A stretch of DNA of 64,000 nt from an uncultured Rhodospirillales bacterium (GTDB lineage Bacteria; Pseudomonadota; Alphaproteobacteria; Acetobacterales; Acetobacteraceae). This document shows, piece by piece, positions 1-64,000 of this stretch (position 1 is its first letter; each line of letters starts with the position of its first letter). The translations under genes were made by a program, and so were the position numbers. The DNA is taken from positions 1 to 64,000 of the forward strand of contig CAIYCW010000154.1 in assembly GCA_903924855.1 (NCBI GenBank), written 5' to 3'. A model generated the notes under the pieces. The model worked only from the letters and a program-made list of their open reading frames with translations, had not been told where the DNA came from and searched no databases.

Positions 1-653
1 TCAAATGCGCCTGGTGCCACGCTGTCCCAGACGGCGCGCGGCGTGCCGATATCGACGACATGGATGTCCCCGCACAGCAGCCGCCCCGGGAACAGCACAT
101 GGCCGGGCTTCTTGCGAAAGAAGGTGACGGTGAGGGTGGCGTTGATGGCGCCGAGATTTTCGCCGGTGTCGCCCATCACCCCGCTCGGCACGTCGATCGC
201 GGCCACCGGCAGACCGCTTTGCGCGACATGGGCGAGAATATCGGCGGCCTCTCCGGCGAGCGGACGGCTGAGGCCCGCGCCGAACAGCGCATCGATGACG
301 AGCTCGGCACCGTCCAGCACGCCGGGCGAGACGCGTTCGATGGCGCCGCGCCACAGCCTTGCATGATGCAGCGCATCGCCCTGCAGCCGGGCCGCATCAC
401 CAAGCAGGGCCAGGCGGACCGGCCAGCCGGCATCAGCCAGCAGCCGGGCTGCGACAAACCCGTCCCCGCCATTGTTGCCCGGCCCACACAGCACCGCCAC
501 GGGACGGAGCGACCAGCGCTGCTGGATGGCGCGGGCGACGGCGTCGCCCGCGTTCTTCATCAGGGTCATCCCGCTGATGCCGGCTTCGATCGACAGCCGA
601 TCCGCCGCCGCCATCTGGGCCACGGTCAGCAGGGCGGTGTCCTGGTTCAACAT
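1..653 (-). CDS. nnr: NAD(P)H-hydrate epimerase (YjeF N-terminal domain), truncated at window edge
   Basis: Own translation of minus strand from ATG at 653: MLNQDTALLTVAQMAAADRLSIEAGISGMTLMKNAG...CGPGNNGGDGFVAARLL; YjeF_N motif GPGNNGGDGFVAARLL. Open to window start; this frame is not in the ORF track. Confidence 0.85.
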   Translation of the reverse strand, partial: MLNQDTALLTVAQMAAADRLSIEAGISGMTLMKNAGDAVARAIQQRWSLRPVAVLCGPGNNGGDGFVAARLLADAGWPVRLALLGDAARLQGDALHHARLWRGAIERVSPGVLDGAELVIDALFGAGLSRPLAGEAADILAHVAQSGLPVAAIDVPSGVMGDTGENLGAINATLTVTFFRKKPGHVLFPGRLLCGDIHVVDIGTPRAVWDSVAPGAF

Positions 654-696
654 GGTGCGGCGTGTTCCAGACGTTCGAGGCAATCATATTCTCGGA

Positions 697-2079
697 TCAG
701 ACCGGCGCTTCGGCGTCGATATAGCGGACCAGCTTTTTGTTCACGAATTCCTGGATACCCATATCGCCCAGTTCGCGGCCATAGCCGGTGTCCTTGATGC
801 CGCCAAACGGCAGATCGGCGTCCGACCAGGAGATGTTGTTGATGAACATCATGCCGGTCTCAACCGCGCTTGCAACGCGCTTGCCGCGGGCGAGATCCTT
901 GGTGAACACCGAGCCACCCAGGCCGAAATCCGAATCATTGGCCAGGGCGATCGCAGCCGCCTCGTCCTTGACGCGGAAGAACATCGCGACGGGGCCGAAG
1001 AACTCGTCGCGAAACGCCGGGTTGGCGGGTTCGACATGGGTGAGGATGGTGGGCTGCATGAACGCCCCAGGTCTGTCCTCACGTTGCCCCCCCAAGGCGA
1101 TCCGGGCCCCGTGTTTCACCGCGACATCGACCTGTGCGAGCAGCTGGAGCAGAGCGGCCTCGCTTGAAAGCGGGCCCATCGTGGTTGTCTCATCCATCGG
1201 ATCGCCGGCCTTGAGGGCCGCCATCGCTGACGTGAAGGCGGCGAGGAATGTGTCGGCCACCGCCTCCACCACGATGAAGCGCTTGGCCGCGCAGCAGGTC
1301 TGGCCGCAATTGTACATCCGACCCCAGAGCGCCCATTTGATGGTCCGCTCCATGTCGGCATCGTCCAGCACGATGAAGGCGTCGCTGCCGCCCAGCTCCA
1401 TCGAGGACGGTTTCAGCGCCTTGCCGGCAGCGGCGGCAATGACACGTCCCGCCGCGGTGCTGCCGGTCAGCGCCACGCCCTTGACGCGGCGATCATCGAT
1501 CAGCGCGCCCGATTGGGTGTGGGAGATCATCAGGTTGGTGTAGAGGCCGGCAGGAGCGCCGGCATCGAGCAGCAGCTTCTCGAATGCGATGGCGCATTGC
1601 GGCACGTTGCCGGCGTGCTTCACCAGCACGGTGTTACCCGCCATCAGATGCGGGCCTGCGATCCGGGCGAGCTGGTAATACGGGAAGTTCCACGGCTCGA
1701 CGCAGAACACCACGCCGATCGGGCTGCTTTCCATATGGCCGATGCCGTGCTCCGGATTGAGCTTCACATCCGCCAGGAAGCGCTCGGCGTTCTTGGCGTA
1801 GTAATCCAGGATCTTGGAGCTGAACTCGACCTCGCCCTTTGCCTCGCTGATCCGCTTGCCCATCTCCAGCGTCATGATATGCGCGAAATGATCGGCCTGT
1901 TCGTGCAGCAGCCGGGCCGCCTGATGGATGACCTTGGCACGCTCATCGTAGCTCTTGGTCTTCCATGTGGCGAAGCAGGACACCGCCAGGGCCAGCTTCT
2001 CCTCCAGCTGCTGGTCGGTGAGTTCCTTGAAGGACTTGATGGTTTTGTTATCGAACGGGTTGATGCTCTGGTAGCTCAT
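697..2079 (-). CDS. NAD(P)-dependent succinate-semialdehyde dehydrogenase-type aldehyde dehydrogenase
   Basis: 460 aa; ALDH motifs EPWNFPYYQ, MELGGSDAFIVL, NCGQTCCAAKR. Confidence 0.85.
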   Translation of the reverse strand: MSYQSINPFDNKTIKSFKELTDQQLEEKLALAVSCFATWKTKSYDERAKVIHQAARLLHEQADHFAHIMTLEMGKRISEAKGEVEFSSKILDYYAKNAERFLADVKLNPEHGIGHMESSPIGVVFCVEPWNFPYYQLARIAGPHLMAGNTVLVKHAGNVPQCAIAFEKLLLDAGAPAGLYTNLMISHTQSGALIDDRRVKGVALTGSTAAGRVIAAAAGKALKPSSMELGGSDAFIVLDDADMERTIKWALWGRMYNCGQTCCAAKRFIVVEAVADTFLAAFTSAMAALKAGDPMDETTTMGPLSSEAALLQLLAQVDVAVKHGARIALGGQREDRPGAFMQPTILTHVEPANPAFRDEFFGPVAMFFRVKDEAAAIALANDSDFGLGGSVFTKDLARGKRVASAVETGMMFINNISWSDADLPFGGIKDTGYGRELGDMGIQEFVNKKLVRYIDAEAPV

Positions 2080-2120
2080 CTGAAAATTCCCTTGGGGCGG
2101 CAGGCTTGGAGCGGTCTCGA

Positions 2121-3158
2121 TCAGGCCTCGATGATCACCTTCAGCGCGTGGGTGTCTGCCGCGTGGCCGAACGCGTCATAGGCCTTGATGATGTCGTCGA
2201 GCTTGAAGTGATGGGTGATCAGTCGTGTTGGATCGATCTTCTTCGCCCCCACGCTTTTGAGCAGCATCGGGGTGCTGGAGGTGTCGACCAGACGCGTGGT
2301 GATGCTGATGTTGCGGTCCCACAGACGCTCGAGGTGCAGATCGACCTTTTTGCCATGTACGCCGATATTGGCGATGACACCGCCGGGGGCGATGATTTTC
2401 TGGCACATCTCGAACGTGGCCGGGATTCCAACCGCCTCGATCGCGGTGTCCACGCCGATGCCGCCGGTGAGCTTCATCACCTGCTCAGGCGCTGTGCCAT
2501 CCGTACTGTTGACGGTGGCGGTGGCGCCGAATGTCTTGGCGATGGTGAGGCGGCCTTCGTCCAGATCGATCATGATGATCTCGGCTGGTGAATAGAACTG
2601 GGCGGTGAGCAGGGCTGCGAGGCCGATCGGGCCTGCGCCCACGATGGCAACGACGCTGCCGGGTTTCACCTGGCCGTTGAGCACGCCACATTCGAAGCCG
2701 GTCGGCAGAATGTCGCTCAGCATCACCAGCGCCTCCTCATCAGCACCTTCCGGGATCGGGTAGAGGCTGGTGTCCGCATAGGGAATGCGGACGAACTCGG
2801 CCTGGGTGCCGTCAATGCTGTTGCCGAGGATCCACCCGCCGGTGGTGCAATGCGAATACATCTGACGCCGGCAATAGACGCATTTGCCGCAGGCGGTGAC
2901 ACAGGAGATCAGCACGTGATCACCGGCCTTGAAATTGGCGACGCTGGTGCCGACGCACTCGATCACGCCCACACCCTCATGGCCGAGCACGCGGCCGGGT
3001 GTGCAGGTTGCAACGTCGCCTTTGAGGATGTGCAGATCTGTGCCGCAGATCGTCGTCTTGGTCACCCGCACGATGGCGTCGGTGGGGGCGCTGATCTCCG
3101 GCTTCGGATGGTCCTGCAGCTTCTTCTCGCCAATGGCGGTGTAGACGAGGGCTTTCAT
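2121..3158 (-). CDS. Zinc-dependent alcohol dehydrogenase (MDR family)
   Basis: MKALVYTAIGEKKLQDHPKPE...CGTDLHILKGD...GHEGVGVIE; structural Zn cysteines CGKCVYCRRQMYSHC; GAGPIGLAA. Start placed at internal ATG 3158. Confidence 0.88.
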   Translation of the reverse strand: MKALVYTAIGEKKLQDHPKPEISAPTDAIVRVTKTTICGTDLHILKGDVATCTPGRVLGHEGVGVIECVGTSVANFKAGDHVLISCVTACGKCVYCRRQMYSHCTTGGWILGNSIDGTQAEFVRIPYADTSLYPIPEGADEEALVMLSDILPTGFECGVLNGQVKPGSVVAIVGAGPIGLAALLTAQFYSPAEIIMIDLDEGRLTIAKTFGATATVNSTDGTAPEQVMKLTGGIGVDTAIEAVGIPATFEMCQKIIAPGGVIANIGVHGKKVDLHLERLWDRNISITTRLVDTSSTPMLLKSVGAKKIDPTRLITHHFKLDDIIKAYDAFGHAADTHALKVIIEA

Positions 3159-3578
3159 GACACGTTTCCGATCTTGTTCTTCTGGCGGTGTGACAATTGT
3201 TTGAAAGACAGCAGGGGGCGGGCACGGCAGGATTGACTGACATGGCGCAAGCCGCAGCACGCCCCGGCAGCAGGGATGCCGGAGCTGCCGATCCTGATAT
3301 GTGCCATGGCAAGGATTGGCGCGTTGCGGGTCGACATCGGCAGCCCCCGGATTTCTGAGCGAACCGTAGGAGTGGCCCCGGCATGCGGGCAGGATCGGAA
3401 TCTACCCGCCGCCACCAGACATTTATTCAGAGTTACTTGCCCGGGGTGTGAGTGAATTCCACATGCTGCCGCTTTCGAACCTCGGTGTCCGGCCCTGTGG
3501 CCCTTCATAATGGGGGTTGAACCACGTTGTTCGGTCATGGGGCAGGCCGGTGCATGGTTGCGCGCGGCCTGTTAGCCT

Positions 3579-4520
3579 GTGCCCATGCCGGACAAATTCT
3601 CCCTCGAATATCGCGATCTGTTGGCGTTTCTGGCGGTGGCGCGCTGTGGCAGCTATTCGGCGGCCGCCTTGCAGCTGAACCTGGCGCAATCCGCGCTCAG
3701 CCGGCGCATTCTGCGGCTGGAGGCCGATCTGGGGGTGAGCCTGTTCGAGCGGCACGCCCGCGGGGTGAGCGTGACGCCGGCCGGACAGTCCCTGCTGCCG
3801 CGCATCGAGAAGCTCGATCTCGAACTGCGCCAGATCGAACAGGAGATGCGAGGCTTCGGGCTGGCTGCGGCCGAGGACGTCCGCATCGCCATGCCGCAGG
3901 GCGCGGCGCGGCTGCTTACCTCGCCGATGGTTGCGGCGTTTCGCACGCTGCACCCGCACACACGGCTGCAGATCTTCGAGCGTGACAGCATGCACAACCA
4001 GGATGCGGTGCGCAGGGGTGAGGTGGATCTGGCCCTGGCCTATGCCGCCCGCCCCCATGCCGAGCTGGAGCTGACGCCGCTGCTGTTCGAGCGCATCTTT
4101 GTCATCGCCCCGCAAGCCGGTGACTGGCCGGAGAGCTTCAGCCTGGCGGAGCTGGCACGGCTCAAACTGATCCTGCCCGGCCTGCCGCACGGCTATCGCC
4201 GGGTGATCGAGACCGCGATGCAGGGTGAAGGGCTCGCCCCCAACATCATCCTGGAGGTCAACGGCTTTGCCACTTCGCTGGAGATGGTGCAGCAGGGGCT
4301 TGGCTGCACCATCTCCACCTATCCGCCGGTGCAGGCACAGATCGAGGCCGGCGGGCTACGCTGCATCCGCATCAGATCGCCGGTCTGCGAGGTGATGCTG
4401 TCCTTGGTGCAACGACGTGACAGCGCAATGCCGCCCGTGGTGCGCTCGCTGAAATCTGTGATCGAGGCGGTGGCCGGAGAGCTTTCGCCGGGCCCGCATT
4501 GGCGCCGGGCGGAGCGTTAG
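3579..4520 (+). CDS. LysR-family transcriptional regulator
   Basis: N-terminal LysR HTH: LLAFLAVARCGSYSAAALQLNLAQSALSRRILRLEADLGVSLFERHARGVSVTPAG. Confidence 0.9.
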   Translation: MPMPDKFSLEYRDLLAFLAVARCGSYSAAALQLNLAQSALSRRILRLEADLGVSLFERHARGVSVTPAGQSLLPRIEKLDLELRQIEQEMRGFGLAAAEDVRIAMPQGAARLLTSPMVAAFRTLHPHTRLQIFERDSMHNQDAVRRGEVDLALAYAARPHAELELTPLLFERIFVIAPQAGDWPESFSLAELARLKLILPGLPHGYRRVIETAMQGEGLAPNIILEVNGFATSLEMVQQGLGCTISTYPPVQAQIEAGGLRCIRIRSPVCEVMLSLVQRRDSAMPPVVRSLKSVIEAVAGELSPGPHWRRAER

Positions 4521-4536
4521 GGGGAGAAAGCAAGAC

Positions 4537-4570
4537 CTTCTTTTTGTGAACAAAAAGAAGCAAAAAAACT
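4537..4570. repeat. Dispersed intergenic palindrome, family A copy 1
   Basis: CTTCTTTTTGTGAACAAAAAGAAG (11-bp perfect inverted repeat, 2-nt centre) + CAAAAAAACT; 34 bp identical to 12920-12953. Confidence 0.9.
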
Positions 4571-4740
4571 GTTGGGACCTGGGGGCCTGGCGTGGTCAGA
4601 AGCGCGCGCCTATGCCGGATTGAGATTGGGCTGTTCCCCAAATTGAATTTGTGCGCCCCGCCCGCGCCGCCATCATACGCCCAGGGACAGGCGCCGCAGC
4701 GCCTGCAAAGCCAGCGCCACAAGCTGGGGGAAACATCACG

Positions 4741-6471
4741 ATGGATGCCGTCGATCTCGAAGTGATTCATCAGTCCACGCTACAGGTGGCGCGCGAGCTG
4801 ACGCTGAACATGCTGCGCACCGGCTATTCCACCATCATCAAGGAAAGCCAGGACTTCACCTTCGCCATCTTCGACAGGCGGGGCCGCCTTGTGGCGCAGG
4901 GCATTCCGCAGCCGCTGCATATCGGCCCGCTGGCCGCCCAGGTGAACGAGATCCGCCAGGTGTTCGCCGGCAAGACCGATCCGGGCGACGCCTTCATCGT
5001 CAATCACCCCTACCGCGCCTGCCAGAACCACGCGACCGATGTGACCGTGATCTCCCCGGTCTTCGCGGACGGCAAGCTGGTCGCCTATATCGGCAACATC
5101 GCCCACAAGCCCGATCTCGGCGGCAAGGTGCCCGGCACCAACAGCGGCGATGCCACCGACCTGTTCCAGGAAGGCCTGCTGATCCCGCCGCTGAAGATCC
5201 AGAAGCGCTTCGAGCTGAACGATGATCTGCGCGAGATGATCTGCGCCAACACCCGCACGCCGGAGGTCACCTGGGGTGATCTCAACGCGCAGATCAAGAC
5301 CAACAATTACGGGCTGGAGAAGCTGGCCGATCTGTTCGGCAAATACGGCACCGACACGGTGCTGGCCTGCTGGGAACGCTGGATGGATATCTGCGAGCAG
5401 GAGCTGCGCCGCGAGATCGCCAGGATCCCGGATGGAATCTACGGCCCCGAGACCGATTATCTGGATGATGACGGCGTCGATCTCACCCGTTCGCACCGCA
5501 TCACGGCCACATTGGAGGTCAAGGGCGACACGCTGCACTTCATCCTCGACAGCGATCAGCAGGCGCGCGGGCCGATCAATCTGCGGCCCTGCGTGTCGCG
5601 CAACTTCATCGAATGCCTGGTGAAGATGGTCTTCATCCCGACCCTGCCGGTCAATGGTGGGCTGTCGCGCGTGGTGGAGGTGAGCTACCCGCAGGAAGGC
5701 TCGCTGCTCAACCCGCGCTATCCGGCGGCGGTGAACATGTATGTGCGGCCGAGCCAGATCACCACCTCGGTGGTGATGCGCACGCTGGCACGCGCGGTGC
5801 CGGGCCGGGTGCCGGCGCCTGGCAGTGCGGCCGGCGGCTCGCTCAGCAGTGTCGGCCGGCATCCGCAGACGGGGCGGGTCTTCGCGCAATACGAGATCTT
5901 CAATGGCGGCAGCGGCGCGCGGCCGGATGCGGACGGCGTGAGTGCGATGGATGAGCTGGTGATCAACGTGATGAACACGCCGGTGGAGGCGCTGGAGACC
6001 GAGTTTCCGGTGCGTGTGGAGCGCTACGAGCTGGCAACCGATTCGGCAGGTCCTGGCACGTTCCGCGGCGGACTTGGCACGCGCCGGCAATGGCGCATCC
6101 TGGGCGATGAATCGGCGGTCAATCTGCGCGCGGACCGGTTCAAATTCGCCTCCCCCGGCCTGTTCGACGCCCTTCCGGCCCAGCCCTCGCACGCGACCTT
6201 CAACCCCGGCTGCGCGGATGAGCGGCCGCTCACCTCCAAGGTGGCCGGGCTGCGGCTGAAGCGGGGCGATCAGGTGGCGTTTCAGTTGGGCGGCGGGGGC
6301 GGTTGGGGCAACCCCAAGGCGCGCGACCCCGAGCGTGTGCGCAGCGACGTGCTGAACGGCTATGTGTCGCTGGAGGCGGCGCGGCGGGATTACGGCGTGG
6401 CCTTCCATGCCGACCTTTCTATCGATGAGGACACCACACGATCCCTGCGCGGCGCGGAGACACGCCCATGA
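4741..6471 (+). CDS. Hydantoinase B/oxoprolinase family protein
   Basis: MDAVDLEVIHQSTLQVARELTLNMLRTGYSTIIKESQDFTFAIFD...NHPYRACQNHATDVTVISPVF...GGGGGWGNPKARDPERVRSDV: HyuB-type. Confidence 0.9.
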   Translation: MDAVDLEVIHQSTLQVARELTLNMLRTGYSTIIKESQDFTFAIFDRRGRLVAQGIPQPLHIGPLAAQVNEIRQVFAGKTDPGDAFIVNHPYRACQNHATDVTVISPVFADGKLVAYIGNIAHKPDLGGKVPGTNSGDATDLFQEGLLIPPLKIQKRFELNDDLREMICANTRTPEVTWGDLNAQIKTNNYGLEKLADLFGKYGTDTVLACWERWMDICEQELRREIARIPDGIYGPETDYLDDDGVDLTRSHRITATLEVKGDTLHFILDSDQQARGPINLRPCVSRNFIECLVKMVFIPTLPVNGGLSRVVEVSYPQEGSLLNPRYPAAVNMYVRPSQITTSVVMRTLARAVPGRVPAPGSAAGGSLSSVGRHPQTGRVFAQYEIFNGGSGARPDADGVSAMDELVINVMNTPVEALETEFPVRVERYELATDSAGPGTFRGGLGTRRQWRILGDESAVNLRADRFKFASPGLFDALPAQPSHATFNPGCADERPLTSKVAGLRLKRGDQVAFQLGGGGGWGNPKARDPERVRSDVLNGYVSLEAARRDYGVAFHADLSIDEDTTRSLRGAETRP

Positions 6472-8516
6472 GCCTGCGCATCGGCATCGACGTGGGTGGC
6501 ACCTTCACTGACGTGACGGGGTTTGACGACCGCTCGGGCGAGATCGTGCTGATCCGCAAATACGCCTCCAACCCGGCGGCGCCGATGACGGTGATGGCCA
6601 GGATCGCAGCCGATCTGGCAGCCGAATACGGGCCTGAATCGGTTTCGCTGGTGCTGCATGGCTCGACGGCGGCCCTCAACACGCTGCTGGAGGACAAGGG
6701 CGTCAAGGTCGGGCTGCTCACCACGGATGGGTTTCGCGACGTCTATGAGATCGGCCGGCAATGGCGCGGCGATGAGGTGTTCAACATCTTTGCCCCCGCC
6801 CCCAAGATGCTGCTGCAGCGCCGGTCGATCTTCGAGGTGCGCGGCAGGCTCGATCCGCGCGGCGAGATCGTCACACCCCTCAACCGCGAAGACGTGGAAC
6901 GCGCGGTGGCCGCCCTGCTTGCCCAGAGTGTGGAGGCGATCGCGATCGCCTTCCTGTTCTCCTATGCCAATCCGGCGCAGGAGCGCGAGGCGGCGGAGAT
7001 TGTGCGCAGCCTGGCTCCTGGCCTGTTCGTCTCACTGTCGTCTGAGGTGAACCCGGAATGGCGCGAATATGAACGCACCGCGTCCACCGTCGCCAACGCC
7101 TATATCGGCCCGCCGGTTGCGCGCTATCTGCAGCAGCTGGAGGCGCTGCTGCTCGGCACCTTCCCGCAATGCCGCGCGCTGATGATGAAATCCGATGGCG
7201 GCGCCGGCAGTGCCGCCATGCTGGCGCAACGCCCGATCCAGACCGTGATGTCCGGCCCCGTCGCGGGGGTGATCGGTAGCCGCTATCTTGGTGATCTGAA
7301 ACAGGTGGAAAACCTGATCACCTTCGATGCCGGCGGCACCAGCTCGGACATGGCGGTGATCCCGGGGCGGCCGCAGTTCCGCTCCGAGGTGAGCGTGGGC
7401 CGCCATCCGCTGCGCACCCAGACGGTGGATATCGACACGATCGGCGCCGGTGGCGGCTCGATCGCCGCGGTGGAGTTGAGCGGCGTGCTGAAAGTAGGAC
7501 CGCGCAGTGCCGGCGCGGTGCCGGGGCCCGCCTGTTACGGGCGTGGCGGCACCGAGCCGACATTGACGGATGCGCTGGTGGTGCTGGGCCATCTGAGCCC
7601 GACCGATCTGCTGCAGGGTGGCATGGCGCTGGATCACGACGCGTCCTGGACGGCCGTGCGTACCCACCTGTCCGACAGGCTCGGCATGAGCGAGACCGAG
7701 GCGGCCTGGGGTGTGTTGACCGTGCTGGTCAACAACTGCGTCACTGCGATGCGCACCATCACCGTCGAGCGTGGCTATGATCCGCGCGAATTCACCCTTG
7801 TGCCGTTCGGCGGCATGGGCCCCGCCATTGCGGGACGGATCGCAGCCGAACTCGGCGTGCGCCGCCTGCTGGTGCCACGCGATCCGGGCACGTTCAGCGC
7901 CTGGGGCATGCTGGTGACCGATGTGCATCAGGAGCGCAGCCAGACCAGGCTCACAGCGCTCGACGACACCACGCCCGAGGATGTCGAGGCGATCTTCGCA
8001 GGGATGGAGGCGGAGGTGCTGGCCGATCTGGCGCGCGAGAACTTCCCGCCCGAGCGGCTGCGCACGCTGCGCTTCGCCGGCATGCGCTATCGCGGCCAAT
8101 CCTATGAGATGGCGGTGCCTTTGGGGCATGTTGCAACCAGGGAGGATCTGGCCGAGCTCGGCCAGCGCTTTCACACCGCCCATCAGCGCCGCTACGGCCA
8201 CAGTGCCGAGGGTGAGCGGATCGACATCGTCACCTTCAAGGTCACCGGCATCGGCGGGATCGACAAGCCGGTGCTGCGCACGGTCGCGCGGCACAGCGCG
8301 GCCATGGCAGCCCCTATCGCCATCCGCGCCGTGGAGTTTGGGCCTGCCGGCAGAAGCGACACGCCGGTCTATCGCCGCGCCGATCTGCAGCCGGGCGATG
8401 AGCTGGTCGGTCCCGCCATTCTGGAGGAGCCGACCTCCACCGTGGTGCTCTACCCGGGCCAGAGGCTGCTGGTGGATGCGATGCTGAATTTGGAGATCGA
8501 ACTGCCCCACCGCTAG
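6468..8516 (+). CDS. Hydantoinase/oxoprolinase family protein (HyuA-type)
   Basis: MSLRIGIDVGGTFTDVTGFDD...HGSTAALNTLLEDKGVKVGLLTTDGFRD...GGTSSDMAVI...PFGGMGPAIAGRIA; overlaps upstream stop. Confidence 0.9.
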   Translation: MSLRIGIDVGGTFTDVTGFDDRSGEIVLIRKYASNPAAPMTVMARIAADLAAEYGPESVSLVLHGSTAALNTLLEDKGVKVGLLTTDGFRDVYEIGRQWRGDEVFNIFAPAPKMLLQRRSIFEVRGRLDPRGEIVTPLNREDVERAVAALLAQSVEAIAIAFLFSYANPAQEREAAEIVRSLAPGLFVSLSSEVNPEWREYERTASTVANAYIGPPVARYLQQLEALLLGTFPQCRALMMKSDGGAGSAAMLAQRPIQTVMSGPVAGVIGSRYLGDLKQVENLITFDAGGTSSDMAVIPGRPQFRSEVSVGRHPLRTQTVDIDTIGAGGGSIAAVELSGVLKVGPRSAGAVPGPACYGRGGTEPTLTDALVVLGHLSPTDLLQGGMALDHDASWTAVRTHLSDRLGMSETEAAWGVLTVLVNNCVTAMRTITVERGYDPREFTLVPFGGMGPAIAGRIAAELGVRRLLVPRDPGTFSAWGMLVTDVHQERSQTRLTALDDTTPEDVEAIFAGMEAEVLADLARENFPPERLRTLRFAGMRYRGQSYEMAVPLGHVATREDLAELGQRFHTAHQRRYGHSAEGERIDIVTFKVTGIGGIDKPVLRTVARHSAAMAAPIAIRAVEFGPAGRSDTPVYRRADLQPGDELVGPAILEEPTSTVVLYPGQRLLVDAMLNLEIELPHR

Positions 8517-8553
8517 CATCCGACACCAGCAGGCCCGGAGCATATCGGGCCGC

Positions 8554-9405
8554 ATGAGGAAACCGCTCCGCATCATGACCACGCCGTCTCCACAAGCAAC
8601 GCTCGATGCCCCGCCCAAGGCGGCGGGTTTGGCGTGGCCGCTGCGCTGGCAGCGGCGGCTGATCGGCGGCGCCACGGTGCTGGGGCTGGTGGCGCTGTGG
8701 CAGGCGGTGGTGAGCCTGGGGCTGATCGATCCGCTTTACATCTCCTCGCCTGTGCTGGTGATTCAGGCCGGGATCGGCGCGTTTCAGGATGGCGATATCT
8801 GGGCGGATATCCGGGTCAGCTCCATCGAGTTCTGCGTGGGTTATCTGGCCGCGATCGCCATCGGCATTCCGCTTGGGTTGGCCACCGGCATGAACCGCCG
8901 CTTCAGCTATCTGCTGGGGCCGTTCATCGACATCATGAATGCAGTGCCGCGGGTGACGTTCCTGCCCATATTGATCCTGTGGTTCGGCATCGGGCTGTGG
9001 TCGAAATTCGCCGTGGTGTTCCTCGGCGCCCTGGTGCCGATCGCGATTGCCACCGACACCGGCGTGCGCACCAACGAGGCGCGTTTCGTGCGGGTGGCGC
9101 GCAGCTTCGGCGCGTCGCGGCTGAAGCTGCTGACCAGCATCATCCTGCCCGGCACGGTGCCCTATCTGTTCACCGGGCTGAAATACGGCGCCGGGCGCGC
9201 GCTGCTCGGCGTGGTGGTGGGGGAGCTTTACGCCTCCACCGCGGGGGTCGGCCACATGATCGCCGATGCCGGCAATCTGTTCGACACCAGCACGGTGATG
9301 TTCGGGGTGACGCTGTTCATGGTAACCGGCATCGGTGTCACCACCCTGCTCAACCGCATCGAGCAGCATTTCGACCGCTGGCGCCCGCAGGAGCAGCAGC
9401 GATGA
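8554..9405 (+). CDS. ABC transporter permease (SsuC/TauC-like)
   Basis: BPD_transp_1 EAA-like region EARFVRVARSFGASRLKLLTSIILPGTVPYLFTGLKYGAGRALLGVVVGEL. Start may be 8575. Confidence 0.88.
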   Translation: MRKPLRIMTTPSPQATLDAPPKAAGLAWPLRWQRRLIGGATVLGLVALWQAVVSLGLIDPLYISSPVLVIQAGIGAFQDGDIWADIRVSSIEFCVGYLAAIAIGIPLGLATGMNRRFSYLLGPFIDIMNAVPRVTFLPILILWFGIGLWSKFAVVFLGALVPIAIATDTGVRTNEARFVRVARSFGASRLKLLTSIILPGTVPYLFTGLKYGAGRALLGVVVGELYASTAGVGHMIADAGNLFDTSTVMFGVTLFMVTGIGVTTLLNRIEQHFDRWRPQEQQR

Positions 9406-10244
9406 CGGCACTGATCCGCCTTTATCGCGGCCATGAGCGGCTGGCGCTTGGCCTGCTGTCGATGAGCCTGTTCCTGATCGCCTGGCAGGGCCTGGCGGAT
9501 GGCTGGTGGGCGGATGCGCTGCAGCGTGTCTCAGGCCAGAGCGTGACCTTGCTGCGGATCAAGCCGATCTTCCTGGCCTCGCCCTGGCGCATCGCCACCA
9601 CGGCGTGGCAGCTTTATTTCGTCACCGGTGAGATGTGGCGTCATCTCGGGCTCAGCGCCTTCGAGTTCAGCGTGGCGTTTGTCGCGGCACTGGTGGTGGG
9701 CATGCCGGCCGGGCTGATCGCCGGGCGCAACCGGTTGCTGTCCTATGCTGCGGACCCGTTGCTGACGGCGCTGAGCGCCATGCCACAGGTGGCGTTGATC
9801 CCGCTGGTGGTGCTGTGGATGGGCACCGATGTGACGGCGCGCATCTTCATCATCGCCTTGCTGATGCTGGTGCCGATCCTGATCAACGCGCATGCGGCAG
9901 CCCGCACTATCGACCCCAGGCTGCTCAAATTGGCACGCAGCTTCGGTGCGTCCGAGCGCCAGGTGTTTCGCTCCATCGTGCTGCCCTCCGCCACGCCCTA
10001 TCTGCTGGCCGGTACACGCTTTGCCATCGGCCGCGGCATGATCGGCATCGTGGTGGGCGAGATATATGGCTCCTCCACCGGGGTGGGGGTGATGATCAAC
10101 CAGTCCGGCGCGCAGTTTCAGACCGCGCGGGTGTTCGTGGGCGTGCTGACCATCGTGGTGGCCGGCATGGCGCTGTCCGAGCTGGTGCGGCGCATCGAGA
10201 AACGCTGCCATGTCTGGCGCCAACCCTCTCTTGAACAGGCGTGA
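9402..10244 (+). CDS. ABC transporter permease (second SsuC/TauC-like subunit)
   Basis: ATGA overlap with previous gene; MTALIRLYRGHERLALGLLSMSLFLIAWQ...RLLKLARSFGASERQVFRSIVLPSATPYLLAGTRFAIGRGMIGIVVGEIYGSS. Confidence 0.87.
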   Translation: MTALIRLYRGHERLALGLLSMSLFLIAWQGLADGWWADALQRVSGQSVTLLRIKPIFLASPWRIATTAWQLYFVTGEMWRHLGLSAFEFSVAFVAALVVGMPAGLIAGRNRLLSYAADPLLTALSAMPQVALIPLVVLWMGTDVTARIFIIALLMLVPILINAHAAARTIDPRLLKLARSFGASERQVFRSIVLPSATPYLLAGTRFAIGRGMIGIVVGEIYGSSTGVGVMINQSGAQFQTARVFVGVLTIVVAGMALSELVRRIEKRCHVWRQPSLEQA

Positions 10245-11035
10245 ACCCGCGCATGACCGTCAAACTCGAAGCGCGCAATATCAGCCTCAGCTATGGCGAT
10301 CCGGCCAGTGGCGGGAATCTGCTGGCGCTGTCGGACATCAATCTGCAGGTGCGCGAGGGGGAGTTCGTCTCCATCGTCGGCCCCTCCGGCTGCGGCAAGA
10401 CCACGTTTCTCTCGGTGGTGGACGGGCTGATCCGGGCCAGCGCCGGGCAGATCCTGGTGGACGGGCATGTGGTGACAAAGCCCGGGCGCGACCGCGCCGT
10501 GGTGTTTCAGGATGCCTCGCTGCTGCCCTGGCGCAGCGTGAGGCGCAACGTCCTCTACGGGCTGGAATGTGCCGGCATCACCGGCCGGCCGGCGGAGGAG
10601 CGTGCGGCCCATTTCATCGACATGGTGGGTCTGCGCGGCTTTGAGGAGCGCTATCCCTATCAGCTCTCGGGCGGCATGCAGCAGCGGGTGAACCTGGCGC
10701 GCGCGCTGGTGATGGACCCGGAATTGCTGCTGATGGACGAGCCCTTCGCGGCACTCGACGCCCAGACGCGCGAGATGATGCAGGAGGAGCTGCTGCAGAT
10801 CTGGCGTGCCTCCGGCAAGACGGTGCTGTTCATCACGCATCAGATCGACGAGGCGATCTTTCTATCCGATCGGGTGATCGTGTTCTCTGCCCGTCCCGGC
10901 CGGGTGAAGGAGAGTGTGGACATCACGCTCGATCGTCCGCGCTCGCTGAAGCTGAAACGCGATCCACGGTTTCATGCCCTGGAAGACCGGATCTGGGGCC
11001 TGATCCAGGAGGATGGCGGCCCGCCCGCACGCTGA
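10241..11035 (+). CDS. ABC transporter ATP-binding protein (SsuB/TauB-like)
   Basis: Walker A GPSGCGKTT, signature LSGGMQQRV, Walker B LLLMDEPFAALD. GTG 10241 or ATG 10253 start. Confidence 0.9.
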   Translation: MNPRMTVKLEARNISLSYGDPASGGNLLALSDINLQVREGEFVSIVGPSGCGKTTFLSVVDGLIRASAGQILVDGHVVTKPGRDRAVVFQDASLLPWRSVRRNVLYGLECAGITGRPAEERAAHFIDMVGLRGFEERYPYQLSGGMQQRVNLARALVMDPELLLMDEPFAALDAQTREMMQEELLQIWRASGKTVLFITHQIDEAIFLSDRVIVFSARPGRVKESVDITLDRPRSLKLKRDPRFHALEDRIWGLIQEDGGPPAR

Positions 11036-11081
11036 GCCCACCCCCGAACAAGCCCCAACCATAAGAGCAAGGAATCCAACC

Positions 11082-12095
11082 ATGCCGAACCTGGTCTACA
11101 CCACCCGCCGTGCCGCACTGGCCGCAATCGCGCTGCTGGCCAGCGCAGGCCTTGCGGCGCGGGCGGATGAGCTGATCCCGTTCAAATTCGCCGTCTCCAC
11201 CCCGGTTGCCTCCATCCTGCCGGTCTATCTGGCGCAGGCCGGCGGCTTCTATGAGAAGCAGGGGCTGAAGGTGGAGATCATCTCCACCGAGGGCGGCACG
11301 CGCGGCATCCAGGTGCTGCTGTCCGGCGAGATCCAGGGCCTGCATGTGGGCCTGTCGCCGGTTGTGGAGGCGAATTCGCAAGGCGCCGATCTGCGCGCCA
11401 TCGCGGCCACCACCAACACGCTACCGATCACCCTGTTTTCCACCAAGCCGCTGACGCCGAAACTGCCCAACGGCACCACGATCGGCATCAGCACGCTGGG
11501 CTCGGAGACCGATATCGCGCTCACCATCGCGCTGACCGCGATGGGGCTGAAACGCGACGACATGCAGATCACCCAGATCGGCGGCACCTCGCAGCGCTTC
11601 GCCGCCATGCAGGCCGGCCGCATCCAGGCCGCCCCGCTGCTGGAGCCGGGCACCTCGGCCGCGCGGCAGAAGGGCTACAGCGTGGTCTATGACCTGTCCG
11701 AGGCCAACACGCCGTGGATCTTCGATGCCGTGGTGATGACCACCGATTATCTGAAACAGCATCCGGAGAACGTGCAGCGCTTCCTGCGCGCCTATGTCGA
11801 GGGGGCCTATTGGGGGATGGCGAATGCGGACAAGGCGAAGGAAATGATCGCCCAACGCTTCAAGACGCATGACCCGGTGGTGATCGATGCCACCTACAAC
11901 GAGTTCAAGCGCCTGATGCCGCACGACGCCAAACCCTCCGTGCAGGGGGCGGAAAACGTGCTCAGGCAGTTGCAGAGCACGGGGCTGAAAGTGTCGAGCC
12001 AGAACCCGGGCGACTATCTCGATCTGGCGCCGATCGAGGCGCTGCAGAAGGCGGGCTTCTTTGCCGAGATGCAGCAGACCTACGGCATCAAGTGA
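11082..12095 (+). CDS. ABC transporter substrate-binding protein (NMT1/SsuA-like)
   Basis: Signal peptide MPNLVYTTRRAALAAIALLASAGLAARA; VYLAQAGGFYEKQGLKVEIISTEGGTRGIQVLLSGEIQ. Confidence 0.86.
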   Translation: MPNLVYTTRRAALAAIALLASAGLAARADELIPFKFAVSTPVASILPVYLAQAGGFYEKQGLKVEIISTEGGTRGIQVLLSGEIQGLHVGLSPVVEANSQGADLRAIAATTNTLPITLFSTKPLTPKLPNGTTIGISTLGSETDIALTIALTAMGLKRDDMQITQIGGTSQRFAAMQAGRIQAAPLLEPGTSAARQKGYSVVYDLSEANTPWIFDAVVMTTDYLKQHPENVQRFLRAYVEGAYWGMANADKAKEMIAQRFKTHDPVVIDATYNEFKRLMPHDAKPSVQGAENVLRQLQSTGLKVSSQNPGDYLDLAPIEALQKAGFFAEMQQTYGIK

Positions 12096-12120
12096 TCCAC
12101 CCCAGCACAAGAGAGCCATC

Positions 12121-12903
12121 ATGAACGAGACTTCAGCACATGGGCGTTTTGATCTGGCGGGCCAGGTCGTCATCATCACCGGTGGCGGCAAGGGCATCGG
12201 CAAGATCTACGCGCAGGAATTCGCCAGGGAAGGTGCGCTGGTGGTGGCATCGGACATCGATGGCGCCGCGGCCGAGGAGGTGGCAGCCGGGATCAATGCC
12301 GCGGGGGGACGGGCGATCGGCACCGCCACCGACATCTCCGATCCTGGCTCGGTGGACGCCATGGTGCAGGCAACGCTTGCAGCCTTCGGCACGCTGGATG
12401 TGCTGGTCAACAACGCCTCCCTGATGAGCGTGCTGCCACGCCGCTCCTGGCTGGAGATCCCAGTCGAGGAATGGGACCGGGTGATGGCGGTCAATCTGCG
12501 CGGCATGTTCCTGTGCTGCCGAGCGGCGTTTCCGGTGATGAAGGAGAAGGGCCGCGGCAAGATCGTCAACATCTCCTCCAGCCGGGTGTGGGAGGGCACA
12601 CCGCTGCGGCTGCACTACACCACCTCCAAGGCCGGCGTGGTGGGCTTCACCCGGGCGATCGCACGGGAGACCGGGCCGTTCGGGGTGACGGTGAATGCGG
12701 TCTCACCGGGCAACACGCTGAGCGAGACGCAGGTGGGGAGTTCGGATCCGAAATACCTGGCTGCGCGCATCGAGGGACGCTCCATCCCGCGCGGGCAGGT
12801 GCCGGATGATCTGGTGGGGGCGGTGATGTTCCTTGCCTCCCGCGCCAGCGACTTCATCACCGGGCAGACCATCAATGTGGATGGTGGGCGGGCGATGCAT
12901 TGA
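12121..12903 (+). CDS. SDR-family NAD(P)-dependent oxidoreductase
   Basis: VVIITGGGKGIGKIYAQEFAREGA; catalytic YTTSKAG; C-terminal GQTINVDGG. Confidence 0.88.
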   Translation: MNETSAHGRFDLAGQVVIITGGGKGIGKIYAQEFAREGALVVASDIDGAAAEEVAAGINAAGGRAIGTATDISDPGSVDAMVQATLAAFGTLDVLVNNASLMSVLPRRSWLEIPVEEWDRVMAVNLRGMFLCCRAAFPVMKEKGRGKIVNISSSRVWEGTPLRLHYTTSKAGVVGFTRAIARETGPFGVTVNAVSPGNTLSETQVGSSDPKYLAARIEGRSIPRGQVPDDLVGAVMFLASRASDFITGQTINVDGGRAMH

Positions 12904-12919
12904 GGGGGACAGAAAGAGT

Positions 12920-12953
12920 CTTCTTTTTGTGAACAAAAAGAAGCAAAAAAACT
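12920..12953. repeat. Dispersed intergenic palindrome, family A copy 2
   Basis: CTTCTTTTTGTGAACAAAAAGAAGCAAAAAAACT, identical over 34 bp to 4537-4570. Confidence 0.9.
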
Positions 12954-12956
12954 TTC

Positions 12957-13004
12957 ATCCATCGGGCTCGAACCGGTCTGCACCGGCGCGCGCCCTGATG
13001 GATG
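12957..13004. terminator. Stem-loop between convergent SDR and mtrB-like genes (candidate bidirectional terminator)
   Basis: CATCCATCGGGC (12957-12968) pairs with GCCCTGATGGATG (12992-13004, one bulge); no clear U-tract. Confidence 0.4.
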
Positions 13005-13055
13005 AATGTTGTTGCTTGCCCACACGCTCATGCGAGGCGTGGGGCAGGCTTTCGG

Positions 13056-15362
13056 TCAGAACCGCATGCGCACCGCGGCACTGAGCACATGCACCGACTC
13101 GTTGGGGTTCATCGTCCCCGGCACGAAGGCGTTGGCGTATTGCGTGGCCCCGGTGCCATACATGAAGTCCTTGTAGTTGAAGCGCTCGAACGTGTAGCCG
13201 ACCAGAAGCGTGGTCTGCGCGCTGATCGTGTACTCGCCCTTCAGTGTGACGGTGATCAGCGTCGATTTCACATCCGGCAGCGGCGTGAAGTTGGCGGCAC
13301 CGATCGTGGCCCAGCTGGTCACACCGGCACCCACCACGGCCACACCCTCACCCAGGCCATAGGCGGTGTCACCCACCGACAGATTGCCATCGAGCGAGAC
13401 TTTCAGCTTCTCCGGAATGGCCTGCCAGTCCGCACTCACGCCCACCGTCTGCACCGAGTTGGTGTTGTTCAGCTGATAGGGGACGCTGTAGCCGGTGCTG
13501 CCCGAGCCGCTGGCCCACAGGGCCGATTCGTCAAAGTAGAGCTGCTGATAGGTGTAGAAGGCGTGCACCTGCAGATCCTTCGACACCTCCCATCCCAGAT
13601 CCGGGCCGGCCGAGATGTTGCGGTTGTTGCGCATGCCCAGCGCGCCGCTGGGATAGGTGTCACGCGAGAGCTTGCCGAACAGCGACACCGACACGCCATC
13701 GAACGGGGTGGCGTCGAGCATGCCCTTCACCTCGGCATGCTTGCGCGATGCCTCGTAGAACATGATCAGGTTGGTCGGTTCGTTGGCGGTGTCGGGCTTC
13801 GCCGTCGCGTTGGTGTAGTTCCAGGTTGCGTTGGCGTTATACGGACTGGCCCAGCGGTTCTGATAGGCGCCGCTCAGCGAGGCGTAGAGGCCATCGATCA
13901 CCGGGCCGCGGACCTTGAGCTGGATGGTGTTGCTCTGCACATCCCGCGCCGCCGAGTAGCTCCGGTACATGTCCTCCAGCGTGTCGGTCAGGGTCAGCTT
14001 GGTCTGGCCGTAGACGCGATAGCCCACCTCTCCCACCAATGTCTGATGGCGCAGGCTGACCGGCACGTTCGGATAGGTGTAGTAGGTCGAGGAACTGACC
14101 GGATATGAGGTCCAGATGTTCTTCGAGCTTTCATCGTCACGCGCGCTCAGCGTGTAGGCCACCCGCAGGTCGAGCTTGCTGATCGGGTGCGAGGTGAGTG
14201 CCACATTGCCGAAGATGTTTTCGGCAAAGCCCTGGAACTGTGCGCGCGGCAGCGTGGCCGAGGGGATGTTCGCGCTCCCGGTGCCGGCCATCAGGTCGGT
14301 GTTCTGCACATTCACGCCGTAGCCGGCGTTGACGTTCAGGCGGGAGTTGAACGGCAGGTTCATGCCGAAACTGCCCTTCACCTGGTAGGCCGAGTTGTTC
14401 GGCGGCAGCACATAGGTGGCGCCGGTGGTGGCCGCGGACGCCGGAGCCGCGATCCCCGAGAAGGCCCAGGGGTTCATCAGCTGAACACTGCCGTTGTTGT
14501 TGTCGAACTGGCTGTAGTTGAAGCTCAGCTGGCCCTGGTAGAGCCGGGTGTTGTAGGCGGCGGCGATCTCGAAGCGGTCGGTGTCATAGTTCACCGGCTG
14601 CAGGAAATACGCCATGCCGGAGGTGAAGGTGGTCGGCTTGGTGGCGCTGGAGGTGGCGAGGCTGGGCGCGCCGTAGAAGGTGAGCGATTGCTGCTGGTAG
14701 CCCTGTTTGTGCTCATGGCGCCAGCCGCTGGTGATCAGCCAATCACCCACCTGATACTTGCCGCCCGCGGTGTAGATGTCGCGCTGCATGTCCAGCTGAT
14801 AGGTGCCGACCGGCACGCGGCTGACGAGATAAGGCTGCCACAGTGGCAGCTTCACGCCACTGCCGGGGACGAACTGGCTGTAGCCCCAGGTGAGGCTGCC
14901 CGGCGCCAGGCCCGGCTGCAGGCTGGCATTGGTGTCGTAGATGCTGTGGTAGTTATGCCCGCCATCATAATAGATGCCGTCATAGCCGAAATATGCCCCC
15001 CAGATCCCCTGTTCGCCGGCCTTGGCGGAGATGCTGCGATCGGGCGTGCCGAGGCGATCGCCCTGCAGGTTGAAGTAATGTGTGCCACCTGAGTCCCAGG
15101 CGTCGCGGGTGCCGTAGCGGAAATCGCCCAGTGCCTGGAACCCCGGCGATTCGGTGCCGCTGAAGCGGTTGATGAAGTCCGACCGGCCGGAGCTGTACTG
15201 GCCACCGATGGTGATCCAGTTCTGGCTCGGCGGGGCTGCGACGGCCTCGGCCGGTTTGTCGTCGACGTCGAAATCATCGGCGGCGGCGGTCAGCGGCAGC
15301 AAGGGCAGCAGGCAGACGCTGGCTCCAAGCAAGGCCCTGAAAGAGAATATCCTGCTGAACAT
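13056..15362 (-). CDS. MtrB/PioB-family outer-membrane beta-barrel (decaheme-associated porin)
   Basis: 768 aa, signal peptide, repeated aromatic/polar beta-strand pattern, terminal strand ...NESVHVLSAAVRMRF; adjacent to decaheme MtrA-like gene. Confidence 0.85.
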   Translation of the reverse strand: MFSRIFSFRALLGASVCLLPLLPLTAAADDFDVDDKPAEAVAAPPSQNWITIGGQYSSGRSDFINRFSGTESPGFQALGDFRYGTRDAWDSGGTHYFNLQGDRLGTPDRSISAKAGEQGIWGAYFGYDGIYYDGGHNYHSIYDTNASLQPGLAPGSLTWGYSQFVPGSGVKLPLWQPYLVSRVPVGTYQLDMQRDIYTAGGKYQVGDWLITSGWRHEHKQGYQQQSLTFYGAPSLATSSATKPTTFTSGMAYFLQPVNYDTDRFEIAAAYNTRLYQGQLSFNYSQFDNNNGSVQLMNPWAFSGIAAPASAATTGATYVLPPNNSAYQVKGSFGMNLPFNSRLNVNAGYGVNVQNTDLMAGTGSANIPSATLPRAQFQGFAENIFGNVALTSHPISKLDLRVAYTLSARDDESSKNIWTSYPVSSSTYYTYPNVPVSLRHQTLVGEVGYRVYGQTKLTLTDTLEDMYRSYSAARDVQSNTIQLKVRGPVIDGLYASLSGAYQNRWASPYNANATWNYTNATAKPDTANEPTNLIMFYEASRKHAEVKGMLDATPFDGVSVSLFGKLSRDTYPSGALGMRNNRNISAGPDLGWEVSKDLQVHAFYTYQQLYFDESALWASGSGSTGYSVPYQLNNTNSVQTVGVSADWQAIPEKLKVSLDGNLSVGDTAYGLGEGVAVVGAGVTSWATIGAANFTPLPDVKSTLITVTLKGEYTISAQTTLLVGYTFERFNYKDFMYGTGATQYANAFVPGTMNPNESVHVLSAAVRMRF

Positions 15363-15380
15363 GTCAGTAACTCCCGGCCC

Positions 15381-16325
15381 TTAGCGGTTGAACCACGCGC
15401 CGTTGGGGCTGTTGGAACCATGGATCTGCGAGTGGCAGTTGACGCAGCCGCGACCGAGCATGCGGACGTTCTCCGCAATCTGACCTGGCAGCGTTGACCC
15501 GCTGAACGGGGTGATCTGGTGGCCGCTCTCCTGGTGGCATTCCTGGCAGAGATACGGCGGGCGCTCGACCAGCAGACGGGCCTGGCTGGAGCCATGCGGC
15601 GTGTGGCAGTTGAGGCAGCTTTCACGGACCGGCTCATGCTCGAACAGCAGAGGGCCGCGCTTTTCCATGTGACAGGTGTAGCAGACCTCGTTGACGGTGA
15701 ATTCCTTCAGCAGCTTCGGTCCCGGCGAGCCGTGCGGGTTGTGGCAGTCCGAGCAGACCACCTTGCCTTCGCGGATCGGGTGATGGGAAAATTTGAAGCT
15801 GTCCGCACGCTGTTCGGCGTGGCAGGTGAAGCATTTCTCGGGCTGGGTGTCCTTGACCAGCACCGGATCCTTTTCCTTGTGGATCGTGTGGCAGTCATTG
15901 CAGGCGATGTCGTTGGTGGCATGTTGGCTGCCCTGCCAGTTCATCCGCAGACCGTTCTCATGGCAGGTCAGGCATTGCGCGTTGCGCTCGGCCACCGGGG
16001 ATTTGTTGGGCCCCTTGAACAGCACGCTGGGTGAGTTCTGGCGGCTGCTGACATGGGCTGCGGAGGGGCCGTGGCAGCTTTCGCAGCCGTCCTGGCCGAA
16101 CGGGGTGTGGGCGTCGCCCTTGACCGCGTGCGGGGTCTGCAGGATCGGCGTCACCTTGGCATCGGTGCTGTGGCACTTCAGACAGGTCTCGGCGCCGCCG
16201 CCTGCGAAGGCGGCAGGCTGGGCCGCGGGAGCGGGGCCTGCTCCGGCGGCTGGTTGCGCCCCGGCCGGCATGCCGCCCAAGGCGAGCATCCCGGTGAAAA
16301 GCGCCATTGTCAGGATCGAGCGCAT
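15381..16325 (-). CDS. MtrA/DmsE-family decaheme c-type cytochrome
   Basis: Signal peptide plus ten CXXCH motifs: CLKCH, CESCH, CLTCH, CNDCH, CFTCH, CSDCH, CYTCH, CLNCH, CQECH, CVNCH in 314 aa. Confidence 0.92.
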   Translation of the reverse strand: MRSILTMALFTGMLALGGMPAGAQPAAGAGPAPAAQPAAFAGGGAETCLKCHSTDAKVTPILQTPHAVKGDAHTPFGQDGCESCHGPSAAHVSSRQNSPSVLFKGPNKSPVAERNAQCLTCHENGLRMNWQGSQHATNDIACNDCHTIHKEKDPVLVKDTQPEKCFTCHAEQRADSFKFSHHPIREGKVVCSDCHNPHGSPGPKLLKEFTVNEVCYTCHMEKRGPLLFEHEPVRESCLNCHTPHGSSQARLLVERPPYLCQECHQESGHQITPFSGSTLPGQIAENVRMLGRGCVNCHSQIHGSNSPNGAWFNR

Positions 16326-16381
16326 GGTCGTCTTACATCCTGTTGCTGGTTTGGGTCATGCGATGCCGGCTCGGGTCTGCG

Positions 16382-17347
16382 TCACTGCCGGGCGGCGACG
16401 AGGTCGGTCTTGCCGTCGAGGCTGAAGGAGCGCTCGTAGGAGACGTAGTGGAACCGTTTCGCTGTGTGTCCGGCGTGGAGCGCGAAGGCGAGGTAGTAGG
16501 TGTTGCCGGCGGAAATCGCGCTCAGCGGGGCGGACGCCGCCAGCGGGCGCTTCAGCGTGACCGACCAGACGCCGCCCTGCTGGGTGGCCTCGGCGGTGAC
16601 GACGTTGGTGGCGGCTGATTCACGCTTGTCGAAGACGATCTGCGTGTCGGTCTTGGGTGCCTGGCCCGGGTTGAGGGCGGCCTGCCAGTATTCCAGCTGG
16701 TAGCCGCTGCTCTTCAGCTCGGCGAGCTTGGCCGCATCGGCCAGCGTGTCGCCGCCGCCCTGGCGGGTGAGCTTGGCGCGGGTGCGCGGCAGATACATGG
16801 TGCGGGTGGCGGCGCCGGCGCTGGCCATGCCGCTCGAATCGTCGTGACAGGCCGCCCAGCAGCCGCCGCGATTGGCTTCCGGCACCTTGCCGTCGTTGAA
16901 CATCACCGTCACCCGCGTGTCGGCCGGGTTCTGGTTGGCGTTGGGCTGGTTGCCCGCGGCGAATTCGAGATGCACGTAAAGATCGGTCCCGTCATTGGCG
17001 ACCTTGACGGTGGCGTTGACCGCACCGGGCTTGCCGGCGATCGGGGTTGGCTCGATCGAGGGCTTTTCGCCGGTCTTGAAGACGCGCGGCGTGCCGGTGA
17101 CGATCTGCGGCCCCATGTCCTTTTCTTCGCCGATATGGCAGGTGGCGCAGTCCTTGCCCTTGCGGAAATCCTCGCCGCCGGACATCTCGGAGGGCGTCAG
17201 CGCCCATTCCCAGGAGGATTGGCCGGGGTAGAATAGCACCACCTCCTTGCCGGGCACGCTGGACCAGTTGATGCCTGCGGCATGGGCGCAGACGCTGCCG
17301 AGCAGGGCGGCGACGCCGAACGTGACGGATGTGCTGGAGAATTTCAT
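16382..17347 (-). CDS. Ethylbenzene-dehydrogenase-gamma-like periplasmic heme-binding protein with CATCH and CWAACH motifs
   Basis: MKFSSTSVTFGVAALLGSVCAHA signal peptide; KDCATCHIGEEKDMGP; GGCWAACHDDSSGM; YLAFALHAGHTAKRFHYVSYERSFSL. Confidence 0.72.
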   Translation of the reverse strand: MKFSSTSVTFGVAALLGSVCAHAAGINWSSVPGKEVVLFYPGQSSWEWALTPSEMSGGEDFRKGKDCATCHIGEEKDMGPQIVTGTPRVFKTGEKPSIEPTPIAGKPGAVNATVKVANDGTDLYVHLEFAAGNQPNANQNPADTRVTVMFNDGKVPEANRGGCWAACHDDSSGMASAGAATRTMYLPRTRAKLTRQGGGDTLADAAKLAELKSSGYQLEYWQAALNPGQAPKTDTQIVFDKRESAATNVVTAEATQQGGVWSVTLKRPLAASAPLSAISAGNTYYLAFALHAGHTAKRFHYVSYERSFSLDGKTDLVAARQ

Positions 17348-17374
17348 CTTTGGTCCCCTCATCTGAATGTTGGA

Positions 17375-17995
17375 TCAGTTGTCCATCTCGAAGTCGGTCG
17401 GCTCAGGCAAAGCCGCTTTGACTTCGAAGTTCTTGTGGGTGATGCCCTTGTGGCATTCGACGCAGTTCGCGTTGCTGGCGGCGGCGTCGGCGTGTTTGCT
17501 GCGCGCGGAGGGTTTCTGCTCGTCCGCCACCATCGAGCTGTAATCGTGGCAATGGCGGCATTCGCGGGCATTGCTGGCGGCGAACTTGGCCCAGACCTGC
17601 TTGGCCAGTTCTGGGCGTGCCTTGTCGAAATTTTCGACCTTGTTCATGCCCTGGAAGAAATACGCATACAGCTCACTGACCGTGGCCAGCTTCGCCTGTG
17701 CTTCAAGAACCCAGTTGTACTGGGGAACATGGCAGTCCGGGCAGCCGGCATGGGCGCCGAACTTGTTGGCGTAGTGCGAGCTTTTCTTGTATTCCGGGTA
17801 GACCGTATCGCCCATCACGTGGCAGCTGATGCAGAACTCGGTGCGGCTGGTGTATTCAACTGCCGTCACCCAGGTGGCGAACACGCCCCACCCCAGCACG
17901 ACACCCACCGTGCCAACCGCGAGATAGCGGCGGTTGGCGCGGACCCAGGCTGTCACGGCGGAGAAACGTGATGGCTGCGCAGCGTTCTGGCTCAT
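17375..17995 (-). CDS. NapC/NirT/CymA-family tetraheme quinol-oxidising cytochrome c
   Basis: N-terminal TM anchor YLAVGTVGVVLGWGVFATWV and four CXXCH motifs CISCH, CPDCH, CRHCH, CVECH. Confidence 0.9.
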   Translation of the reverse strand: MSQNAAQPSRFSAVTAWVRANRRYLAVGTVGVVLGWGVFATWVTAVEYTSRTEFCISCHVMGDTVYPEYKKSSHYANKFGAHAGCPDCHVPQYNWVLEAQAKLATVSELYAYFFQGMNKVENFDKARPELAKQVWAKFAASNARECRHCHDYSSMVADEQKPSARSKHADAAASNANCVECHKGITHKNFEVKAALPEPTDFEMDN

Positions 17996-18144
17996 GGTGA
18001 TCGCCCATTCCTGTCATCTGCGGTGGGCGGCCGTCTCAACGTTCCTCAATCAGTTTTCAGATTGCTGATCCGGACCGAAGCCATCGCAGCGTGACTATGT
18101 GAATTTCGTGACATGAACCCTAGGTCCAGCTTGCCGAAATTTAA

Positions 18145-18158
18145 TGGAACCAGATCAA
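18145..18158. promoter_or_regulatory. Weak FNR-like half-degenerate site upstream of napC-mtr operon
   Basis: TGGAACCAGATCAA versus TTGAT-N4-ATCAA (8/10 specified bases) in an AT-rich intergenic region. Confidence 0.25.
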
Positions 18159-18251
18159 TGGCCGGCGCGGAAATATGAATGCAATGAGGGGTTTGGCCCG
18201 CTGTTTTTCAGCAACCCATAAAAAAAGATCGGAAAATTAATGACAATCCGG

Positions 18252-19652
18252 TCAGTCGGCGGACAAGGCCATCTCTGAATTTGTTGCAAGGACTTCCGCC
18301 AAGCGGTGGATTCGTTGTTCGATCTGTGTCTCGGACAATGTGCCGAAGCCCAGCATCACTGCCTGTGTTCCGGCATGCGCCCTGCCCTGCTCGGCTGGCA
18401 GGGATTGCGCCTCCAGGCCGGATTGACGCGCCGCATGGGCGATGTAGCCGGATGGCCCGGCATCGGAGGGGGGGAACCAGGTCAGATGCAGGCCGCAATG
18501 CAGGCCCCAGATGGCCGGTTCGCCGCCGAAATGGCGTCGCAAGGCCGAGACCAGCGCGTCACGCCGTGCCGCATAGATCTTGGTCAGGCGATAGACGTGG
18601 CGGGCATATCCGCCGCCTGCCATCAACTCGGCCAGCGCCAGTTGTTCAAGACGGCTGGGCGTGCCGCCGATGACGTCACAGATCTCAGCACAGGCCGGGA
18701 TCAGCCGGCGTGGCAGCACGAGATAGGCCAGTTGCAGCCAGGGGCCGAGCGGGGCCGCGAAGGAGCCCAGCATGATGACACGATCATCTTGGTCCATTGC
18801 AATCAGCGGGGTGGCCTGGCGCGGCCCGTAATGCAGTTCACCGTGACTGTTGTCTTCCAGAACAACAGCGCCCCAGTGCCTTGCCCAATCCAGCAAGGCC
18901 GTGCGGCGCCCGGCCGCGAGCAGGGCCCCAAGGGGGCGCTGACTTTCGGGCGAGACATGCAGCAGCCCCACCGGACGCTGTGGCAGATGCTCCACCTGCA
19001 GCCCGTCCGCATCGACGCAAACATAGGCCAGATCGGCGGAGGCTTCCCTGTAGGCCGCCTCGGTCATCTTTTCGCAGGGCGATTCGAGCACCACCGCCTG
19101 TCCCGGCACCAAGACCAGGCGCGAGACCAGATGCAGCGCGTGCTGGCGGCTTTGGGTCAGCACGATCTGCTCGGGGCAGACGGCGATGTTGCGTGAGGCG
19201 GACAGCCAGCCCGCGATGGCCCGGCGCAGCGCGGGTTCGCCCGCCGGATGCACCGGGGCGGCACCCGAGCCGAGATCGTCCAGCGCCGCGCGCATCAGGG
19301 CACGCCAGCGCAGCAGCGGAAACAAGCCGGGGTCCGGGCGCCAGATCTTGGGCGCAACCACCGGCTGCGGCATTTCAGTGCCGGCCACAAGTGCCAGACC
19401 CGGCCGCAGCCTATGCGGCCCGACCACGAACGTGCCCTGCGCCGGCCGTGTTTCCAGGAACCCTTCGGCGATCAGACGGTCATAGGTCAGGATGACGGTG
19501 TTGCGCGACACGTCGAACGTCTCGGCCAGCATCCTTGTGGATGGCATGCGCGTGCCGGATTGCAGGCGACCGGAGCAGATGAGATCGCGCATCTGGTCGA
19601 ACAGCTGCTGCTGCAGGCATTGACCGCGATCAAGGGCGATCGAACTCAGCAT
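18252..19652 (-). CDS. MocR/PdxR-type GntR regulator with aminotransferase-like domain
   Basis: N-terminal GntR wHTH (LQSGTRMPSTRMLAETFDVSRNTVILTYDRLIAEGFLETRPAQGTFV) + fold-type I aminotransferase-like domain; normal GTFSK PLP-lysine motif reads GSFAA. Confidence 0.87.
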   Translation of the reverse strand: MLSSIALDRGQCLQQQLFDQMRDLICSGRLQSGTRMPSTRMLAETFDVSRNTVILTYDRLIAEGFLETRPAQGTFVVGPHRLRPGLALVAGTEMPQPVVAPKIWRPDPGLFPLLRWRALMRAALDDLGSGAAPVHPAGEPALRRAIAGWLSASRNIAVCPEQIVLTQSRQHALHLVSRLVLVPGQAVVLESPCEKMTEAAYREASADLAYVCVDADGLQVEHLPQRPVGLLHVSPESQRPLGALLAAGRRTALLDWARHWGAVVLEDNSHGELHYGPRQATPLIAMDQDDRVIMLGSFAAPLGPWLQLAYLVLPRRLIPACAEICDVIGGTPSRLEQLALAELMAGGGYARHVYRLTKIYAARRDALVSALRRHFGGEPAIWGLHCGLHLTWFPPSDAGPSGYIAHAARQSGLEAQSLPAEQGRAHAGTQAVMLGFGTLSETQIEQRIHRLAEVLATNSEMALSAD

Positions 19653-19788
19653 GGGCTGATCGCTCCACCCCGGCAGGCATCCGGCCGGCCTTGCTTCGAA
19701 CTGCTGCTCACGATCATTCCCCTGAAGATCGATTCACCCAAGTGGCGTGTCATCAATTGCGATATCTGATGTTTCCGCCTGGTCCGGC

Positions 19789-19804
19789 ATTGATCGAGGT
19801 CAAT
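19789..19804. promoter_or_regulatory. FNR/FnrL-type box upstream of hemA
   Basis: CATTGATCGAGGTCAATG context; core TTGATCGAGGTCAA vs TTGAT-N4-ATCAA (9/10), perfectly symmetric outer CATTGA...TCAATG; 98 nt before hemA ATG. Confidence 0.65.
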
Positions 19805-19901
19805 GTGGGATTGGCGCCGACACTCAATTCTGTCTGCGGCTGCGGGGGACCGGATGCGGTGCTGCTTCAGCCATGTCATGCACAGACAGGGCGATCACGA
19901 C

Positions 19902-21119
19902 ATGTCCGCGTTCGAGACATTCTGCCAGACAGCGATCGACGACATCCGCGCCCAGGGCCGGTATCGGGAGTTCACGCCGCTGCGCAAACAGGCGCGGCGT
20001 TTCCCGTATTACGAGGGAACAAACGGCCGCGAGGTGCTGGTGTGGTCGGCCAACGACTATCTGGCGATGGGCGGCCATGAGGCGGTGATCGAGGCGGCCT
20101 GCGAGACGGCGCGTCAGATGGGGGCGGGGGCGGGTGGCACGCGCAACATCTCCGGCACCTCGCCCGCCCATGACGCGCTGGAGGCGGAGCTTGCCCACCT
20201 GCACGGCAAGCCCGCAGCCCTGCTGTTCACCTCGGGCTTCGTCTCCAACCAGGCGGCTTTGTCCACCATTCTGGCGAGCCGGCCGGCCGGGCGGGAGCAT
20301 CTGTGGCAGGTGTTCTCCGATGAGAAGAACCATGCCTCGATGATCGCCGGGCTGAAATCGGTGCCGGCGCATGTGCATATCTTCCGCCACAACGATCTGG
20401 CGCATCTGGAGCAGCTGCTGGAAGCCGCCCCGCCTGAGGCGCCGCGGCTGATCGCGTTCGAGAGCGTCTATTCGATGGACGCCGATATCGCGCCGCTGGA
20501 AGCGATCTGCGATCTGGCCGAGCGGTTCGGGGCGATGACCTATCTCGATGAGGTGCATGCGGTGGGCATGTACGGCCGCACCGGCGGGGGTGTGTCGGAG
20601 CGCGACGGGGTGGCGCACCGGATCGACATCATCGAGGGCACGCTGGCCAAGGCGTTTGGCTGCCATGGCGGCTACATCACCGGGCAGAGCGTGGTGGTGG
20701 ATTACATACGATGCGTCGCACCGGGCTTCATCTTCACCACCTCGCTGCCGCCCTCCACCGCGGCGGCGGCGCTGGCCAGCGTGCGCCATGTGCGCGGCGA
20801 TCATGACCGCCGGGCGAGGCTGTTCGAACGGGCGGAGACGCTGAAGCGCCGCTTCGATGCGGCGGGGCTGCCGCGCATCGCCTCTGAAAGCCATATCGTG
20901 CCGCTGCATATCGGCGAGGCGGTGCTGTGCCGGGAGGTCAGCCAGCGGCTGCTGGAGGAGTTCGGCATGTATGCCACGCCGATCAACTACCCGACGGTGC
21001 CGCGCGGCCAGGAGCGGCTGCGCTTCACGCCGTCACCAGCCCATACCGACGAGATGATGGACGCCCTGGTGGCCGCCCTGGTGCAGATCCTGGCACCGGC
21101 AAAGCGCCAGGCTGCCTGA
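19902..21119 (+). CDS. hemA: 5-aminolevulinate synthase
   Basis: [37 protein letters not shown]...[11 protein letters not shown]...[25 protein letters not shown]...[11 protein letters not shown]...[15 protein letters not shown]. Confidence 0.95.
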
Positions 21120-21167
21120 GCTGAAGCCTGAAGTGAAAACCCGCGCGGGGCGGGGGAACGGGGAAAC

Positions 21168-23153
21168 ATGATCACCGAATTCGGTCATTTCGCGCTGATT
21201 CTGGCGCTGTGCGTCGCCATCGTGCAATCGAGCGTGCCGCTGATCGGGGCCGCGCGCGGGCGTGCCGCCTGGATGGAGGTGGGGCGCTCGGCGGCGCTGG
21301 TGCAGTTCCTGCTGGTGGCGGTTGCGATGGGGGTGCTGATGCACGCCTATATCGTGTCTGATTTCAGCGTGATCAACGTGGCGCAGAACAGCCACACCGA
21401 CAAACCGCTGTTCTACAAGATCACCGGTGTCTGGGGGAACCATGAGGGCTCGATGCTGCTCTGGGCCTTCATGCTTGCCTTGTGCAGTGCGGCGGTGGCG
21501 GCGTTTTCCGGCAATCTGCCGGCCGATCTGCGCGCGCGCGTGCTGGCGGTGCAGGGCATGATCGCGGTGGGGTTCCTGGCCTTCATCCTGGCCACCTCCA
21601 ACCCGTTCCTGCGCACCTGGCCGGTGCCGTCCAACGGCAACGGTCTGAACCCGGTGCTACAGGACCCGGGTCTCGCCTTCCATCCGCCGTTTCTCTATCT
21701 CGGCTATGTCGGCTTCTCGGTGGCGTTCTCGTTTTCGGTGGCGGCACTGATCGAGGGGCGGGTGGATGCCGCCTGGGGGCGCTGGGTGCGGCCCTGGTCG
21801 TTGGCCTCGTGGTGCGCGCTAACGGTGGGCATCGCACTGGGCTCGTGGTGGGCGTACTACACGCTGGGCTGGGGCGGCTGGTGGTTCTGGGATCCGGTGG
21901 AGAACGCCTCGCTGATGCCGTGGATCGTGGGCACCGCGCTCATCCACTCCGCCATCGTGGTCGAACGGCGTGAGACGCTGAAGAGCTGGACCATCCTGCT
22001 GGCCATCGTCACCTTCTCGCTGTCGCTGGTCGGCACCTTCCTGGTGCGCTCGGGCGTGCTGAGTTCGGTGCATGCGTTTGCCGTCGATCCGCGGCGCGGC
22101 GCGTTCATCCTGGGGCTGCTGGTGATCGCGATCGGCGGATCGCTGTCGCTGTACGCGGCGCGGGCGCCGGCGCTGAAGGGCGGCGGCATCTTCGCGCCGA
22201 TCTCGCGTGAGGGCGCGCTGCTGCTCAACAACGTGCTGCTGGCCACCTGTGCCGCCACGGTGTTCCTGGGCACGCTGTATCCGCTGTTCCTGGATGCGAT
22301 CCACGGGCCGAAGATCTCGGTGGGCGCGCCGTTCTTCAACCAGACCTTCGTGCCGCTGATGGTGCCGGTGCTGGTGGCGATGGCGGTGGGCCCGATGCTG
22401 GCCTGGAAGCGTGGCGATCTGGGGGCCGCGATGCAGCGCCTGTGGATGGCGTTCGCGGCTGCTGCCGTGGTGGTGCTGGGGATGTTCTACGTCACCACCG
22501 GGGCCCCGGTGCTGGCGATCCTGGGTCTGGGCCTGGGGGTGTGGACTGCCTGCGGCGTGCTGACCGAATGGGCGGACCGGGTGCGCCTGTTCCGCGTTCC
22601 GCTGCGCCAGAGCTGGCATCGGGCTGTGCATCTGCCGCGCGCCGCCTTTGGCATGACGCTGGGCCATCTTGGCATCGCCATCACGGTGATCGGCATCTCG
22701 GCGCAGCCGTTCCAGCAGGAATTCCTCGGCTATATGAAGCTGGGCGATCAGGCCGCACTTGCCGGATATCAGCTGCGTCTGGACAAGGTGGAGCGGGTGC
22801 AGGGCCCCAATTTCGTGGCCGATGAGGCGACGATCCTGGTGACCAGGGGCACGCAGACCGTCGCCGTGCAGCACCCGCAGCGGCGCTATTTCCAGCTGCA
22901 GGACCAGACCACCGGCGTCACCTCGATCCGCTCGGGGCTCGATGCCGATCTGTATCTGGCGATCGGCGATCCGAACGAGGACGGCGCATGGACGATCCGG
23001 GCCTATTGGAAGCCGATTGTGTCCTGGATCTGGCTCGGCGGGCTGGTGATGGCGGCGGGTGGGGCGGTCAGCCTGTCCGATCGGCGTTGGCGGGTGGGCG
23101 TGGCCCATAAGCTTAGGCGCCCGCGCGGCCTGCAGATCGCGGCGGGGGAGTAG
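21168..23153 (+). CDS. ccmF: Heme lyase CcmF (cytochrome c biogenesis)
   Basis: WGNHEGSMLLWAF; tryptophan-rich WWD motif LGWGGWWFWDPVENASLMPWIVG. Confidence 0.95.
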   Translation: MITEFGHFALILALCVAIVQSSVPLIGAARGRAAWMEVGRSAALVQFLLVAVAMGVLMHAYIVSDFSVINVAQNSHTDKPLFYKITGVWGNHEGSMLLWAFMLALCSAAVAAFSGNLPADLRARVLAVQGMIAVGFLAFILATSNPFLRTWPVPSNGNGLNPVLQDPGLAFHPPFLYLGYVGFSVAFSFSVAALIEGRVDAAWGRWVRPWSLASWCALTVGIALGSWWAYYTLGWGGWWFWDPVENASLMPWIVGTALIHSAIVVERRETLKSWTILLAIVTFSLSLVGTFLVRSGVLSSVHAFAVDPRRGAFILGLLVIAIGGSLSLYAARAPALKGGGIFAPISREGALLLNNVLLATCAATVFLGTLYPLFLDAIHGPKISVGAPFFNQTFVPLMVPVLVAMAVGPMLAWKRGDLGAAMQRLWMAFAAAAVVVLGMFYVTTGAPVLAILGLGLGVWTACGVLTEWADRVRLFRVPLRQSWHRAVHLPRAAFGMTLGHLGIAITVIGISAQPFQQEFLGYMKLGDQAALAGYQLRLDKVERVQGPNFVADEATILVTRGTQTVAVQHPQRRYFQLQDQTTGVTSIRSGLDADLYLAIGDPNEDGAWTIRAYWKPIVSWIWLGGLVMAAGGAVSLSDRRWRVGVAHKLRRPRGLQIAAGE

Positions 23154-23157
23154 AGCG

Positions 23158-23697
23158 ATGCGCAAGCTGATCTATGCCCTGCCGGCACTGCTGTTCGCGG
23201 GCCTGGCCTTCTACTTCGTGCTGGCGCTGCAGCCGGATTACGATCCGCACGCTTTGCCCTCGGTGATGATCGACAAGGAGGCGCCGGCCTTCAGCCTCAC
23301 CGGATTGAACGGGGCGGGCATCTCGCGCGACGGCTTCAAGGGCGGACCGGTGGTGATCAATTTCTTCGCCTCCTGGTGCGTGCCGTGTCGGGAGGAGCAT
23401 CCGCTGCTGATGCGCCTGGCCGAGAAGGAGCACATCCCGCTCTACGGCATCGACTACAAGGACACGCCGGAGGCGGCGCGGCGGTTGCTGGGGGAATTCG
23501 GCAACCCGTTCCGCGCGGTGGGCGTGGATGCGGATGGGCGCGCGGGGCTGGATTTCGGCGTCTACGGCGTGCCGGAGACCTATGTGCTGGATGGCTCGGG
23601 GCATATCCGCAAGAAATTCACCGGCCCGCTGACGGCCAGGCAGGTTGAGCAGGAATTGCTGCCGATCCTGCGTCAGTTGAGCGGGGGGGCTTCGTGA
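23158..23697 (+). CDS. ccmG: Thiol:disulfide interchange protein CcmG/DsbE
   Basis: N-terminal TM anchor; thioredoxin-like NFFASWCVPCREEHP; GVYGVPETYVLDGSGHI. Confidence 0.93.
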   Translation: MRKLIYALPALLFAGLAFYFVLALQPDYDPHALPSVMIDKEAPAFSLTGLNGAGISRDGFKGGPVVINFFASWCVPCREEHPLLMRLAEKEHIPLYGIDYKDTPEAARRLLGEFGNPFRAVGVDADGRAGLDFGVYGVPETYVLDGSGHIRKKFTGPLTARQVEQELLPILRQLSGGAS

Positions 23698-24164
23698 TGC
23701 GCACCCTACTGTTGGCATTGGCGATGCTGGTGGGCCTCGGCCTGCCCGCCCTTGCGGTCGATCCGTACGAGCAGCTGGCCGATCCGGTGCTGGAGGCGCG
23801 GGCGCGCGAATTGTCCACCGGGTTGCGCTGCCTGGTGTGCCAGAACGAGACGATCGACGAATCGAACGCGGGCCTCGCCCATGACATCCGCACCCTGCTG
23901 CGCGAGCGGCTGGTGGCGGGCGACAGCGATGCGCAGGCGGTGAAGGCGATCGTCGATCGCTATGGCGAGTTCGTACTGCTGCGCCCGCGTCTGCATCCGG
24001 CCACGCTGATGCTGTGGTTCGGCCCAGGGCTGGTGCTGCTGCTGGCGGCCGGCGGTGCGATGGCCTGGCTGCGCCAGCACCGGCGCGAGGCACGCCCCCC
24101 GATTCCCCTGAGCGATGATGAACGACGCTCGCTGCAGACTCTCCTTGAGGAGAAACAATCGTGA
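23694..24164 (+). CDS. ccmH: Cytochrome c-type biogenesis protein CcmH
   Basis: LRCLVCQNETIDESNAGLAHDIRTLLRERLVAGDSDAQAVKAIVDRYGEFVLLRP. Confidence 0.93.
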   Translation: MMRTLLLALAMLVGLGLPALAVDPYEQLADPVLEARARELSTGLRCLVCQNETIDESNAGLAHDIRTLLRERLVAGDSDAQAVKAIVDRYGEFVLLRPRLHPATLMLWFGPGLVLLLAAGGAMAWLRQHRREARPPIPLSDDERRSLQTLLEEKQS

Positions 24165-25585
24165 CCATGCTGATCCTGAGCTGTGCCGCCCTGCTGCTGC
24201 TGGTGCTGATGGCGCTGGCCTGGCCGCTGCTGCGCGGCGCGCGCCTGCCGGTTGGGCGCAACCAGTTCGACCGCGCGGTGTATCGTGACCAGCTTGACGA
24301 GATCGACCGGGACCTGGCCCGTGGCGTGCTTGACGCCGGCGAGGCCGATGCGGCGCGGCTGGAAGTGCAGCGCCGGCTGCTCGGCGTGCGCGGCGAGGAT
24401 CGCGTCTTCGCAAGCCCGGGCCGCAGTCCGGTAATCGCGGGAATCACCGCAACGCTGGTGTCGATCGGTGCCGGCGGGCTTTACCTGTGGCTTGGCGCGC
24501 CCACACTGCCTGACATGCCGTTCCTGGTGGCGCAGGCGCAGGCGGCTTCATCCGATCCCGCGCTGGAGGGTCCGAAGCCGCCGAGCCACGGCGATTTCCG
24601 CGCCGCCGCCCAGAAGCTGCGCGACAAGCTGACGGCCGAGCCGAACAATGCCGAGGGCTGGGAGCTCTACGCCCGCACCGAAAGCCGGATCGGCGAGTAT
24701 CAGCGCGCCACCGACGCCTATGCCCGCGCGCTGCAACTCGGCCGCAAGACGCAGACCGTCTATGACGGCTATGGCGAGATGCAGGTGCTGGGCGCGCAGG
24801 GCATCGTGTTGCCGGCGGCGAAGGACGCGTTCGCCCAGGCGCTGCGGATGGCGCCGGGCGATGTGATCGCGCGTTTCTATCTGGCGTTGGCCGACTCGCA
24901 GGCCGGCGAGGCGCACAAGGCGGTGGATGCCTGGATCAGCCTGGCCGCCGATCTGCCGGGTGACGACGAGATGCGCGAGGAGCTTGCCAACCGCATCGCC
25001 GCCGCCGCCAAGTCCGGCGGCTTCGAGGCGCCCGGCCTGCCGCCAGGTCAGAACGCCCCGGTTGCCACGGCCGCCGCCACCGGCGCGCCGAGTGAGGCGC
25101 AGATGAAGGCGGCCGCCACCATGTCCGACGCGGATCGGGACAAGATGATCGCCAGCATGGTCGATCAGCTTGCGGCCAGGCTGGCTGCGTCTCCCGGCGA
25201 TCTGGAAGGCTGGCTCAAGCTGGCCAACGCCTATGTGGTGCAGGGCAAGACCGACAAGGCGGTGGAGGCGTTCGACCATGCCGCGGCACTCAAGCCGGGC
25301 GATCCCACGATCAGGCTGGAGGCGGTGGCCGCCCTGATCGCGCCCTTGCAGCCGGCCGATCCGATCCCGCCCAAGGCGGTGACGCTGCTGCACGAGGTGT
25401 CGGCCAGCGCGCCGGATGCGCCGGAGGTGCTGTGGTATCTCGGCGTGGTCGATGCCCGCGAAGGCCGCAAGAACCAGGCGCGGCAGAACTGGACGCATCT
25501 GCTCGGCGATCTGGAGGATGGCAGCGCGGACAAGAAGATGGTGCAGGCAGCCCTTGGCTCACTGGATGACAAGACGGCGCCGTAG
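24161..25585 (+). CDS. ccmI: Cytochrome c biogenesis protein CcmI (TPR)
   Basis: RNQFDRAVYRDQLDEIDRDLARGVLDAGEADAARLEVQRRLL plus TPR region; ATGA overlap with ccmH. Confidence 0.9.
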   Translation: MTMLILSCAALLLLVLMALAWPLLRGARLPVGRNQFDRAVYRDQLDEIDRDLARGVLDAGEADAARLEVQRRLLGVRGEDRVFASPGRSPVIAGITATLVSIGAGGLYLWLGAPTLPDMPFLVAQAQAASSDPALEGPKPPSHGDFRAAAQKLRDKLTAEPNNAEGWELYARTESRIGEYQRATDAYARALQLGRKTQTVYDGYGEMQVLGAQGIVLPAAKDAFAQALRMAPGDVIARFYLALADSQAGEAHKAVDAWISLAADLPGDDEMREELANRIAAAAKSGGFEAPGLPPGQNAPVATAAATGAPSEAQMKAAATMSDADRDKMIASMVDQLAARLAASPGDLEGWLKLANAYVVQGKTDKAVEAFDHAAALKPGDPTIRLEAVAALIAPLQPADPIPPKAVTLLHEVSASAPDAPEVLWYLGVVDAREGRKNQARQNWTHLLGDLEDGSADKKMVQAALGSLDDKTAP

Positions 25586-25684
25586 CGAATTCCGCGGCGC
25601 GGGTGTTCCGGGAGGTCATGATGACGGCTTCGCGTGAGGCCGCATCCGTGCACTGATGGCGTGCCCCTGTCGTAGGATCCGCCC

Positions 25685-26596
25685 ATGCCGCTGCACGCCC
25701 CGGTCGCCCAGCTTTTCGCACCACTTGGCATCGAATTCGGCTTCACCGCGATCCATCTCGCAACCGGACAGCGCATCGACATCAATGCGCATGCGCTGTT
25801 CCCCACCGCCAGCGTGGTCAAGGTGCCGGTGATGGTGGAGGTCTATCGCCAGGCCGAGCAGGGTCGCTTCGCCCTCACCGACCGGCTGGCCTTCACCGAG
25901 CGCAACCGCACCATCGGCTCGGGCGTGATGAAGCAGATGGCGGCGGGGCTTTCGCCCACGATCCGCGATCTGGTGATGCTGATGACCATCATCAGCGACA
26001 ACACCGCCACCGAGATGCTGGTTGAGCTGGTGGGGGCGGAGAATGTGACCGCGACGATGCGGGCGCTGGGCCTTGCCGACATCCATGTGACGTTGAATCT
26101 GGCCGAGCTGTTTGCCATCGGCTACGGCCAGCCCCCCTCCCCCCGGCTGACCTTCGCGCAGATGCAGGCGGCATCCGCCGGGCAGAACATGGATTACGAT
26201 TCGCTGGCCTTTCAGGCCTCGCCCGCCAACACCACGTCGTCCGCCGCTGACATGGCCAAGCTGATGCGGCTGATCGAGACCGGCCGGGCGGCAAGCCCCG
26301 CCTCCTGCGCCGATATGCTGGAGGTGCTGTTCGCCCAGCAGTTGAAGGACCGTGTGCCGCGCTTTCTGCCCACCGAGGCGGTGGGCAACAAGACCGGCAC
26401 ATTCCGCGGCGTGCGCAACGATGCCGGCCTGATCCGGCGCGGCCCGTCGGACGTGATCGCGTTTGCGCTGTTCAGCTTTGACCGGCTGGCGCTGCCGGTG
26501 GGCAATTCGCGCCAGCTGGCCGAGCGCAACGCGGTGGTGAACACCGCCATGGCGGAGCTGGGGGCGCTGTTGTGGAACGATTTCAGGCCGGGCTGA
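25685..26596 (+). CDS. Serine hydrolase, class A beta-lactamase-like fold
   Basis: SxxK (TASVVKVPVM), SDN (IISDNTATEMLVELVG), KTG (VGNKTGTFRGVRND); no signal peptide. Confidence 0.8.
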   Translation: MPLHAPVAQLFAPLGIEFGFTAIHLATGQRIDINAHALFPTASVVKVPVMVEVYRQAEQGRFALTDRLAFTERNRTIGSGVMKQMAAGLSPTIRDLVMLMTIISDNTATEMLVELVGAENVTATMRALGLADIHVTLNLAELFAIGYGQPPSPRLTFAQMQAASAGQNMDYDSLAFQASPANTTSSAADMAKLMRLIETGRAASPASCADMLEVLFAQQLKDRVPRFLPTEAVGNKTGTFRGVRNDAGLIRRGPSDVIAFALFSFDRLALPVGNSRQLAERNAVVNTAMAELGALLWNDFRPG

Positions 26597-26608
26597 GCCG
26601 GCTGCGCT

Positions 26609-27868
26609 TCAGTCGAACAGGCCGGACAGCCCGCCCCACACGCCCAAGGCACTGGTGAGGCCGCAGACCGCAACCACCAGCCACAGATACCAGCCGCGCA
26701 GCCGCACAGATGGCGGCAAGGCCTTGACCGCCAGCAGCACCAGCAGGCCCAGCACCAGCGGCAGCATGAGCGCGTTCATCACCTGCACGCCCACATTGAG
26801 CGACACCAGATCCGGCACCACGCCGACCAGCACGGCCGCCAGCATCACAGCCGCCGCATAGGTGCCGTAGAACCAGCGCGCCTGCAGCGGACGCAGCTCC
26901 AGGGAGCGCTTGTAGCCGGCCACCTCCCCCAGGCCCCAGGCCAGGGCCAGGGACGCCACGATCGCCGCCACCAAACCCGCGCCCAGCACGCCGGCGCTGA
27001 ACACGGCGCGGCCGAACACCGGGCCCATCAGCGGGGTCAATGCCTGGCTGACCTCGCCCACGGTGGACAGGCTTGGCGCATCGCCGATGGCAGTGCCATT
27101 TGGCGCCAGCGTTGCGGCGGCTGCCACCAGCACCGCGGCCATGATCAGCTGGGTGACCACCGCCCCCACTGCGGTGTCCCAGCGGGCGGCGGTGAGATGC
27201 TCGGGGCGCAGCTTTTTGTCGGCGATGGCGGATTGCTGGTAGAACACCATCCACGGCATGATCACCGCGCCGATATTGGCTGCGACGAGATAGAGATAGT
27301 CGCTGTTGCTGATCGGGATCTGCACCGCCTGGCGGGCCATGGTGCCGGCATCGGGCCCCGCCGCCCAGGCGACGGCGAAGAACGCCAGCTCGAACAGCCC
27401 AACCGCGATGGCCGCACGCTCCACCCGGCGATAGCTGCCGGTGAGCACGATGAGGATCAGGGCCAGGGCTGCGAGTGGCAGCGTGACGGCGCGCGATATC
27501 CCATAGAGCTCGCCCACGCCTGCGACACCGGACAATTCGGTGAGAATGGCCCCCAGTGAGGCCACAACCAGGCCTGAGACCGAGATCCAGGCCCAGATTG
27601 CGCCAAAGCTCTGGCGGATCAGCTCGCCATGGCCGCGACCGGTGTGCACGCCGAGCCGCACCGTCAGTTCCTGGACGATGTAGAGGATCGGCATCAGCAC
27701 GAATTGCAGGGCGAGCAGACGATAGCCCCACTGCACCCCGCTTTGCGCGGCCGTGATGATGCTGCCGACATCGGTGTCGGCCAGCATGACGACGAGTCCG
27801 GGGCCGAAGACGGCGAGGAAGCCTGCGAGCCGGTTTGGGCCGTGCGGCTTGGCGGTGATCTGCGACAT
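26609..27868 (-). CDS. Nramp-family-like metal ion transporter
   Basis: Multi-TM; GPGLVVMLADTDVGSIITAAQSGVQWGYRLL (TM1) and ANIGAVIMPWMVFYQQSAI (TM6). Start 27868 or 27883. Confidence 0.82.
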   Translation of the reverse strand: MSQITAKPHGPNRLAGFLAVFGPGLVVMLADTDVGSIITAAQSGVQWGYRLLALQFVLMPILYIVQELTVRLGVHTGRGHGELIRQSFGAIWAWISVSGLVVASLGAILTELSGVAGVGELYGISRAVTLPLAALALILIVLTGSYRRVERAAIAVGLFELAFFAVAWAAGPDAGTMARQAVQIPISNSDYLYLVAANIGAVIMPWMVFYQQSAIADKKLRPEHLTAARWDTAVGAVVTQLIMAAVLVAAAATLAPNGTAIGDAPSLSTVGEVSQALTPLMGPVFGRAVFSAGVLGAGLVAAIVASLALAWGLGEVAGYKRSLELRPLQARWFYGTYAAAVMLAAVLVGVVPDLVSLNVGVQVMNALMLPLVLGLLVLLAVKALPPSVRLRGWYLWLVVAVCGLTSALGVWGGLSGLFD

Positions 27869-28001
27869 GCGATTGCGAACCATTCTCAACAACTGGACCC
27901 TTTCTAGGGCCTTCAGGCTCACCGCGTCAATCCGGACCGGTGCAGTCTTGAATGGTGAATGGCGCAGCGCCGGCACATGACCGGCAAAACATCACAAAAC
28001 C

Positions 28002-28017
28002 TGTGATCCAGGTCACA
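28002..28017. promoter_or_regulatory. CRP-type palindrome in the Nramp/regulator divergent intergenic region
   Basis: TGTGATCCAGGTCACA (TGTGA-N6-TCACA, perfect); overlaps a second inverted repeat ATCACA-N5-TGTGAT. Confidence 0.55.
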
Positions 28018-28102
28018 GAGCGCCGTTAACGAACCGGTCATTGTGCAACCGCTGATTCATTGACGCCCGGCACTTATGGCCGGGGCATTTAGGGGATTTA
28101 TC

Positions 28103-28882
28103 ATGCCACGCGATGTGGTGCATCGGCAGCGCAGGATTCTGTTCGTGGGGTCGACCGCCCCGTTCGGGGCTGATTTCCTCCCGGGGTTGATGGATCATGG
28201 TCTGCTGGATTTCGCGCTGGTGGACACCGGGGTTGCCGCAATTGCGATGATCGGGCAGCGCACCTCGATGTTCGATGCGATCCTGATCTCCACCCAGTTG
28301 GCCGATTCGGATGGGGCTTCGCTGTGCATGCGGTTGCGCAGGCGGGATGTGCATATCCCGATCCTGCTGCTGGGGCTTGATGACAACGAGTTCGATGTGA
28401 TCCGCGGCCTGGATGCCGGCGCCAATGACTATCTGGTGGCGCCGTTCCGCCTGGGTGAGGTGCGCGCCCGGCTGCGCGCGCAGATCCGCGCCTATGAGAC
28501 GAGCGAGGAGGCGGTGCTGCCGATCGGCCCGTTCGAGTTCCGCCCCGGCGGACGCAGCCTGTTGCACCGCACCAGCGGGGAGCGGATCCGGCTCACCGAC
28601 AAGGAGGCGGCGGTGCTGAAATTCCTCTACCGGGCGGATGCCCCGGTGTCGCGCACCACGCTGCTGCATGAGGTGTGGGGCTACAATGCGCGCGCCACCA
28701 CCCATACAGTCGAGACCCATATCTATCGGCTGCGCCGCAAGATCGAGCCGGAGGAAGGCAGCATCACGCTGCTGATCAACGAGGATGGCGGCTATTGGCT
28801 GATGCGGGATTATCACCGGTCGAGCCCAGCCCTGGCGGCCTCGCGCGCCGGCGTGATGCTGGCCCATAGCGGGGCACATTAG
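28103..28882 (+). CDS. OmpR-family transcriptional regulator with degenerate receiver domain
   Basis: Receiver-like N-terminus (ILFVGSTAPFG...ILISTQLADSDG...GANDYLVAPFRLGEVRARL) and winged helix (LTDKEAAVLKFLYRADAPVSRTTLLHEVWGYNARATTHTVETHIYRLRRKIE). Confidence 0.87.
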   Translation: MPRDVVHRQRRILFVGSTAPFGADFLPGLMDHGLLDFALVDTGVAAIAMIGQRTSMFDAILISTQLADSDGASLCMRLRRRDVHIPILLLGLDDNEFDVIRGLDAGANDYLVAPFRLGEVRARLRAQIRAYETSEEAVLPIGPFEFRPGGRSLLHRTSGERIRLTDKEAAVLKFLYRADAPVSRTTLLHEVWGYNARATTHTVETHIYRLRRKIEPEEGSITLLINEDGGYWLMRDYHRSSPALAASRAGVMLAHSGAH

Positions 28883-28900
28883 GCGGCGGTTGCGGCCGGA

Positions 28901-29662
28901 TCAGACTCTGCCGATCAGCCCCGAAGCAAGAAACCCAAGCAGATCCGGCAACAACCGCCGGCGCGCAATGCGGCGCAGATCGCCGCGTGCGAGGACGGTG
29001 GGCAGGGCGGCTGGCATCGCTGCACGCGACAGCCAGCCGCCATGGGCCGCGATCAGCGACAGTGCCTGACCGGCCAGAACGGCCACCACCGGCGCGGCCC
29101 GGGCAGGATCGGCGATCACATCCTCCGGCAGCAAGCCGTGCTGGGCCAACAGATCGGCCGGCAGCAGGCAGCGCCCGGCGGCGGCAAGGGCTGGCAGATT
29201 GCCGATCTGGGCCGCGATGCCATAGGCGGTGCCGAGCGCGCGCAGGCGTGGCAGGCAGGGTTCGGGAGCGTCGCACAGCCGTCCCGCCGCTTCGGCGAAC
29301 AGGCCCGCGGTGCCGGCGGTGAGGCTGCGAAACGTCTCGCTGTCCGCCACCTCGTCATCGGCTTCGATCTCACGGGCTGCGATCATGCCAAGCAGGGTTT
29401 CGCGGTGCAGCGTCCCTTGATCGAGCGCGTCCGCCAGCGGCTCCGCGATCTCGTGGCGGCGGCGTGTGCCCTCCACCACCTCGCGCCACCAATGCAGCCG
29501 GATCATCGCCAGCATCGGCTGGCTGGCCACGGCGCGGGCGCGGGCGAGCTCGTTGTTGAAGGCGCAGAGCAGGAAATAGGTGTCACGTTTGGGCTGCGGC
29601 ACGAAGGCGGCTGCCAGATAACGGTCGAAATCCTGGGCGCGGATGGTTTCGGCAAAATTCAT
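28901..29662 (-). CDS. Squalene/phytoene synthase-family protein (NDUFAF6-like)
   Basis: DRYLAAAFVPQPKRDTYFLLCAFNNELARARAVASQPMLAMIRLHWWREVVEG. Confidence 0.75.
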   Translation of the reverse strand: MNFAETIRAQDFDRYLAAAFVPQPKRDTYFLLCAFNNELARARAVASQPMLAMIRLHWWREVVEGTRRRHEIAEPLADALDQGTLHRETLLGMIAAREIEADDEVADSETFRSLTAGTAGLFAEAAGRLCDAPEPCLPRLRALGTAYGIAAQIGNLPALAAAGRCLLPADLLAQHGLLPEDVIADPARAAPVVAVLAGQALSLIAAHGGWLSRAAMPAALPTVLARGDLRRIARRRLLPDLLGFLASGLIGRV

Positions 29663-29769
29663 GTGCGCGAGGTTGCATGCAGAACGCGCTCTGGCAAGCT
29701 TGACCCGCAGGCACCACCTCCATAGGTGAGAGACGCGAACCCTCGCCCCACGTGCGGAGAAACCAAGCC

Positions 29770-30372
29770 ATGGCCTTTGAACTTCCCACCCTTCCCTACA
29801 GCACCAGCGCCCTTGCCGAAGCCGGCATGTGCCAGGAGACGCTGGAGCTGCATCACGGCAAGCACCACCAGGCTTACGTCACCGCGCTGAACGGCTTTGT
29901 TGCCGCCAACGCCGATCTGGCCGGCAAGTCGCTCGAAGAGATCGTGCTGTTCACCAACGGTAAGGCCGACATGGCCCCGGTGTTCAACAATGCCGGCCAG
30001 CATTGGAACCACATCCTGTTCTGGGACAACATGTCGCCCAATGGCGGCAAGATCCCGGGCAAGCTGGAAGCCAAGATCGTGGCCGATTTCGGCTCGGTTG
30101 CCGCCTTCAAGGACGCCTTCAAGACCGCCGCCACCACGCAGTTCGGCTCCGGCTGGGCCTGGCTGGTGCTGGGCAGCGACGGCAAGCTGGCCGCGGTGAA
30201 GACGCCCAACGGCTCCAACCCGCTGGCCACCGGCCAGGGCAAGCCGCTGCTGGGCTGCGATGTGTGGGAGCATTCCTACTATCTGGATTTCCGCAACCGC
30301 CGTCCGGATTACGTCACCAACTGGCTGGATAAGCTGGCCAACTACGAATACGCCGAAGCGCTGCTGGGCTGA
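29770..30372 (+). CDS. sodB: Fe/Mn superoxide dismutase
   Basis: HHGKHHQAYVTALN, GQHWNHILFWDNM, GSGWAWLVL, DVWEHSYYLDFRNRRPDYV. Confidence 0.95.
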   Translation: MAFELPTLPYSTSALAEAGMCQETLELHHGKHHQAYVTALNGFVAANADLAGKSLEEIVLFTNGKADMAPVFNNAGQHWNHILFWDNMSPNGGKIPGKLEAKIVADFGSVAAFKDAFKTAATTQFGSGWAWLVLGSDGKLAAVKTPNGSNPLATGQGKPLLGCDVWEHSYYLDFRNRRPDYVTNWLDKLANYEYAEALLG

Positions 30373-30377
30373 TTCTG

Positions 30378-30410
30378 TGTGGCGGAGATGCTTCGCATTT
30401 CCGCCCTACG
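30378..30410. repeat. Dispersed intergenic palindrome family B (GGCGGA..TTCCGCCCTACG)
   Basis: TGTGGCGGAGATGCTTCGCATTTCCGCCCTACG. Confidence 0.75.
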
Positions 30411-30418
30411 ACGAGAGA

Positions 30419-30442
30419 GGGGCCCGGTTGGGCCCCTTTTTT
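30419..30442 (+). terminator. Rho-independent terminator of sodB
   Basis: GGGGCCC-GGTT-GGGCCCC followed by TTTTTT. Confidence 0.9.
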
Positions 30443-30445
30443 ATG

Positions 30446-30784
30446 TCACTTCGCCTTGGTGTCGTTGGCGGCCTTGGGCTGCACCACGCTTGCGATGGTC
30501 TCGCGCAGCACGGTGATCTTCACGCCCGGGGCGATCTCGACCTCGATCTCGCGGGTCTCGGCGGCGGGGGGCTTGCTGACCACGCCGAGAATGCCGCCGC
30601 CGGTGATGACCTGATCGCCGCGCTTCAGCGCCGCCAGCATCGCCTTCATTTCCTTCTGCTTCTGTTGCTGCGGGCGGATCAGCAGGAAGTAGAACACGCC
30701 GAAGATCATCAGCAGCGGGGCGAACTGGGTGACGCTGCCCATGACGCCGTCAAGGCCCTGGGCGTAGGCGGGGGTGATGAACAT
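30446..30784 (-). CDS. yajC: Preprotein translocase subunit YajC
   Basis: MFITPAYAQ...FYFLLIRPQQQKQKEMKAMLAALKRGDQVITGGGILGVV. Confidence 0.93.
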   Translation of the reverse strand: MFITPAYAQGLDGVMGSVTQFAPLLMIFGVFYFLLIRPQQQKQKEMKAMLAALKRGDQVITGGGILGVVSKPPAAETREIEVEIAPGVKITVLRETIASVVQPKAANDTKAK

Positions 30785-30879
30785 GAGGAATTCCGATGTG
30801 AGGGAGAGGGGTTGGGATTGTGAAGTCTGGCTGCGGACCATAGTTTCCGCCCCTCAGAGGTCAAGCGAGCAAACCGGAT

Positions 30880-31734
30880 ATGACAGCCCCAATCGACATC
30901 GCCCTGCTGGAACGCATCGCCGCGGCCCTGGAGCGGCTGGCGCCGCCCGCCGCCATTCCGGTGGATATGAATGCGGCGGATGCGTTTGTCTGGCATCCCT
31001 CGCCGGCCCAGCTGGCGCCGGTGGCGCGGGTGAGCCACGTCGATATCAGCCTGCTGGTGGGGGTGGAGCGGCAGAAGCGGCTGGTGCTGGACAACACGCT
31101 GCAATTCGCCCGCGGCCTGCCGGCCAACAACGCCATGTTGTGGGGCGCGCGCGGCATGGGCAAATCCTCTCTCGTCAAGGCCGCCCATGCGCAGGCCAAT
31201 GCGGAGCGACCGGGCAGCCTGGCGCTGATCGAGATCGCGCGCGAGGACATTGCAAGCCTGCCGGAGCTGATGCGCATCCTGCGGCCGCAATCGCGGCGCT
31301 GCGTGATCTTCTGCGATGATCTGTCCTTCGAGCGGGAGGATGCGGATTACAAGGCGCTGAAATCGGTGCTCGATGGCGGCATCGAGGGGCGGCCGGAGAA
31401 CGTGCTGTTCTATGCCACCTCCAACCGCCGGCATCTGATGCCGCGCGACATGATCGAGAACGAGACATCCTCCGCCATCAATCCGGGCGAGGCGGTGGAG
31501 GAGAAGGTGTCGCTGTCCGACCGGTTCGGGCTATGGGTTGGGTTCCACAATGCCGATCAGGAGGCGTATTTCGCGATGGTGGAGGGGTATGCGGCGCAGC
31601 TGGGGCTTGCCATCGCGCCGGAGGCCCTGCGCGCGAAGGCCGCCACCTGGTCGACGGTGCGCGGCGGGCGCTCCGGGCGGGTGGCGTGGCAGTTCATTCA
31701 GGACCTGGCGGGGAAGCTGGCGCAGGGCGCGTAG
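30880..31734 (+). CDS. DUF815-family AAA ATPase
   Basis: NNAMLWGARGMGKSSLVKAAHAQ; VIFCDDLSFEREDADYKALKSVLDGGIEGRPENVLFYATSNRRHLMPRDM. Confidence 0.88.
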   Translation: MTAPIDIALLERIAAALERLAPPAAIPVDMNAADAFVWHPSPAQLAPVARVSHVDISLLVGVERQKRLVLDNTLQFARGLPANNAMLWGARGMGKSSLVKAAHAQANAERPGSLALIEIAREDIASLPELMRILRPQSRRCVIFCDDLSFEREDADYKALKSVLDGGIEGRPENVLFYATSNRRHLMPRDMIENETSSAINPGEAVEEKVSLSDRFGLWVGFHNADQEAYFAMVEGYAAQLGLAIAPEALRAKAATWSTVRGGRSGRVAWQFIQDLAGKLAQGA

Positions 31735-31770
31735 GGCACGCGCCTTTGCCGTTGCTGTGATTATGAAGAA

Positions 31771-31800
31771 ACGGCGGAGGCCTTCGGCTTTCGCCCTGCG
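31771..31800. repeat. Dispersed intergenic palindrome family B
   Basis: ACGGCGGAGGCCTTCGGCTTTCGCCCTGCG. Confidence 0.65.
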
Positions 31801-31839
31801 GTTGGGGGTTTGTTAAGGACTTTCCGCGATGATGGCGCC

Positions 31840-33192
31840 ATGCAGGCAGATGCGGTGGCGACTGGGGAAGACGTGCTGGCGGATGGGGTGCTGGCGGATC
31901 GGCTGTCCGATAGGGCGGCGGGGCTGAACGCGGCGGGATTGCACAAGGAGGCCGAGACTGCGTGTCGCGAGGCCTTGGCGCTGGTGCCGGGGCATTGGGT
32001 GGCCTGGGCCAATCTGGGGGTGGCGCTGCATCGGCAGGGCCGGCATGGGGCGGCGGTGCCGGTCTATCTGGATGCGATACGCGCCTGGCCCGCCAATGCG
32101 GATGCGTGCAGCAATCTGGGTGTGGCGTTGAACGAGCTCTGGGCGATGGCGCCTTCGCTGCAGGCGCATGACGCGGCGGTGTCGCTGGCGCCGCAGGATG
32201 CGCAGATGCGCGCCAACCGTGCCATGGCGCTGCTGATGGCGGGACGGCTGGAGGAAGGGTTTGCCGCCTTCGAGGCACGCTGGGAGCTGCCGCAACCCGG
32301 CATTCCGGATGGTTTGAGCGCTGTGCGCTGGCAGGGTGAGGCGCTGGGCGGCAGGCTGTTGTTCGTGTGGGATGAAGGCGGGTTTGGCGACACGCTGCAG
32401 TTCATCCGCTATGTGCGGCTTTTGCTGGCGCAGGGCGCGCGTGTGGCGCTGCGGGTGCAGGCACCGTTGCTGCGGCTGGTGGCGCAGAGCCTGCCGGGGC
32501 TCGAAGCCCTGGTGAGCCATGCCAACCCGACGCCCGCGCATGATCTGCACTGCCCGATGATCAGCCTGGCGCAGGCCTTCGCCACCTCGCTCGCAACAGT
32601 GCCGGGGGAGACGCCCTATCTCGCGGTGGATCGGCTGCAAGCGCTGCACTGGCGTCGGGTGCTGGCGCCGCTGCCGGGTCCGCGCGTGGGGATTGTCTGG
32701 CGCGGGGCGGCGCGGCCGGGGATGGTGGAGGCGCAGGCGATGGATGCGCGCCGATCGCTGCCGCTTGTGCAGCTGGCGCCCATTCTGGCGGTGCCGGGGA
32801 TCGATTTCATCTCGCTGCAGCTGGGCGGTGAGGCCGAGATTGCCGCCTGTGGCGAAACCCGGCTGCTGAACCCGATGCGCGGCATGCGCGATTTTGCCGA
32901 TACGGCGAGCCTGGTGGCCGGGCTGGATCTGGTGATCTCGGTGGACAGTGCGGTGGCGCATCTGGCGGGTGGCCTGGGCCGGCCGGTCTGGGTGATCTCA
33001 CGCTTTGATGCGTGCTGGCGCTGGCTGGCCGGGCGGGCGGACACGCCGTGGTATCCTGGGATGCGGGTCTATCGGCCGGATGCGCCCATGGCATGGGACA
33101 AGCTGGTGGAGCGGATCGCCGAGGATCTCGCAGGGTGGCGCAGGGCTTGGGGCGGCTCCACGACCCGCTTTGGTGCCATACGCATGACCTGA
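31840..33192 (+). CDS. TPR protein with glycosyltransferase-9-like C-terminal domain
   Basis: TPR-like repeats (AGLHKEAETACREALALVPGHWVAWANLGVALHRQGRHGAAVPVYLDAIRAWPANADACSNLGVALNEL) and SVDSAVAHLAGGLGRPVWVISRFDACWRWL. Confidence 0.8.
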   Translation: MQADAVATGEDVLADGVLADRLSDRAAGLNAAGLHKEAETACREALALVPGHWVAWANLGVALHRQGRHGAAVPVYLDAIRAWPANADACSNLGVALNELWAMAPSLQAHDAAVSLAPQDAQMRANRAMALLMAGRLEEGFAAFEARWELPQPGIPDGLSAVRWQGEALGGRLLFVWDEGGFGDTLQFIRYVRLLLAQGARVALRVQAPLLRLVAQSLPGLEALVSHANPTPAHDLHCPMISLAQAFATSLATVPGETPYLAVDRLQALHWRRVLAPLPGPRVGIVWRGAARPGMVEAQAMDARRSLPLVQLAPILAVPGIDFISLQLGGEAEIAACGETRLLNPMRGMRDFADTASLVAGLDLVISVDSAVAHLAGGLGRPVWVISRFDACWRWLAGRADTPWYPGMRVYRPDAPMAWDKLVERIAEDLAGWRRAWGGSTTRFGAIRMT

Positions 33193-33303
33193 TGGAGCAA
33201 GTCGGCGGGAAGATGGCGGAGGCCTTCGGCTTCCGCCCTACGGCATGACCTGATGGAGCAAGCCGGCGGGAAGATGGCGGAGGCCTTCGGCTTCCGGCCT
33301 ACG
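33182..33303. repeat. Tandem duplication, 2 x 61 bp, each carrying a family B palindrome
   Basis: GCATGACCTGATGGAGCAAG(T/C)CGGCGGGAAGATGGCGGAGGCCTTCGGCTTCCG(C/G)CCTACG repeated with period 61; two mismatches. Confidence 0.92.
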
Positions 33304-33619
33304 GTTTGACGGTGGGCAGGCCGGCTGCCTTCCAGGCGTCGATGCCGCCGGCGAGGTGGCTGTCGATCGGGAGGCCCTGCTGGGCGCAATACATCACGGC
33401 ACGGGCGGAGCGGCCGCCGAGATGGCACTGGAAGACCACAGGCCGGTCCGGATCGTTCGGCAGGGCGGCCAGGTCGAAGCGGGACAGCGGCAGATGCACG
33501 GCGCCCGCGATATGCTCGGCGGCGTATTCATGGTCTTCGCGCACATCCACCAGGGTGATCGTGCCGGCCTCCAGAGCTGCGGCCACGTCATCAGGCGTCA
33601 TATCGATCACACGGGTCAT
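33299..33619 (-). CDS. Rhodanese-like domain protein
   Basis: DMTPDDVAAALEAGTITLVDVREDHEYAAEHIAGAVHLPLSRF...VVFQCHLGGRSARA. Active-site Cys in VFQCHLGGRS. Confidence 0.9.
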   Translation of the reverse strand: MTRVIDMTPDDVAAALEAGTITLVDVREDHEYAAEHIAGAVHLPLSRFDLAALPNDPDRPVVFQCHLGGRSARAVMYCAQQGLPIDSHLAGGIDAWKAAGLPTVKP

Positions 33620-34251
33620 GCAAGGGGTACCATCTGTCCGGTGGTTTCATCCAAGGTGGCGATGCTGCCAGAACCGATGCCGTAGACCCAGCCATGCAGG
33701 CGCAGCGTGCCCTGCGCCTGGCGGGCGGCAACCGAGGGGTGGGTGCGCAGATGGCCGAGCTGGGTGCGCACATTCTGCTCCACCAGCGCCTGCACCAGCG
33801 CCTCGCCCTGCAGGTCCGGCTGTGTCACCTCCACCACAGAGCGTGCCGCATCCACGTTGCGCAGCCAGGAGCGCACGGTGGGCATGCGCTTCATGTCCGC
33901 GCCGTCAGACGTCAGCATGGCCTTGATCGCCCCGCAATCAGAATGGCCGCACACCACGATGTCCGATACATTCAGCGCCACACAGGCGAACTCCACCACG
34001 GCGGACACGCCGCCCAGCATCTCGCCATAGGCCGGCACCACATTGCCGATGTTGCGGCAGACGAAAAGCTCGCCCGGCTGGGTCTGGGTGATCAGCTCGG
34101 GCACGATGCGGCTGTCCGCACAGGCGATGAACAGCGTGTGCGGGTCCTGGCCGGTGGCGAGCTCCTGGAACAGCTCGCTGTGCTCGGGGAAGGCCTGGCT
34201 GCGGAAGCGGCGCACCCCATCGAGCAGGCGGTTGATCGGCTTTTCGGTCAT
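33616..34251 (-). CDS. Beta-carbonic anhydrase
   Basis: [34 protein letters not shown]. Confidence 0.93.
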
Positions 34252-35525
34252 GCCGAGAGGGCGATCATATCGGCGCCACCCAGATAGGGGCGCAGAGGGG
34301 CCGGGATGGCGATGTTGCCGTCCGCGGTCTGGTGGTTTTCCATCAGTGCGATCAGCGCGCGGCCGACCGCCACACCCGAGCCGTTCAGCGTGTGGACATT
34401 GCCGGCCGGCTTGCCGTCCGCCCCACGATACCGTGCGTTCATCCGGCGGGCCTGGAAGTCGCGCATGTTGGAACACGAGCTGATCTCCCGCCATGCCTGC
34501 TGGCCGGGCAGCCAGACTTCCAGATCGTGCGTGCGCGAAGAGCCGAAGCCGGTGTCGCCTGAGCAGAGCAGCAGGCGGCGATAGGGCAGTTCCAGCAGTT
34601 CGAGCACGCGCTCGGCGCAGTGCGTCATGCGCTCATGCTCCGCCTCGGACTGGTCGGGGGCGGTGATGCTGACGAGTTCGACCTTGTAGAACTGGTGCTG
34701 GCGCAGCATGCCGCGCGTGTCGCGCCCGGCGGAGCCGGCTTCGGAGCGAAAGCACGGGCTGAGGGCGGCGGAGCGGATCGGCAGCTGGGCGCCGGCCACG
34801 ATCTCGTCGCGCACATAGTTGGTCAGCGGCACCTCGGCGGTCGGGATCAGGTAGCGGCCATCGGTGGTCTTGAACAGATCCTCCTCGAATTTCGGCAGCT
34901 GGCCGGTGCCATAGGCGGTGGCGGCGTTGACCAGCAGCGGCACCTCCACCTCCTGGTAGCCGTGCTGCTCGGTGTGCAGGTCGAGCATGAACTGGCCAAG
35001 CGCGCGGGCGAGGCGGGCGAGCGGGCCGCGCAGGATGGTAAAGCGGGCCCCTGCCAGCTTGGCGGCGCGTTCGAACTCCATCAGGCCGGAGGCTTCGCCC
35101 AGCTCGAAATGCTGTTTGGCCGGAAAGTTGAGCAGAGTGGGCTCGCCCACCTGTTTGAGGGTGACATTGCCTGTCTCGTCGGCGCCATCGGGCACTGCGG
35201 CGTCGAGGATGTTGGGGAGGGCTTCGAGGATGCCCAGGATTTCGGCGTCCAGCGCGGTTGCCTTGGCGTCCGCGGTGGTGATGGCGCCGGTCAGCGCCTC
35301 GATCTGGGCGGTGAGCGGGGCCGTGTCCTCGCCGGTGCGCCGGGCGCGGCCGAAAGCCTCCGAGAGCTTCTTCTTTTCTGCCAGCATGGTCTGCTGCGAG
35401 GTCATCTCGGCGCGGCGTTCGGTGTCCAGCGCCAGGATGCGCGCCGATTGGGGCGCGAAGCCGCGCCGTGCCATGGCGCCGTCGAAGGCTTCGGGTTCGG
35501 CGCGGATCAGTTTGATATCATGCAT
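34248..35525 (-). CDS. serS: Seryl-tRNA synthetase
   Basis: [22 protein letters not shown]...[17 protein letters not shown]...[29 protein letters not shown]. Confidence 0.96.
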
Positions 35526-35547
35526 GGTGACAGGCTCACTTCATCAA

Positions 35548-35635
35548 CGTAGGGCGGAAGAGCGCAGCGTCATCCGCCTGCGATCTCGCCGAGAAGGCCC
35601 ATGGCGGATGACGGCTTCGCCTCTTCCGCCCTACG
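35548..35635. repeat. Large inverted repeat formed by two facing family B palindromes
   Basis: CGTAGGGCGGAAGAGCGCAGCGTCATCCGCC (35548-35578) faces GGCGGATGACGGCTTCGCCTCTTCCGCCCTACG (35603-35635); about 31-33 bp arms, 24-nt spacer. Confidence 0.9.
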
Positions 35636-35642
35636 GGGCCGG

Positions 35643-36428
35643 TTACTCCTCGGCCGGCTGTTTCGGCTCGACGATGCGGGCTGCGATGATCGAGACCTCG
35701 TAGAGCAGCATCAGCGGCACGGCGAGGCCGATCTGGGTGATGACGTCGGGCGGGGCCAGGATGGCGGCGACGACGAAGTTGCCGACCACCGCGTAGCGCC
35801 GGTATTTGGCGAGGCCCTTGGAGTTGACGATGCCCACCTTGGCCAGCAGCGACAGCGCCACCGGCAGCTGGAACGCCACCCCGAAGGCGAAGATCAGCTT
35901 CATCACCAGGTCGAGATACTCGCCCACCTTCGGCTCCAGCTCGATCGGCAGGCCACCGGCGCCGCCCGCGTTCTGGAAGGAGGCGAAGAATTTCCAGGCC
36001 ACCGGGAAGATGAAGTAATAGGCAAGGGCCGCGCCCATCACGAACAGGATCGGCGTTGCCAGCAGGAACGGCGCGAAGGCGCGTTTTTCGCTGCGATACA
36101 GGCCAGGGGCCACGAACATCCAGACCTGCCCCGCCACGATCGGGAAGGACAGGCAGGCCGCCCCGAAGAAGGCCACCTTGATATAGGTGAAGAACGCCTC
36201 GGTCAGATGTGTGTAGATCAGCCGCCTGCCGCCGCCTTGCGCCTCCAGCACGGCGGCCAGCGGTTCGGCGAGGAAGGAGAAGATGACGTCCGAGAAATGG
36301 TAGCAGACGAAGAAGGTGAGCAGCAGCGCCACCATCGACCACAGCAGCCGGCGGCGCAGCTCGATCAGGTGATCGAGCAGCGGCATCGGCGTGTCATTGA
36401 TCGGGTCGTGGGCGTCTGTTCTGGACAC
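35643..36428 (-). CDS. tatC: Twin-arginine translocase subunit TatC
   Basis: MPLLDHLIELRRRLLWSMVALLLTFFVCYHFSD...KRAFAPFLLATPILFVMGAALAYYFIFPVAWKFF. Confidence 0.95.
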   Translation of the reverse strand: MSRTDAHDPINDTPMPLLDHLIELRRRLLWSMVALLLTFFVCYHFSDVIFSFLAEPLAAVLEAQGGGRRLIYTHLTEAFFTYIKVAFFGAACLSFPIVAGQVWMFVAPGLYRSEKRAFAPFLLATPILFVMGAALAYYFIFPVAWKFFASFQNAGGAGGLPIELEPKVGEYLDLVMKLIFAFGVAFQLPVALSLLAKVGIVNSKGLAKYRRYAVVGNFVVAAILAPPDVITQIGLAVPLMLLYEVSIIAARIVEPKQPAEE

Positions 36429-36446
36429 GGTCTACCTGTCGGTTCG

Positions 36447-36959
36447 TCAGAGATAATAGGGCCGCGGGGTCTCAGGCGGAATGAAGGCGGGCGGCTTTGG
36501 CTTCTCGGGGATGAAGTCGATCTCGGGCGGAATGAATTCGGGCTTCACCACGCCGCTTTTGTCGAGCGCCCTGCCCTGTTCGTCGAACAAGGGCGGCACG
36601 ACCGGGGCGGGGATTTCGGTTGTGGTGCCGATCTCGGTGGTGACATTGGCATAGTCATAGGGTGATGCCAGCGGGTTGTCGTTCAAGGTGGCGCGCAGCG
36701 AGCCATCCGAATCGACGGCCTTCTCGATCTCGCCCTTGATGTCGAAATTGCGCAGCTGGGTGAGCTGGTCGCGCACCTCGGAGAGATTGGCCTCGCGCAC
36801 CATCTCGTCCACATGGCCCTGGAACTCGCCGGCCATCTTGCGCGCCTTCTTGACGAAGCCGGCGACGGTCTTGATGGCCGCCGGCAGGTCCTTCGGACCG
36901 ATGGCGATCAGCGCAACCACGCCGACAAGGGCGATCTCGGTCCAGGCGAAGTCGAACAT
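36447..36959 (-). CDS. tatB: Twin-arginine translocase subunit TatB
   Basis: MFDFAWTEIALVGVVALIAIGPKDLPAAIKTVAGFVKKARKMAGEFQGHVDEMVREANLSEVRDQL. Confidence 0.9.
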   Translation of the reverse strand: MFDFAWTEIALVGVVALIAIGPKDLPAAIKTVAGFVKKARKMAGEFQGHVDEMVREANLSEVRDQLTQLRNFDIKGEIEKAVDSDGSLRATLNDNPLASPYDYANVTTEIGTTTEIPAPVVPPLFDEQGRALDKSGVVKPEFIPPEIDFIPEKPKPPAFIPPETPRPYYL

Positions 36960-37037
36960 GTGGGGCTTTTTTCTCCTGGGCGGCTTGCTAGCAGGAAAGC
37001 CTGGGGTTGGGAAATACGCAGCGGGTGGTGGGGCGGC

Positions 37038-37598
37038 TCAGACCGGATCGGGGGCCGTGACGGCGGCCGGGTCGAGCAGCAGCTCGTCGCGGCGTGGCAG
37101 CTGGCGCAGATCGGCGAGGCCGAAATGGCTGAGAAAGGCGGGGGTCGTGGCCCACAGCGTGGGCCGGCCCGGCGCCTCCTTGCGGCCGGCGGGGGCGATC
37201 ACGCCGATCTCCAGCAGCTGATCCATGGTGCCCTGCGACAGCGTGGCGCCGCGGATTTCCTCGATCTCGGTGCGGGTGACCGGCTGGTGGTAGGCGATGA
37301 TCGCCAGCGTCTCCATCGCCACCCGCGGCAGGCGGCGCTTGACCTCCACCACCTGGCGCAGCAGCGGGGCCAGATCGAGGGCGGTGCGGAACTGAAAACC
37401 GCCGCCGATCTCGACCAGCTCCACGCCGCGGCCGTCATATTGCGCGCGCAGGGCCGTGATGATGGCGGCCAGATCGGCGAAATCCGACATCACCCGCAGC
37501 AGCGCGCTGGGCGGCACCGGCTGGGCTGCGGCGAAGATCAACGCCTCCGCCAGGCGCAGGTCCTGGGCGAAGAGGGCGGGGTCCTGGGTCTCGCTCAT
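37038..37598 (-). CDS. scpB: Segregation and condensation protein B
   Basis: LRLAEALIFAAAQPVPPSALLR...RVAMETLAIIAYHQPVTRTEIEEIRGATLSQGTMDQLLEIGVI. Confidence 0.92.
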   Translation of the reverse strand: MSETQDPALFAQDLRLAEALIFAAAQPVPPSALLRVMSDFADLAAIITALRAQYDGRGVELVEIGGGFQFRTALDLAPLLRQVVEVKRRLPRVAMETLAIIAYHQPVTRTEIEEIRGATLSQGTMDQLLEIGVIAPAGRKEAPGRPTLWATTPAFLSHFGLADLRQLPRRDELLLDPAAVTAPDPV

Positions 37599-38356
37599 TT
37601 TGGCGCCTCACTGGCAAGATCGAGCAGGATGGGGCCGAACGCGCTGTCCTGGCGCAGCGCGATCTGGCCGTTGCGGGCCAGTTCCAGCCCCGCGATCAGC
37701 GTGCTGGCCATGGCACCGCGGCGTTCGACCGGGGTTGGCGTGTGATCGGGCAGGAAGGCCATCAGATCGCTGCCCCGAGGCAGGCTGCCGAGCAGGCTGC
37801 GCAGCCGGTCCAGCGCCTGTTGCACGGTCCAGAGCGTGTGCGGCACGGGCGTGTAGATGGCCGAGCCCATGGCGCGCCTGCGGGCGGCCAGATAGGCGCG
37901 CAGCAGGCCCGCCACATCGAAGGCGTATTGCGAGCGATCGGTCTCGATGAGGGATTCGGGAGCACCCCGCTCGAACACGTCATGGCCGAGCACGGGTTGG
38001 ACGGTGAGCCATTCGGCCAGCTCGCGCACCCGTGCGAGGTCGCGCAGCCGTGCGGCGAGGCGATCGGCCTGGTGTTCGGCCTCCTCCACCCCCTCCTCGC
38101 TGGCCGGCAGCAGCAGGCGGGATTTCAGCCAGGCGAGCCAGGCGGCCATCACCAGCCAATCGGCGGCGAGCTCCAGCCGAATGCGGCGGGCCCCTTCGAT
38201 GACGGCCAGGAACTGGTCCACCAGATCAGCGATCGAGATGGTGGCGAGATCGAGCTTCTGCTGGCGGGCGAGGTCGAGCAGCAGGTCGAGCGGCCCCTCG
38301 AACCCCGCCAGATGCAGCATCAGCGACTGCGAGCCGGACTCAGACTCCGGAGCCAT
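37595..38356 (-). CDS. scpA: Segregation and condensation protein A
   Basis: LMLHLAGFEGPLDLLLDLARQQKLDLATISIADLVDQFLAVIE...ADWLVMAAWLAWLKSRLLLP. Confidence 0.93.
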   Translation of the reverse strand: MAPESESGSQSLMLHLAGFEGPLDLLLDLARQQKLDLATISIADLVDQFLAVIEGARRIRLELAADWLVMAAWLAWLKSRLLLPASEEGVEEAEHQADRLAARLRDLARVRELAEWLTVQPVLGHDVFERGAPESLIETDRSQYAFDVAGLLRAYLAARRRAMGSAIYTPVPHTLWTVQQALDRLRSLLGSLPRGSDLMAFLPDHTPTPVERRGAMASTLIAGLELARNGQIALRQDSAFGPILLDLASEAPK

Positions 38357-39047
38357 GACCTGCCAGTCTGAGCACGAGATTGCGTGCGTGGGGCAGCACG
38401 AAGTCCAGCCAGTCCTGCACCGGGTGGATCGGATGGGCGGTGCCGCGCGTCATCTCCGGGATGATGAACATCACCAGCATGACGATGAGAATGCCGTAGC
38501 GTTCGAGCTTGGCCCATTTCAGGGCCAGCGCCTCCGGCAGCAGCCCCACCACGATGCGCCCGCCATCGAGTGGCGGGATCGGCAGCAGGTTGAACAGGGC
38601 CAGCACGAGGTTGAACAGGATGAAATCGTCCAGGAACTCCACCGCGGGGTCGACCGCTGCGTCCGGCAGCCAGTCGAGCCCCCAGGCGGCGAGGCCTGCG
38701 AGCCAGGCGAGCAGGAAATTCGCGGCGGGGCCGGCTGCCGCCACGATCATCATGCCGCGGCGCGGGTTGGAGAAGCGCCAGGCGCCGACCGGGACCGGCT
38801 TGGCCCAGCCGAACATGAAGGCGACGCGGCCGATGGTGAGCAGCTGGGAGATCAGCAGAAATCCGGGCAGCAGGATGGTGCCGACACGGTCGATATGCAC
38901 AAGCGGGTTGAGCGAGAGGCGGCCGGCCTTCTTGGCGGTGTCATCCCCCAGCGCCCAGGCGGCGTAGCCATGCGCTGCCTCGTGCAGGGTGATGGCCAGG
39001 ATCACCGGCAGCACGGCGAGCACGATGGAGAGGATGGTGTCGATCAT
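38340..39047 (-). CDS. Site-2 protease family (peptidase M50)
   Basis: AITLHEAAHGYAAWALGD (HExxH) and NLLPIPPLDGGRI. Confidence 0.9.
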   Translation of the reverse strand: MIDTILSIVLAVLPVILAITLHEAAHGYAAWALGDDTAKKAGRLSLNPLVHIDRVGTILLPGFLLISQLLTIGRVAFMFGWAKPVPVGAWRFSNPRRGMMIVAAAGPAANFLLAWLAGLAAWGLDWLPDAAVDPAVEFLDDFILFNLVLALFNLLPIPPLDGGRIVVGLLPEALALKWAKLERYGILIVMLVMFIIPEMTRGTAHPIHPVQDWLDFVLPHARNLVLRLAGHGSGV

Positions 39048-40048
39048 GCCAGCAGGCTGGCGCGTTCGGCGCTGGCAGCCGCGATGTCGCACGGCACCGC
39101 GCGCGCGGCCACGAAGTCCCGCGCCTGGTGCAGGCGGGCTTCGGCGGTCACGGACAAGGGTGGGCAATGTTCGAGCACCGAGCGGTTTTGCGCCACTTCG
39201 CCTGGGCAATAAAGAGCGATGTCGCAGCCGGCGCGCAGACAGGCCTGGGCGCGGTGTTCGGGCGCGCCCTGCAGCGCGTGCATCGCGAGGTCGTCGGACA
39301 GCAGCAGGCCGCCAAAGCCGATGCGGCCGCGGATCACCTCGGCGATCAGCCTGGCTGACAGCGTGGCGGGGTTGTCCTGATCCACAGCGCGATAGAGCAG
39401 ATGCGCGGTCATGGCGCAGGGCAGATCGGCGTTGCGCTGGAAAGCGAGCAGATCGGCCTCGTCGATATCGGCGAGTTCGGGCAGCGCCAGATGGCTGTCG
39501 GCCAGCGCGCGGCCGTGGCCGGGCAGGTGTTTCATCACCGGGATGACACCGCCAGCGGCCAGACCCTCCGCCATGGCGCGGCCGAGCAGGGCCACGGTTT
39601 CGGGATCGGCGTCAAAGGCGCGATCGCCGATGGCGGTGGTGGCGCCGGGCACGGCACGATCGAGCACGGGGGCGCAGACCATGTCGAAGCCGAGGGCGGC
39701 ACATTCGGCGCCGATCAGCATGCCGTGCAGGAAGGCGGCCCGGCGGCCGGCATGCTGGTTGCGCGCGAAGACGGCACCGATGCGCGATGCCGCGGGGTGG
39801 GCTGTGAAATGCGGCGGCCGCAGCCTTGCCACCCGCCCGCCTTCCTGATCGACGGCGATCACGGCCCCAGGCGGCAGGGCCGCGCGCAGATCGGCGGTGA
39901 GGCGGCGCAGCTGGTCGGGTGTTTCGATGTTGCGGGCGAACAGGATCACGCCCGCGGGCGGATGCTGGGCCAACGGCGCGCGCGTCTCTGGGTCGAGCGC
40001 GGGGCCCGGCAGTCCCAGAATCGCGGCGCGCATCGCTGTGGCGGGCAA
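39044..40048 (-). CDS. nagZ: Beta-N-acetylhexosaminidase (GH3)
   Basis: GVILFARNIETPDQLRRLTADLRAALPPGAVIAVDQEGGRVARLRPPHF; KHLPGHGRALADSH. Confidence 0.93.
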   Translation of the reverse strand: MPATAMRAAILGLPGPALDPETRAPLAQHPPAGVILFARNIETPDQLRRLTADLRAALPPGAVIAVDQEGGRVARLRPPHFTAHPAASRIGAVFARNQHAGRRAAFLHGMLIGAECAALGFDMVCAPVLDRAVPGATTAIGDRAFDADPETVALLGRAMAEGLAAGGVIPVMKHLPGHGRALADSHLALPELADIDEADLLAFQRNADLPCAMTAHLLYRAVDQDNPATLSARLIAEVIRGRIGFGGLLLSDDLAMHALQGAPEHRAQACLRAGCDIALYCPGEVAQNRSVLEHCPPLSVTAEARLHQARDFVAARAVPCDIAAASAERASLLA

Positions 40049-40059
40049 GCTGTGGCCGG

Positions 40060-40953
40060 TCAGGAATTGCCGACCGTGCAGCTGCCGCCCTGTGCCTTCA
40101 GCCCGGCGCAGAAACTGCCGGCGGCGGCGCGGTCGGCAAAGCCTGCCACGCGCAGGCGGTAGAAGGATTTCCCGTCATGCTCGACATGGGCGACGCTGGG
40201 CTGGCGATCGCCCAGCAGTGCTGGGAATTTATGCGACAGGCGGCGCCATTCGGACATGGCGGCGGCTTCGGAGCCGACGGCTGCGAGTTGCACCACCGGG
40301 TGGCCGGGGGCGATTGCGGCCAGGGCTTTGCCTGGTTTGGCCGCGGCCTTGGCCTTGGCCTGGGTCGTTCCAGGGGCCGTGACAGGGGCCGTGACCGGTG
40401 CTGTGACGGTTTGGGCGGGGGTTGGTACGGCTGCGGGCGGCGCCTCGGCGGCGGGGGCGCGGGAGGCGTTCAGCAGCGGGCGCAGCGGCGTTTCGGCCAG
40501 CGGCGCCACGCGCAGCGGTTCCGGCGCTGGGGCAGTGGCCGGCGCCTGGGATGTGGCGACCGGTGCCGGGGCCGGGGTGGCTTGTGGCATTACCGGCGGG
40601 GCGCCGGAGCGCAGCGCGCCCAAGGCGGGTGTCTCGGGCTGCGGTGCAACAACGGCCTTGCCGTCCACGCCGCCGGAGAGAATACCCTCATTGGCGCCGG
40701 CCACCTTCATGCCGCCCTGATCGACGGGCTTTTCACGCACGGGCCGGCTGTCCGCCTCAATGACGGGAACGCCCGCGCTGTGATGGCCGACCCAGGACCA
40801 CAGGCTGATCAGCCCCAGCACACCGACCGCGATGCCGGCTGCGATGATGATCATGCGTTTGGTGTTGGGCGGTGGTGCGCCGCGATATTCGCGCGGGGCG
40901 TAGCCGCGCGCGGCACCCAGGGTTGGAAACGGAATGTCCAGATCGTCGCGCAT
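40060..40953 (-). CDS. SPOR-domain protein
   Basis: Single TM (MIIIAAGIAVGVLGLISLWSWV), Pro/Ala-rich linker with VTAPVTAPVTAPG, C-terminal SPOR VVQLAAVGSEAAAMSEWRRLSHKFPALLGDRQPSVAHVEHDGKSFYRLRVAGFADRAAAGSFCAGLKAQGGSC. Confidence 0.88.
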   Translation of the reverse strand: MRDDLDIPFPTLGAARGYAPREYRGAPPPNTKRMIIIAAGIAVGVLGLISLWSWVGHHSAGVPVIEADSRPVREKPVDQGGMKVAGANEGILSGGVDGKAVVAPQPETPALGALRSGAPPVMPQATPAPAPVATSQAPATAPAPEPLRVAPLAETPLRPLLNASRAPAAEAPPAAVPTPAQTVTAPVTAPVTAPGTTQAKAKAAAKPGKALAAIAPGHPVVQLAAVGSEAAAMSEWRRLSHKFPALLGDRQPSVAHVEHDGKSFYRLRVAGFADRAAAGSFCAGLKAQGGSCTVGNS

Positions 40954-40988
40954 TGCTCAGCTCCTGGCTGAGCGCGGCTGTCACCGGC

Positions 40989-42770
40989 TCAGCGCATTTC
41001 CTCGACGGGGGCTACCCCCATAATGGCCAATCCCGACCGAATCACGGCGGCCGTGGCCGCCACAAGCACAATTCGCGCACGGGTTTCATCCGGCCGGTCG
41101 TCCTGCAGGAAGCGCAGTGTGGTGTCATCGCGGCCGCGGTTCCACAGCATATGAAAGTCGCCCGCCAAGTCATAGAGAAAAAACGCTATTCTATGCGGCT
41201 CGCGCGCAAAGGCCGCCTGTTCGACCTGGCGTGGCCACGAGGCGAGGCGGCGGATCAGCGTCATCTCGGCCGGGTTGTCGAGACTCGACAGATCGGCATC
41301 AAGAAGGGCCTGCGGCGAGACATCCATCTTCTCGGCGGCGGCGCGCAGCACCGAGCGGCAGCGGGCATGGGCGTATTGGACGTAGAAATTCGGGTTCTCG
41401 CGGGTCTGCGCGATGGCCTGGTCGATGTCGAAATCCATCTGCGCGTCTGATTTGCGGGTGAGCATTGTGAAGCGGACGGCATCGCGCCCGACCTCCTCCA
41501 GCAGGTCGCGCAGGGTGATGAAGGTGCCGGCGCGCTTGGACATGCGGACCAGCTCGCCGCCCTTGAGCACTTTGACGATCTGGCAGAGCACGATGTCCAG
41601 CGTGGCGTTGGAATTGCCCGCCAGCGCCTTCACCGCGGCCTTCATGCGCGAGACATAGCCGCCGTGATCGGCCCCCCAGACATCGATCATGATCTGCGCG
41701 CCGCGCGCCATCTTGTCGGCGTGGTAGGCGATGTCGTTGGCGAAGTAGGTGTTGGAGCCGTCCGATTTGCGCAGCGGACGATCGACATCGTCGCCGAAGC
41801 TGGTGGCGCGGAACAGGGTCTGCTCGCGGGCCTCCCAGTCATCGGGCAGCTTGCCTTTCGGCGGTTCCAGCACGCCTTCATAGATCAGGCCCATGCCGGT
41901 CAGCGTGTCGATCACCTTGTCGGTGGCGCCTTGCCGGACCAGTTCGCGCTCGGAGCTGTAGCGGTCGAACCGGATGCCGAGCAGTTCGAGGTCTTCGCGG
42001 ATGCCGTCCATCATCATGGCGAGCGCGGTTTCGCGCACGGTCTCGAACCACAAATCGGGCTCGGCGTTCTCCAGCGTGGCGGTGGCGAGGGTGGCGCCGT
42101 GCTCGGCGGCGAGGCGCTGGCCGACGGCGATCAGATATTCGCCGCCATATTGCAGTCCGCCCGGGATGCGCTCGGCGTAGTCGTCCTGCGACAGGCTGGT
42201 GCCGATGACTTCGAGGTAGCGCCAATAGGCGGCATAGGCCAGGGCTGTGACCTGGCCGCCGGCGTCGTTGATCAGATATTCCTTGGTGACGGCGAAGCCC
42301 GCCTTGGCGAGCAGATTGGCCAGGGCGTCGCCCACCACGGCACCCCGGCAATGGCCGACATGCATCGGGCCGGTGGGGTTGGCGGAGACGTATTCGACAT
42401 TGACCGGAATGCCGGCACCGATGCTGCCATCGCCATAGGCCTCACCGCGGGCGAGGATCACCGGCAGCTGGGCGCGCAGGAAGGCGGGCGCCAGATGCAG
42501 GTTGACGAAGCCGGGGCCGGCCATCTCGGCGCGGTCCACCATCGGCAGTGCGGCCAGGGCGGTGGCGAGGGCGGCGCCGATCTCCTGCGGCTTGCGGCTA
42601 GCCTGCTTGCTGACCACCAGGGCTGCGTTGGTGGCCATGTCGCCATGGGTTTCGTCCTTGGTGGCCGTGACCTCGACACGGGCCAGCACCTCGGCGGGAA
42701 GCTCGGGCAGCATGGCGGCAAGGGCTGCGAGCACATGGGCGCGCAGTTCGGCGAACAGGTTTTCTTGCAT
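40989..42770 (-). CDS. argS: Arginyl-tRNA synthetase
   Basis: VEYVSANPTGPMHVGHCRGAVVGDALANLL; LVRMSKRAGTFITLRDLLEEVGRDAVRF. ATG 42770 or 42782. Confidence 0.96.
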   Translation of the reverse strand: MQENLFAELRAHVLAALAAMLPELPAEVLARVEVTATKDETHGDMATNAALVVSKQASRKPQEIGAALATALAALPMVDRAEMAGPGFVNLHLAPAFLRAQLPVILARGEAYGDGSIGAGIPVNVEYVSANPTGPMHVGHCRGAVVGDALANLLAKAGFAVTKEYLINDAGGQVTALAYAAYWRYLEVIGTSLSQDDYAERIPGGLQYGGEYLIAVGQRLAAEHGATLATATLENAEPDLWFETVRETALAMMMDGIREDLELLGIRFDRYSSERELVRQGATDKVIDTLTGMGLIYEGVLEPPKGKLPDDWEAREQTLFRATSFGDDVDRPLRKSDGSNTYFANDIAYHADKMARGAQIMIDVWGADHGGYVSRMKAAVKALAGNSNATLDIVLCQIVKVLKGGELVRMSKRAGTFITLRDLLEEVGRDAVRFTMLTRKSDAQMDFDIDQAIAQTRENPNFYVQYAHARCRSVLRAAAEKMDVSPQALLDADLSSLDNPAEMTLIRRLASWPRQVEQAAFAREPHRIAFFLYDLAGDFHMLWNRGRDDTTLRFLQDDRPDETRARIVLVAATAAVIRSGLAIMGVAPVEEMR

Positions 42771-42788
42771 CGTTCCAGTCACTTGTGA

Positions 42789-43943
42789 TCAGCCCGAGAC
42801 GGTGATGTCGGTCAGGCGGGAATGTTCGTCGAGCGCGAAGCGGTCGGTCATGCCGGCGATGTAGTCGGCCACCGCCTGGGCGGCGCGGGTGCTGCCCGGC
42901 ACGTCTCCGGCACGGCCGCGCCAGTCATCGGGCAGCAGGCTGGGCGCCTCGTGCAGCAGGGTGAAGATCTCGGTGGTCACGCGCCGCGCCTTGGCGGTCA
43001 TGCGGTTGACGCGCCAGTGGCGATACATGCGGGCGAACAGGAAATCCTTGATGACGTGATTGGCATCGGCCATGGCCGGGCTGAAGGCCACGGTGGGGCG
43101 CTTGGCGTGGCGGATGGCATCCGCGTCGGTGGGGGCGAGCTCGGTGATGCGCCGGCGGGTTTCGGCCACCAGATCGGTGATCAGCGTGTTGATCACCCGG
43201 CGCAGCGTTTCGTGGCGCAGGCGGGCGGGCGGCATGTCGAAGCTGGCGGTGCGGGCCACGGCAAGCGCGTCCTTAACCACGGGCAGGTGGGCGATGTCCT
43301 CGATGGTGAAGAGCTGGGCGCGCAGCCCGTCATCCAGATCGTGGCTGTGATAGGCGATGTCATCCGCCATGGCGGCGACCTGGGCCTCGGCGGAGGCGTA
43401 GGTGTGCAGATCGAGGCGGAACTTCTTGTCGTATTCCTCGACATAGGGCGGTGGCTTGCGCAGCGGGCCGTTGTGCTTGGCCAGGCCTTCCAGCGCCTCC
43501 CAGGTGAGGTTGAGGCCGTCGAAATCGGCGTAGCGGGATTCCAGAAGGGTGACGATACGCAGCGCCTGGGCGTTGTGGTCGAACCCGCCATGCGGCTTCA
43601 TCACGGCGCGCAGCGCGTCCTCGCCGGCGTGGCCGAACGGGGTGTGGCCGAGATCATGGGCGAGGGCGAGCGCCTCGGTCAGATCCTCGTCGAGCGCAAG
43701 TTCGCGGGCGATGGAGCGGGCGATCTGGGCGACCTCGATCGAATGGGTAAGCCGGGTGCGGTAGAAATCGCCCTCGTGATTGACGAAGACCTGGGTTTTG
43801 TATTGCAGCTTGCGAAAGGCGGAGGCGTGGATGATGCGGTCGCGGTCGCGCTGCCAGGGGCTGCGCGTGGCGGCCTCCGGCTCGGGGTGCAGCCTCCCGC
43901 GGGAGGTTTCGGGCTGAACCGCCCAGGGCGCGCGCGTGGTCAT
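42789..43943 (-). CDS. dgt: dGTPase-like deoxynucleoside triphosphate triphosphohydrolase
   Basis: SRGRLHPEPEAATRSPWQRDRDRIIHASAFRKLQYKTQVFVNHEGDFYRTRLTHSIEVAQIARSIAREL; HDLGHTPFGHAGEDAL. Confidence 0.94.
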   Translation of the reverse strand: MTTRAPWAVQPETSRGRLHPEPEAATRSPWQRDRDRIIHASAFRKLQYKTQVFVNHEGDFYRTRLTHSIEVAQIARSIARELALDEDLTEALALAHDLGHTPFGHAGEDALRAVMKPHGGFDHNAQALRIVTLLESRYADFDGLNLTWEALEGLAKHNGPLRKPPPYVEEYDKKFRLDLHTYASAEAQVAAMADDIAYHSHDLDDGLRAQLFTIEDIAHLPVVKDALAVARTASFDMPPARLRHETLRRVINTLITDLVAETRRRITELAPTDADAIRHAKRPTVAFSPAMADANHVIKDFLFARMYRHWRVNRMTAKARRVTTEIFTLLHEAPSLLPDDWRGRAGDVPGSTRAAQAVADYIAGMTDRFALDEHSRLTDITVSG

Positions 43944-44008
43944 GCCATGCGATTACACGCTGCCACGCGCCCCTTCAATCGGCGCGTGGTTCTGCCTATG
44001 TTGCATGC

Positions 44009-44338
44009 ATGAGCACAGCATTCCGACTGACCGACAGCGCGGCGGCGCGCGTGACCGAAATCTCCCAGGCTGAGGGCGGCGCCGCTTTGCGCATCGCCGT
44101 GCTGGCCGGGGGCTGCAGCGGGTTTCAATACAAGTTCGAGCTGGACCAGACCCGTCAGGAGGATGACGTGGTGATCGAGCACGCCGGGGCCACGGTCTAT
44201 ATCGATCCGGTGAGTCTGGACCTGCTGCAGGGCTCGGAGCTGGATTACACGGATGCGCTGATCGGCAGCCATTTCGTGGTGCGCAACCCGCAGGCGGCGA
44301 GTTCGTGCGGCTGCGGCTCCAGCTTCGCGTTGGCGTAG
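44009..44338 (+). CDS. erpA: Iron-sulfur cluster insertion protein (HesB/IscA/ErpA)
   Basis: FRLTDSAAARVTEISQ...LRIAVLAGGCSGFQYKFELD; C-terminal SSCGCGSSFAL. Confidence 0.9.
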   Translation: MSTAFRLTDSAAARVTEISQAEGGAALRIAVLAGGCSGFQYKFELDQTRQEDDVVIEHAGATVYIDPVSLDLLQGSELDYTDALIGSHFVVRNPQAASSCGCGSSFALA

Positions 44339-44344
44339 TCTCGG

Positions 44345-45118
44345 GTGAAGATCGCCAGCTGGAATGTGAATTCCATCCGCCAGCGCGAGCGCCATGTGGC
44401 GGCCTGGCTGGGCCGCGTGCAGCCGGATGTGCTGTTTCTGCAGGAGCTGAAATGCCAGGAGCCGGAGTTTCCGCGCGCAGCCTTTCAGGCGCTGGGCTAC
44501 GAGGCGGCGGTGGTGGGGCAGAAATCCTACAACGGGGTTGCGGTGCTGGCGCGGGTGCCGTTCGAGGTGGTGCACACGTCGCTTCCCGGGCTTGAGGGCG
44601 AGGTGGCTTCGCAGGCGCGCTATATCGAGATCACCACGGCCGGGATGACGTTGATCGGCATCTATCTGCCCAACGGCAATTCCGGCGGTGAGGCGGGCTA
44701 TGCCGGCAAGCTTGCCTTCATGGCGGCGCTGAAGGCGCGGGCTGAGGCGTTGCTTTCGGCGGATGTGGATTTTGCCATACTTGGCGACTGGAACGTGGCG
44801 CCGGAGGATGTGGATTACGCGAAGGGCGCCCTTTCCCCTGGCGATGCGCTGGTCCGGCCTGCGACGCGGGCGGCGTATCGGGAGATCGTCTGGCTCGGTC
44901 TGACGGATGCGGTGCGGGCGTTGCACCCGCAGGGGCCGGTCTACACGTTCTGGGATTATCAGAGTGCGTGCTGGCAGCGCGACTGTGGGCTGCGGATCGA
45001 TCACGCGTTGCTGTCGCCCAGGCTTGCCGAGCGTCTCGCCGCCGCCGCACCGGATCGGCGCGAGCGGGGCGAGGAGCAGCCTTCGGATCATGTGCCGGTG
45101 GTGGTGGAGATCACATGA
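44345..45118 (+). CDS. xth: Exodeoxyribonuclease III
   Basis: KIASWNVNSIRQRERHVAAWLGRVQPDVLFLQELKCQEPEFP...RIDHALLSPRLAERL...SDHVPVVVEI. GTG start. Confidence 0.93.
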   Translation: MKIASWNVNSIRQRERHVAAWLGRVQPDVLFLQELKCQEPEFPRAAFQALGYEAAVVGQKSYNGVAVLARVPFEVVHTSLPGLEGEVASQARYIEITTAGMTLIGIYLPNGNSGGEAGYAGKLAFMAALKARAEALLSADVDFAILGDWNVAPEDVDYAKGALSPGDALVRPATRAAYREIVWLGLTDAVRALHPQGPVYTFWDYQSACWQRDCGLRIDHALLSPRLAERLAAAAPDRRERGEEQPSDHVPVVVEIT

Positions 45119-45149
45119 TCTGGCGTCCTGTCGGGCCCCGGATCATGCC

Positions 45150-45443
45150 TCACTCCCAGTGCGGTTCGACCCAGAACCAGCGCGGGCCGCGGCGGGCCCA
45201 GTGGCCGTGGACGAAATGGGCGTAATGCGGGCGCGGGGCGATCCAGTGGCCGCCGATCCAGGCATAGCCACGGCCGTCCCAGCGCCAATGGCCGGGCTCC
45301 CACAGATAGCCGGGACGCGGGCCGGGCACGGCTTCGTAGCGCAGCGGTGGTGGTGCTTCCGGCTCGCGGTCCTCGGCCCGGGCTGATGTGGCAGCGAACA
45401 GGGTGGCTGCGGTGAAGCCCAGCAGGGCGCGGCGGTCGATCAT
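45150..45443 (-). CDS. YXWGXW repeat-type small exported protein
   Basis: Signal peptide MIDRRALLGFTAATLFAATSARA; aromatic/Gly/His repeats GYLWEPGHWRWDGRGYAWIGGHWIAPRP. Confidence 0.75.
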   Translation of the reverse strand: MIDRRALLGFTAATLFAATSARAEDREPEAPPPLRYEAVPGPRPGYLWEPGHWRWDGRGYAWIGGHWIAPRPHYAHFVHGHWARRGPRWFWVEPHWE

Positions 45444-45570
45444 CAGAAACTCCCTTGGTTGGCCGATGCGCCAAGAGTGGCACGCGTCACCTGACCGGTC
45501 CGATGAGGCAATGTGAGTTTTTCGCAAGCCCTTCGAAACGTTGAGCAACATTGCACACTCAGCGGCGTCG

Positions 45571-45656
45571 CAAGCGATTGAAAGTTTCTTTGGTTCTTTC
45601 TTTTCAAAGAAAGAACTTCTTTCTTGAAAAAGAAGCAAAGAAGTTTCAACCGCTTG
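45571..45656. repeat. Nested palindromes downstream of ilvD (family A-related)
   Basis: Inner GTTCTTTCTTT-TC-AAAGAAAGAAC (45593-45616, perfect), CTTCTTTCTTGAAAAAGAAG (45616-45635), outer imperfect arms CAAGCGATTGAAAGTTTCTTTG / CAAAGAAGTTTCAACCGCTTG. Confidence 0.85.
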
Positions 45657-45670
45657 CAAGCCGCCCCGGA

Positions 45671-47392
45671 TCAGATATCCGCGTAGCAATGCGTCTCGGC
45701 GGCGGCACCCGGGTGGGTGAGTGCCCCCAGATGCGCGGGGCCGACATTCTGGGCGTAGCGCCAGATGGCGCCGGCATTGTAGTCCGTCTTGCGCGGGGTC
45801 CAGGCGGCGCGGCGGGCGGCCATCTCCTCATCGGAGATCAGCACGTCGATGCTGCCCTTCTCGGCGTCGATGACGATCTTGTCGCCGTTCTTGAGCAGGC
45901 CGATCGGACCGCCGACCGCGGCCTCCGGCCCGACATGGCCCACGCAGAAGCCGCGCGTGGCGCCGGAGAAGCGGCCATCGGTGATCAGCGCCACTTCGGC
46001 GCCCATGCCCTGGCCGTAGATGGCCGAGGTGGTGGAGAGCATCTCGCGCATGCCGGGGCCACCCTTCGGGCCCTCGTAGCGGATGACGATCACATCGCCG
46101 GGCTTGTAGGCGCGCTCGGCCACCGCCTTGAAGGCGTCCTCCTCACAGTCGAAGCAAAGCGCCGTGCCTTCGAAGCGCTGCACCTTCATGCCGGCCACCT
46201 TCACCACGGCGCCATCCGGTGCCAGGTTGCCCTTGAGGCCGACCACGCCGCCGGTCGGGGCCAAGGCCTTGGAGACCGGGTAGATCACGTCCTGATCGAG
46301 CGGGAAGACCACGTCCGCATGGTTTTCGGCGAGCGTCTTGCCGGTGACGGTCAGGCAGTCCCCATGCAGGAGGCCGGCATCGAGCAGGGCCTTGATGATG
46401 ATGGGGATGCCGCCCACGCGGTGCACGTCGAGTGCGACGTATTTGCCGCCGGGTTTGAGGTCGGCGATGTAGGGGGCCGAGCGCATGATGGTCATCACGT
46501 CTTCCATGGTGAAGACGATGCCGGCCTCGTTGGCGATGGCGGGCAGATGCAGCGCCGCGTTGGTGGAGCCGCCGGTGGCGCCCACCAGCATGGCGGCGTT
46601 CTGCAGCGCCTTGAGGGTGACGATGTCGCGCGGGCGGATGTTCTTCTCGATGAGGTTCATCACGGCGCGGCCGGATTCGACGGCCCAGGCGTCACGCTCC
46701 TCATAGGGGGCGGGGGCGCCGGCGGAGCCGGGCAGAGCGAGGCCCAGGCCTTCGGAGACCATCGCCATGGTGTTGGCGGTGAACTGGCCGCCACAGGCGC
46801 CGGCCGAGGGACAGGCGACGCATTCGAGCTTGAACAGATCCTCATCGGACATTTTGCCGGCGGCGTGCTGGCCCACGGCCTCGAACACGTCCACCACCGT
46901 CACGTCGCGGTCCTGGAAGCGGCCGGGCAGGATGGAGCCGCCATACATGAAGACGGAGGGCACGTTGAGGCGCAGCATGGCCATCATCATGCCGGGCAGC
47001 GATTTGTCGCAGCCGGCGACGCCCACGAGGGCGTCATAGCCATGGCCGCGCACGGTGAGCTCGACCGAATCGGCGATCACCTCGCGCGAGACCAGCGAGG
47101 ATTTCATGCCCTGGTGGCCCATGGCGATGCCGTCGGTGACGGTGATGGTGGTGAATTCGCGCGGGGTGCCGAAGGCCTCCTTCACGCCCTTCTTCACCGA
47201 TTGCGCCTGGCGGCTGAGGGCGATGTTGCAGGGTGCGGCCTCGTTCCAGCAGGTGGCGACGCCCACGAAAGGCTGGGCGATCTCCTCCTCGGTCAGGCCC
47301 ATCGCGTAGTAGTAGCTGCGATGCGGCGCGCGGTCGGGCCCCACGGAGACGTGGCGCGACGGCAGGCGGGATTTGTCCCAGATCTTGGTCAT
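45671..47392 (-). CDS. ilvD: Dihydroxy-acid dehydratase (IlvD)
   Basis: [81 protein letters not shown]. Confidence 0.95.
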
Positions 47393-47617
47393 GGCTTTTC
47401 CTCGGCGAAATCAGGCGCCGGAGACTATGCCCGGCAGGCCGCGCGCGCAAACCGGGCATAGCCGGACAGCTACCCGGGCGCTGCGACAGGGCGAAACGAC
47501 AGGGCACTGCCGCATCGTTTTTCTGTCCAAGAAGACCCCTTGCGTTGGGCTGCGAGTTCTGTGTCCACTTCCCGCCGCAACCCGCGCAAAGCGGGAGAAA
47601 AATCGAAGGGAACGGAC

Positions 47618-48847
47618 ATGAAGCTATCCCCTGTCAGGGCTCTGCTGGCCGCCGCGTTCGGCCTGGGCGTGACCGCCCCGGCCTTTGCGGCCGACCCCAT
47701 CAAGATCGCCGTCATCGCGGAGGCCAGCTCGATTTCCGGCGCCGCCATTCCGAACGCCGCCAAGCTTGCCGCCGATGAGATCAACGCGGCCGGTGGCGTG
47801 AACGGGCGGATGATCCAGATCGTGGACTATGACGACCACAACTCGGCCGCCGATGCGGTGCGGGCGTTTCAGCGCGCGAAGAACGAGGATCACGCGGTGG
47901 CGGTGATCGCGAGCTACGTCTCCGAGGTGGTGCTGGCGCTGGAGCCGTGGTCGGGCCGGTTGCAGTTGCCGATGATCACGCCGGGCGCTGCGAGCGACGA
48001 CATCTCGCACCGCGTGCACGCGGATTACGACCATCTGAAATACACCTTCCATGGCTATCTGGCATCGACCTTCCTGTCTGATTCGGTGTGTGACGGGCTG
48101 AAGACGATCGCGATCGAGCAGATGCATGCGAAGACCGCGGTGGTGATGAGCGAGGACGCGGCCTGGACGATCCCGCTCGATGCCGAATATCTGAAATGCG
48201 TGCCGAAGGTGGGGCTGCAGGTGCTCGACCATATTCGGCTGTCGCCGGACACCACGGATTTCACCCCGGTGTTCAACAAGATCGAGGCGTTGAAGCCCGA
48301 TCTGATCGTGACCGGCATCTCGCATGTGGGCGTGCAGCCGACGGTGCAGTGGCATGACCAGCAGGTGCCGATCCCGATGGTGGGGGTGGCGAGCCAGGCG
48401 ACGTCCAGCACGTTCTACAAGGACACCAACGGGGCGGCCGAGGGTGTGATCTATCAGACGGTGTCCGCACCGGATGTGGCGGTGACGCCGAAGACGATCC
48501 CGTTCACCAAGGCGTATGAGAAGCGCTTCGGCATCACGCCGGCCTATTGCGGCTACACGACCTATGACGAGGTCTATTACATCGCGGATGCGATCAAGCG
48601 CGCCGGCAGCACGGATGCCGACAAGCTGGTGGCGGCGTTGGAGAAGACCTCCTGGGACGGCACGATCGGCAAGGTGGAGTTCTATGGCCGTGACAGCGAC
48701 TTCACCCATGCGATCAAGGTGAGCCCGGAATATATCGGCGGCTTGCTGGTGCAGTGGCAGAGCGGCAAGCAGGTGACGGTGTGGCCCACCAATGTCGCGA
48801 ACGCCAAGATGACGTTCCCGGCCTTCATCAAGCTTCCCGCGAAGTGA
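47618..48847 (+). CDS. ABC transporter substrate-binding protein (branched-chain amino acid/HAAT type)
   Basis: Signal peptide MKLSPVRALLAAAFGLGVTAPAFA; IKIAVIAEASSISGAAIPNAAKLAADEINAAGGVNGRMIQIVDYDDHNSAADAVRAF. Confidence 0.9.
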   Translation: MKLSPVRALLAAAFGLGVTAPAFAADPIKIAVIAEASSISGAAIPNAAKLAADEINAAGGVNGRMIQIVDYDDHNSAADAVRAFQRAKNEDHAVAVIASYVSEVVLALEPWSGRLQLPMITPGAASDDISHRVHADYDHLKYTFHGYLASTFLSDSVCDGLKTIAIEQMHAKTAVVMSEDAAWTIPLDAEYLKCVPKVGLQVLDHIRLSPDTTDFTPVFNKIEALKPDLIVTGISHVGVQPTVQWHDQQVPIPMVGVASQATSSTFYKDTNGAAEGVIYQTVSAPDVAVTPKTIPFTKAYEKRFGITPAYCGYTTYDEVYYIADAIKRAGSTDADKLVAALEKTSWDGTIGKVEFYGRDSDFTHAIKVSPEYIGGLLVQWQSGKQVTVWPTNVANAKMTFPAFIKLPAK

Positions 48848-48853
48848 TTGGAC

Positions 48854-48884
48854 GGCGCCGCGGGGTTTCGGGCCCCGCGGCGCC
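48854..48884 (+). promoter_or_regulatory. GC-rich stem-loop between SBP and permease genes
   Basis: GGCGCCGCGGGG-TTTCGGG-CCCCGCGGCGCC, perfect 12-bp stem, no T-tract, ends 6 nt before ATG 48891. Confidence 0.8.
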
Positions 48885-48890
48885 TCCGGG

Positions 48891-49775
48891 ATGATCCGCA
48901 TGCAGTTTCTTCAGATTTTGATCGACGGGTTTGCCATCAGCAGCCTGTACGGCATCGGCGCGATCGGCTTCACGCTGATCTTCGGCGTGTCGGGCGTGCT
49001 CAACCTGTCGCATGGCGCGATCATGGTGATGGCGGCGGTGGCGGCCTGGGCCGGGGCGGGCGATCTCGGCTTTGGCCCGTATGGCGGGGCGGCGTTCGGG
49101 GTGACGGTGGCGGTGCTGACCAGCCTGGTGACCTATGGGCTGGTGGTGCGGCCGATCCAGACCTCGACGCGGATCGCGCGCGAGGAGCGGGAGATCTTCG
49201 TGCTCACCGGCACGCTGCTGTGGGGCATCATGCTGCAGGAGGCGATCGCGTATTTCTTCACCTCCAATCCGAAGACGGTGCTGCCGTTGATCCCGGGGGT
49301 GGTGAGCCTGATTGGGGTGCGCACGCCGGCGCAGGAGATTCTGACGGCCGCGGTGGCGTGGGCGGTGATCGGGCTGCTGTGGCTGCTGGTGAACCGCACC
49401 AAGACCGGGCGGGTGCTGCTGGCGGCGTCGATCAATCCGCGCGGGCTGACGCTGCTCGGCTTTGAGATGTCGACGATCTATTTCTATGTCTGGGCGCTGT
49501 ACGGGCTGCTGGCGGGGATTGCCGGCGTGCTGCTGGGCGCGTTCCTGGGCGTGAGCTCGGACAATGTGGGGCAGCTGACCGCGAGCGCGTTCTCGATCGT
49601 GGTGCTGGGCGGGTTGGGCTCGGTCGGCGGGTCGCTGATCGGGGCGTATGTGGTTGGGTATCTGGAGACCGTCACCGCCTATCTGATCGCGCCCTCGATC
49701 CGTACCATCCCGGTGCTGCTGCTGTTGGTTCTGGTGGTCTATGTGCGGCCGCAAGGGCTGCTGGGCCGACGCTGA
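48891..49775 (+). CDS. LivH-type ABC permease
   Basis: LQILIDGFAISSLYGIGAIGFTLIFGVSGVLNLSHGAIMV; SIVVLGGLGSVGGSLIGA. Confidence 0.92.
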   Translation: MIRMQFLQILIDGFAISSLYGIGAIGFTLIFGVSGVLNLSHGAIMVMAAVAAWAGAGDLGFGPYGGAAFGVTVAVLTSLVTYGLVVRPIQTSTRIAREEREIFVLTGTLLWGIMLQEAIAYFFTSNPKTVLPLIPGVVSLIGVRTPAQEILTAAVAWAVIGLLWLLVNRTKTGRVLLAASINPRGLTLLGFEMSTIYFYVWALYGLLAGIAGVLLGAFLGVSSDNVGQLTASAFSIVVLGGLGSVGGSLIGAYVVGYLETVTAYLIAPSIRTIPVLLLLVLVVYVRPQGLLGRR

Positions 49776-49788
49776 TGGAACATTGCTG

Positions 49789-50703
49789 ATGGACAATCGG
49801 AAGAGCTTTGCCGCCATCCTGATCGTGCTGGCAGCGCTTGCGCTGCTGCCGTTCGGCGTGTCCGGCTATATTCTGGGCCTGTTGACCCTGGGCTTCTACA
49901 CGGCGGTGTTCGCGATGTCGTGGGACCTGCTGTTCGGCTTTGCCGGCGAGGTGAATTTCGGGCCGAGCTTTCTGATCGGCACCGGGGCGTATACGGCGGG
50001 GCTGCTCAACCATTACGCGATTTGGCCGATCTGGGCCTGCACCATGGCGGGCGCCGGGGCCGCGGTGATCGGCGGGCTGCTGCTGGCGGTGCCGGCGTTG
50101 CGGCTGCGCGGGCCGTATTTCGGGCTGGTGACGCTGGTGGCGGTGCTGCTGCTGCAGAACATGATCGTGCTGTTCGCGGGCACCACAGGCGGTGAGATCG
50201 GGCTGGATCTGCCCGATGTGCTGGCGGTGGATGACAGCAACAACTACTGGATCGCACTGGCGTTCATGGGGATCAGCGGGTTGCTGCTGTTCGGGCTGTC
50301 GCGCTCGGCGGTGGGGCTGATCCTGCAGGCGAGCGGACAGGATGCGGTGCAGGCCGGCGCCCTGGGGTTCAATGTGACCAAGCACAAGCTGGCGGCGTTC
50401 TGTGTGAGCGCGCTGTTCTCCGGTCTCGCGGGGGCGATGCTGATCTTCTACGAGGGCACCGCCTCGGTCGGCACTGTGGTGGATATCGGGGTGGGCGTGC
50501 AGGTGATCATCGCGGCCGTGCTGGGCGGGCGGCGGACCATTCTGGGGGCGGCGCTGGGGGCGGTGTTTCTGATCGGCGCCGGAGAGATGCTGCGGCCGTT
50601 GGGCGAGCTTTCGACCTTTGTGGTGTCTGCCGTGGCGCTGGTGGTGATCCTGTTCGTGCCCGGGGGTTTTCTGGGCGCGGTGCTGCATGGGGAGCGGCGC
50701 TGA
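49789..50703 (+). CDS. LivM-type ABC permease
   Basis: AVFAMSWDLLFGFAGEVNFGPSFLIGTGAYTAGLLN; AAVLGGRRTILGAALGAVFL. Confidence 0.92.
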   Translation: MDNRKSFAAILIVLAALALLPFGVSGYILGLLTLGFYTAVFAMSWDLLFGFAGEVNFGPSFLIGTGAYTAGLLNHYAIWPIWACTMAGAGAAVIGGLLLAVPALRLRGPYFGLVTLVAVLLLQNMIVLFAGTTGGEIGLDLPDVLAVDDSNNYWIALAFMGISGLLLFGLSRSAVGLILQASGQDAVQAGALGFNVTKHKLAAFCVSALFSGLAGAMLIFYEGTASVGTVVDIGVGVQVIIAAVLGGRRTILGAALGAVFLIGAGEMLRPLGELSTFVVSAVALVVILFVPGGFLGAVLHGERR

Positions 50704-52166
50704 TGGGCGATCTGCTGGAGGTTTCGGGGCTGACCAAGCGCTTCGGCGGGCTGGTCGCGGTGCGCGACATGAAGCTGTCGATCGGGGCCGGGGAGATTCT
50801 GGGGCTGATCGGGCCGAATGGCTCGGGCAAGTCCACCGTGATGAAGCTGATCATGGGCATCGAGAAGCCCAATGCCGGCAGCGTGCGGATCGAGGGTGTG
50901 GAGGTGGCGGGGTGGCCGAGCCATCGCGTGGCGCGGCAGGGTGTGGGGATCGTGTTCCAGCACTCGCGGCCGCTGCACCGGCAGACGGTGCTGGAGAACA
51001 TCAAGCTGGCGCTGCTGCCGGACAGCCTGGTGCGGCTGTTCGCGGCCGGGCACATCAATGACCGGGCGCGGGAGATCGCGGCCCGCGTGCATCTGGATCA
51101 TGTGATCAACCGCCTGCCCGGCACGCTGCCGTTTGCCGATCTGCGACGGCTGGAACTGGCGCGGGCGATTGCGCGCAATCCGAAGGTGGTGCTGGTGGAT
51201 GAGCCGTTTGCCGGGCTCACGGCGCCGGAGGTTGCGGATTTCTCGAAGCTGATCGCCTCCTTCAGGGAGGAGGGGCATGCGGTGCTGCTGGTGGACCACA
51301 ATGTGCGCGGGGTGGCGGCGTTGGTGGACCGGGCGCTTGCGATGTATCTGGGCGAGCACGTGGCGGAGGGCACCGCCGATGAGGTGATGCGCAACGAGAC
51401 GGTGCGCCAGGTCTATCTGGGCGGTGCGCTGGTCCACACCGAGCATCGCGCCGATGCCGGGCAGAGCCGGGATGAGCTGCTGCGGGTGGACAATGTGTCG
51501 GTGCTCTACGGCAAGGCGCAGGCGCTGGAGGATGTGTCGCTGCGGGTCGGCGCTGGCGAGTTCGTCTCGGTGGTGGGGCTGAACGGGGCTGGCAAGACGA
51601 CGCTGTTCAACGCGATCTCGGGGCTGGTGCCGTCTTCGGGTGAGATCGGGTTTGCCGGGCAGGGTTTGGCCGGGATGACGCCGGCGCAGATCGCGCGGGC
51701 GGGGATTGTGCAGTGCCCTGAGTCGCGCGAGCTGTTCGGCGAGATGAGCGTGCGGGAAAATCTCGATCTCGGCGGGCATCATCTGCCGCAGGCCGAGGCG
51801 GCGGAGCGGCTGGCCTGGCTGCTGGAGCTGTTCCCGATCCTGGCAACGCGGGCCGGCCAGGCGGCGCGGACCTTGTCCGGGGGCGAGCAGCAGATGCTGA
51901 CCATCGCGCGCGCGCTGATGATGAAGCCGCGCCTGCTGATCCTGGATGAGCCGACGCTGGGGCTGGCGCCGGTGATCCTGGAGCAGCTGTCAAAGGCGCT
52001 GGAGACGTTGCGGCACACCACGGACATCACGGTGCTGCTGGGCGAGCAGAATGTGACCTTCGCGCTGCCGCATGCCGATCGTGTGTATGTGCTGGAGCAT
52101 GGCCGCTTCATCTGGGAGGGGCCGGCTGATAGGTTCGCCGCAGAAGCGGGGGCACAATTCCTATGA
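50703..52166 (+). CDS. Fused LivG-LivF ABC ATPase (two NBDs in one polypeptide)
   Basis: 487 aa; NBD1 Walker A GPNGSGKST, Walker B VVLVDEPFAG; NBD2 Walker A GLNGAGKTT, signature LSGGEQQ, Walker B LLILDEPTLG; single uninterrupted ORF. Confidence 0.92.
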   Translation: MGDLLEVSGLTKRFGGLVAVRDMKLSIGAGEILGLIGPNGSGKSTVMKLIMGIEKPNAGSVRIEGVEVAGWPSHRVARQGVGIVFQHSRPLHRQTVLENIKLALLPDSLVRLFAAGHINDRAREIAARVHLDHVINRLPGTLPFADLRRLELARAIARNPKVVLVDEPFAGLTAPEVADFSKLIASFREEGHAVLLVDHNVRGVAALVDRALAMYLGEHVAEGTADEVMRNETVRQVYLGGALVHTEHRADAGQSRDELLRVDNVSVLYGKAQALEDVSLRVGAGEFVSVVGLNGAGKTTLFNAISGLVPSSGEIGFAGQGLAGMTPAQIARAGIVQCPESRELFGEMSVRENLDLGGHHLPQAEAAERLAWLLELFPILATRAGQAARTLSGGEQQMLTIARALMMKPRLLILDEPTLGLAPVILEQLSKALETLRHTTDITVLLGEQNVTFALPHADRVYVLEHGRFIWEGPADRFAAEAGAQFL

Positions 52167-53284
52167 TCGACAACACATTGGCCGAGGCGATGGACAAGGC
52201 CGGCTTGCCGGGCCTGGTGGCGATGGCGGCGACGGCGGATGGGGTGATCCATCAGGCGGCGCTGGGCCAGCGGGCACCAGGGGTGGCGATGACGCTGGAC
52301 AGCGTGGCGCGTATCGCCTCGATGACAAAGGCGATCACCTCGGCCACCGCCTTGCGTCTGGTGGAGCAGGGCCGGCTTGCACTGAACACGCCGGTGGGAG
52401 AGCTGGTGCCGGAGGTGGCACAGGCGCAGGTGCTGGAAGGGTTTGACGGCGAGACGCCGATCCTGCGGCCGGCGCGCACGCCGATCACACTGCGCCATCT
52501 GCTGACGCACAGCGCGGGGTTTGGCTATGAGGGCTGGAACACCGATCTGCAGCGCTATTGGCGGCTGAAGGGGCTGCCGCGTATCCCCGGCACCCCGGAT
52601 GATCTGCGCGCCGTTCCGCTGGTGTTTGAGCCGGGCAGCTCCTGGCATTACGGCATCAATCTGGAGGTGGCCGGGCTTGCGATGGAACGCGCCACCGGGC
52701 GGCCGCTTGCCGACCTGATCGCCTCCGAGATCACCGTGCCGCTTGGGATGCATGACACGTCCTTCCTGCCGGGGCCCGCGCATCAGGCGCGCACCATGGC
52801 GCTGCACCGGCGCGAGGCGGATGGCGGGATCGTGCCGATGGAGATGCCCTTCCCCACCGCTTTGCCGTTCGCCTATGGCGGCGGCGGGCTGTTCAGCACG
52901 GCGGCCGATTACATCCTGTTTCTGCAGGCGGTGATGAAGGGGACGCTGCTGTCCCCTGCCCTGCACGCCGAGTTCATCCGCCCGCAGCTGCCGGCCAATC
53001 CGATCGTAGGGCAGCTTCGCAGCTGCGATCCGCGTTCCAATGATTTCGATCCGTTTCCGGGGACGGCTTCAAGCTGGAGCCTGGGGTTTCTGGTCAACGC
53101 GCAGCCCACCGCCTCCGGGCGCTCGCCCTACAGCCTGTGCTGGGGTGGGATCTTCAACACGTATTACTGGATCGACCTCACCCGCGGCACGTGCGGCGTG
53201 GTGATGACGCAGCTGGCGCCGTTCGCGGATCAGGGCGTGCTGGATGTGGTGGCGGCGTATGAGGCGGCGATCAATCGGAGGTGA
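52163..53284 (+). CDS. Serine hydrolase (beta-lactamase/esterase family)
   Basis: SxxK in ARIASMTKAITSATALRLVEQGRLALNTPVGELVPE; LRHLLTHSAGFGYEG; WHYGINLEVAGLAMERATG. No signal peptide; ATGA overlap with upstream ATPase. Confidence 0.87.
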   Translation: MIDNTLAEAMDKAGLPGLVAMAATADGVIHQAALGQRAPGVAMTLDSVARIASMTKAITSATALRLVEQGRLALNTPVGELVPEVAQAQVLEGFDGETPILRPARTPITLRHLLTHSAGFGYEGWNTDLQRYWRLKGLPRIPGTPDDLRAVPLVFEPGSSWHYGINLEVAGLAMERATGRPLADLIASEITVPLGMHDTSFLPGPAHQARTMALHRREADGGIVPMEMPFPTALPFAYGGGGLFSTAADYILFLQAVMKGTLLSPALHAEFIRPQLPANPIVGQLRSCDPRSNDFDPFPGTASSWSLGFLVNAQPTASGRSPYSLCWGGIFNTYYWIDLTRGTCGVVMTQLAPFADQGVLDVVAAYEAAINRR

Positions 53285-53292
53285 GGAAGTGT

Positions 53293-53316
53293 CTTCTTTT
53301 TGTGAACAAAAAGAAG
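53293..53316. repeat. Dispersed intergenic palindrome, family A copy (24-bp core)
   Basis: CTTCTTTTTGTGAACAAAAAGAAG identical to 4537-4560 and 12920-12943. Confidence 0.9.
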
Positions 53317-53336
53317 TTCTTTCTTGCCTGATCCAG

Positions 53337-53368
53337 ACGGCGGAGGCGCTGCGCGCTTCCGCCCTACG
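53337..53368. repeat. Dispersed intergenic palindrome family B
   Basis: ACGGCGGAGGCGCTGCGCGCTTCCGCCCTACG; overlaps the stop codon of the downstream minus-strand gene. Confidence 0.75.
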
Positions 53369-53657
53369 TGATTGGCAATTCGCGGATTTCGATGGTGCCG
53401 CCGGCCTCGTAGACGGGGTTGCCGGGGAGCAAATCGCGCACATCGGCGATGGTGTCGGCGGTGACGCGCAGATAGCCGCCGATGGTTTGGGTGATCGGCC
53501 GCGTTGCGTTGTCCTTGCGGACGCAGATGCCGTCCCCCACCGCGCTGCCGCCCTCGAAGACGCCACGCTGGCGCAGGCCCGCCAGATAGGCGGGCCAGGC
53601 GCTGGCGGCGGGCTTCACCGGCGCATCATCATGCATCAGCAGGATGAAATCCGGCAT
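53364..53657 (-). CDS. YciI/YCII-related domain protein
   Basis: MPDFILLMHDDAPVKPAASAWPAYLAGLRQRGVFEGGSAVGDGICVRKDN...GGYLRVTADTIADVRDLLPGNPVYEAGGTIEIRELPI. Confidence 0.75.
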   Translation of the reverse strand: MPDFILLMHDDAPVKPAASAWPAYLAGLRQRGVFEGGSAVGDGICVRKDNATRPITQTIGGYLRVTADTIADVRDLLPGNPVYEAGGTIEIRELPIT

Positions 53658-53661
53658 GCGG

Positions 53662-55404
53662 TCAGCGCTTCTTGGCGCGGGGTTTGGCCGGGGCGCGTTT
53701 GGCCTTGGGGTGTTTGGGGGCGCCGGGGTCGGCGGCGGCGGCTTCGCGCAGCTGGGTGATGGTGGCGCGTGAGGTGATCTGCTCGGGGTTCATCCGCAGT
53801 TCGATCACCGCGGGTTTGCCGCTGGCCACCGCACGTCGGAAGGCGGGGGTGAAGCCCGCGGTGTCGCTCACCACCTCGCCATGGCCGCCGAAGCTTTCGA
53901 TGAAGCGGGCGAAATCCGGGTTGGTGAGCGAGGTGCCGGAGACGCGGCCGGGATAGGTGCGTTCCTGATACATGCGGATGGTGCCGTACATCTGGTTGTT
54001 GAACACCAGCACGATGGGCGCCACGGCGTGGTGGCAGGCGGTGGCGAGTTCCTGGCCGGTCATCAGAAACCCGCCATCGCCCACGAAGCACACCACCTGG
54101 CGGTTGGGATGGACGATCTTGAGGCCGATGGCGGCCGGAACACCGTAGCCCATGGCGCCGTTGGTGGGGCCGTAGAAGCGCTGCTGGTCGGTGAGGTGCA
54201 TGAAGCGCGGCGACCAGGTGGCGAAATTGCCGGCGTCGCACGTCATGATGGCGTCCGGCTCCAACAGGGATTCCAGCTCGCGCATGCATTGGGCGACGTT
54301 GAGGGGGCCGGCATAGTCCGGCACCACCATGCCCTTCAGGCGCAGGGCGCGCAGCTCCTGGGTCCAGCTGCTCCAGTCATGCGGGGTGAGCGTGACGCGG
54401 TGGGCGGCTTCGGCGAAGGCGTTGAGGTCGGTTGCGATGCCAAGGGCGGGGCGGAAGACGCGGCCGATCTCGGATTGTTCCTGATGGACATGGATGATGG
54501 GCGTGCCGCCCACCGCCTCGAACAGGGTGTAGCCCTGGCTGACCGCCTCGCCGAGGCGGGTACCGATGGCGAGGATGAGATCGGCCTCCTTGATGCGGGC
54601 GATCAGTGCGGGGTCGGAGCCGACGCCGACATCGCCCACGAAATTGTCTGCCGTGCCGGGATAGAGCGACTGGCGGCGGAAGCTGACCGTGGTGGGGATG
54701 TTGTGGGCGCGCAGGAAGGCGCCGATGGCGGCACGCCCGGCTTCGGTCCAGCCGGAGCCGCCCAGGATGGCCAGCGGCTTGTGGGCGGCGTTGAGCATGG
54801 TGGCGAACTGCACGAGGGAAGCCGGGTCCGGATGCGGGCGGAAGACCAGGGCGGGCGGGATGTCCGGCACGGTGACCAGATGTTTCTGCATCTCCTCCGA
54901 CAGCGCGATCACCACCGGGCCGGGCCTGCCGGAGGTGGCGACATCGACCGCGTGGGCCACGAGTTCGGGTATGCGGGCGGCGTCGTCGATCTGGGTGACC
55001 CATTTGGCCAACGGCTGGAACATCCGGCGGTAATCGACTTCCTGGAAGCTTTCACGGTCGGTTTCGGCGAACGGTATCTGGCCCACGAACAGCAGGAGTG
55101 GCGTGCTGTCCTGCTGGGCGATGTGCACGCCGATGGCGGCGTGGCAGGCGCCGGGGCCGCGGGTGACGAAGGCGGCGGCGGGTTTGCCGTGCAGCTTGCC
55201 ATAGGCTTCGGCCATGTTCACAGCACCCGCCTCGAAGCGGCAGGTGGTGAGATGGAGGTGGTTGCGCACGGCGTAGAGCCCGTCCAGCACGTCCAGATAC
55301 GATTCGCCGGGGACGGCGAAGGCGTGGTCGATGCCCTGGGCCACCAGCGCATCGGCCAGGATGCGCCCGCCGGTGCGGGGTTTTGGGGTGGTGCTGGCGG
55401 CCAT
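53662..55404 (-). CDS. Thiamine-pyrophosphate-dependent enzyme (acetolactate synthase-like)
   Basis: VAQGIDHAFAVPGESYLDVLDGLY...FEAGAVNMAEAYGKLHGKPAAAFVTRGPGACHAAIGVHIAQQDSTPLLLFVGQ; VCFVGDGGFLMTGQELATACHHAVAPIVLVFNNQMYGTIR. Confidence 0.88.
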   Translation of the reverse strand: MAASTTPKPRTGGRILADALVAQGIDHAFAVPGESYLDVLDGLYAVRNHLHLTTCRFEAGAVNMAEAYGKLHGKPAAAFVTRGPGACHAAIGVHIAQQDSTPLLLFVGQIPFAETDRESFQEVDYRRMFQPLAKWVTQIDDAARIPELVAHAVDVATSGRPGPVVIALSEEMQKHLVTVPDIPPALVFRPHPDPASLVQFATMLNAAHKPLAILGGSGWTEAGRAAIGAFLRAHNIPTTVSFRRQSLYPGTADNFVGDVGVGSDPALIARIKEADLILAIGTRLGEAVSQGYTLFEAVGGTPIIHVHQEQSEIGRVFRPALGIATDLNAFAEAAHRVTLTPHDWSSWTQELRALRLKGMVVPDYAGPLNVAQCMRELESLLEPDAIMTCDAGNFATWSPRFMHLTDQQRFYGPTNGAMGYGVPAAIGLKIVHPNRQVVCFVGDGGFLMTGQELATACHHAVAPIVLVFNNQMYGTIRMYQERTYPGRVSGTSLTNPDFARFIESFGGHGEVVSDTAGFTPAFRRAVASGKPAVIELRMNPEQITSRATITQLREAAAADPGAPKHPKAKRAPAKPRAKKR

Positions 55405-55480
55405 GGCGGTGATCTCCCGTGTTTCCCGCAAGCCTAGCCCAGGCGGCGTCACCGGTCACGGGGCGGGCTTGTGGTGATTT

Positions 55481-56167
55481 TCAGCCTGTTTCGGTCTGGA
55501 TCAGCGCGGCCTCGCGGCGCAGGCGGGCGGCGGCGATGTGGCGGCGCATCATCATCTCGGCCAGATCGGCGTCCCGATCCTCGATGGCGGCGACGATGCG
55601 TTCATGTTCCAGCGCCGCGCGTGTGGTGCGGGGGCGTGGGAAGGTGGGCAGGCCGCGATAGAGGCGCAGCAGCGGGTAGAGTTCGAGGCAGAGCAGGTCG
55701 GTCAGCATCGGGTTGCGGCTGTACTGCGCGATGGCGAAGTGGAAATCCTGATCGTCGCGCTCGTTGAGGTCGCGGTCCTGGCCAGGGCTTGCGCGTGTGA
55801 CGGCCGCGCGCAGGCGGGTGATCTCGGCATTGCTTGCCTGCAGCGCGCAGAGCCGCGCCGCCATGCCTTCCAGCGCCTCACGCACCAGGAACAGCTCGGC
55901 CAACGCTTCGGGGGAGGGTTTGACGATGCGGGCCCCCTGGTTGGCGGAGCGGGTGATCAGTTTGCGTTCCTGCAGCCGGTGCAGCGCCTCGCGTAGCGGG
56001 CCGCGGCTGATGCCGTATTGGCGGGCCAAAGCGGGCTCGCTGATCTTCATGCCGGGGGGCAGCTCGCCGGAGAGGATGGCTTCGCTGAGGCGGTGATAGA
56101 CCTGCTCGGCCAGGGTGCCGGATGCCTCCTCGACCTCGGGGTTATGTTGACACTCTTGATCGTTCAA
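55481..56167 (-). CDS. GntR-family regulator (FCD domain)
   Basis: GTLAEQVYHRLSEAILSGELPPGMKISEPALARQYGISRGPLREALHRLQERKLI + FCD-like HERIVAAIEDRDADLAEMMMRRHI. TTG start at 56167 inferred; ORF extends to 56254. Confidence 0.82.
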   Translation of the reverse strand: MNDQECQHNPEVEEASGTLAEQVYHRLSEAILSGELPPGMKISEPALARQYGISRGPLREALHRLQERKLITRSANQGARIVKPSPEALAELFLVREALEGMAARLCALQASNAEITRLRAAVTRASPGQDRDLNERDDQDFHFAIAQYSRNPMLTDLLCLELYPLLRLYRGLPTFPRPRTTRAALEHERIVAAIEDRDADLAEMMMRRHIAAARLRREAALIQTETG

Positions 56168-56209
56168 AGCGCTTATTCCGCATTTTGATGCGACAGACCC
56201 GCCAAAGTG

Positions 56210-56239
56210 TTGACAGTTTTTCCGAGCACTGTCTAGGCT
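56210..56239 (+). promoter_or_regulatory. Candidate promoter of lyase-aconitase operon with operator-like inverted repeat in the spacer
   Basis: TTGACA (56210-56215) - 18 nt - TAGGCT (56234-56239); GACAGT-N10-ACTGTC at 56212-56233. Confidence 0.45.
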
Positions 56240-56265
56240 TGGGGCAATCAACAAGGCTTTCCGGG

Positions 56266-57192
56266 ATGGACACGATGAGTGCTGCGCAAACCCTCTCCCC
56301 CGGCGCCCAGCTGCGGGCCTTGCTGGCCGAGCCGGGCATCATGGTGGCGCCTGGCGTGTATGACGGGTTCAGCCTGCGCCTGGTGGAGATGATGGGCTAC
56401 AAGACCGCCGCCATCACCGGGGCGGGTCTGAGCGAGAGCAATCTCGGTTGGCCGGATGTCGGCATCATGGGCTACACCGAGAATCTGCGCGCCTGTTCGG
56501 CGCTGGCCGCGGTGAGTTCCATCCCGCTGGCCGCCGATGGCGACACCGGCTACGGCAATGCACTGAACGTGTATTTCACGATTCAGGGCTTCGAGCGCGC
56601 CGGCTTGGCCTGCCTGATGATCGAGGATCAGGTCTGGCCGAAGCGCTGCGGCCATATGGAAGGCAAGCAGGTGATCTCCGCCGAGGAAGGCGTTGAGAAG
56701 ATCCGTGCGGCGAGCGAGGCGCGGCGTGACAAGGATTTCGTGATCAAGGCGCGCACCGATGCCACCGCCATTCATGGCCTGGGCGAGGCGATCCGCCGGT
56801 TGAACCTGTATGCCGAGGCGGGGGCGGATATTCTGTTCGCCGATGCGCTGCTCTCGGCCGAGGATATCGGCACGGTGGCGCGCAATGTCAGCAAGCCGCT
56901 GACGGTGAACATGGGGTTTGGCATCCGTCAGCGCCCGACCACGCCGCTGCTGTCGACACGGCAGCTGGAGGATCTGGGGGTGAAGGCGGTGTCCTTCCCG
57001 CGCATGCTGACCGCTGCCGCCATTCAGGGCATGAAGAACGCGCTGGCGGTGCTGGGGCAGTCGATTGCGGAGGAGCGGGTGATCGACCGGCCGGATCTGC
57101 TGGTGTCGTTTGGGGAGATCAACGAGCTGATGGGGGCGGCCAAGATCAAATCGATCGAGGACGCCTTTATCGGCACGCGAAACGCCGGCTGA
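56266..57192 (+). CDS. Isocitrate lyase/PEP mutase superfamily (2-methylisocitrate lyase-like)
   Basis: MVAPGVYDGFSLRLVEMMGYKTAAITGAGLSESNLGWPDVG; ADGDTGYGNALNV; catalytic KRCGH in VWPKRCGHMEGK. Confidence 0.88.
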   Translation: MDTMSAAQTLSPGAQLRALLAEPGIMVAPGVYDGFSLRLVEMMGYKTAAITGAGLSESNLGWPDVGIMGYTENLRACSALAAVSSIPLAADGDTGYGNALNVYFTIQGFERAGLACLMIEDQVWPKRCGHMEGKQVISAEEGVEKIRAASEARRDKDFVIKARTDATAIHGLGEAIRRLNLYAEAGADILFADALLSAEDIGTVARNVSKPLTVNMGFGIRQRPTTPLLSTRQLEDLGVKAVSFPRMLTAAAIQGMKNALAVLGQSIAEERVIDRPDLLVSFGEINELMGAAKIKSIEDAFIGTRNAG

Positions 57193-57213
57193 GAACGAGC
57201 GGGAGGGCCGGGC

Positions 57214-59856
57214 ATGCGGGACTCCTTCGCGACACGCCGTCTGCTTGCGGGTGATGTCGGCTATCACAGCCTGACAGCGCTTGGAGCGGCGCTGGGCGTT
57301 GATCTGTCCGCCATGCCGGTGTCGTTGAAGGTGCTGCTGGAGAACCTGCTGCGGCACGAGGACGGGGTGACCGTCACACGTGATGACATCGCGGCGCTGG
57401 CGCGCTGGCCTGATCCGGTGAGCCTGGACCGGGAGGTGGCGTTTCATCCGTCCCGCGTGCTGATGCCGGACAGTTCGGGGGTGCCGCTGCTGATCGACCT
57501 GGCGGCGATGCGCGATGCGATGGTGGCGCGTGGGTTGGACCCGCGGCTGGTGGACCCGATGGTGCGCACCGATCTGGTGATCGACCATTCGGTGCGGGTT
57601 GATCAGGCCGGCAGCGCGCAGGCCTATGGCGCCAATCTGAAGGCGGAGCTGGAGCGCAACCGGGAGCGCTACGGCGTGGTGCGCTGGGCGATGGAGCAGT
57701 TTCAGAACCTGCGCGTGGTGCCGCCGGGCAACGGCATCGTGCATCAGATCAACATCGAGCATCTGGCCGATGTGGTGTCCTGCGTGGACATGCCGGGCGG
57801 GCGGCTGGCGTTTCCGGACACGCTGGTCGGCATGGACAGCCACACGCCGATGGTGAACGCGCTGGGCGTGTTCGGCTGGGGTGTGGGCGGGATCGAGGCG
57901 GCAACGGCGATGTTCGGCCAGCCGGTGGGGCTGCCGACGCCGCGGGTGGTGGGCTGCTGCCTGGTGGGGCGGCCGCCGGTGGGGACGATGTGCACCGATA
58001 TCGTGCTGGCGTTGACGAAGTTCCTGCGCGCGGCCGATGTGCTGGCGGCGGTGGTGGAGTTCTGCGGGCCGGCGCTGGAGCATCTGGCGCTGCCGGACCG
58101 GGCGACGATTGCCAACATGGCGCCGGAATATGGCGCCACGATGGGGTTCTTCCCGATCGATGACGAGACGCTGCGCTATCTGCGCCGGACCGGGCGCGCG
58201 CCCGGCCATGTGGATCTGGTCGAGCGCTATGCCCGCGCGCAAGGCCTGTGGCGGGAGCGGGAGCCCGCGTTTGAGACGGTGCTGGAGTTTGATCTGTCGG
58301 GCGTTGTGCCGTGCCTCGCCGGCCCGTCCCGGCCGGAGGCGCTGGTGGCGCTGCCGGAGGTGGCCGCGCGGTTTCGCAGTGCCTATGCCGCGCGGGGTGC
58401 CGGTGAGGCGCAGGCGCCGGATGCGACACTGGCACAGCGGCCCTTGCAGCATGGCGACATCGCAATTGCCGCCATCGCCTCCTGCACCAACACGGCCAAC
58501 CCGTATCAGATGATCGCGGCGGGGTTGCTGGCGCGCAACGCCGTGGCGCGCGGGCTGCGCAGCAAGAGCTGGATCAAGACCTCGTTCTCCCCCGGCTCGC
58601 GCGCCGTGCCCGCGATGCTGGCCAAGGCCGGGTTGAGCGAGGCGCTGGATGCGCTGGGCTTCAACCTTGCGGGGTTTGGCTGCATGAGCTGCGGCAGTGG
58701 GTCGGGCGCCATCGCCGAGGATGTGGCGCGGCAGATCGCCGAAGGCGGGCTGGTGGCGGCGGGGGTGATCTCGAGCAACCGCAATTTCGATGGCAGGCTG
58801 AATGCGGCGGTGCGCGGCACGTTTCTGGGATCGCCGCCGCTGGTGGTGGCCTATGCGCTGGCCGGGTCTGTTCTGGTGGATATCACGCGCGCCCCGCTCG
58901 GGCTGGATTCGGATGGCGCACCGGTGCATCTGGCCGAGCTGTGGCCCAGTGACGCGCAGATCCGCGCCTGTCTTGATGCGGCGCTGAGCGAGGCGTTGTT
59001 TCACGACGCCTATGACAGCTTCGCCGATCCCGGACCGGACTGGCACAGCATTCCACATGCCTCTGCACCGGTGCTCACCTGGGATCCGGCCAGCACGTTT
59101 CTGCGCCGGCCGCCGTTTCTGGAGGCTGCGGATGATCTGGCCGCGCCCATCGAAGGCGCGCGCATCCTGCTGCTGCTGGGCGATGACGTGACCACCGATC
59201 ATATCTCGCCAGGGGCCACGGTTCCGCCGGACACCGAGGCCGGTGCTTATCTGGCTGCACAGGGTGTGCCGGTGGCGCGTTTCGGCACCTATATCGGACG
59301 CCGGGCCAATCATGAGGTGATGCTGCGTGGCACCTTCGCCAATGTGCGGCTGCGCAACGAGATGGTGCCGGAGTGCGAGGGCGGCTTCACCCGGCATCTG
59401 CCGAGCGGCGAGGTGATGACGATCTATCGCGCGGCCGAGCGCTACCGGGCGGAGAACCGCGCTGTGGTGGTGTTCGCCGGGGCCAATTACGGCTGCGGCT
59501 CGTCACGCGACTGGGCGGCGAAGGGCACACGGCTGCTGGGCATCCGCGCGGTGATCGCGGAGAGTTTCGAGCGCATCCACCGCTCCAACCTGGTGGGGAT
59601 GGGCGTGCTGCCGTTGCAGTTCCCGCCTGGTGTGACGCGCCGCAGCCTGGGGCTTGATGGCTCGGAGCTCATCGACATCGCCGATATGGCGGCGGCGCTG
59701 ACCCCGGGGGCGGTGGTGGTGATGCGGGTGCGGCGCGGCGATGGCCGCGTGGAGGATGTGCCGCTTGCGTCTCGCGTGGACACACGGCGCGAGGCGGATT
59801 GGGTGCGGGGCGGCGGCATTCTGCCGTATATTTTGAAGGAACTGGCTTCGGCATGA
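57214..59856 (+). CDS. Aconitase-family hydratase (AcnA/AcnD-like)
   Basis: 880 aa; IASCTNTANPYQMIAAGLLARNAV, GCMSCGSGSG, GDDVTTDHISPGAT, AGANYGCGSSRDWAAKGTRLLG. Confidence 0.9.
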   Translation: MRDSFATRRLLAGDVGYHSLTALGAALGVDLSAMPVSLKVLLENLLRHEDGVTVTRDDIAALARWPDPVSLDREVAFHPSRVLMPDSSGVPLLIDLAAMRDAMVARGLDPRLVDPMVRTDLVIDHSVRVDQAGSAQAYGANLKAELERNRERYGVVRWAMEQFQNLRVVPPGNGIVHQINIEHLADVVSCVDMPGGRLAFPDTLVGMDSHTPMVNALGVFGWGVGGIEAATAMFGQPVGLPTPRVVGCCLVGRPPVGTMCTDIVLALTKFLRAADVLAAVVEFCGPALEHLALPDRATIANMAPEYGATMGFFPIDDETLRYLRRTGRAPGHVDLVERYARAQGLWREREPAFETVLEFDLSGVVPCLAGPSRPEALVALPEVAARFRSAYAARGAGEAQAPDATLAQRPLQHGDIAIAAIASCTNTANPYQMIAAGLLARNAVARGLRSKSWIKTSFSPGSRAVPAMLAKAGLSEALDALGFNLAGFGCMSCGSGSGAIAEDVARQIAEGGLVAAGVISSNRNFDGRLNAAVRGTFLGSPPLVVAYALAGSVLVDITRAPLGLDSDGAPVHLAELWPSDAQIRACLDAALSEALFHDAYDSFADPGPDWHSIPHASAPVLTWDPASTFLRRPPFLEAADDLAAPIEGARILLLLGDDVTTDHISPGATVPPDTEAGAYLAAQGVPVARFGTYIGRRANHEVMLRGTFANVRLRNEMVPECEGGFTRHLPSGEVMTIYRAAERYRAENRAVVVFAGANYGCGSSRDWAAKGTRLLGIRAVIAESFERIHRSNLVGMGVLPLQFPPGVTRRSLGLDGSELIDIADMAAALTPGAVVVMRVRRGDGRVEDVPLASRVDTRREADWVRGGGILPYILKELASA

Positions 59857-61253
59857 CCATGAACCCATCCAGCGTCACCGCCCTTCTGTGCGAGCGGATC
59901 GTGGCGGCAAGCCGGTCCACATTGCCGCCGGACGCGCTGAAGGCGGCGCGGGAGCTGTGCCTGGACGGGATTGCGGTGGCGGTGGCGGGTGCGCAGCTGG
60001 AGGAGGCGCCGCGACTGTTGGCGGCGCATTTCGCTGATCCGTTGACCGGCACGGGCGGTGGCACGTCTTCCTCGCTGCTGGGGCTGAATGCGCGGCTGGG
60101 CACGGTGCCGGCGGCGCTGGTCAATGGCGCTGCGATGCATGTGCTGGATTTCGAGCCGATGTGGCTGCCGGCGACGCATGCGCTGTCCCCTGCCCTGGCG
60201 TCTGCCCTGGCGCTGGGTGAGGCGCTGGGCAGTTCGGGGCTGGAGGTGCTGGGTGCGGTGGTGCTGGGCATCGAGATCCAGGGGCGGTTGCGCCAGGCGG
60301 CGCGTGGGCTGGAATCGCATGAGCTGCGGTTTCATCCGCCGGGGTTTGTGGGGCCGATCGGGGCTGCCGTGGCGTGCGGGCATCTGCTGGGGTTTGATGC
60401 GCGGCAATTCGCCAATGCGATCGGCATTGCGGGGTCGCGCTGCGGCGGGCTGTTCGTCAATCTCGGCACGATGACCAAGGCGACGCACACCGCCTATGCG
60501 GCGTCACTCGGGCTGGAGGCGGCGCTGCTGACGCGCAGCGGCTTCACCGGCAGCCTGGCGCTGTTCGATGCGGGGCCGCAAAGCTACGAGAACGCGTTCT
60601 TCCCGCGCGGGCTTGATAGCGATGCGCTGCTGGCATTCGGGCAGACTCTGCGCGTGGTGGATCCCGGCTACGCGGTGAAGATCTTCCCGGCCAAATTCTC
60701 CACCCATTACGCGATCACGGCGGCGCTGGCGCTGCGCGATCGGATCCCCGATCCGTCAGCGATCACCAAGGTGCGGATCACCGCCGCCGATGTGCCCTCC
60801 AGCGACCGGCCGCATCCGCGTTCCGGCCTCGATGGCAAGTTCAGCCTGCAATACACGGCGGCGCTGGCGCTGCTGGATGGGCAGGTCGGGCTTTCGAGCT
60901 TCACCGATGCGCGGCTGCACCGGGCGGATATGCAGGCGCTGCTGCCGAAATTCGAGACGCGGCTGACGCGGGAGATTCCCAGCATCTACACCGAGGGGCG
61001 CTATCTGGATGTGGCGGTGACGCTGCAAGGTGGCGAGGTGATCACCGCGCGCTGTGAGCGACCGCGCGGCTCCTGGGGGGCGGCGCCGATCACCACGGCG
61101 GAGCTGGTGGGCAAGGCGCGGGATTGTTTTGCCACCTTCGCCACGAAAGAGGCCGCCGAGACCTGCATCGCGTCCTGCCTGGAGCTGGATCGGCTGGACG
61201 GGGTTGGTCTGCGCGCGCTGCTGCGCCTGGCCAGCACCGGGGGGCATGGCTGA
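59853..61253 (+). CDS. MmgE/PrpD family protein
   Basis: CLDGIAVAVAGAQLEEA; GAAMHVLDFEPMWLPATHALSPALASALALGEALG; FHPPGFVGPIGAAVACGHLLGFDARQFANAIGIAGSRCGG. Confidence 0.88.
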   Translation: MTMNPSSVTALLCERIVAASRSTLPPDALKAARELCLDGIAVAVAGAQLEEAPRLLAAHFADPLTGTGGGTSSSLLGLNARLGTVPAALVNGAAMHVLDFEPMWLPATHALSPALASALALGEALGSSGLEVLGAVVLGIEIQGRLRQAARGLESHELRFHPPGFVGPIGAAVACGHLLGFDARQFANAIGIAGSRCGGLFVNLGTMTKATHTAYAASLGLEAALLTRSGFTGSLALFDAGPQSYENAFFPRGLDSDALLAFGQTLRVVDPGYAVKIFPAKFSTHYAITAALALRDRIPDPSAITKVRITAADVPSSDRPHPRSGLDGKFSLQYTAALALLDGQVGLSSFTDARLHRADMQALLPKFETRLTREIPSIYTEGRYLDVAVTLQGGEVITARCERPRGSWGAAPITTAELVGKARDCFATFATKEAAETCIASCLELDRLDGVGLRALLRLASTGGHG

Positions 61254-62353
61254 TGCTGCTGCTCGACAATGACGTGATCGCCCAGGTGCTGACGACGAAG
61301 GATTGCATCCTGGTGCAGGAACGCGCCTTCGCGGGGCTGAACACCGGTGCCTCCGTGGGCAGGCCGCGGCTGGACACGTTCATGCCGTGCGGGCGGGAGG
61401 ACGGGTATTACCGGTTCGGCTCGGTGGAGGGGGCCACCGATGGCATTCATGCGGTGCGGCTGAAATCGGACATCATGACCTGGCCGCGGCGCGAGGATGG
61501 CAGCTGGTCCGAGAAGAAATACTGCATCGAGCCTGGCACCTATTGCGGGCTGGTGCTGCTGTTCAGCACCGAGAACGGAGCCCCTCTGGCGATTCTGAAT
61601 GACGGGCATCTGCAGCATATGCGCGTGGGGGCGGCGGCGGGGCTTGGCGCGCGGCTGCTGGCGCGGCCGGAGGCGCGGCGGGTTGGCATGATCGGCTCGG
61701 GCGGCATGGCGCGCACCGTGCTGGAGGCGCTGGTGGCGGTGCGCGACATCACCGAGGTGCTTGTGTTCAGCCGCGATGAGGGCAACCGGACGCGCTATGC
61801 GCGGGAGATGTCCGCAAGCCTTGGGGTGGAGGTGATCGCGGTTGGCAGCGCGCGGGAGGCGGTGCGCGGCGCTGACATACTGGCGACCACGACGGACAGC
61901 ATGTCCGCCGTGATCGATGCCGAGTGGCTGGAGCCGGGGATGCATGTGGTGGGCATCGGGCCGCTTGATTTCCCGAAGGAGGCGGAGGCGCGGATCGATC
62001 TGGTGGTGCGCCAGGGTGATGAGGCGTTCGACATGCCGGAGAGCGGGCAGTTCCGCCGCGATCTGGGGCACAGCCGCAGCGCGTTTGTGGGGGGCTCGCC
62101 TGAGGAGCAGAAACGTCTGCCGCCGGTGATGCGCAAGCAGCGCACGCCGCGCGTCTGGCCGTTCTACGCCGATGTGATCGCCGGGCGCGCCGAGGGGCGG
62201 ACCAGCCCAGACCAGATCACCCAGTATCGGCCGGTTGGCAATTGGGGGCTGCAATTCGCCGCCTGTGGCGGGCTGGCCTATCGGCTGGCGAAGGCGCGCG
62301 GGCTGGGGCATGCGCTGCCGGATGGCTGGTTCGTGCAGTCCATCAAGAACTGA
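61253..62353 (+). CDS. Ornithine cyclodeaminase/mu-crystallin family protein
   Basis: LLLDNDVIAQVLTTKDCILVQERAFAGL; NDGHLQHMRVGAAAGLGARLLARPEARRVGMIGSGGMARTVLEALVAVRDITEVLVFSRDE. Confidence 0.85.
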   Translation: MLLLDNDVIAQVLTTKDCILVQERAFAGLNTGASVGRPRLDTFMPCGREDGYYRFGSVEGATDGIHAVRLKSDIMTWPRREDGSWSEKKYCIEPGTYCGLVLLFSTENGAPLAILNDGHLQHMRVGAAAGLGARLLARPEARRVGMIGSGGMARTVLEALVAVRDITEVLVFSRDEGNRTRYAREMSASLGVEVIAVGSAREAVRGADILATTTDSMSAVIDAEWLEPGMHVVGIGPLDFPKEAEARIDLVVRQGDEAFDMPESGQFRRDLGHSRSAFVGGSPEEQKRLPPVMRKQRTPRVWPFYADVIAGRAEGRTSPDQITQYRPVGNWGLQFAACGGLAYRLAKARGLGHALPDGWFVQSIKN

Positions 62354-62360
62354 AACGGTG

Positions 62361-62852
62361 ATGTCATCCCCCAGCCCCGATCCGGCCTCTGACATGCGCC
62401 ATATCAGCGTCGATTGGCCGCATCTGGCGTTTGCGACCGCGATCAGTGGGTGGGCCGCCTGGTATTGCCGCGATGCGTGGCTGGCCAATGCGGATGCGGA
62501 GAATCTGATCCTGATCGTGCCGGTCTCCGCGGCGGCCTTGGTGCTGTATGGCGTGGTGGCGCTGGGCTGCATCAGGCGGACGGCGGAGGCGGTGCCGCGG
62601 CCGCCGGTTGCGGCGTTTGGCCGGATTTTGGGCACGATGGCGATGCTGGCCGGGTTTGCGGTGGCCGGGCCGCTGATCGGGTTTGACGTTGTCTCGTTTG
62701 TCTATCTGCTGGCGATGCTGCTGTTTCTGGGTGAGCGGCGCTGGGCGGTGTTGCTGCTGGTGCCGGTGATATTCGCGGCGATCGTGGTCTGGGGTTTCGG
62801 CACGCTGCTGGACACGCCGTTGCCGCTGCTGCTGTTCGGGGATGGGTCATGA
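62361..62852 (+). CDS. Tripartite tricarboxylate transporter small membrane subunit TctB
   Basis: Approx. 163 aa, four hydrophobic segments, directly upstream of TctA. Confidence 0.75.
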   Translation: MSSPSPDPASDMRHISVDWPHLAFATAISGWAAWYCRDAWLANADAENLILIVPVSAAALVLYGVVALGCIRRTAEAVPRPPVAAFGRILGTMAMLAGFAVAGPLIGFDVVSFVYLLAMLLFLGERRWAVLLLVPVIFAAIVVWGFGTLLDTPLPLLLFGDGS

Positions 62853-64000
62853 TCGATCTGGATGCCCTGAACGCCGCGTTTCATCTGCTGTCCGGCTCGT
62901 GGCAGCCCTGGCTGGTGGTGGTGCCGGGGCTGCTGATCGGGCTGTTCGTGCATGCGGTGCCGGGGCTTACGACCTCGATGGCGCTTGCGATCTGCCTGCC
63001 GCTGATCCCCTACATGGATTTTCTGCAGGCGCTGATCTTCATGACGGCGATGTATGCGGGCGCACTGTTCGGGGTGGCGATACCGGCCATTCTGCTCAAC
63101 GTGCCGGGCTCGGCCTCGGCTGTCGGCACCACGTTTGACGGGTTTCCGATGGCGCAGCAGGGCCGGCACAACGAGGCGTTGGGGCTGGCGCTGGGGGCCT
63201 CCTGTGTCGGGCAGGCGATCGCCTATGGGTTGTTGCTGCTGCTGGCGGGTCCGATCGGGCGATTTGCCATCAGATTGGGGCCGCCTGAGATGCTGATCGT
63301 GGCGATCTGGGGGTTGACGCTGATTGCGCGGCTGCGCGGGCGGCATCTGGCGCGCGGGCTGCTGGCGGGCTGTTTCGGGCTGCTGCTGGGGACGGTTGGG
63401 CTGAGTGTGCGCGGGGCGGCGCGCGGCACGATGGGGTTGGATCTGCTGCTGGACGGCATTCCCACGGTGCCGGCGATTGTGGGGCTGTTCGCGGCATCGG
63501 AGTTGTTCAACCTGGTGGGGCGCGAATACATCGTGGCCGACATGACGCGGCGGGCGGTGGATGCGCGCCGCATTCTGGCCGGCATGCGCGACGTGTTCCG
63601 CTATCCGGCCACCTTGCTGCGCGGCGGGTTGCTGGGGGCGTGTATCGGCATTCTGCCGGGCGGGCATGCGATCGCCAATCTGCTGTCCTATTCCGAGGCG
63701 CGGCGGGCGGCGAAGGACCCGGAGGCGTTCGGCACCGGCGATCCGCGTGGGATCATTGCCGCGGAATCGGCCAATGCCAGCTCGGAGGGCGGCTCGATGG
63801 CGACGCTGCTGGCGCTGGGCATTCCCACCGGCGGGGCGACCGCGGTGATGCTGGTGGCGTTCGGCATGCACGACATCACCGGTGGGCCGGCCTTCATGCG
63901 CGACCATGCGGATGTGGTCTATGCGGTGATCCTGTCCAGCCTGGTGCAGGTGGTGCTGCTGGGGCTGATCGGGTTTGGCTTCATCTTCGTGGCCAGCTTC
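62849..64000 (+). CDS. Tripartite tricarboxylate transporter permease TctA, truncated at window end
   Basis: Own translation from ATG 62849 (absent from ORF track): VPGLTTSMALAICLPLIPYMDFLQALIFMTAMYAGALFGVAIPAILLNVPGSASAVGTTFDGFPMAQQG...GIPTGGATAVMLVAFGMHDITGGPAFM. Confidence 0.9.
   Translation, partial: MIDLDALNAAFHLLSGSWQPWLVVVPGLLIGLFVHAVPGLTTSMALAICLPLIPYMDFLQALIFMTAMYAGALFGVAIPAILLNVPGSASAVGTTFDGFPMAQQGRHNEALGLALGASCVGQAIAYGLLLLLAGPIGRFAIRLGPPEMLIVAIWGLTLIARLRGRHLARGLLAGCFGLLLGTVGLSVRGAARGTMGLDLLLDGIPTVPAIVGLFAASELFNLVGREYIVADMTRRAVDARRILAGMRDVFRYPATLLRGGLLGACIGILPGGHAIANLLSYSEARRAAKDPEAFGTGDPRGIIAAESANASSEGGSMATLLALGIPTGGATAVMLVAFGMHDITGGPAFMRDHADVVYAVILSSLVQVVLLGLIGFGFIFVASF

Follow-up and report, generated by a model that had tools for sequence, protein, structure and literature searches.

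An MtrC-free NapC–EB_dh–MtrAB cassette: a probable trans-envelope conduit for extracellular respiration in uncultured Acetobacteraceae

Introduction

In the CymA-MtrCAB system of Shewanella a NapC-family donor is combined with MtrA lodged in the MtrB barrel and with MtrC/OmcA, the carriers being CctA/FccA. MtrAB-type conduits without MtrC occur in MtoAB-CymA-MtoD and PioABC, whose partners are the monoheme MtoD and the HiPIP PioC, respectively. In Azospira suillum, NapC-NapO and PcrQ-PcrO couple a tetraheme NapC-family quinol dehydrogenase to a diheme cytochrome homologous to the gamma subunit of ethylbenzene dehydrogenase (EBDH) and feed the periplasmic nitrate and perchlorate reductases; a soluble carrier role for NapO/PcrO has been known from genetics since 2018, the napO pcrO double mutant being unable to grow on nitrate or perchlorate (PMC5845722). 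The Group 6 mtrCAB clusters of Halieaceae, reported in 2022 as 'mtrA-DOMON' with an inner-membrane tetraheme cytochrome of NapC type, contain MtrC (PMC8805035); in them the tetraheme comes first, next an EB_dh/DOMON domain, which is fused to a nonaheme MtrA-like domain, and after it MtrA and MtrB. A 2026 report describes, in Ferrovaceae, a cluster of NapC, DmsE, MtrB and a c-type cytochrome in a neighbourhood without MtrC, PioC or DmsAB (PMC13390463).

The cassette described here lies in a 64,000-nucleotide stretch of DNA, the window, from an uncultured, little-studied member of the Acetobacteraceae that is related to the acetic-acid bacteria. With Shewanella it shares the NapC-family donor and the MtrA–MtrB pair, but there is no MtrC/OmcA and the carrier, a diheme EB_dh protein, is encoded within the cluster. 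It resembles Mto and Pio in having an MtrAB-type conduit without MtrC, whereas the partner is EB_dh and MtrA has no Pio-type N-terminal extension. From the Azospira modules it differs in that its module would lead to MtrAB, and from the Halieaceae clusters in that EB_dh stands alone. The Ferrovaceae cluster has similar genes, its extra protein being described, in the passages compared, as a c-type cytochrome and ours being EB_dh. An earlier note on this DNA took the arrangement for an under-described variant of extracellular electron transfer; with the Halieaceae counterpart and the Ferrovaceae cluster published, this is less so, although a standalone EB_dh without MtrC does set it apart from Halieaceae.

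The four-gene cassette

Four genes follow one another on the minus strand, in the order of transcription:

17375..17995, minus strand: NapC/NirT-family tetraheme cytochrome, presumed quinol dehydrogenase, with one N-terminal membrane helix (PF03264, 177 bits)
16382..17362, minus strand: EB_dh/DOMON-fold diheme cytochrome c, NapO/PcrO-like, presumed periplasmic carrier (PF09459, 105 bits)
15381..16325, minus strand: MtrA/DmsE-family decaheme cytochrome (TIGR03508, 309 bits)
13056..15362, minus strand: MtrB/PioB-family outer-membrane barrel (PF11854, 321 bits; TIGR03509, 314.5 bits)

The positions were confirmed on the open reading frames of the window, and the intergenic gaps of 12, 56 and 18 bp agree with the order and the spacing of less than 60 bp given in the earlier note. 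The family searches that it had proposed matched NapC/NirT, DmsE/MtrA and MtrB/PioB, and a survey of gene neighbourhoods recovered the four-gene order in dozens of genomes.

NapC combines the PF03264 domain and a membrane anchor with four CXXCH motifs, at amino acids 55, 85, 146 and 178, of which never more than one appeared in 5,000 shuffles of the protein. It scores below the cut-off of the narrower model TIGR02161 (163 versus 311 bits) and is the only NapC match in its genome. MtrA exceeds the TIGR03508 cut-off of 192 and matches the solved MtrA chain 6R2Q_A with 259 bits; its ten CXXCH motifs compare with never more than two in 5,000 shuffles. At 314 aa it is shorter than the proteins of about 450 aa in the alphaproteobacterial Pio-type rows (L162/L163), whose long N-terminal extension it does not have. 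MtrB, whose failure to match the MtrB/PioB family would have told against the earlier note, is over the cut-offs of both TIGR03509 (240) and PF11854 (23). Its structural model (mean pLDDT 75.7) has 26 long strands, as in the solved MtrB, and its best PDB match is 6R2Q_B with a TM of 0.87 by target length. By strand count, the modelled barrel is big enough to hold MtrA. Families, fold and gene order thus bear out the quinol-to-outer-membrane conduit of the CymA/NapC, MtrA and MtrB type put forward earlier, and the reading of the cassette as a complete wire linking inner membrane and cell surface is well supported.

The EB_dh protein

The second protein carries one CXXCH heme-c site (C72-C75-H76) and one CX3CH site (C168-x3-C172-H173), both invariant across 85 aligned proteins. 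Its description as a two-site heme protein was therefore right in number, but only one site is a CXXCH and the other is of the less usual CX3CH kind. The N-terminus is hydrophobic and has no lipobox.

Its fold resembles 2IVF_C and 7B04_C, and there is a weak sequence relation to the EBDH gamma subunit 2IVF_C. These likenesses would fit a gamma subunit placed here incidentally, whose partners in a molybdenum dehydrogenase or DMSO-reductase-type enzyme are encoded elsewhere. We regard this as highly improbable: the protein reaches only 21.4 bits with the ethylbenzene dehydrogenase gamma model NF042980 (cut-off 400) and 25.6 with the type II DMSO reductase gamma model TIGR03477 (cut-off 170), its distribution among genomes of the order matches that of MtrB, and no DmsAB or other molybdoenzyme was found among the identified flanking genes (SDR, ABC transporter, MocR, 5-aminolevulinate synthase, CcmF). 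An identity as true EBDH gamma was rejected on these scores, and the label EBDH-like used earlier is not specifically apt.

On sequence features, the protein belongs with the diheme partners of NapC/NirT such as NapO/PcrO, to which it was compared by description: it has the EB_dh domain, two heme-c sites and an adjacent NapC/NirT-family gene. The earlier proposal of a soluble shuttle is supported, with the protein as a presumed periplasmic carrier. In the tree, MtrAB-linked EB_dh proteins are separated from reductase-linked ones by a starred branch (98*); they are thus related to the reductase-linked clade but form a separate group. Throughout the clade a methionine, Met60, precedes the first heme site, where relatives outside the clade have histidine. 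This His-to-Met change is new here; should Met60 serve as an axial ligand, the heme would have a higher potential.

Position of EB_dh in the chain

Two kinds of natural fusion bear on the place of EB_dh. A NirT::EB_dh fusion lies beside cd1 nitrite reductase in the nirS operons of Azospirillum brasilense and Ruegeria, and a nonaheme MtrA-like::EB_dh fusion occurs in the Halieaceae-type mtrCAB clusters, in which MtrC is also encoded. Because these fusions bracket EB_dh from both sides, its most likely place is between NapC and MtrA. Unfused NapC/NirT-EB_dh pairs were common in the sample around Dechloromonas, the one such locus inspected adjoining nirS and nirF. At a further locus (L043) EB_dh is found beside a PQQ alcohol dehydrogenase, so that its donor or acceptor can differ.

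As the earlier note had remarked, none of MtrC, DmsAB and PioC is recognised in the locus. No match to TIGR03507 (OmcA/MtrC) was obtained in ten genomes, eight of them carriers, that of the window being 84.5% complete, and no MtrC was found in the flanks of the Acetobacteraceae loci. Neither a PioC HiPIP among the identified neighbouring genes nor, in a CXXCH scan, an MtoD-like monoheme or other convincing c-type cytochrome was detected near the cassette. With EB_dh as the sole gene added to NapC, MtrA and MtrB, the protein might be thought to be exported and to act outside in place of MtrC or DmsAB. We consider this very unlikely, since in the NirT::EB_dh fusions the domain is anchored on the side of the inner membrane and there is no lipobox. 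Moreover, because the fused Halieaceae relatives stand at the corresponding place in clusters that encode a true MtrC as well, EB_dh was rejected as an MtrC substitute, and the earlier view of it as filling the slot of MtrC, DmsAB or PioC has to be revised.

Distribution

The cassette is conserved in Acetobacteraceae/Rhodospirillales metagenome-assembled genomes (MAGs), many loci having NapC-EB_dh-MtrA-MtrB with a linked MocR gene, and is rarer in Gammaproteobacteria: Methyloprofundus has the same order without MocR, and short Lysobacterales and Alcanivorax contigs keep it as far as MtrA. Among 299 genomes of the order, a close EB_dh homolog and an MtrB over the cut-off occur in the same eight. 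NapC is missing at some cassette loci, and one carrier genome (G280) gave no NapC match at all. Conversely, three Rhodopila genomes keep NapC-EB_dh and give no MtrB match, so the NapC-EB_dh module can exist without the conduit.

A link with autotrophy was not upheld, true RuBisCO being present in only four of 20 carriers, G280 among them. Mobility on plasmids was rejected: no plasmid record with the cassette was found at the tblastn level, and both plasmid EB_dh matches inspected were linked to nirS. Judging by the names of their MAGs, the uncultured Acetobacteraceae concerned stem from boreal lakes, ponds and permafrost peat.

Regulator and heme-supply neighbours

Upstream of napC lie a candidate operator, a candidate regulator and genes for heme supply and cytochrome maturation:

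18120..18153, minus strand: CTGGTTCCAT-n14-CTGGACCTAG direct repeat, placed 125 bp upstream of napC and proposed as a MocR operator (phylogenetic footprint)
18252..19652, minus strand: MocR-family regulator (GntR plus aminotransferase domain), PdxR-like, candidate regulator of the cassette (PF00392 and PF00155)
19803..21119, plus strand: divergently oriented heme-supply gene for 5-aminolevulinate synthase (TIGR01821, 549 bits, over cut-off)
21168..23153, plus strand: CcmF heme lyase (TIGR00353, 651 bits)

The regulator scores 324 bits with NF052282 (cut-off 320), and its gene adjoins the cassette at most Acetobacteraceae loci. The candidate operator, which is new here, becomes visible only through comparison between loci; a repeat search of the window's own intergenic region returned no inverted or direct repeats. 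Its direct-repeat form, with CTGG-type boxes upstream of the target genes, is that of MocR operators, the second box agreeing at nine of ten positions with the published TauR box CTGGACYTAA. The adjacent MocR-type regulator probably recognises it. An FNR-type box upstream of napC was discarded, a two-mismatch match in the window and one at a single other locus (L035) not amounting to conservation.

Linkage of 5-aminolevulinate synthase to the cassette is kept in several close relatives. After CcmF come a thioredoxin-like and a CcmH/CycH-TPR gene, and the three make up a cytochrome c maturation cluster that adjoins the cassette. Dedication of this CcmF to the CX3CH heme was unsupported, most carriers having a single CcmF.

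Direction of electron flow and proposed model

In cultured organisms the MtrC-less conduits, namely Pio and Mto, go with Fe(II) oxidation, which counts against an outward direction. The same wire could run inward, in a Mto/Pio-like lithotrophy: Fe(II) or reduced humics outside the cell would give electrons to MtrAB, EB_dh would pick them up in the periplasm, and the quinone pool would receive them through NapC or by another route. Such a reading, which we hold to be rather unlikely, is consistent with the lack of MtrC, as in PioAB and MtoAB, with the potential-raising effect that Met60 may have, and with the RuBisCO of the four carriers, including the one without a NapC match; the Ferrovaceae cluster, also without MtrC, has been read as Mto-like (PMC13390463). 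Against it stand: (i) the 16 of 20 carriers without true RuBisCO, the genome of the window being 84.5% complete; (ii) the lack of the Pio-type N-terminal part in MtrA; (iii) the lack of another convincing c-type cytochrome gene near the cassette, and (iv) the fact that the NapC-NapO-type modules studied to date feed reductases. Outward flow is favoured, on the scarcity of RuBisCO and on the reductases that are the known partners of the NapC-EB_dh-type module.

We propose that the cassette is probably an MtrC-free trans-envelope conduit for extracellular respiration, in which a NapC-NapO/PcrO-type module is set on MtrAB under MocR control. In the model, quinol would be oxidised by the membrane-anchored NapC, and the soluble diheme EB_dh cytochrome would carry the electrons from NapC across the periplasm to MtrA which, threaded through the MtrB barrel, would conduct them on to the surface of the cell. 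As MtrC is lacking, reduction of the acceptor would fall to the outward-facing end of MtrA or to another partner; humic quinones, or Fe(III) in soluble or colloidal form, are the probable acceptors. The quinol-oxidising module, common to nitrate, perchlorate and nitrite respiration, would thus have MtrAB as its outlet instead of a periplasmic reductase, and the neighbouring MocR-type regulator would control the cassette through the conserved direct-repeat operator.

More tentatively, as a wider reading that we think possible yet doubtful, the cassette may stand for an MtrC-free line of extracellular respiration in its own right, spread among uncultured Acetobacteraceae of humic waters and peat and their relatives, defined by the NapC-EB_dh bridge, a MocR regulon and the His-to-Met switch. 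Its module might share its ancestry with the denitrification module and now be dedicated to bridging quinol and MtrAB, while the switch might raise the potential of one heme, giving access to high-potential acceptors or allowing the chain to run in reverse.

Implications

Linked to MtrAB, EB_dh offers metagenome surveys a one-gene marker for the pathway, to be used together with the operator motif. If the proposal is right, denitrification would have supplied the parts for the inner half of an extracellular electron pathway, and for a step at which lineages differ there would be a testable order, NapC to EB_dh to MtrA. Uncultured Acetobacteraceae would then count among the organisms that may respire iron or humic matter.

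The cassette and its probable MtrAB conduit

The compact four-gene cluster that the earlier note read as a conduit, with gaps below 60 bp, is present as stated: the intergenic gaps are 12, 56 and 18 bp, and its family assignments hold in HMM searches, all four proteins scoring well over the Pfam cut-offs.

Features of the cassette and its upstream region
17995-17375, minus strand: NapC, above Pfam cut-off
17362-16382, minus strand: EB_dh-domain protein, above Pfam cut-off
16325-15381, minus strand: decaheme MtrA/DmsE cytochrome, above Pfam and NCBIfam family cut-offs
15362-13056, minus strand: MtrB barrel, above Pfam and NCBIfam family cut-offs
18120-18153: candidate direct-repeat operator ahead of the cassette, also found in the upstream regions of loci L020-L037
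18252-19652: MocR-family gene adjoining the cassette

The source MAG (3.9 Mb, 84.5% complete) has Acetobacteraceae/Rhodospirillales MAGs as nearest named relatives. Against 6R2Q_A, the MtrA in the solved structure of the Mtr complex, its MtrA gives an alignment of 273 residues (259 bits); that chain bears the molecule name 'Cystathionine beta-synthase', apparently a labelling error. Counted by hand from the strand listing, the model of MtrB shows 26 long strands; its top structural match, with the others far behind, is 6R2Q_B (E 1.3e-33; TM 0.87 by target length).

The EB_dh protein and its probable place in the chain

The EB_dh protein has a hydrophobic N-terminus with no lipobox, and single CXXCH (aa 72-76) and CX3CH (aa 168-173) heme sites, both invariant across 85 aligned homologs. 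The earlier name 'EBDH-like' is apt for the fold, since the predicted structure (mean pLDDT 80) resembles EBDH gamma (2IVF_C) and a nitrite oxidoreductase subunit (7B04_C), but not for the function, because the score against the EBDH gamma equivalog model is far under the cut-off. All 21 proteins of the Acetobacteraceae clade have Met at position 60, twelve residues N-terminal to the first heme site; of the 64 others, 63 have His and one has Lys. A His/Met swap is typical of a distal ligand to heme, and with Met the heme would have a higher potential; our guess from the alignment is that Met60 is a heme ligand.

In Azospira suillum, the diheme cytochromes NapO and PcrO, homologs of EBDH gamma, are partnered with NapC/PcrQ, and a double deletion of napO and pcrO leaves the bacterium unable to grow with nitrate or with perchlorate (PMC5845722). 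NapC/NirT usually precedes a CXXCH+CX3CH EB_dh protein in genomes around Dechloromonas, with the order nirS-nirT-EB_dh-nirF at one inspected locus, and in Azospirillum brasilense and Ruegeria plasmids NirT::EB_dh is a single fusion protein beside a cytochrome cd1 gene. Such fusions (L172 5269-6891, L173 5203-6987) are annotated merely as 'NapC/NirT family cytochrome c'. In mtrCAB clusters of the Halieaceae type, the gene between those of NapC and MtrA encodes a nonaheme MtrA-like::EB_dh fusion, which we equate, from its description, with the published 'mtrA-DOMON' (PMC8805035), whereas EB_dh stands alone in the window. Since genetics, pairing and both kinds of fusion agree, EB_dh would act between NapC and MtrA. 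The same evidence speaks against the earlier proposal of EB_dh in the place of MtrC: the Halieaceae-type clusters also encode MtrC, after MtrB (TIGR03507 over cut-off in 6/6 tested).

At L043, a Telmatospirillum locus (7085-9951), the EB_dh gene lies immediately downstream of that of a PQQ-dependent alcohol dehydrogenase, from which its product may take electrons; that genome holds several MtrB genes besides.

Distribution and possible history of the module

The genome collection yielded 57 EB_dh loci. In the neighbourhood survey most of the alphaproteobacterial loci show the cassette order, with NapC or lacking it, as does Methyloprofundus; NapC-EB_dh-MtrA was seen on short contigs of Lysobacterales and Alcanivorax. 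Of 299 genomes in the order, eight have a close EB_dh homolog, and the identical eight, all of a single family, have an MtrB above the cut-off; random choice would give this with a chance of 7e-16, a figure that is descriptive only, the genomes being related. One additional genome (G133) has a below-cut-off MtrB fragment at a contig end. MtrA was found in five of 385 sampled Alphaproteobacteria: two cassette-type (the window's included), two Pio-like in look, with an MtrA of about 450 aa, and one different. The MtrB gene of another genome (G284:C62:54612-56797) is broken by a stop and a frame change, through assembly error or decay. A Telmatospirillum MAG has, upstream of an EB_dh-MtrA-MtrB cluster that lacks NapC, a seven-CXXCH ORF of 381 aa (L039 5650-6792), possibly an alternative electron donor.

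In a quick EB_dh tree with long branches, one branch (98*) parts a reductase-linked group (41 rows) from the group with all MtrAB-linked proteins, fusions included, and a few rows lacking linked MtrAB; the MtrA tree, weakly supported in its deep part, is compatible. The topology fits a single early joining of the NapC-EB_dh module to MtrAB with later losses. NapC-EB_dh pairs are retained in three Rhodopila MAGs, two of which have MocR adjacent upstream, and MtrB was not matched at any place in these genomes; there the module may serve a different acceptor, or else MtrAB was lost.

Regulation

The MocR-family gene is adjacent in most Acetobacteraceae loci, and comparison of upstream regions gave a conserved block, CTGGTnnCATTAAATT...CTGGnCCTA. 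A matrix built from four sites also located sites upstream of cassette genes outside its training set; left out in turn, the sites scored 32 to 40, and the runner-up position in the source of each reached about 13 at most. A loose pattern derived from the sites matched 13 times in 1.79 Mb of loci (both strands), all 13 upstream of napC or EB_dh and none elsewhere, with one match in Magnetospirillum (L037) and two at L028, where the MocR gene separates napC from EB_dh-mtrAB. These loci themselves served to shape the pattern, so what is useful is its specificity and the double match at L028. The MocR protein TauR binds direct repeats CTGGACYTAA (PMC5320631); the second box in the window is CTGGACCTAG, and we infer from these sequences that the linked MocR would bind the candidate operator.

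Beyond MocR lie ALAS and CcmF genes, so heme supply and cytochrome maturation adjoin the cassette. CcmF is encoded twice in the window's genome (window 22110-23084; G000:C15:45750-46712) and once in the other carriers examined; the C15 copy scores like CcmF of non-carrier congeners.

The cassette's parts are already known and two relatives are published. A stand-alone NapC-NapO-like-MtrAB without MtrC in Acetobacteraceae, the operator and the putative ligand change at position 60 were not found in the literature searched, which excluded most subscription journals.

Direction of electron flow

Inward flow is possible, given the Met60 change and the absence of MtrC (no family match among ten genomes searched). 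True RuBisCO occurs in only 4/20 carriers, which means that they do not share autotrophic Fe(II) oxidation, and the known partners of the NapC-EB_dh module are reductases; on these two grounds outward flow is favoured. The MAG names (Alinen, Umea, Kiruna, palsa) presumably denote habitats that point to humic matter and Fe(III), which are thus suggested as the acceptor.
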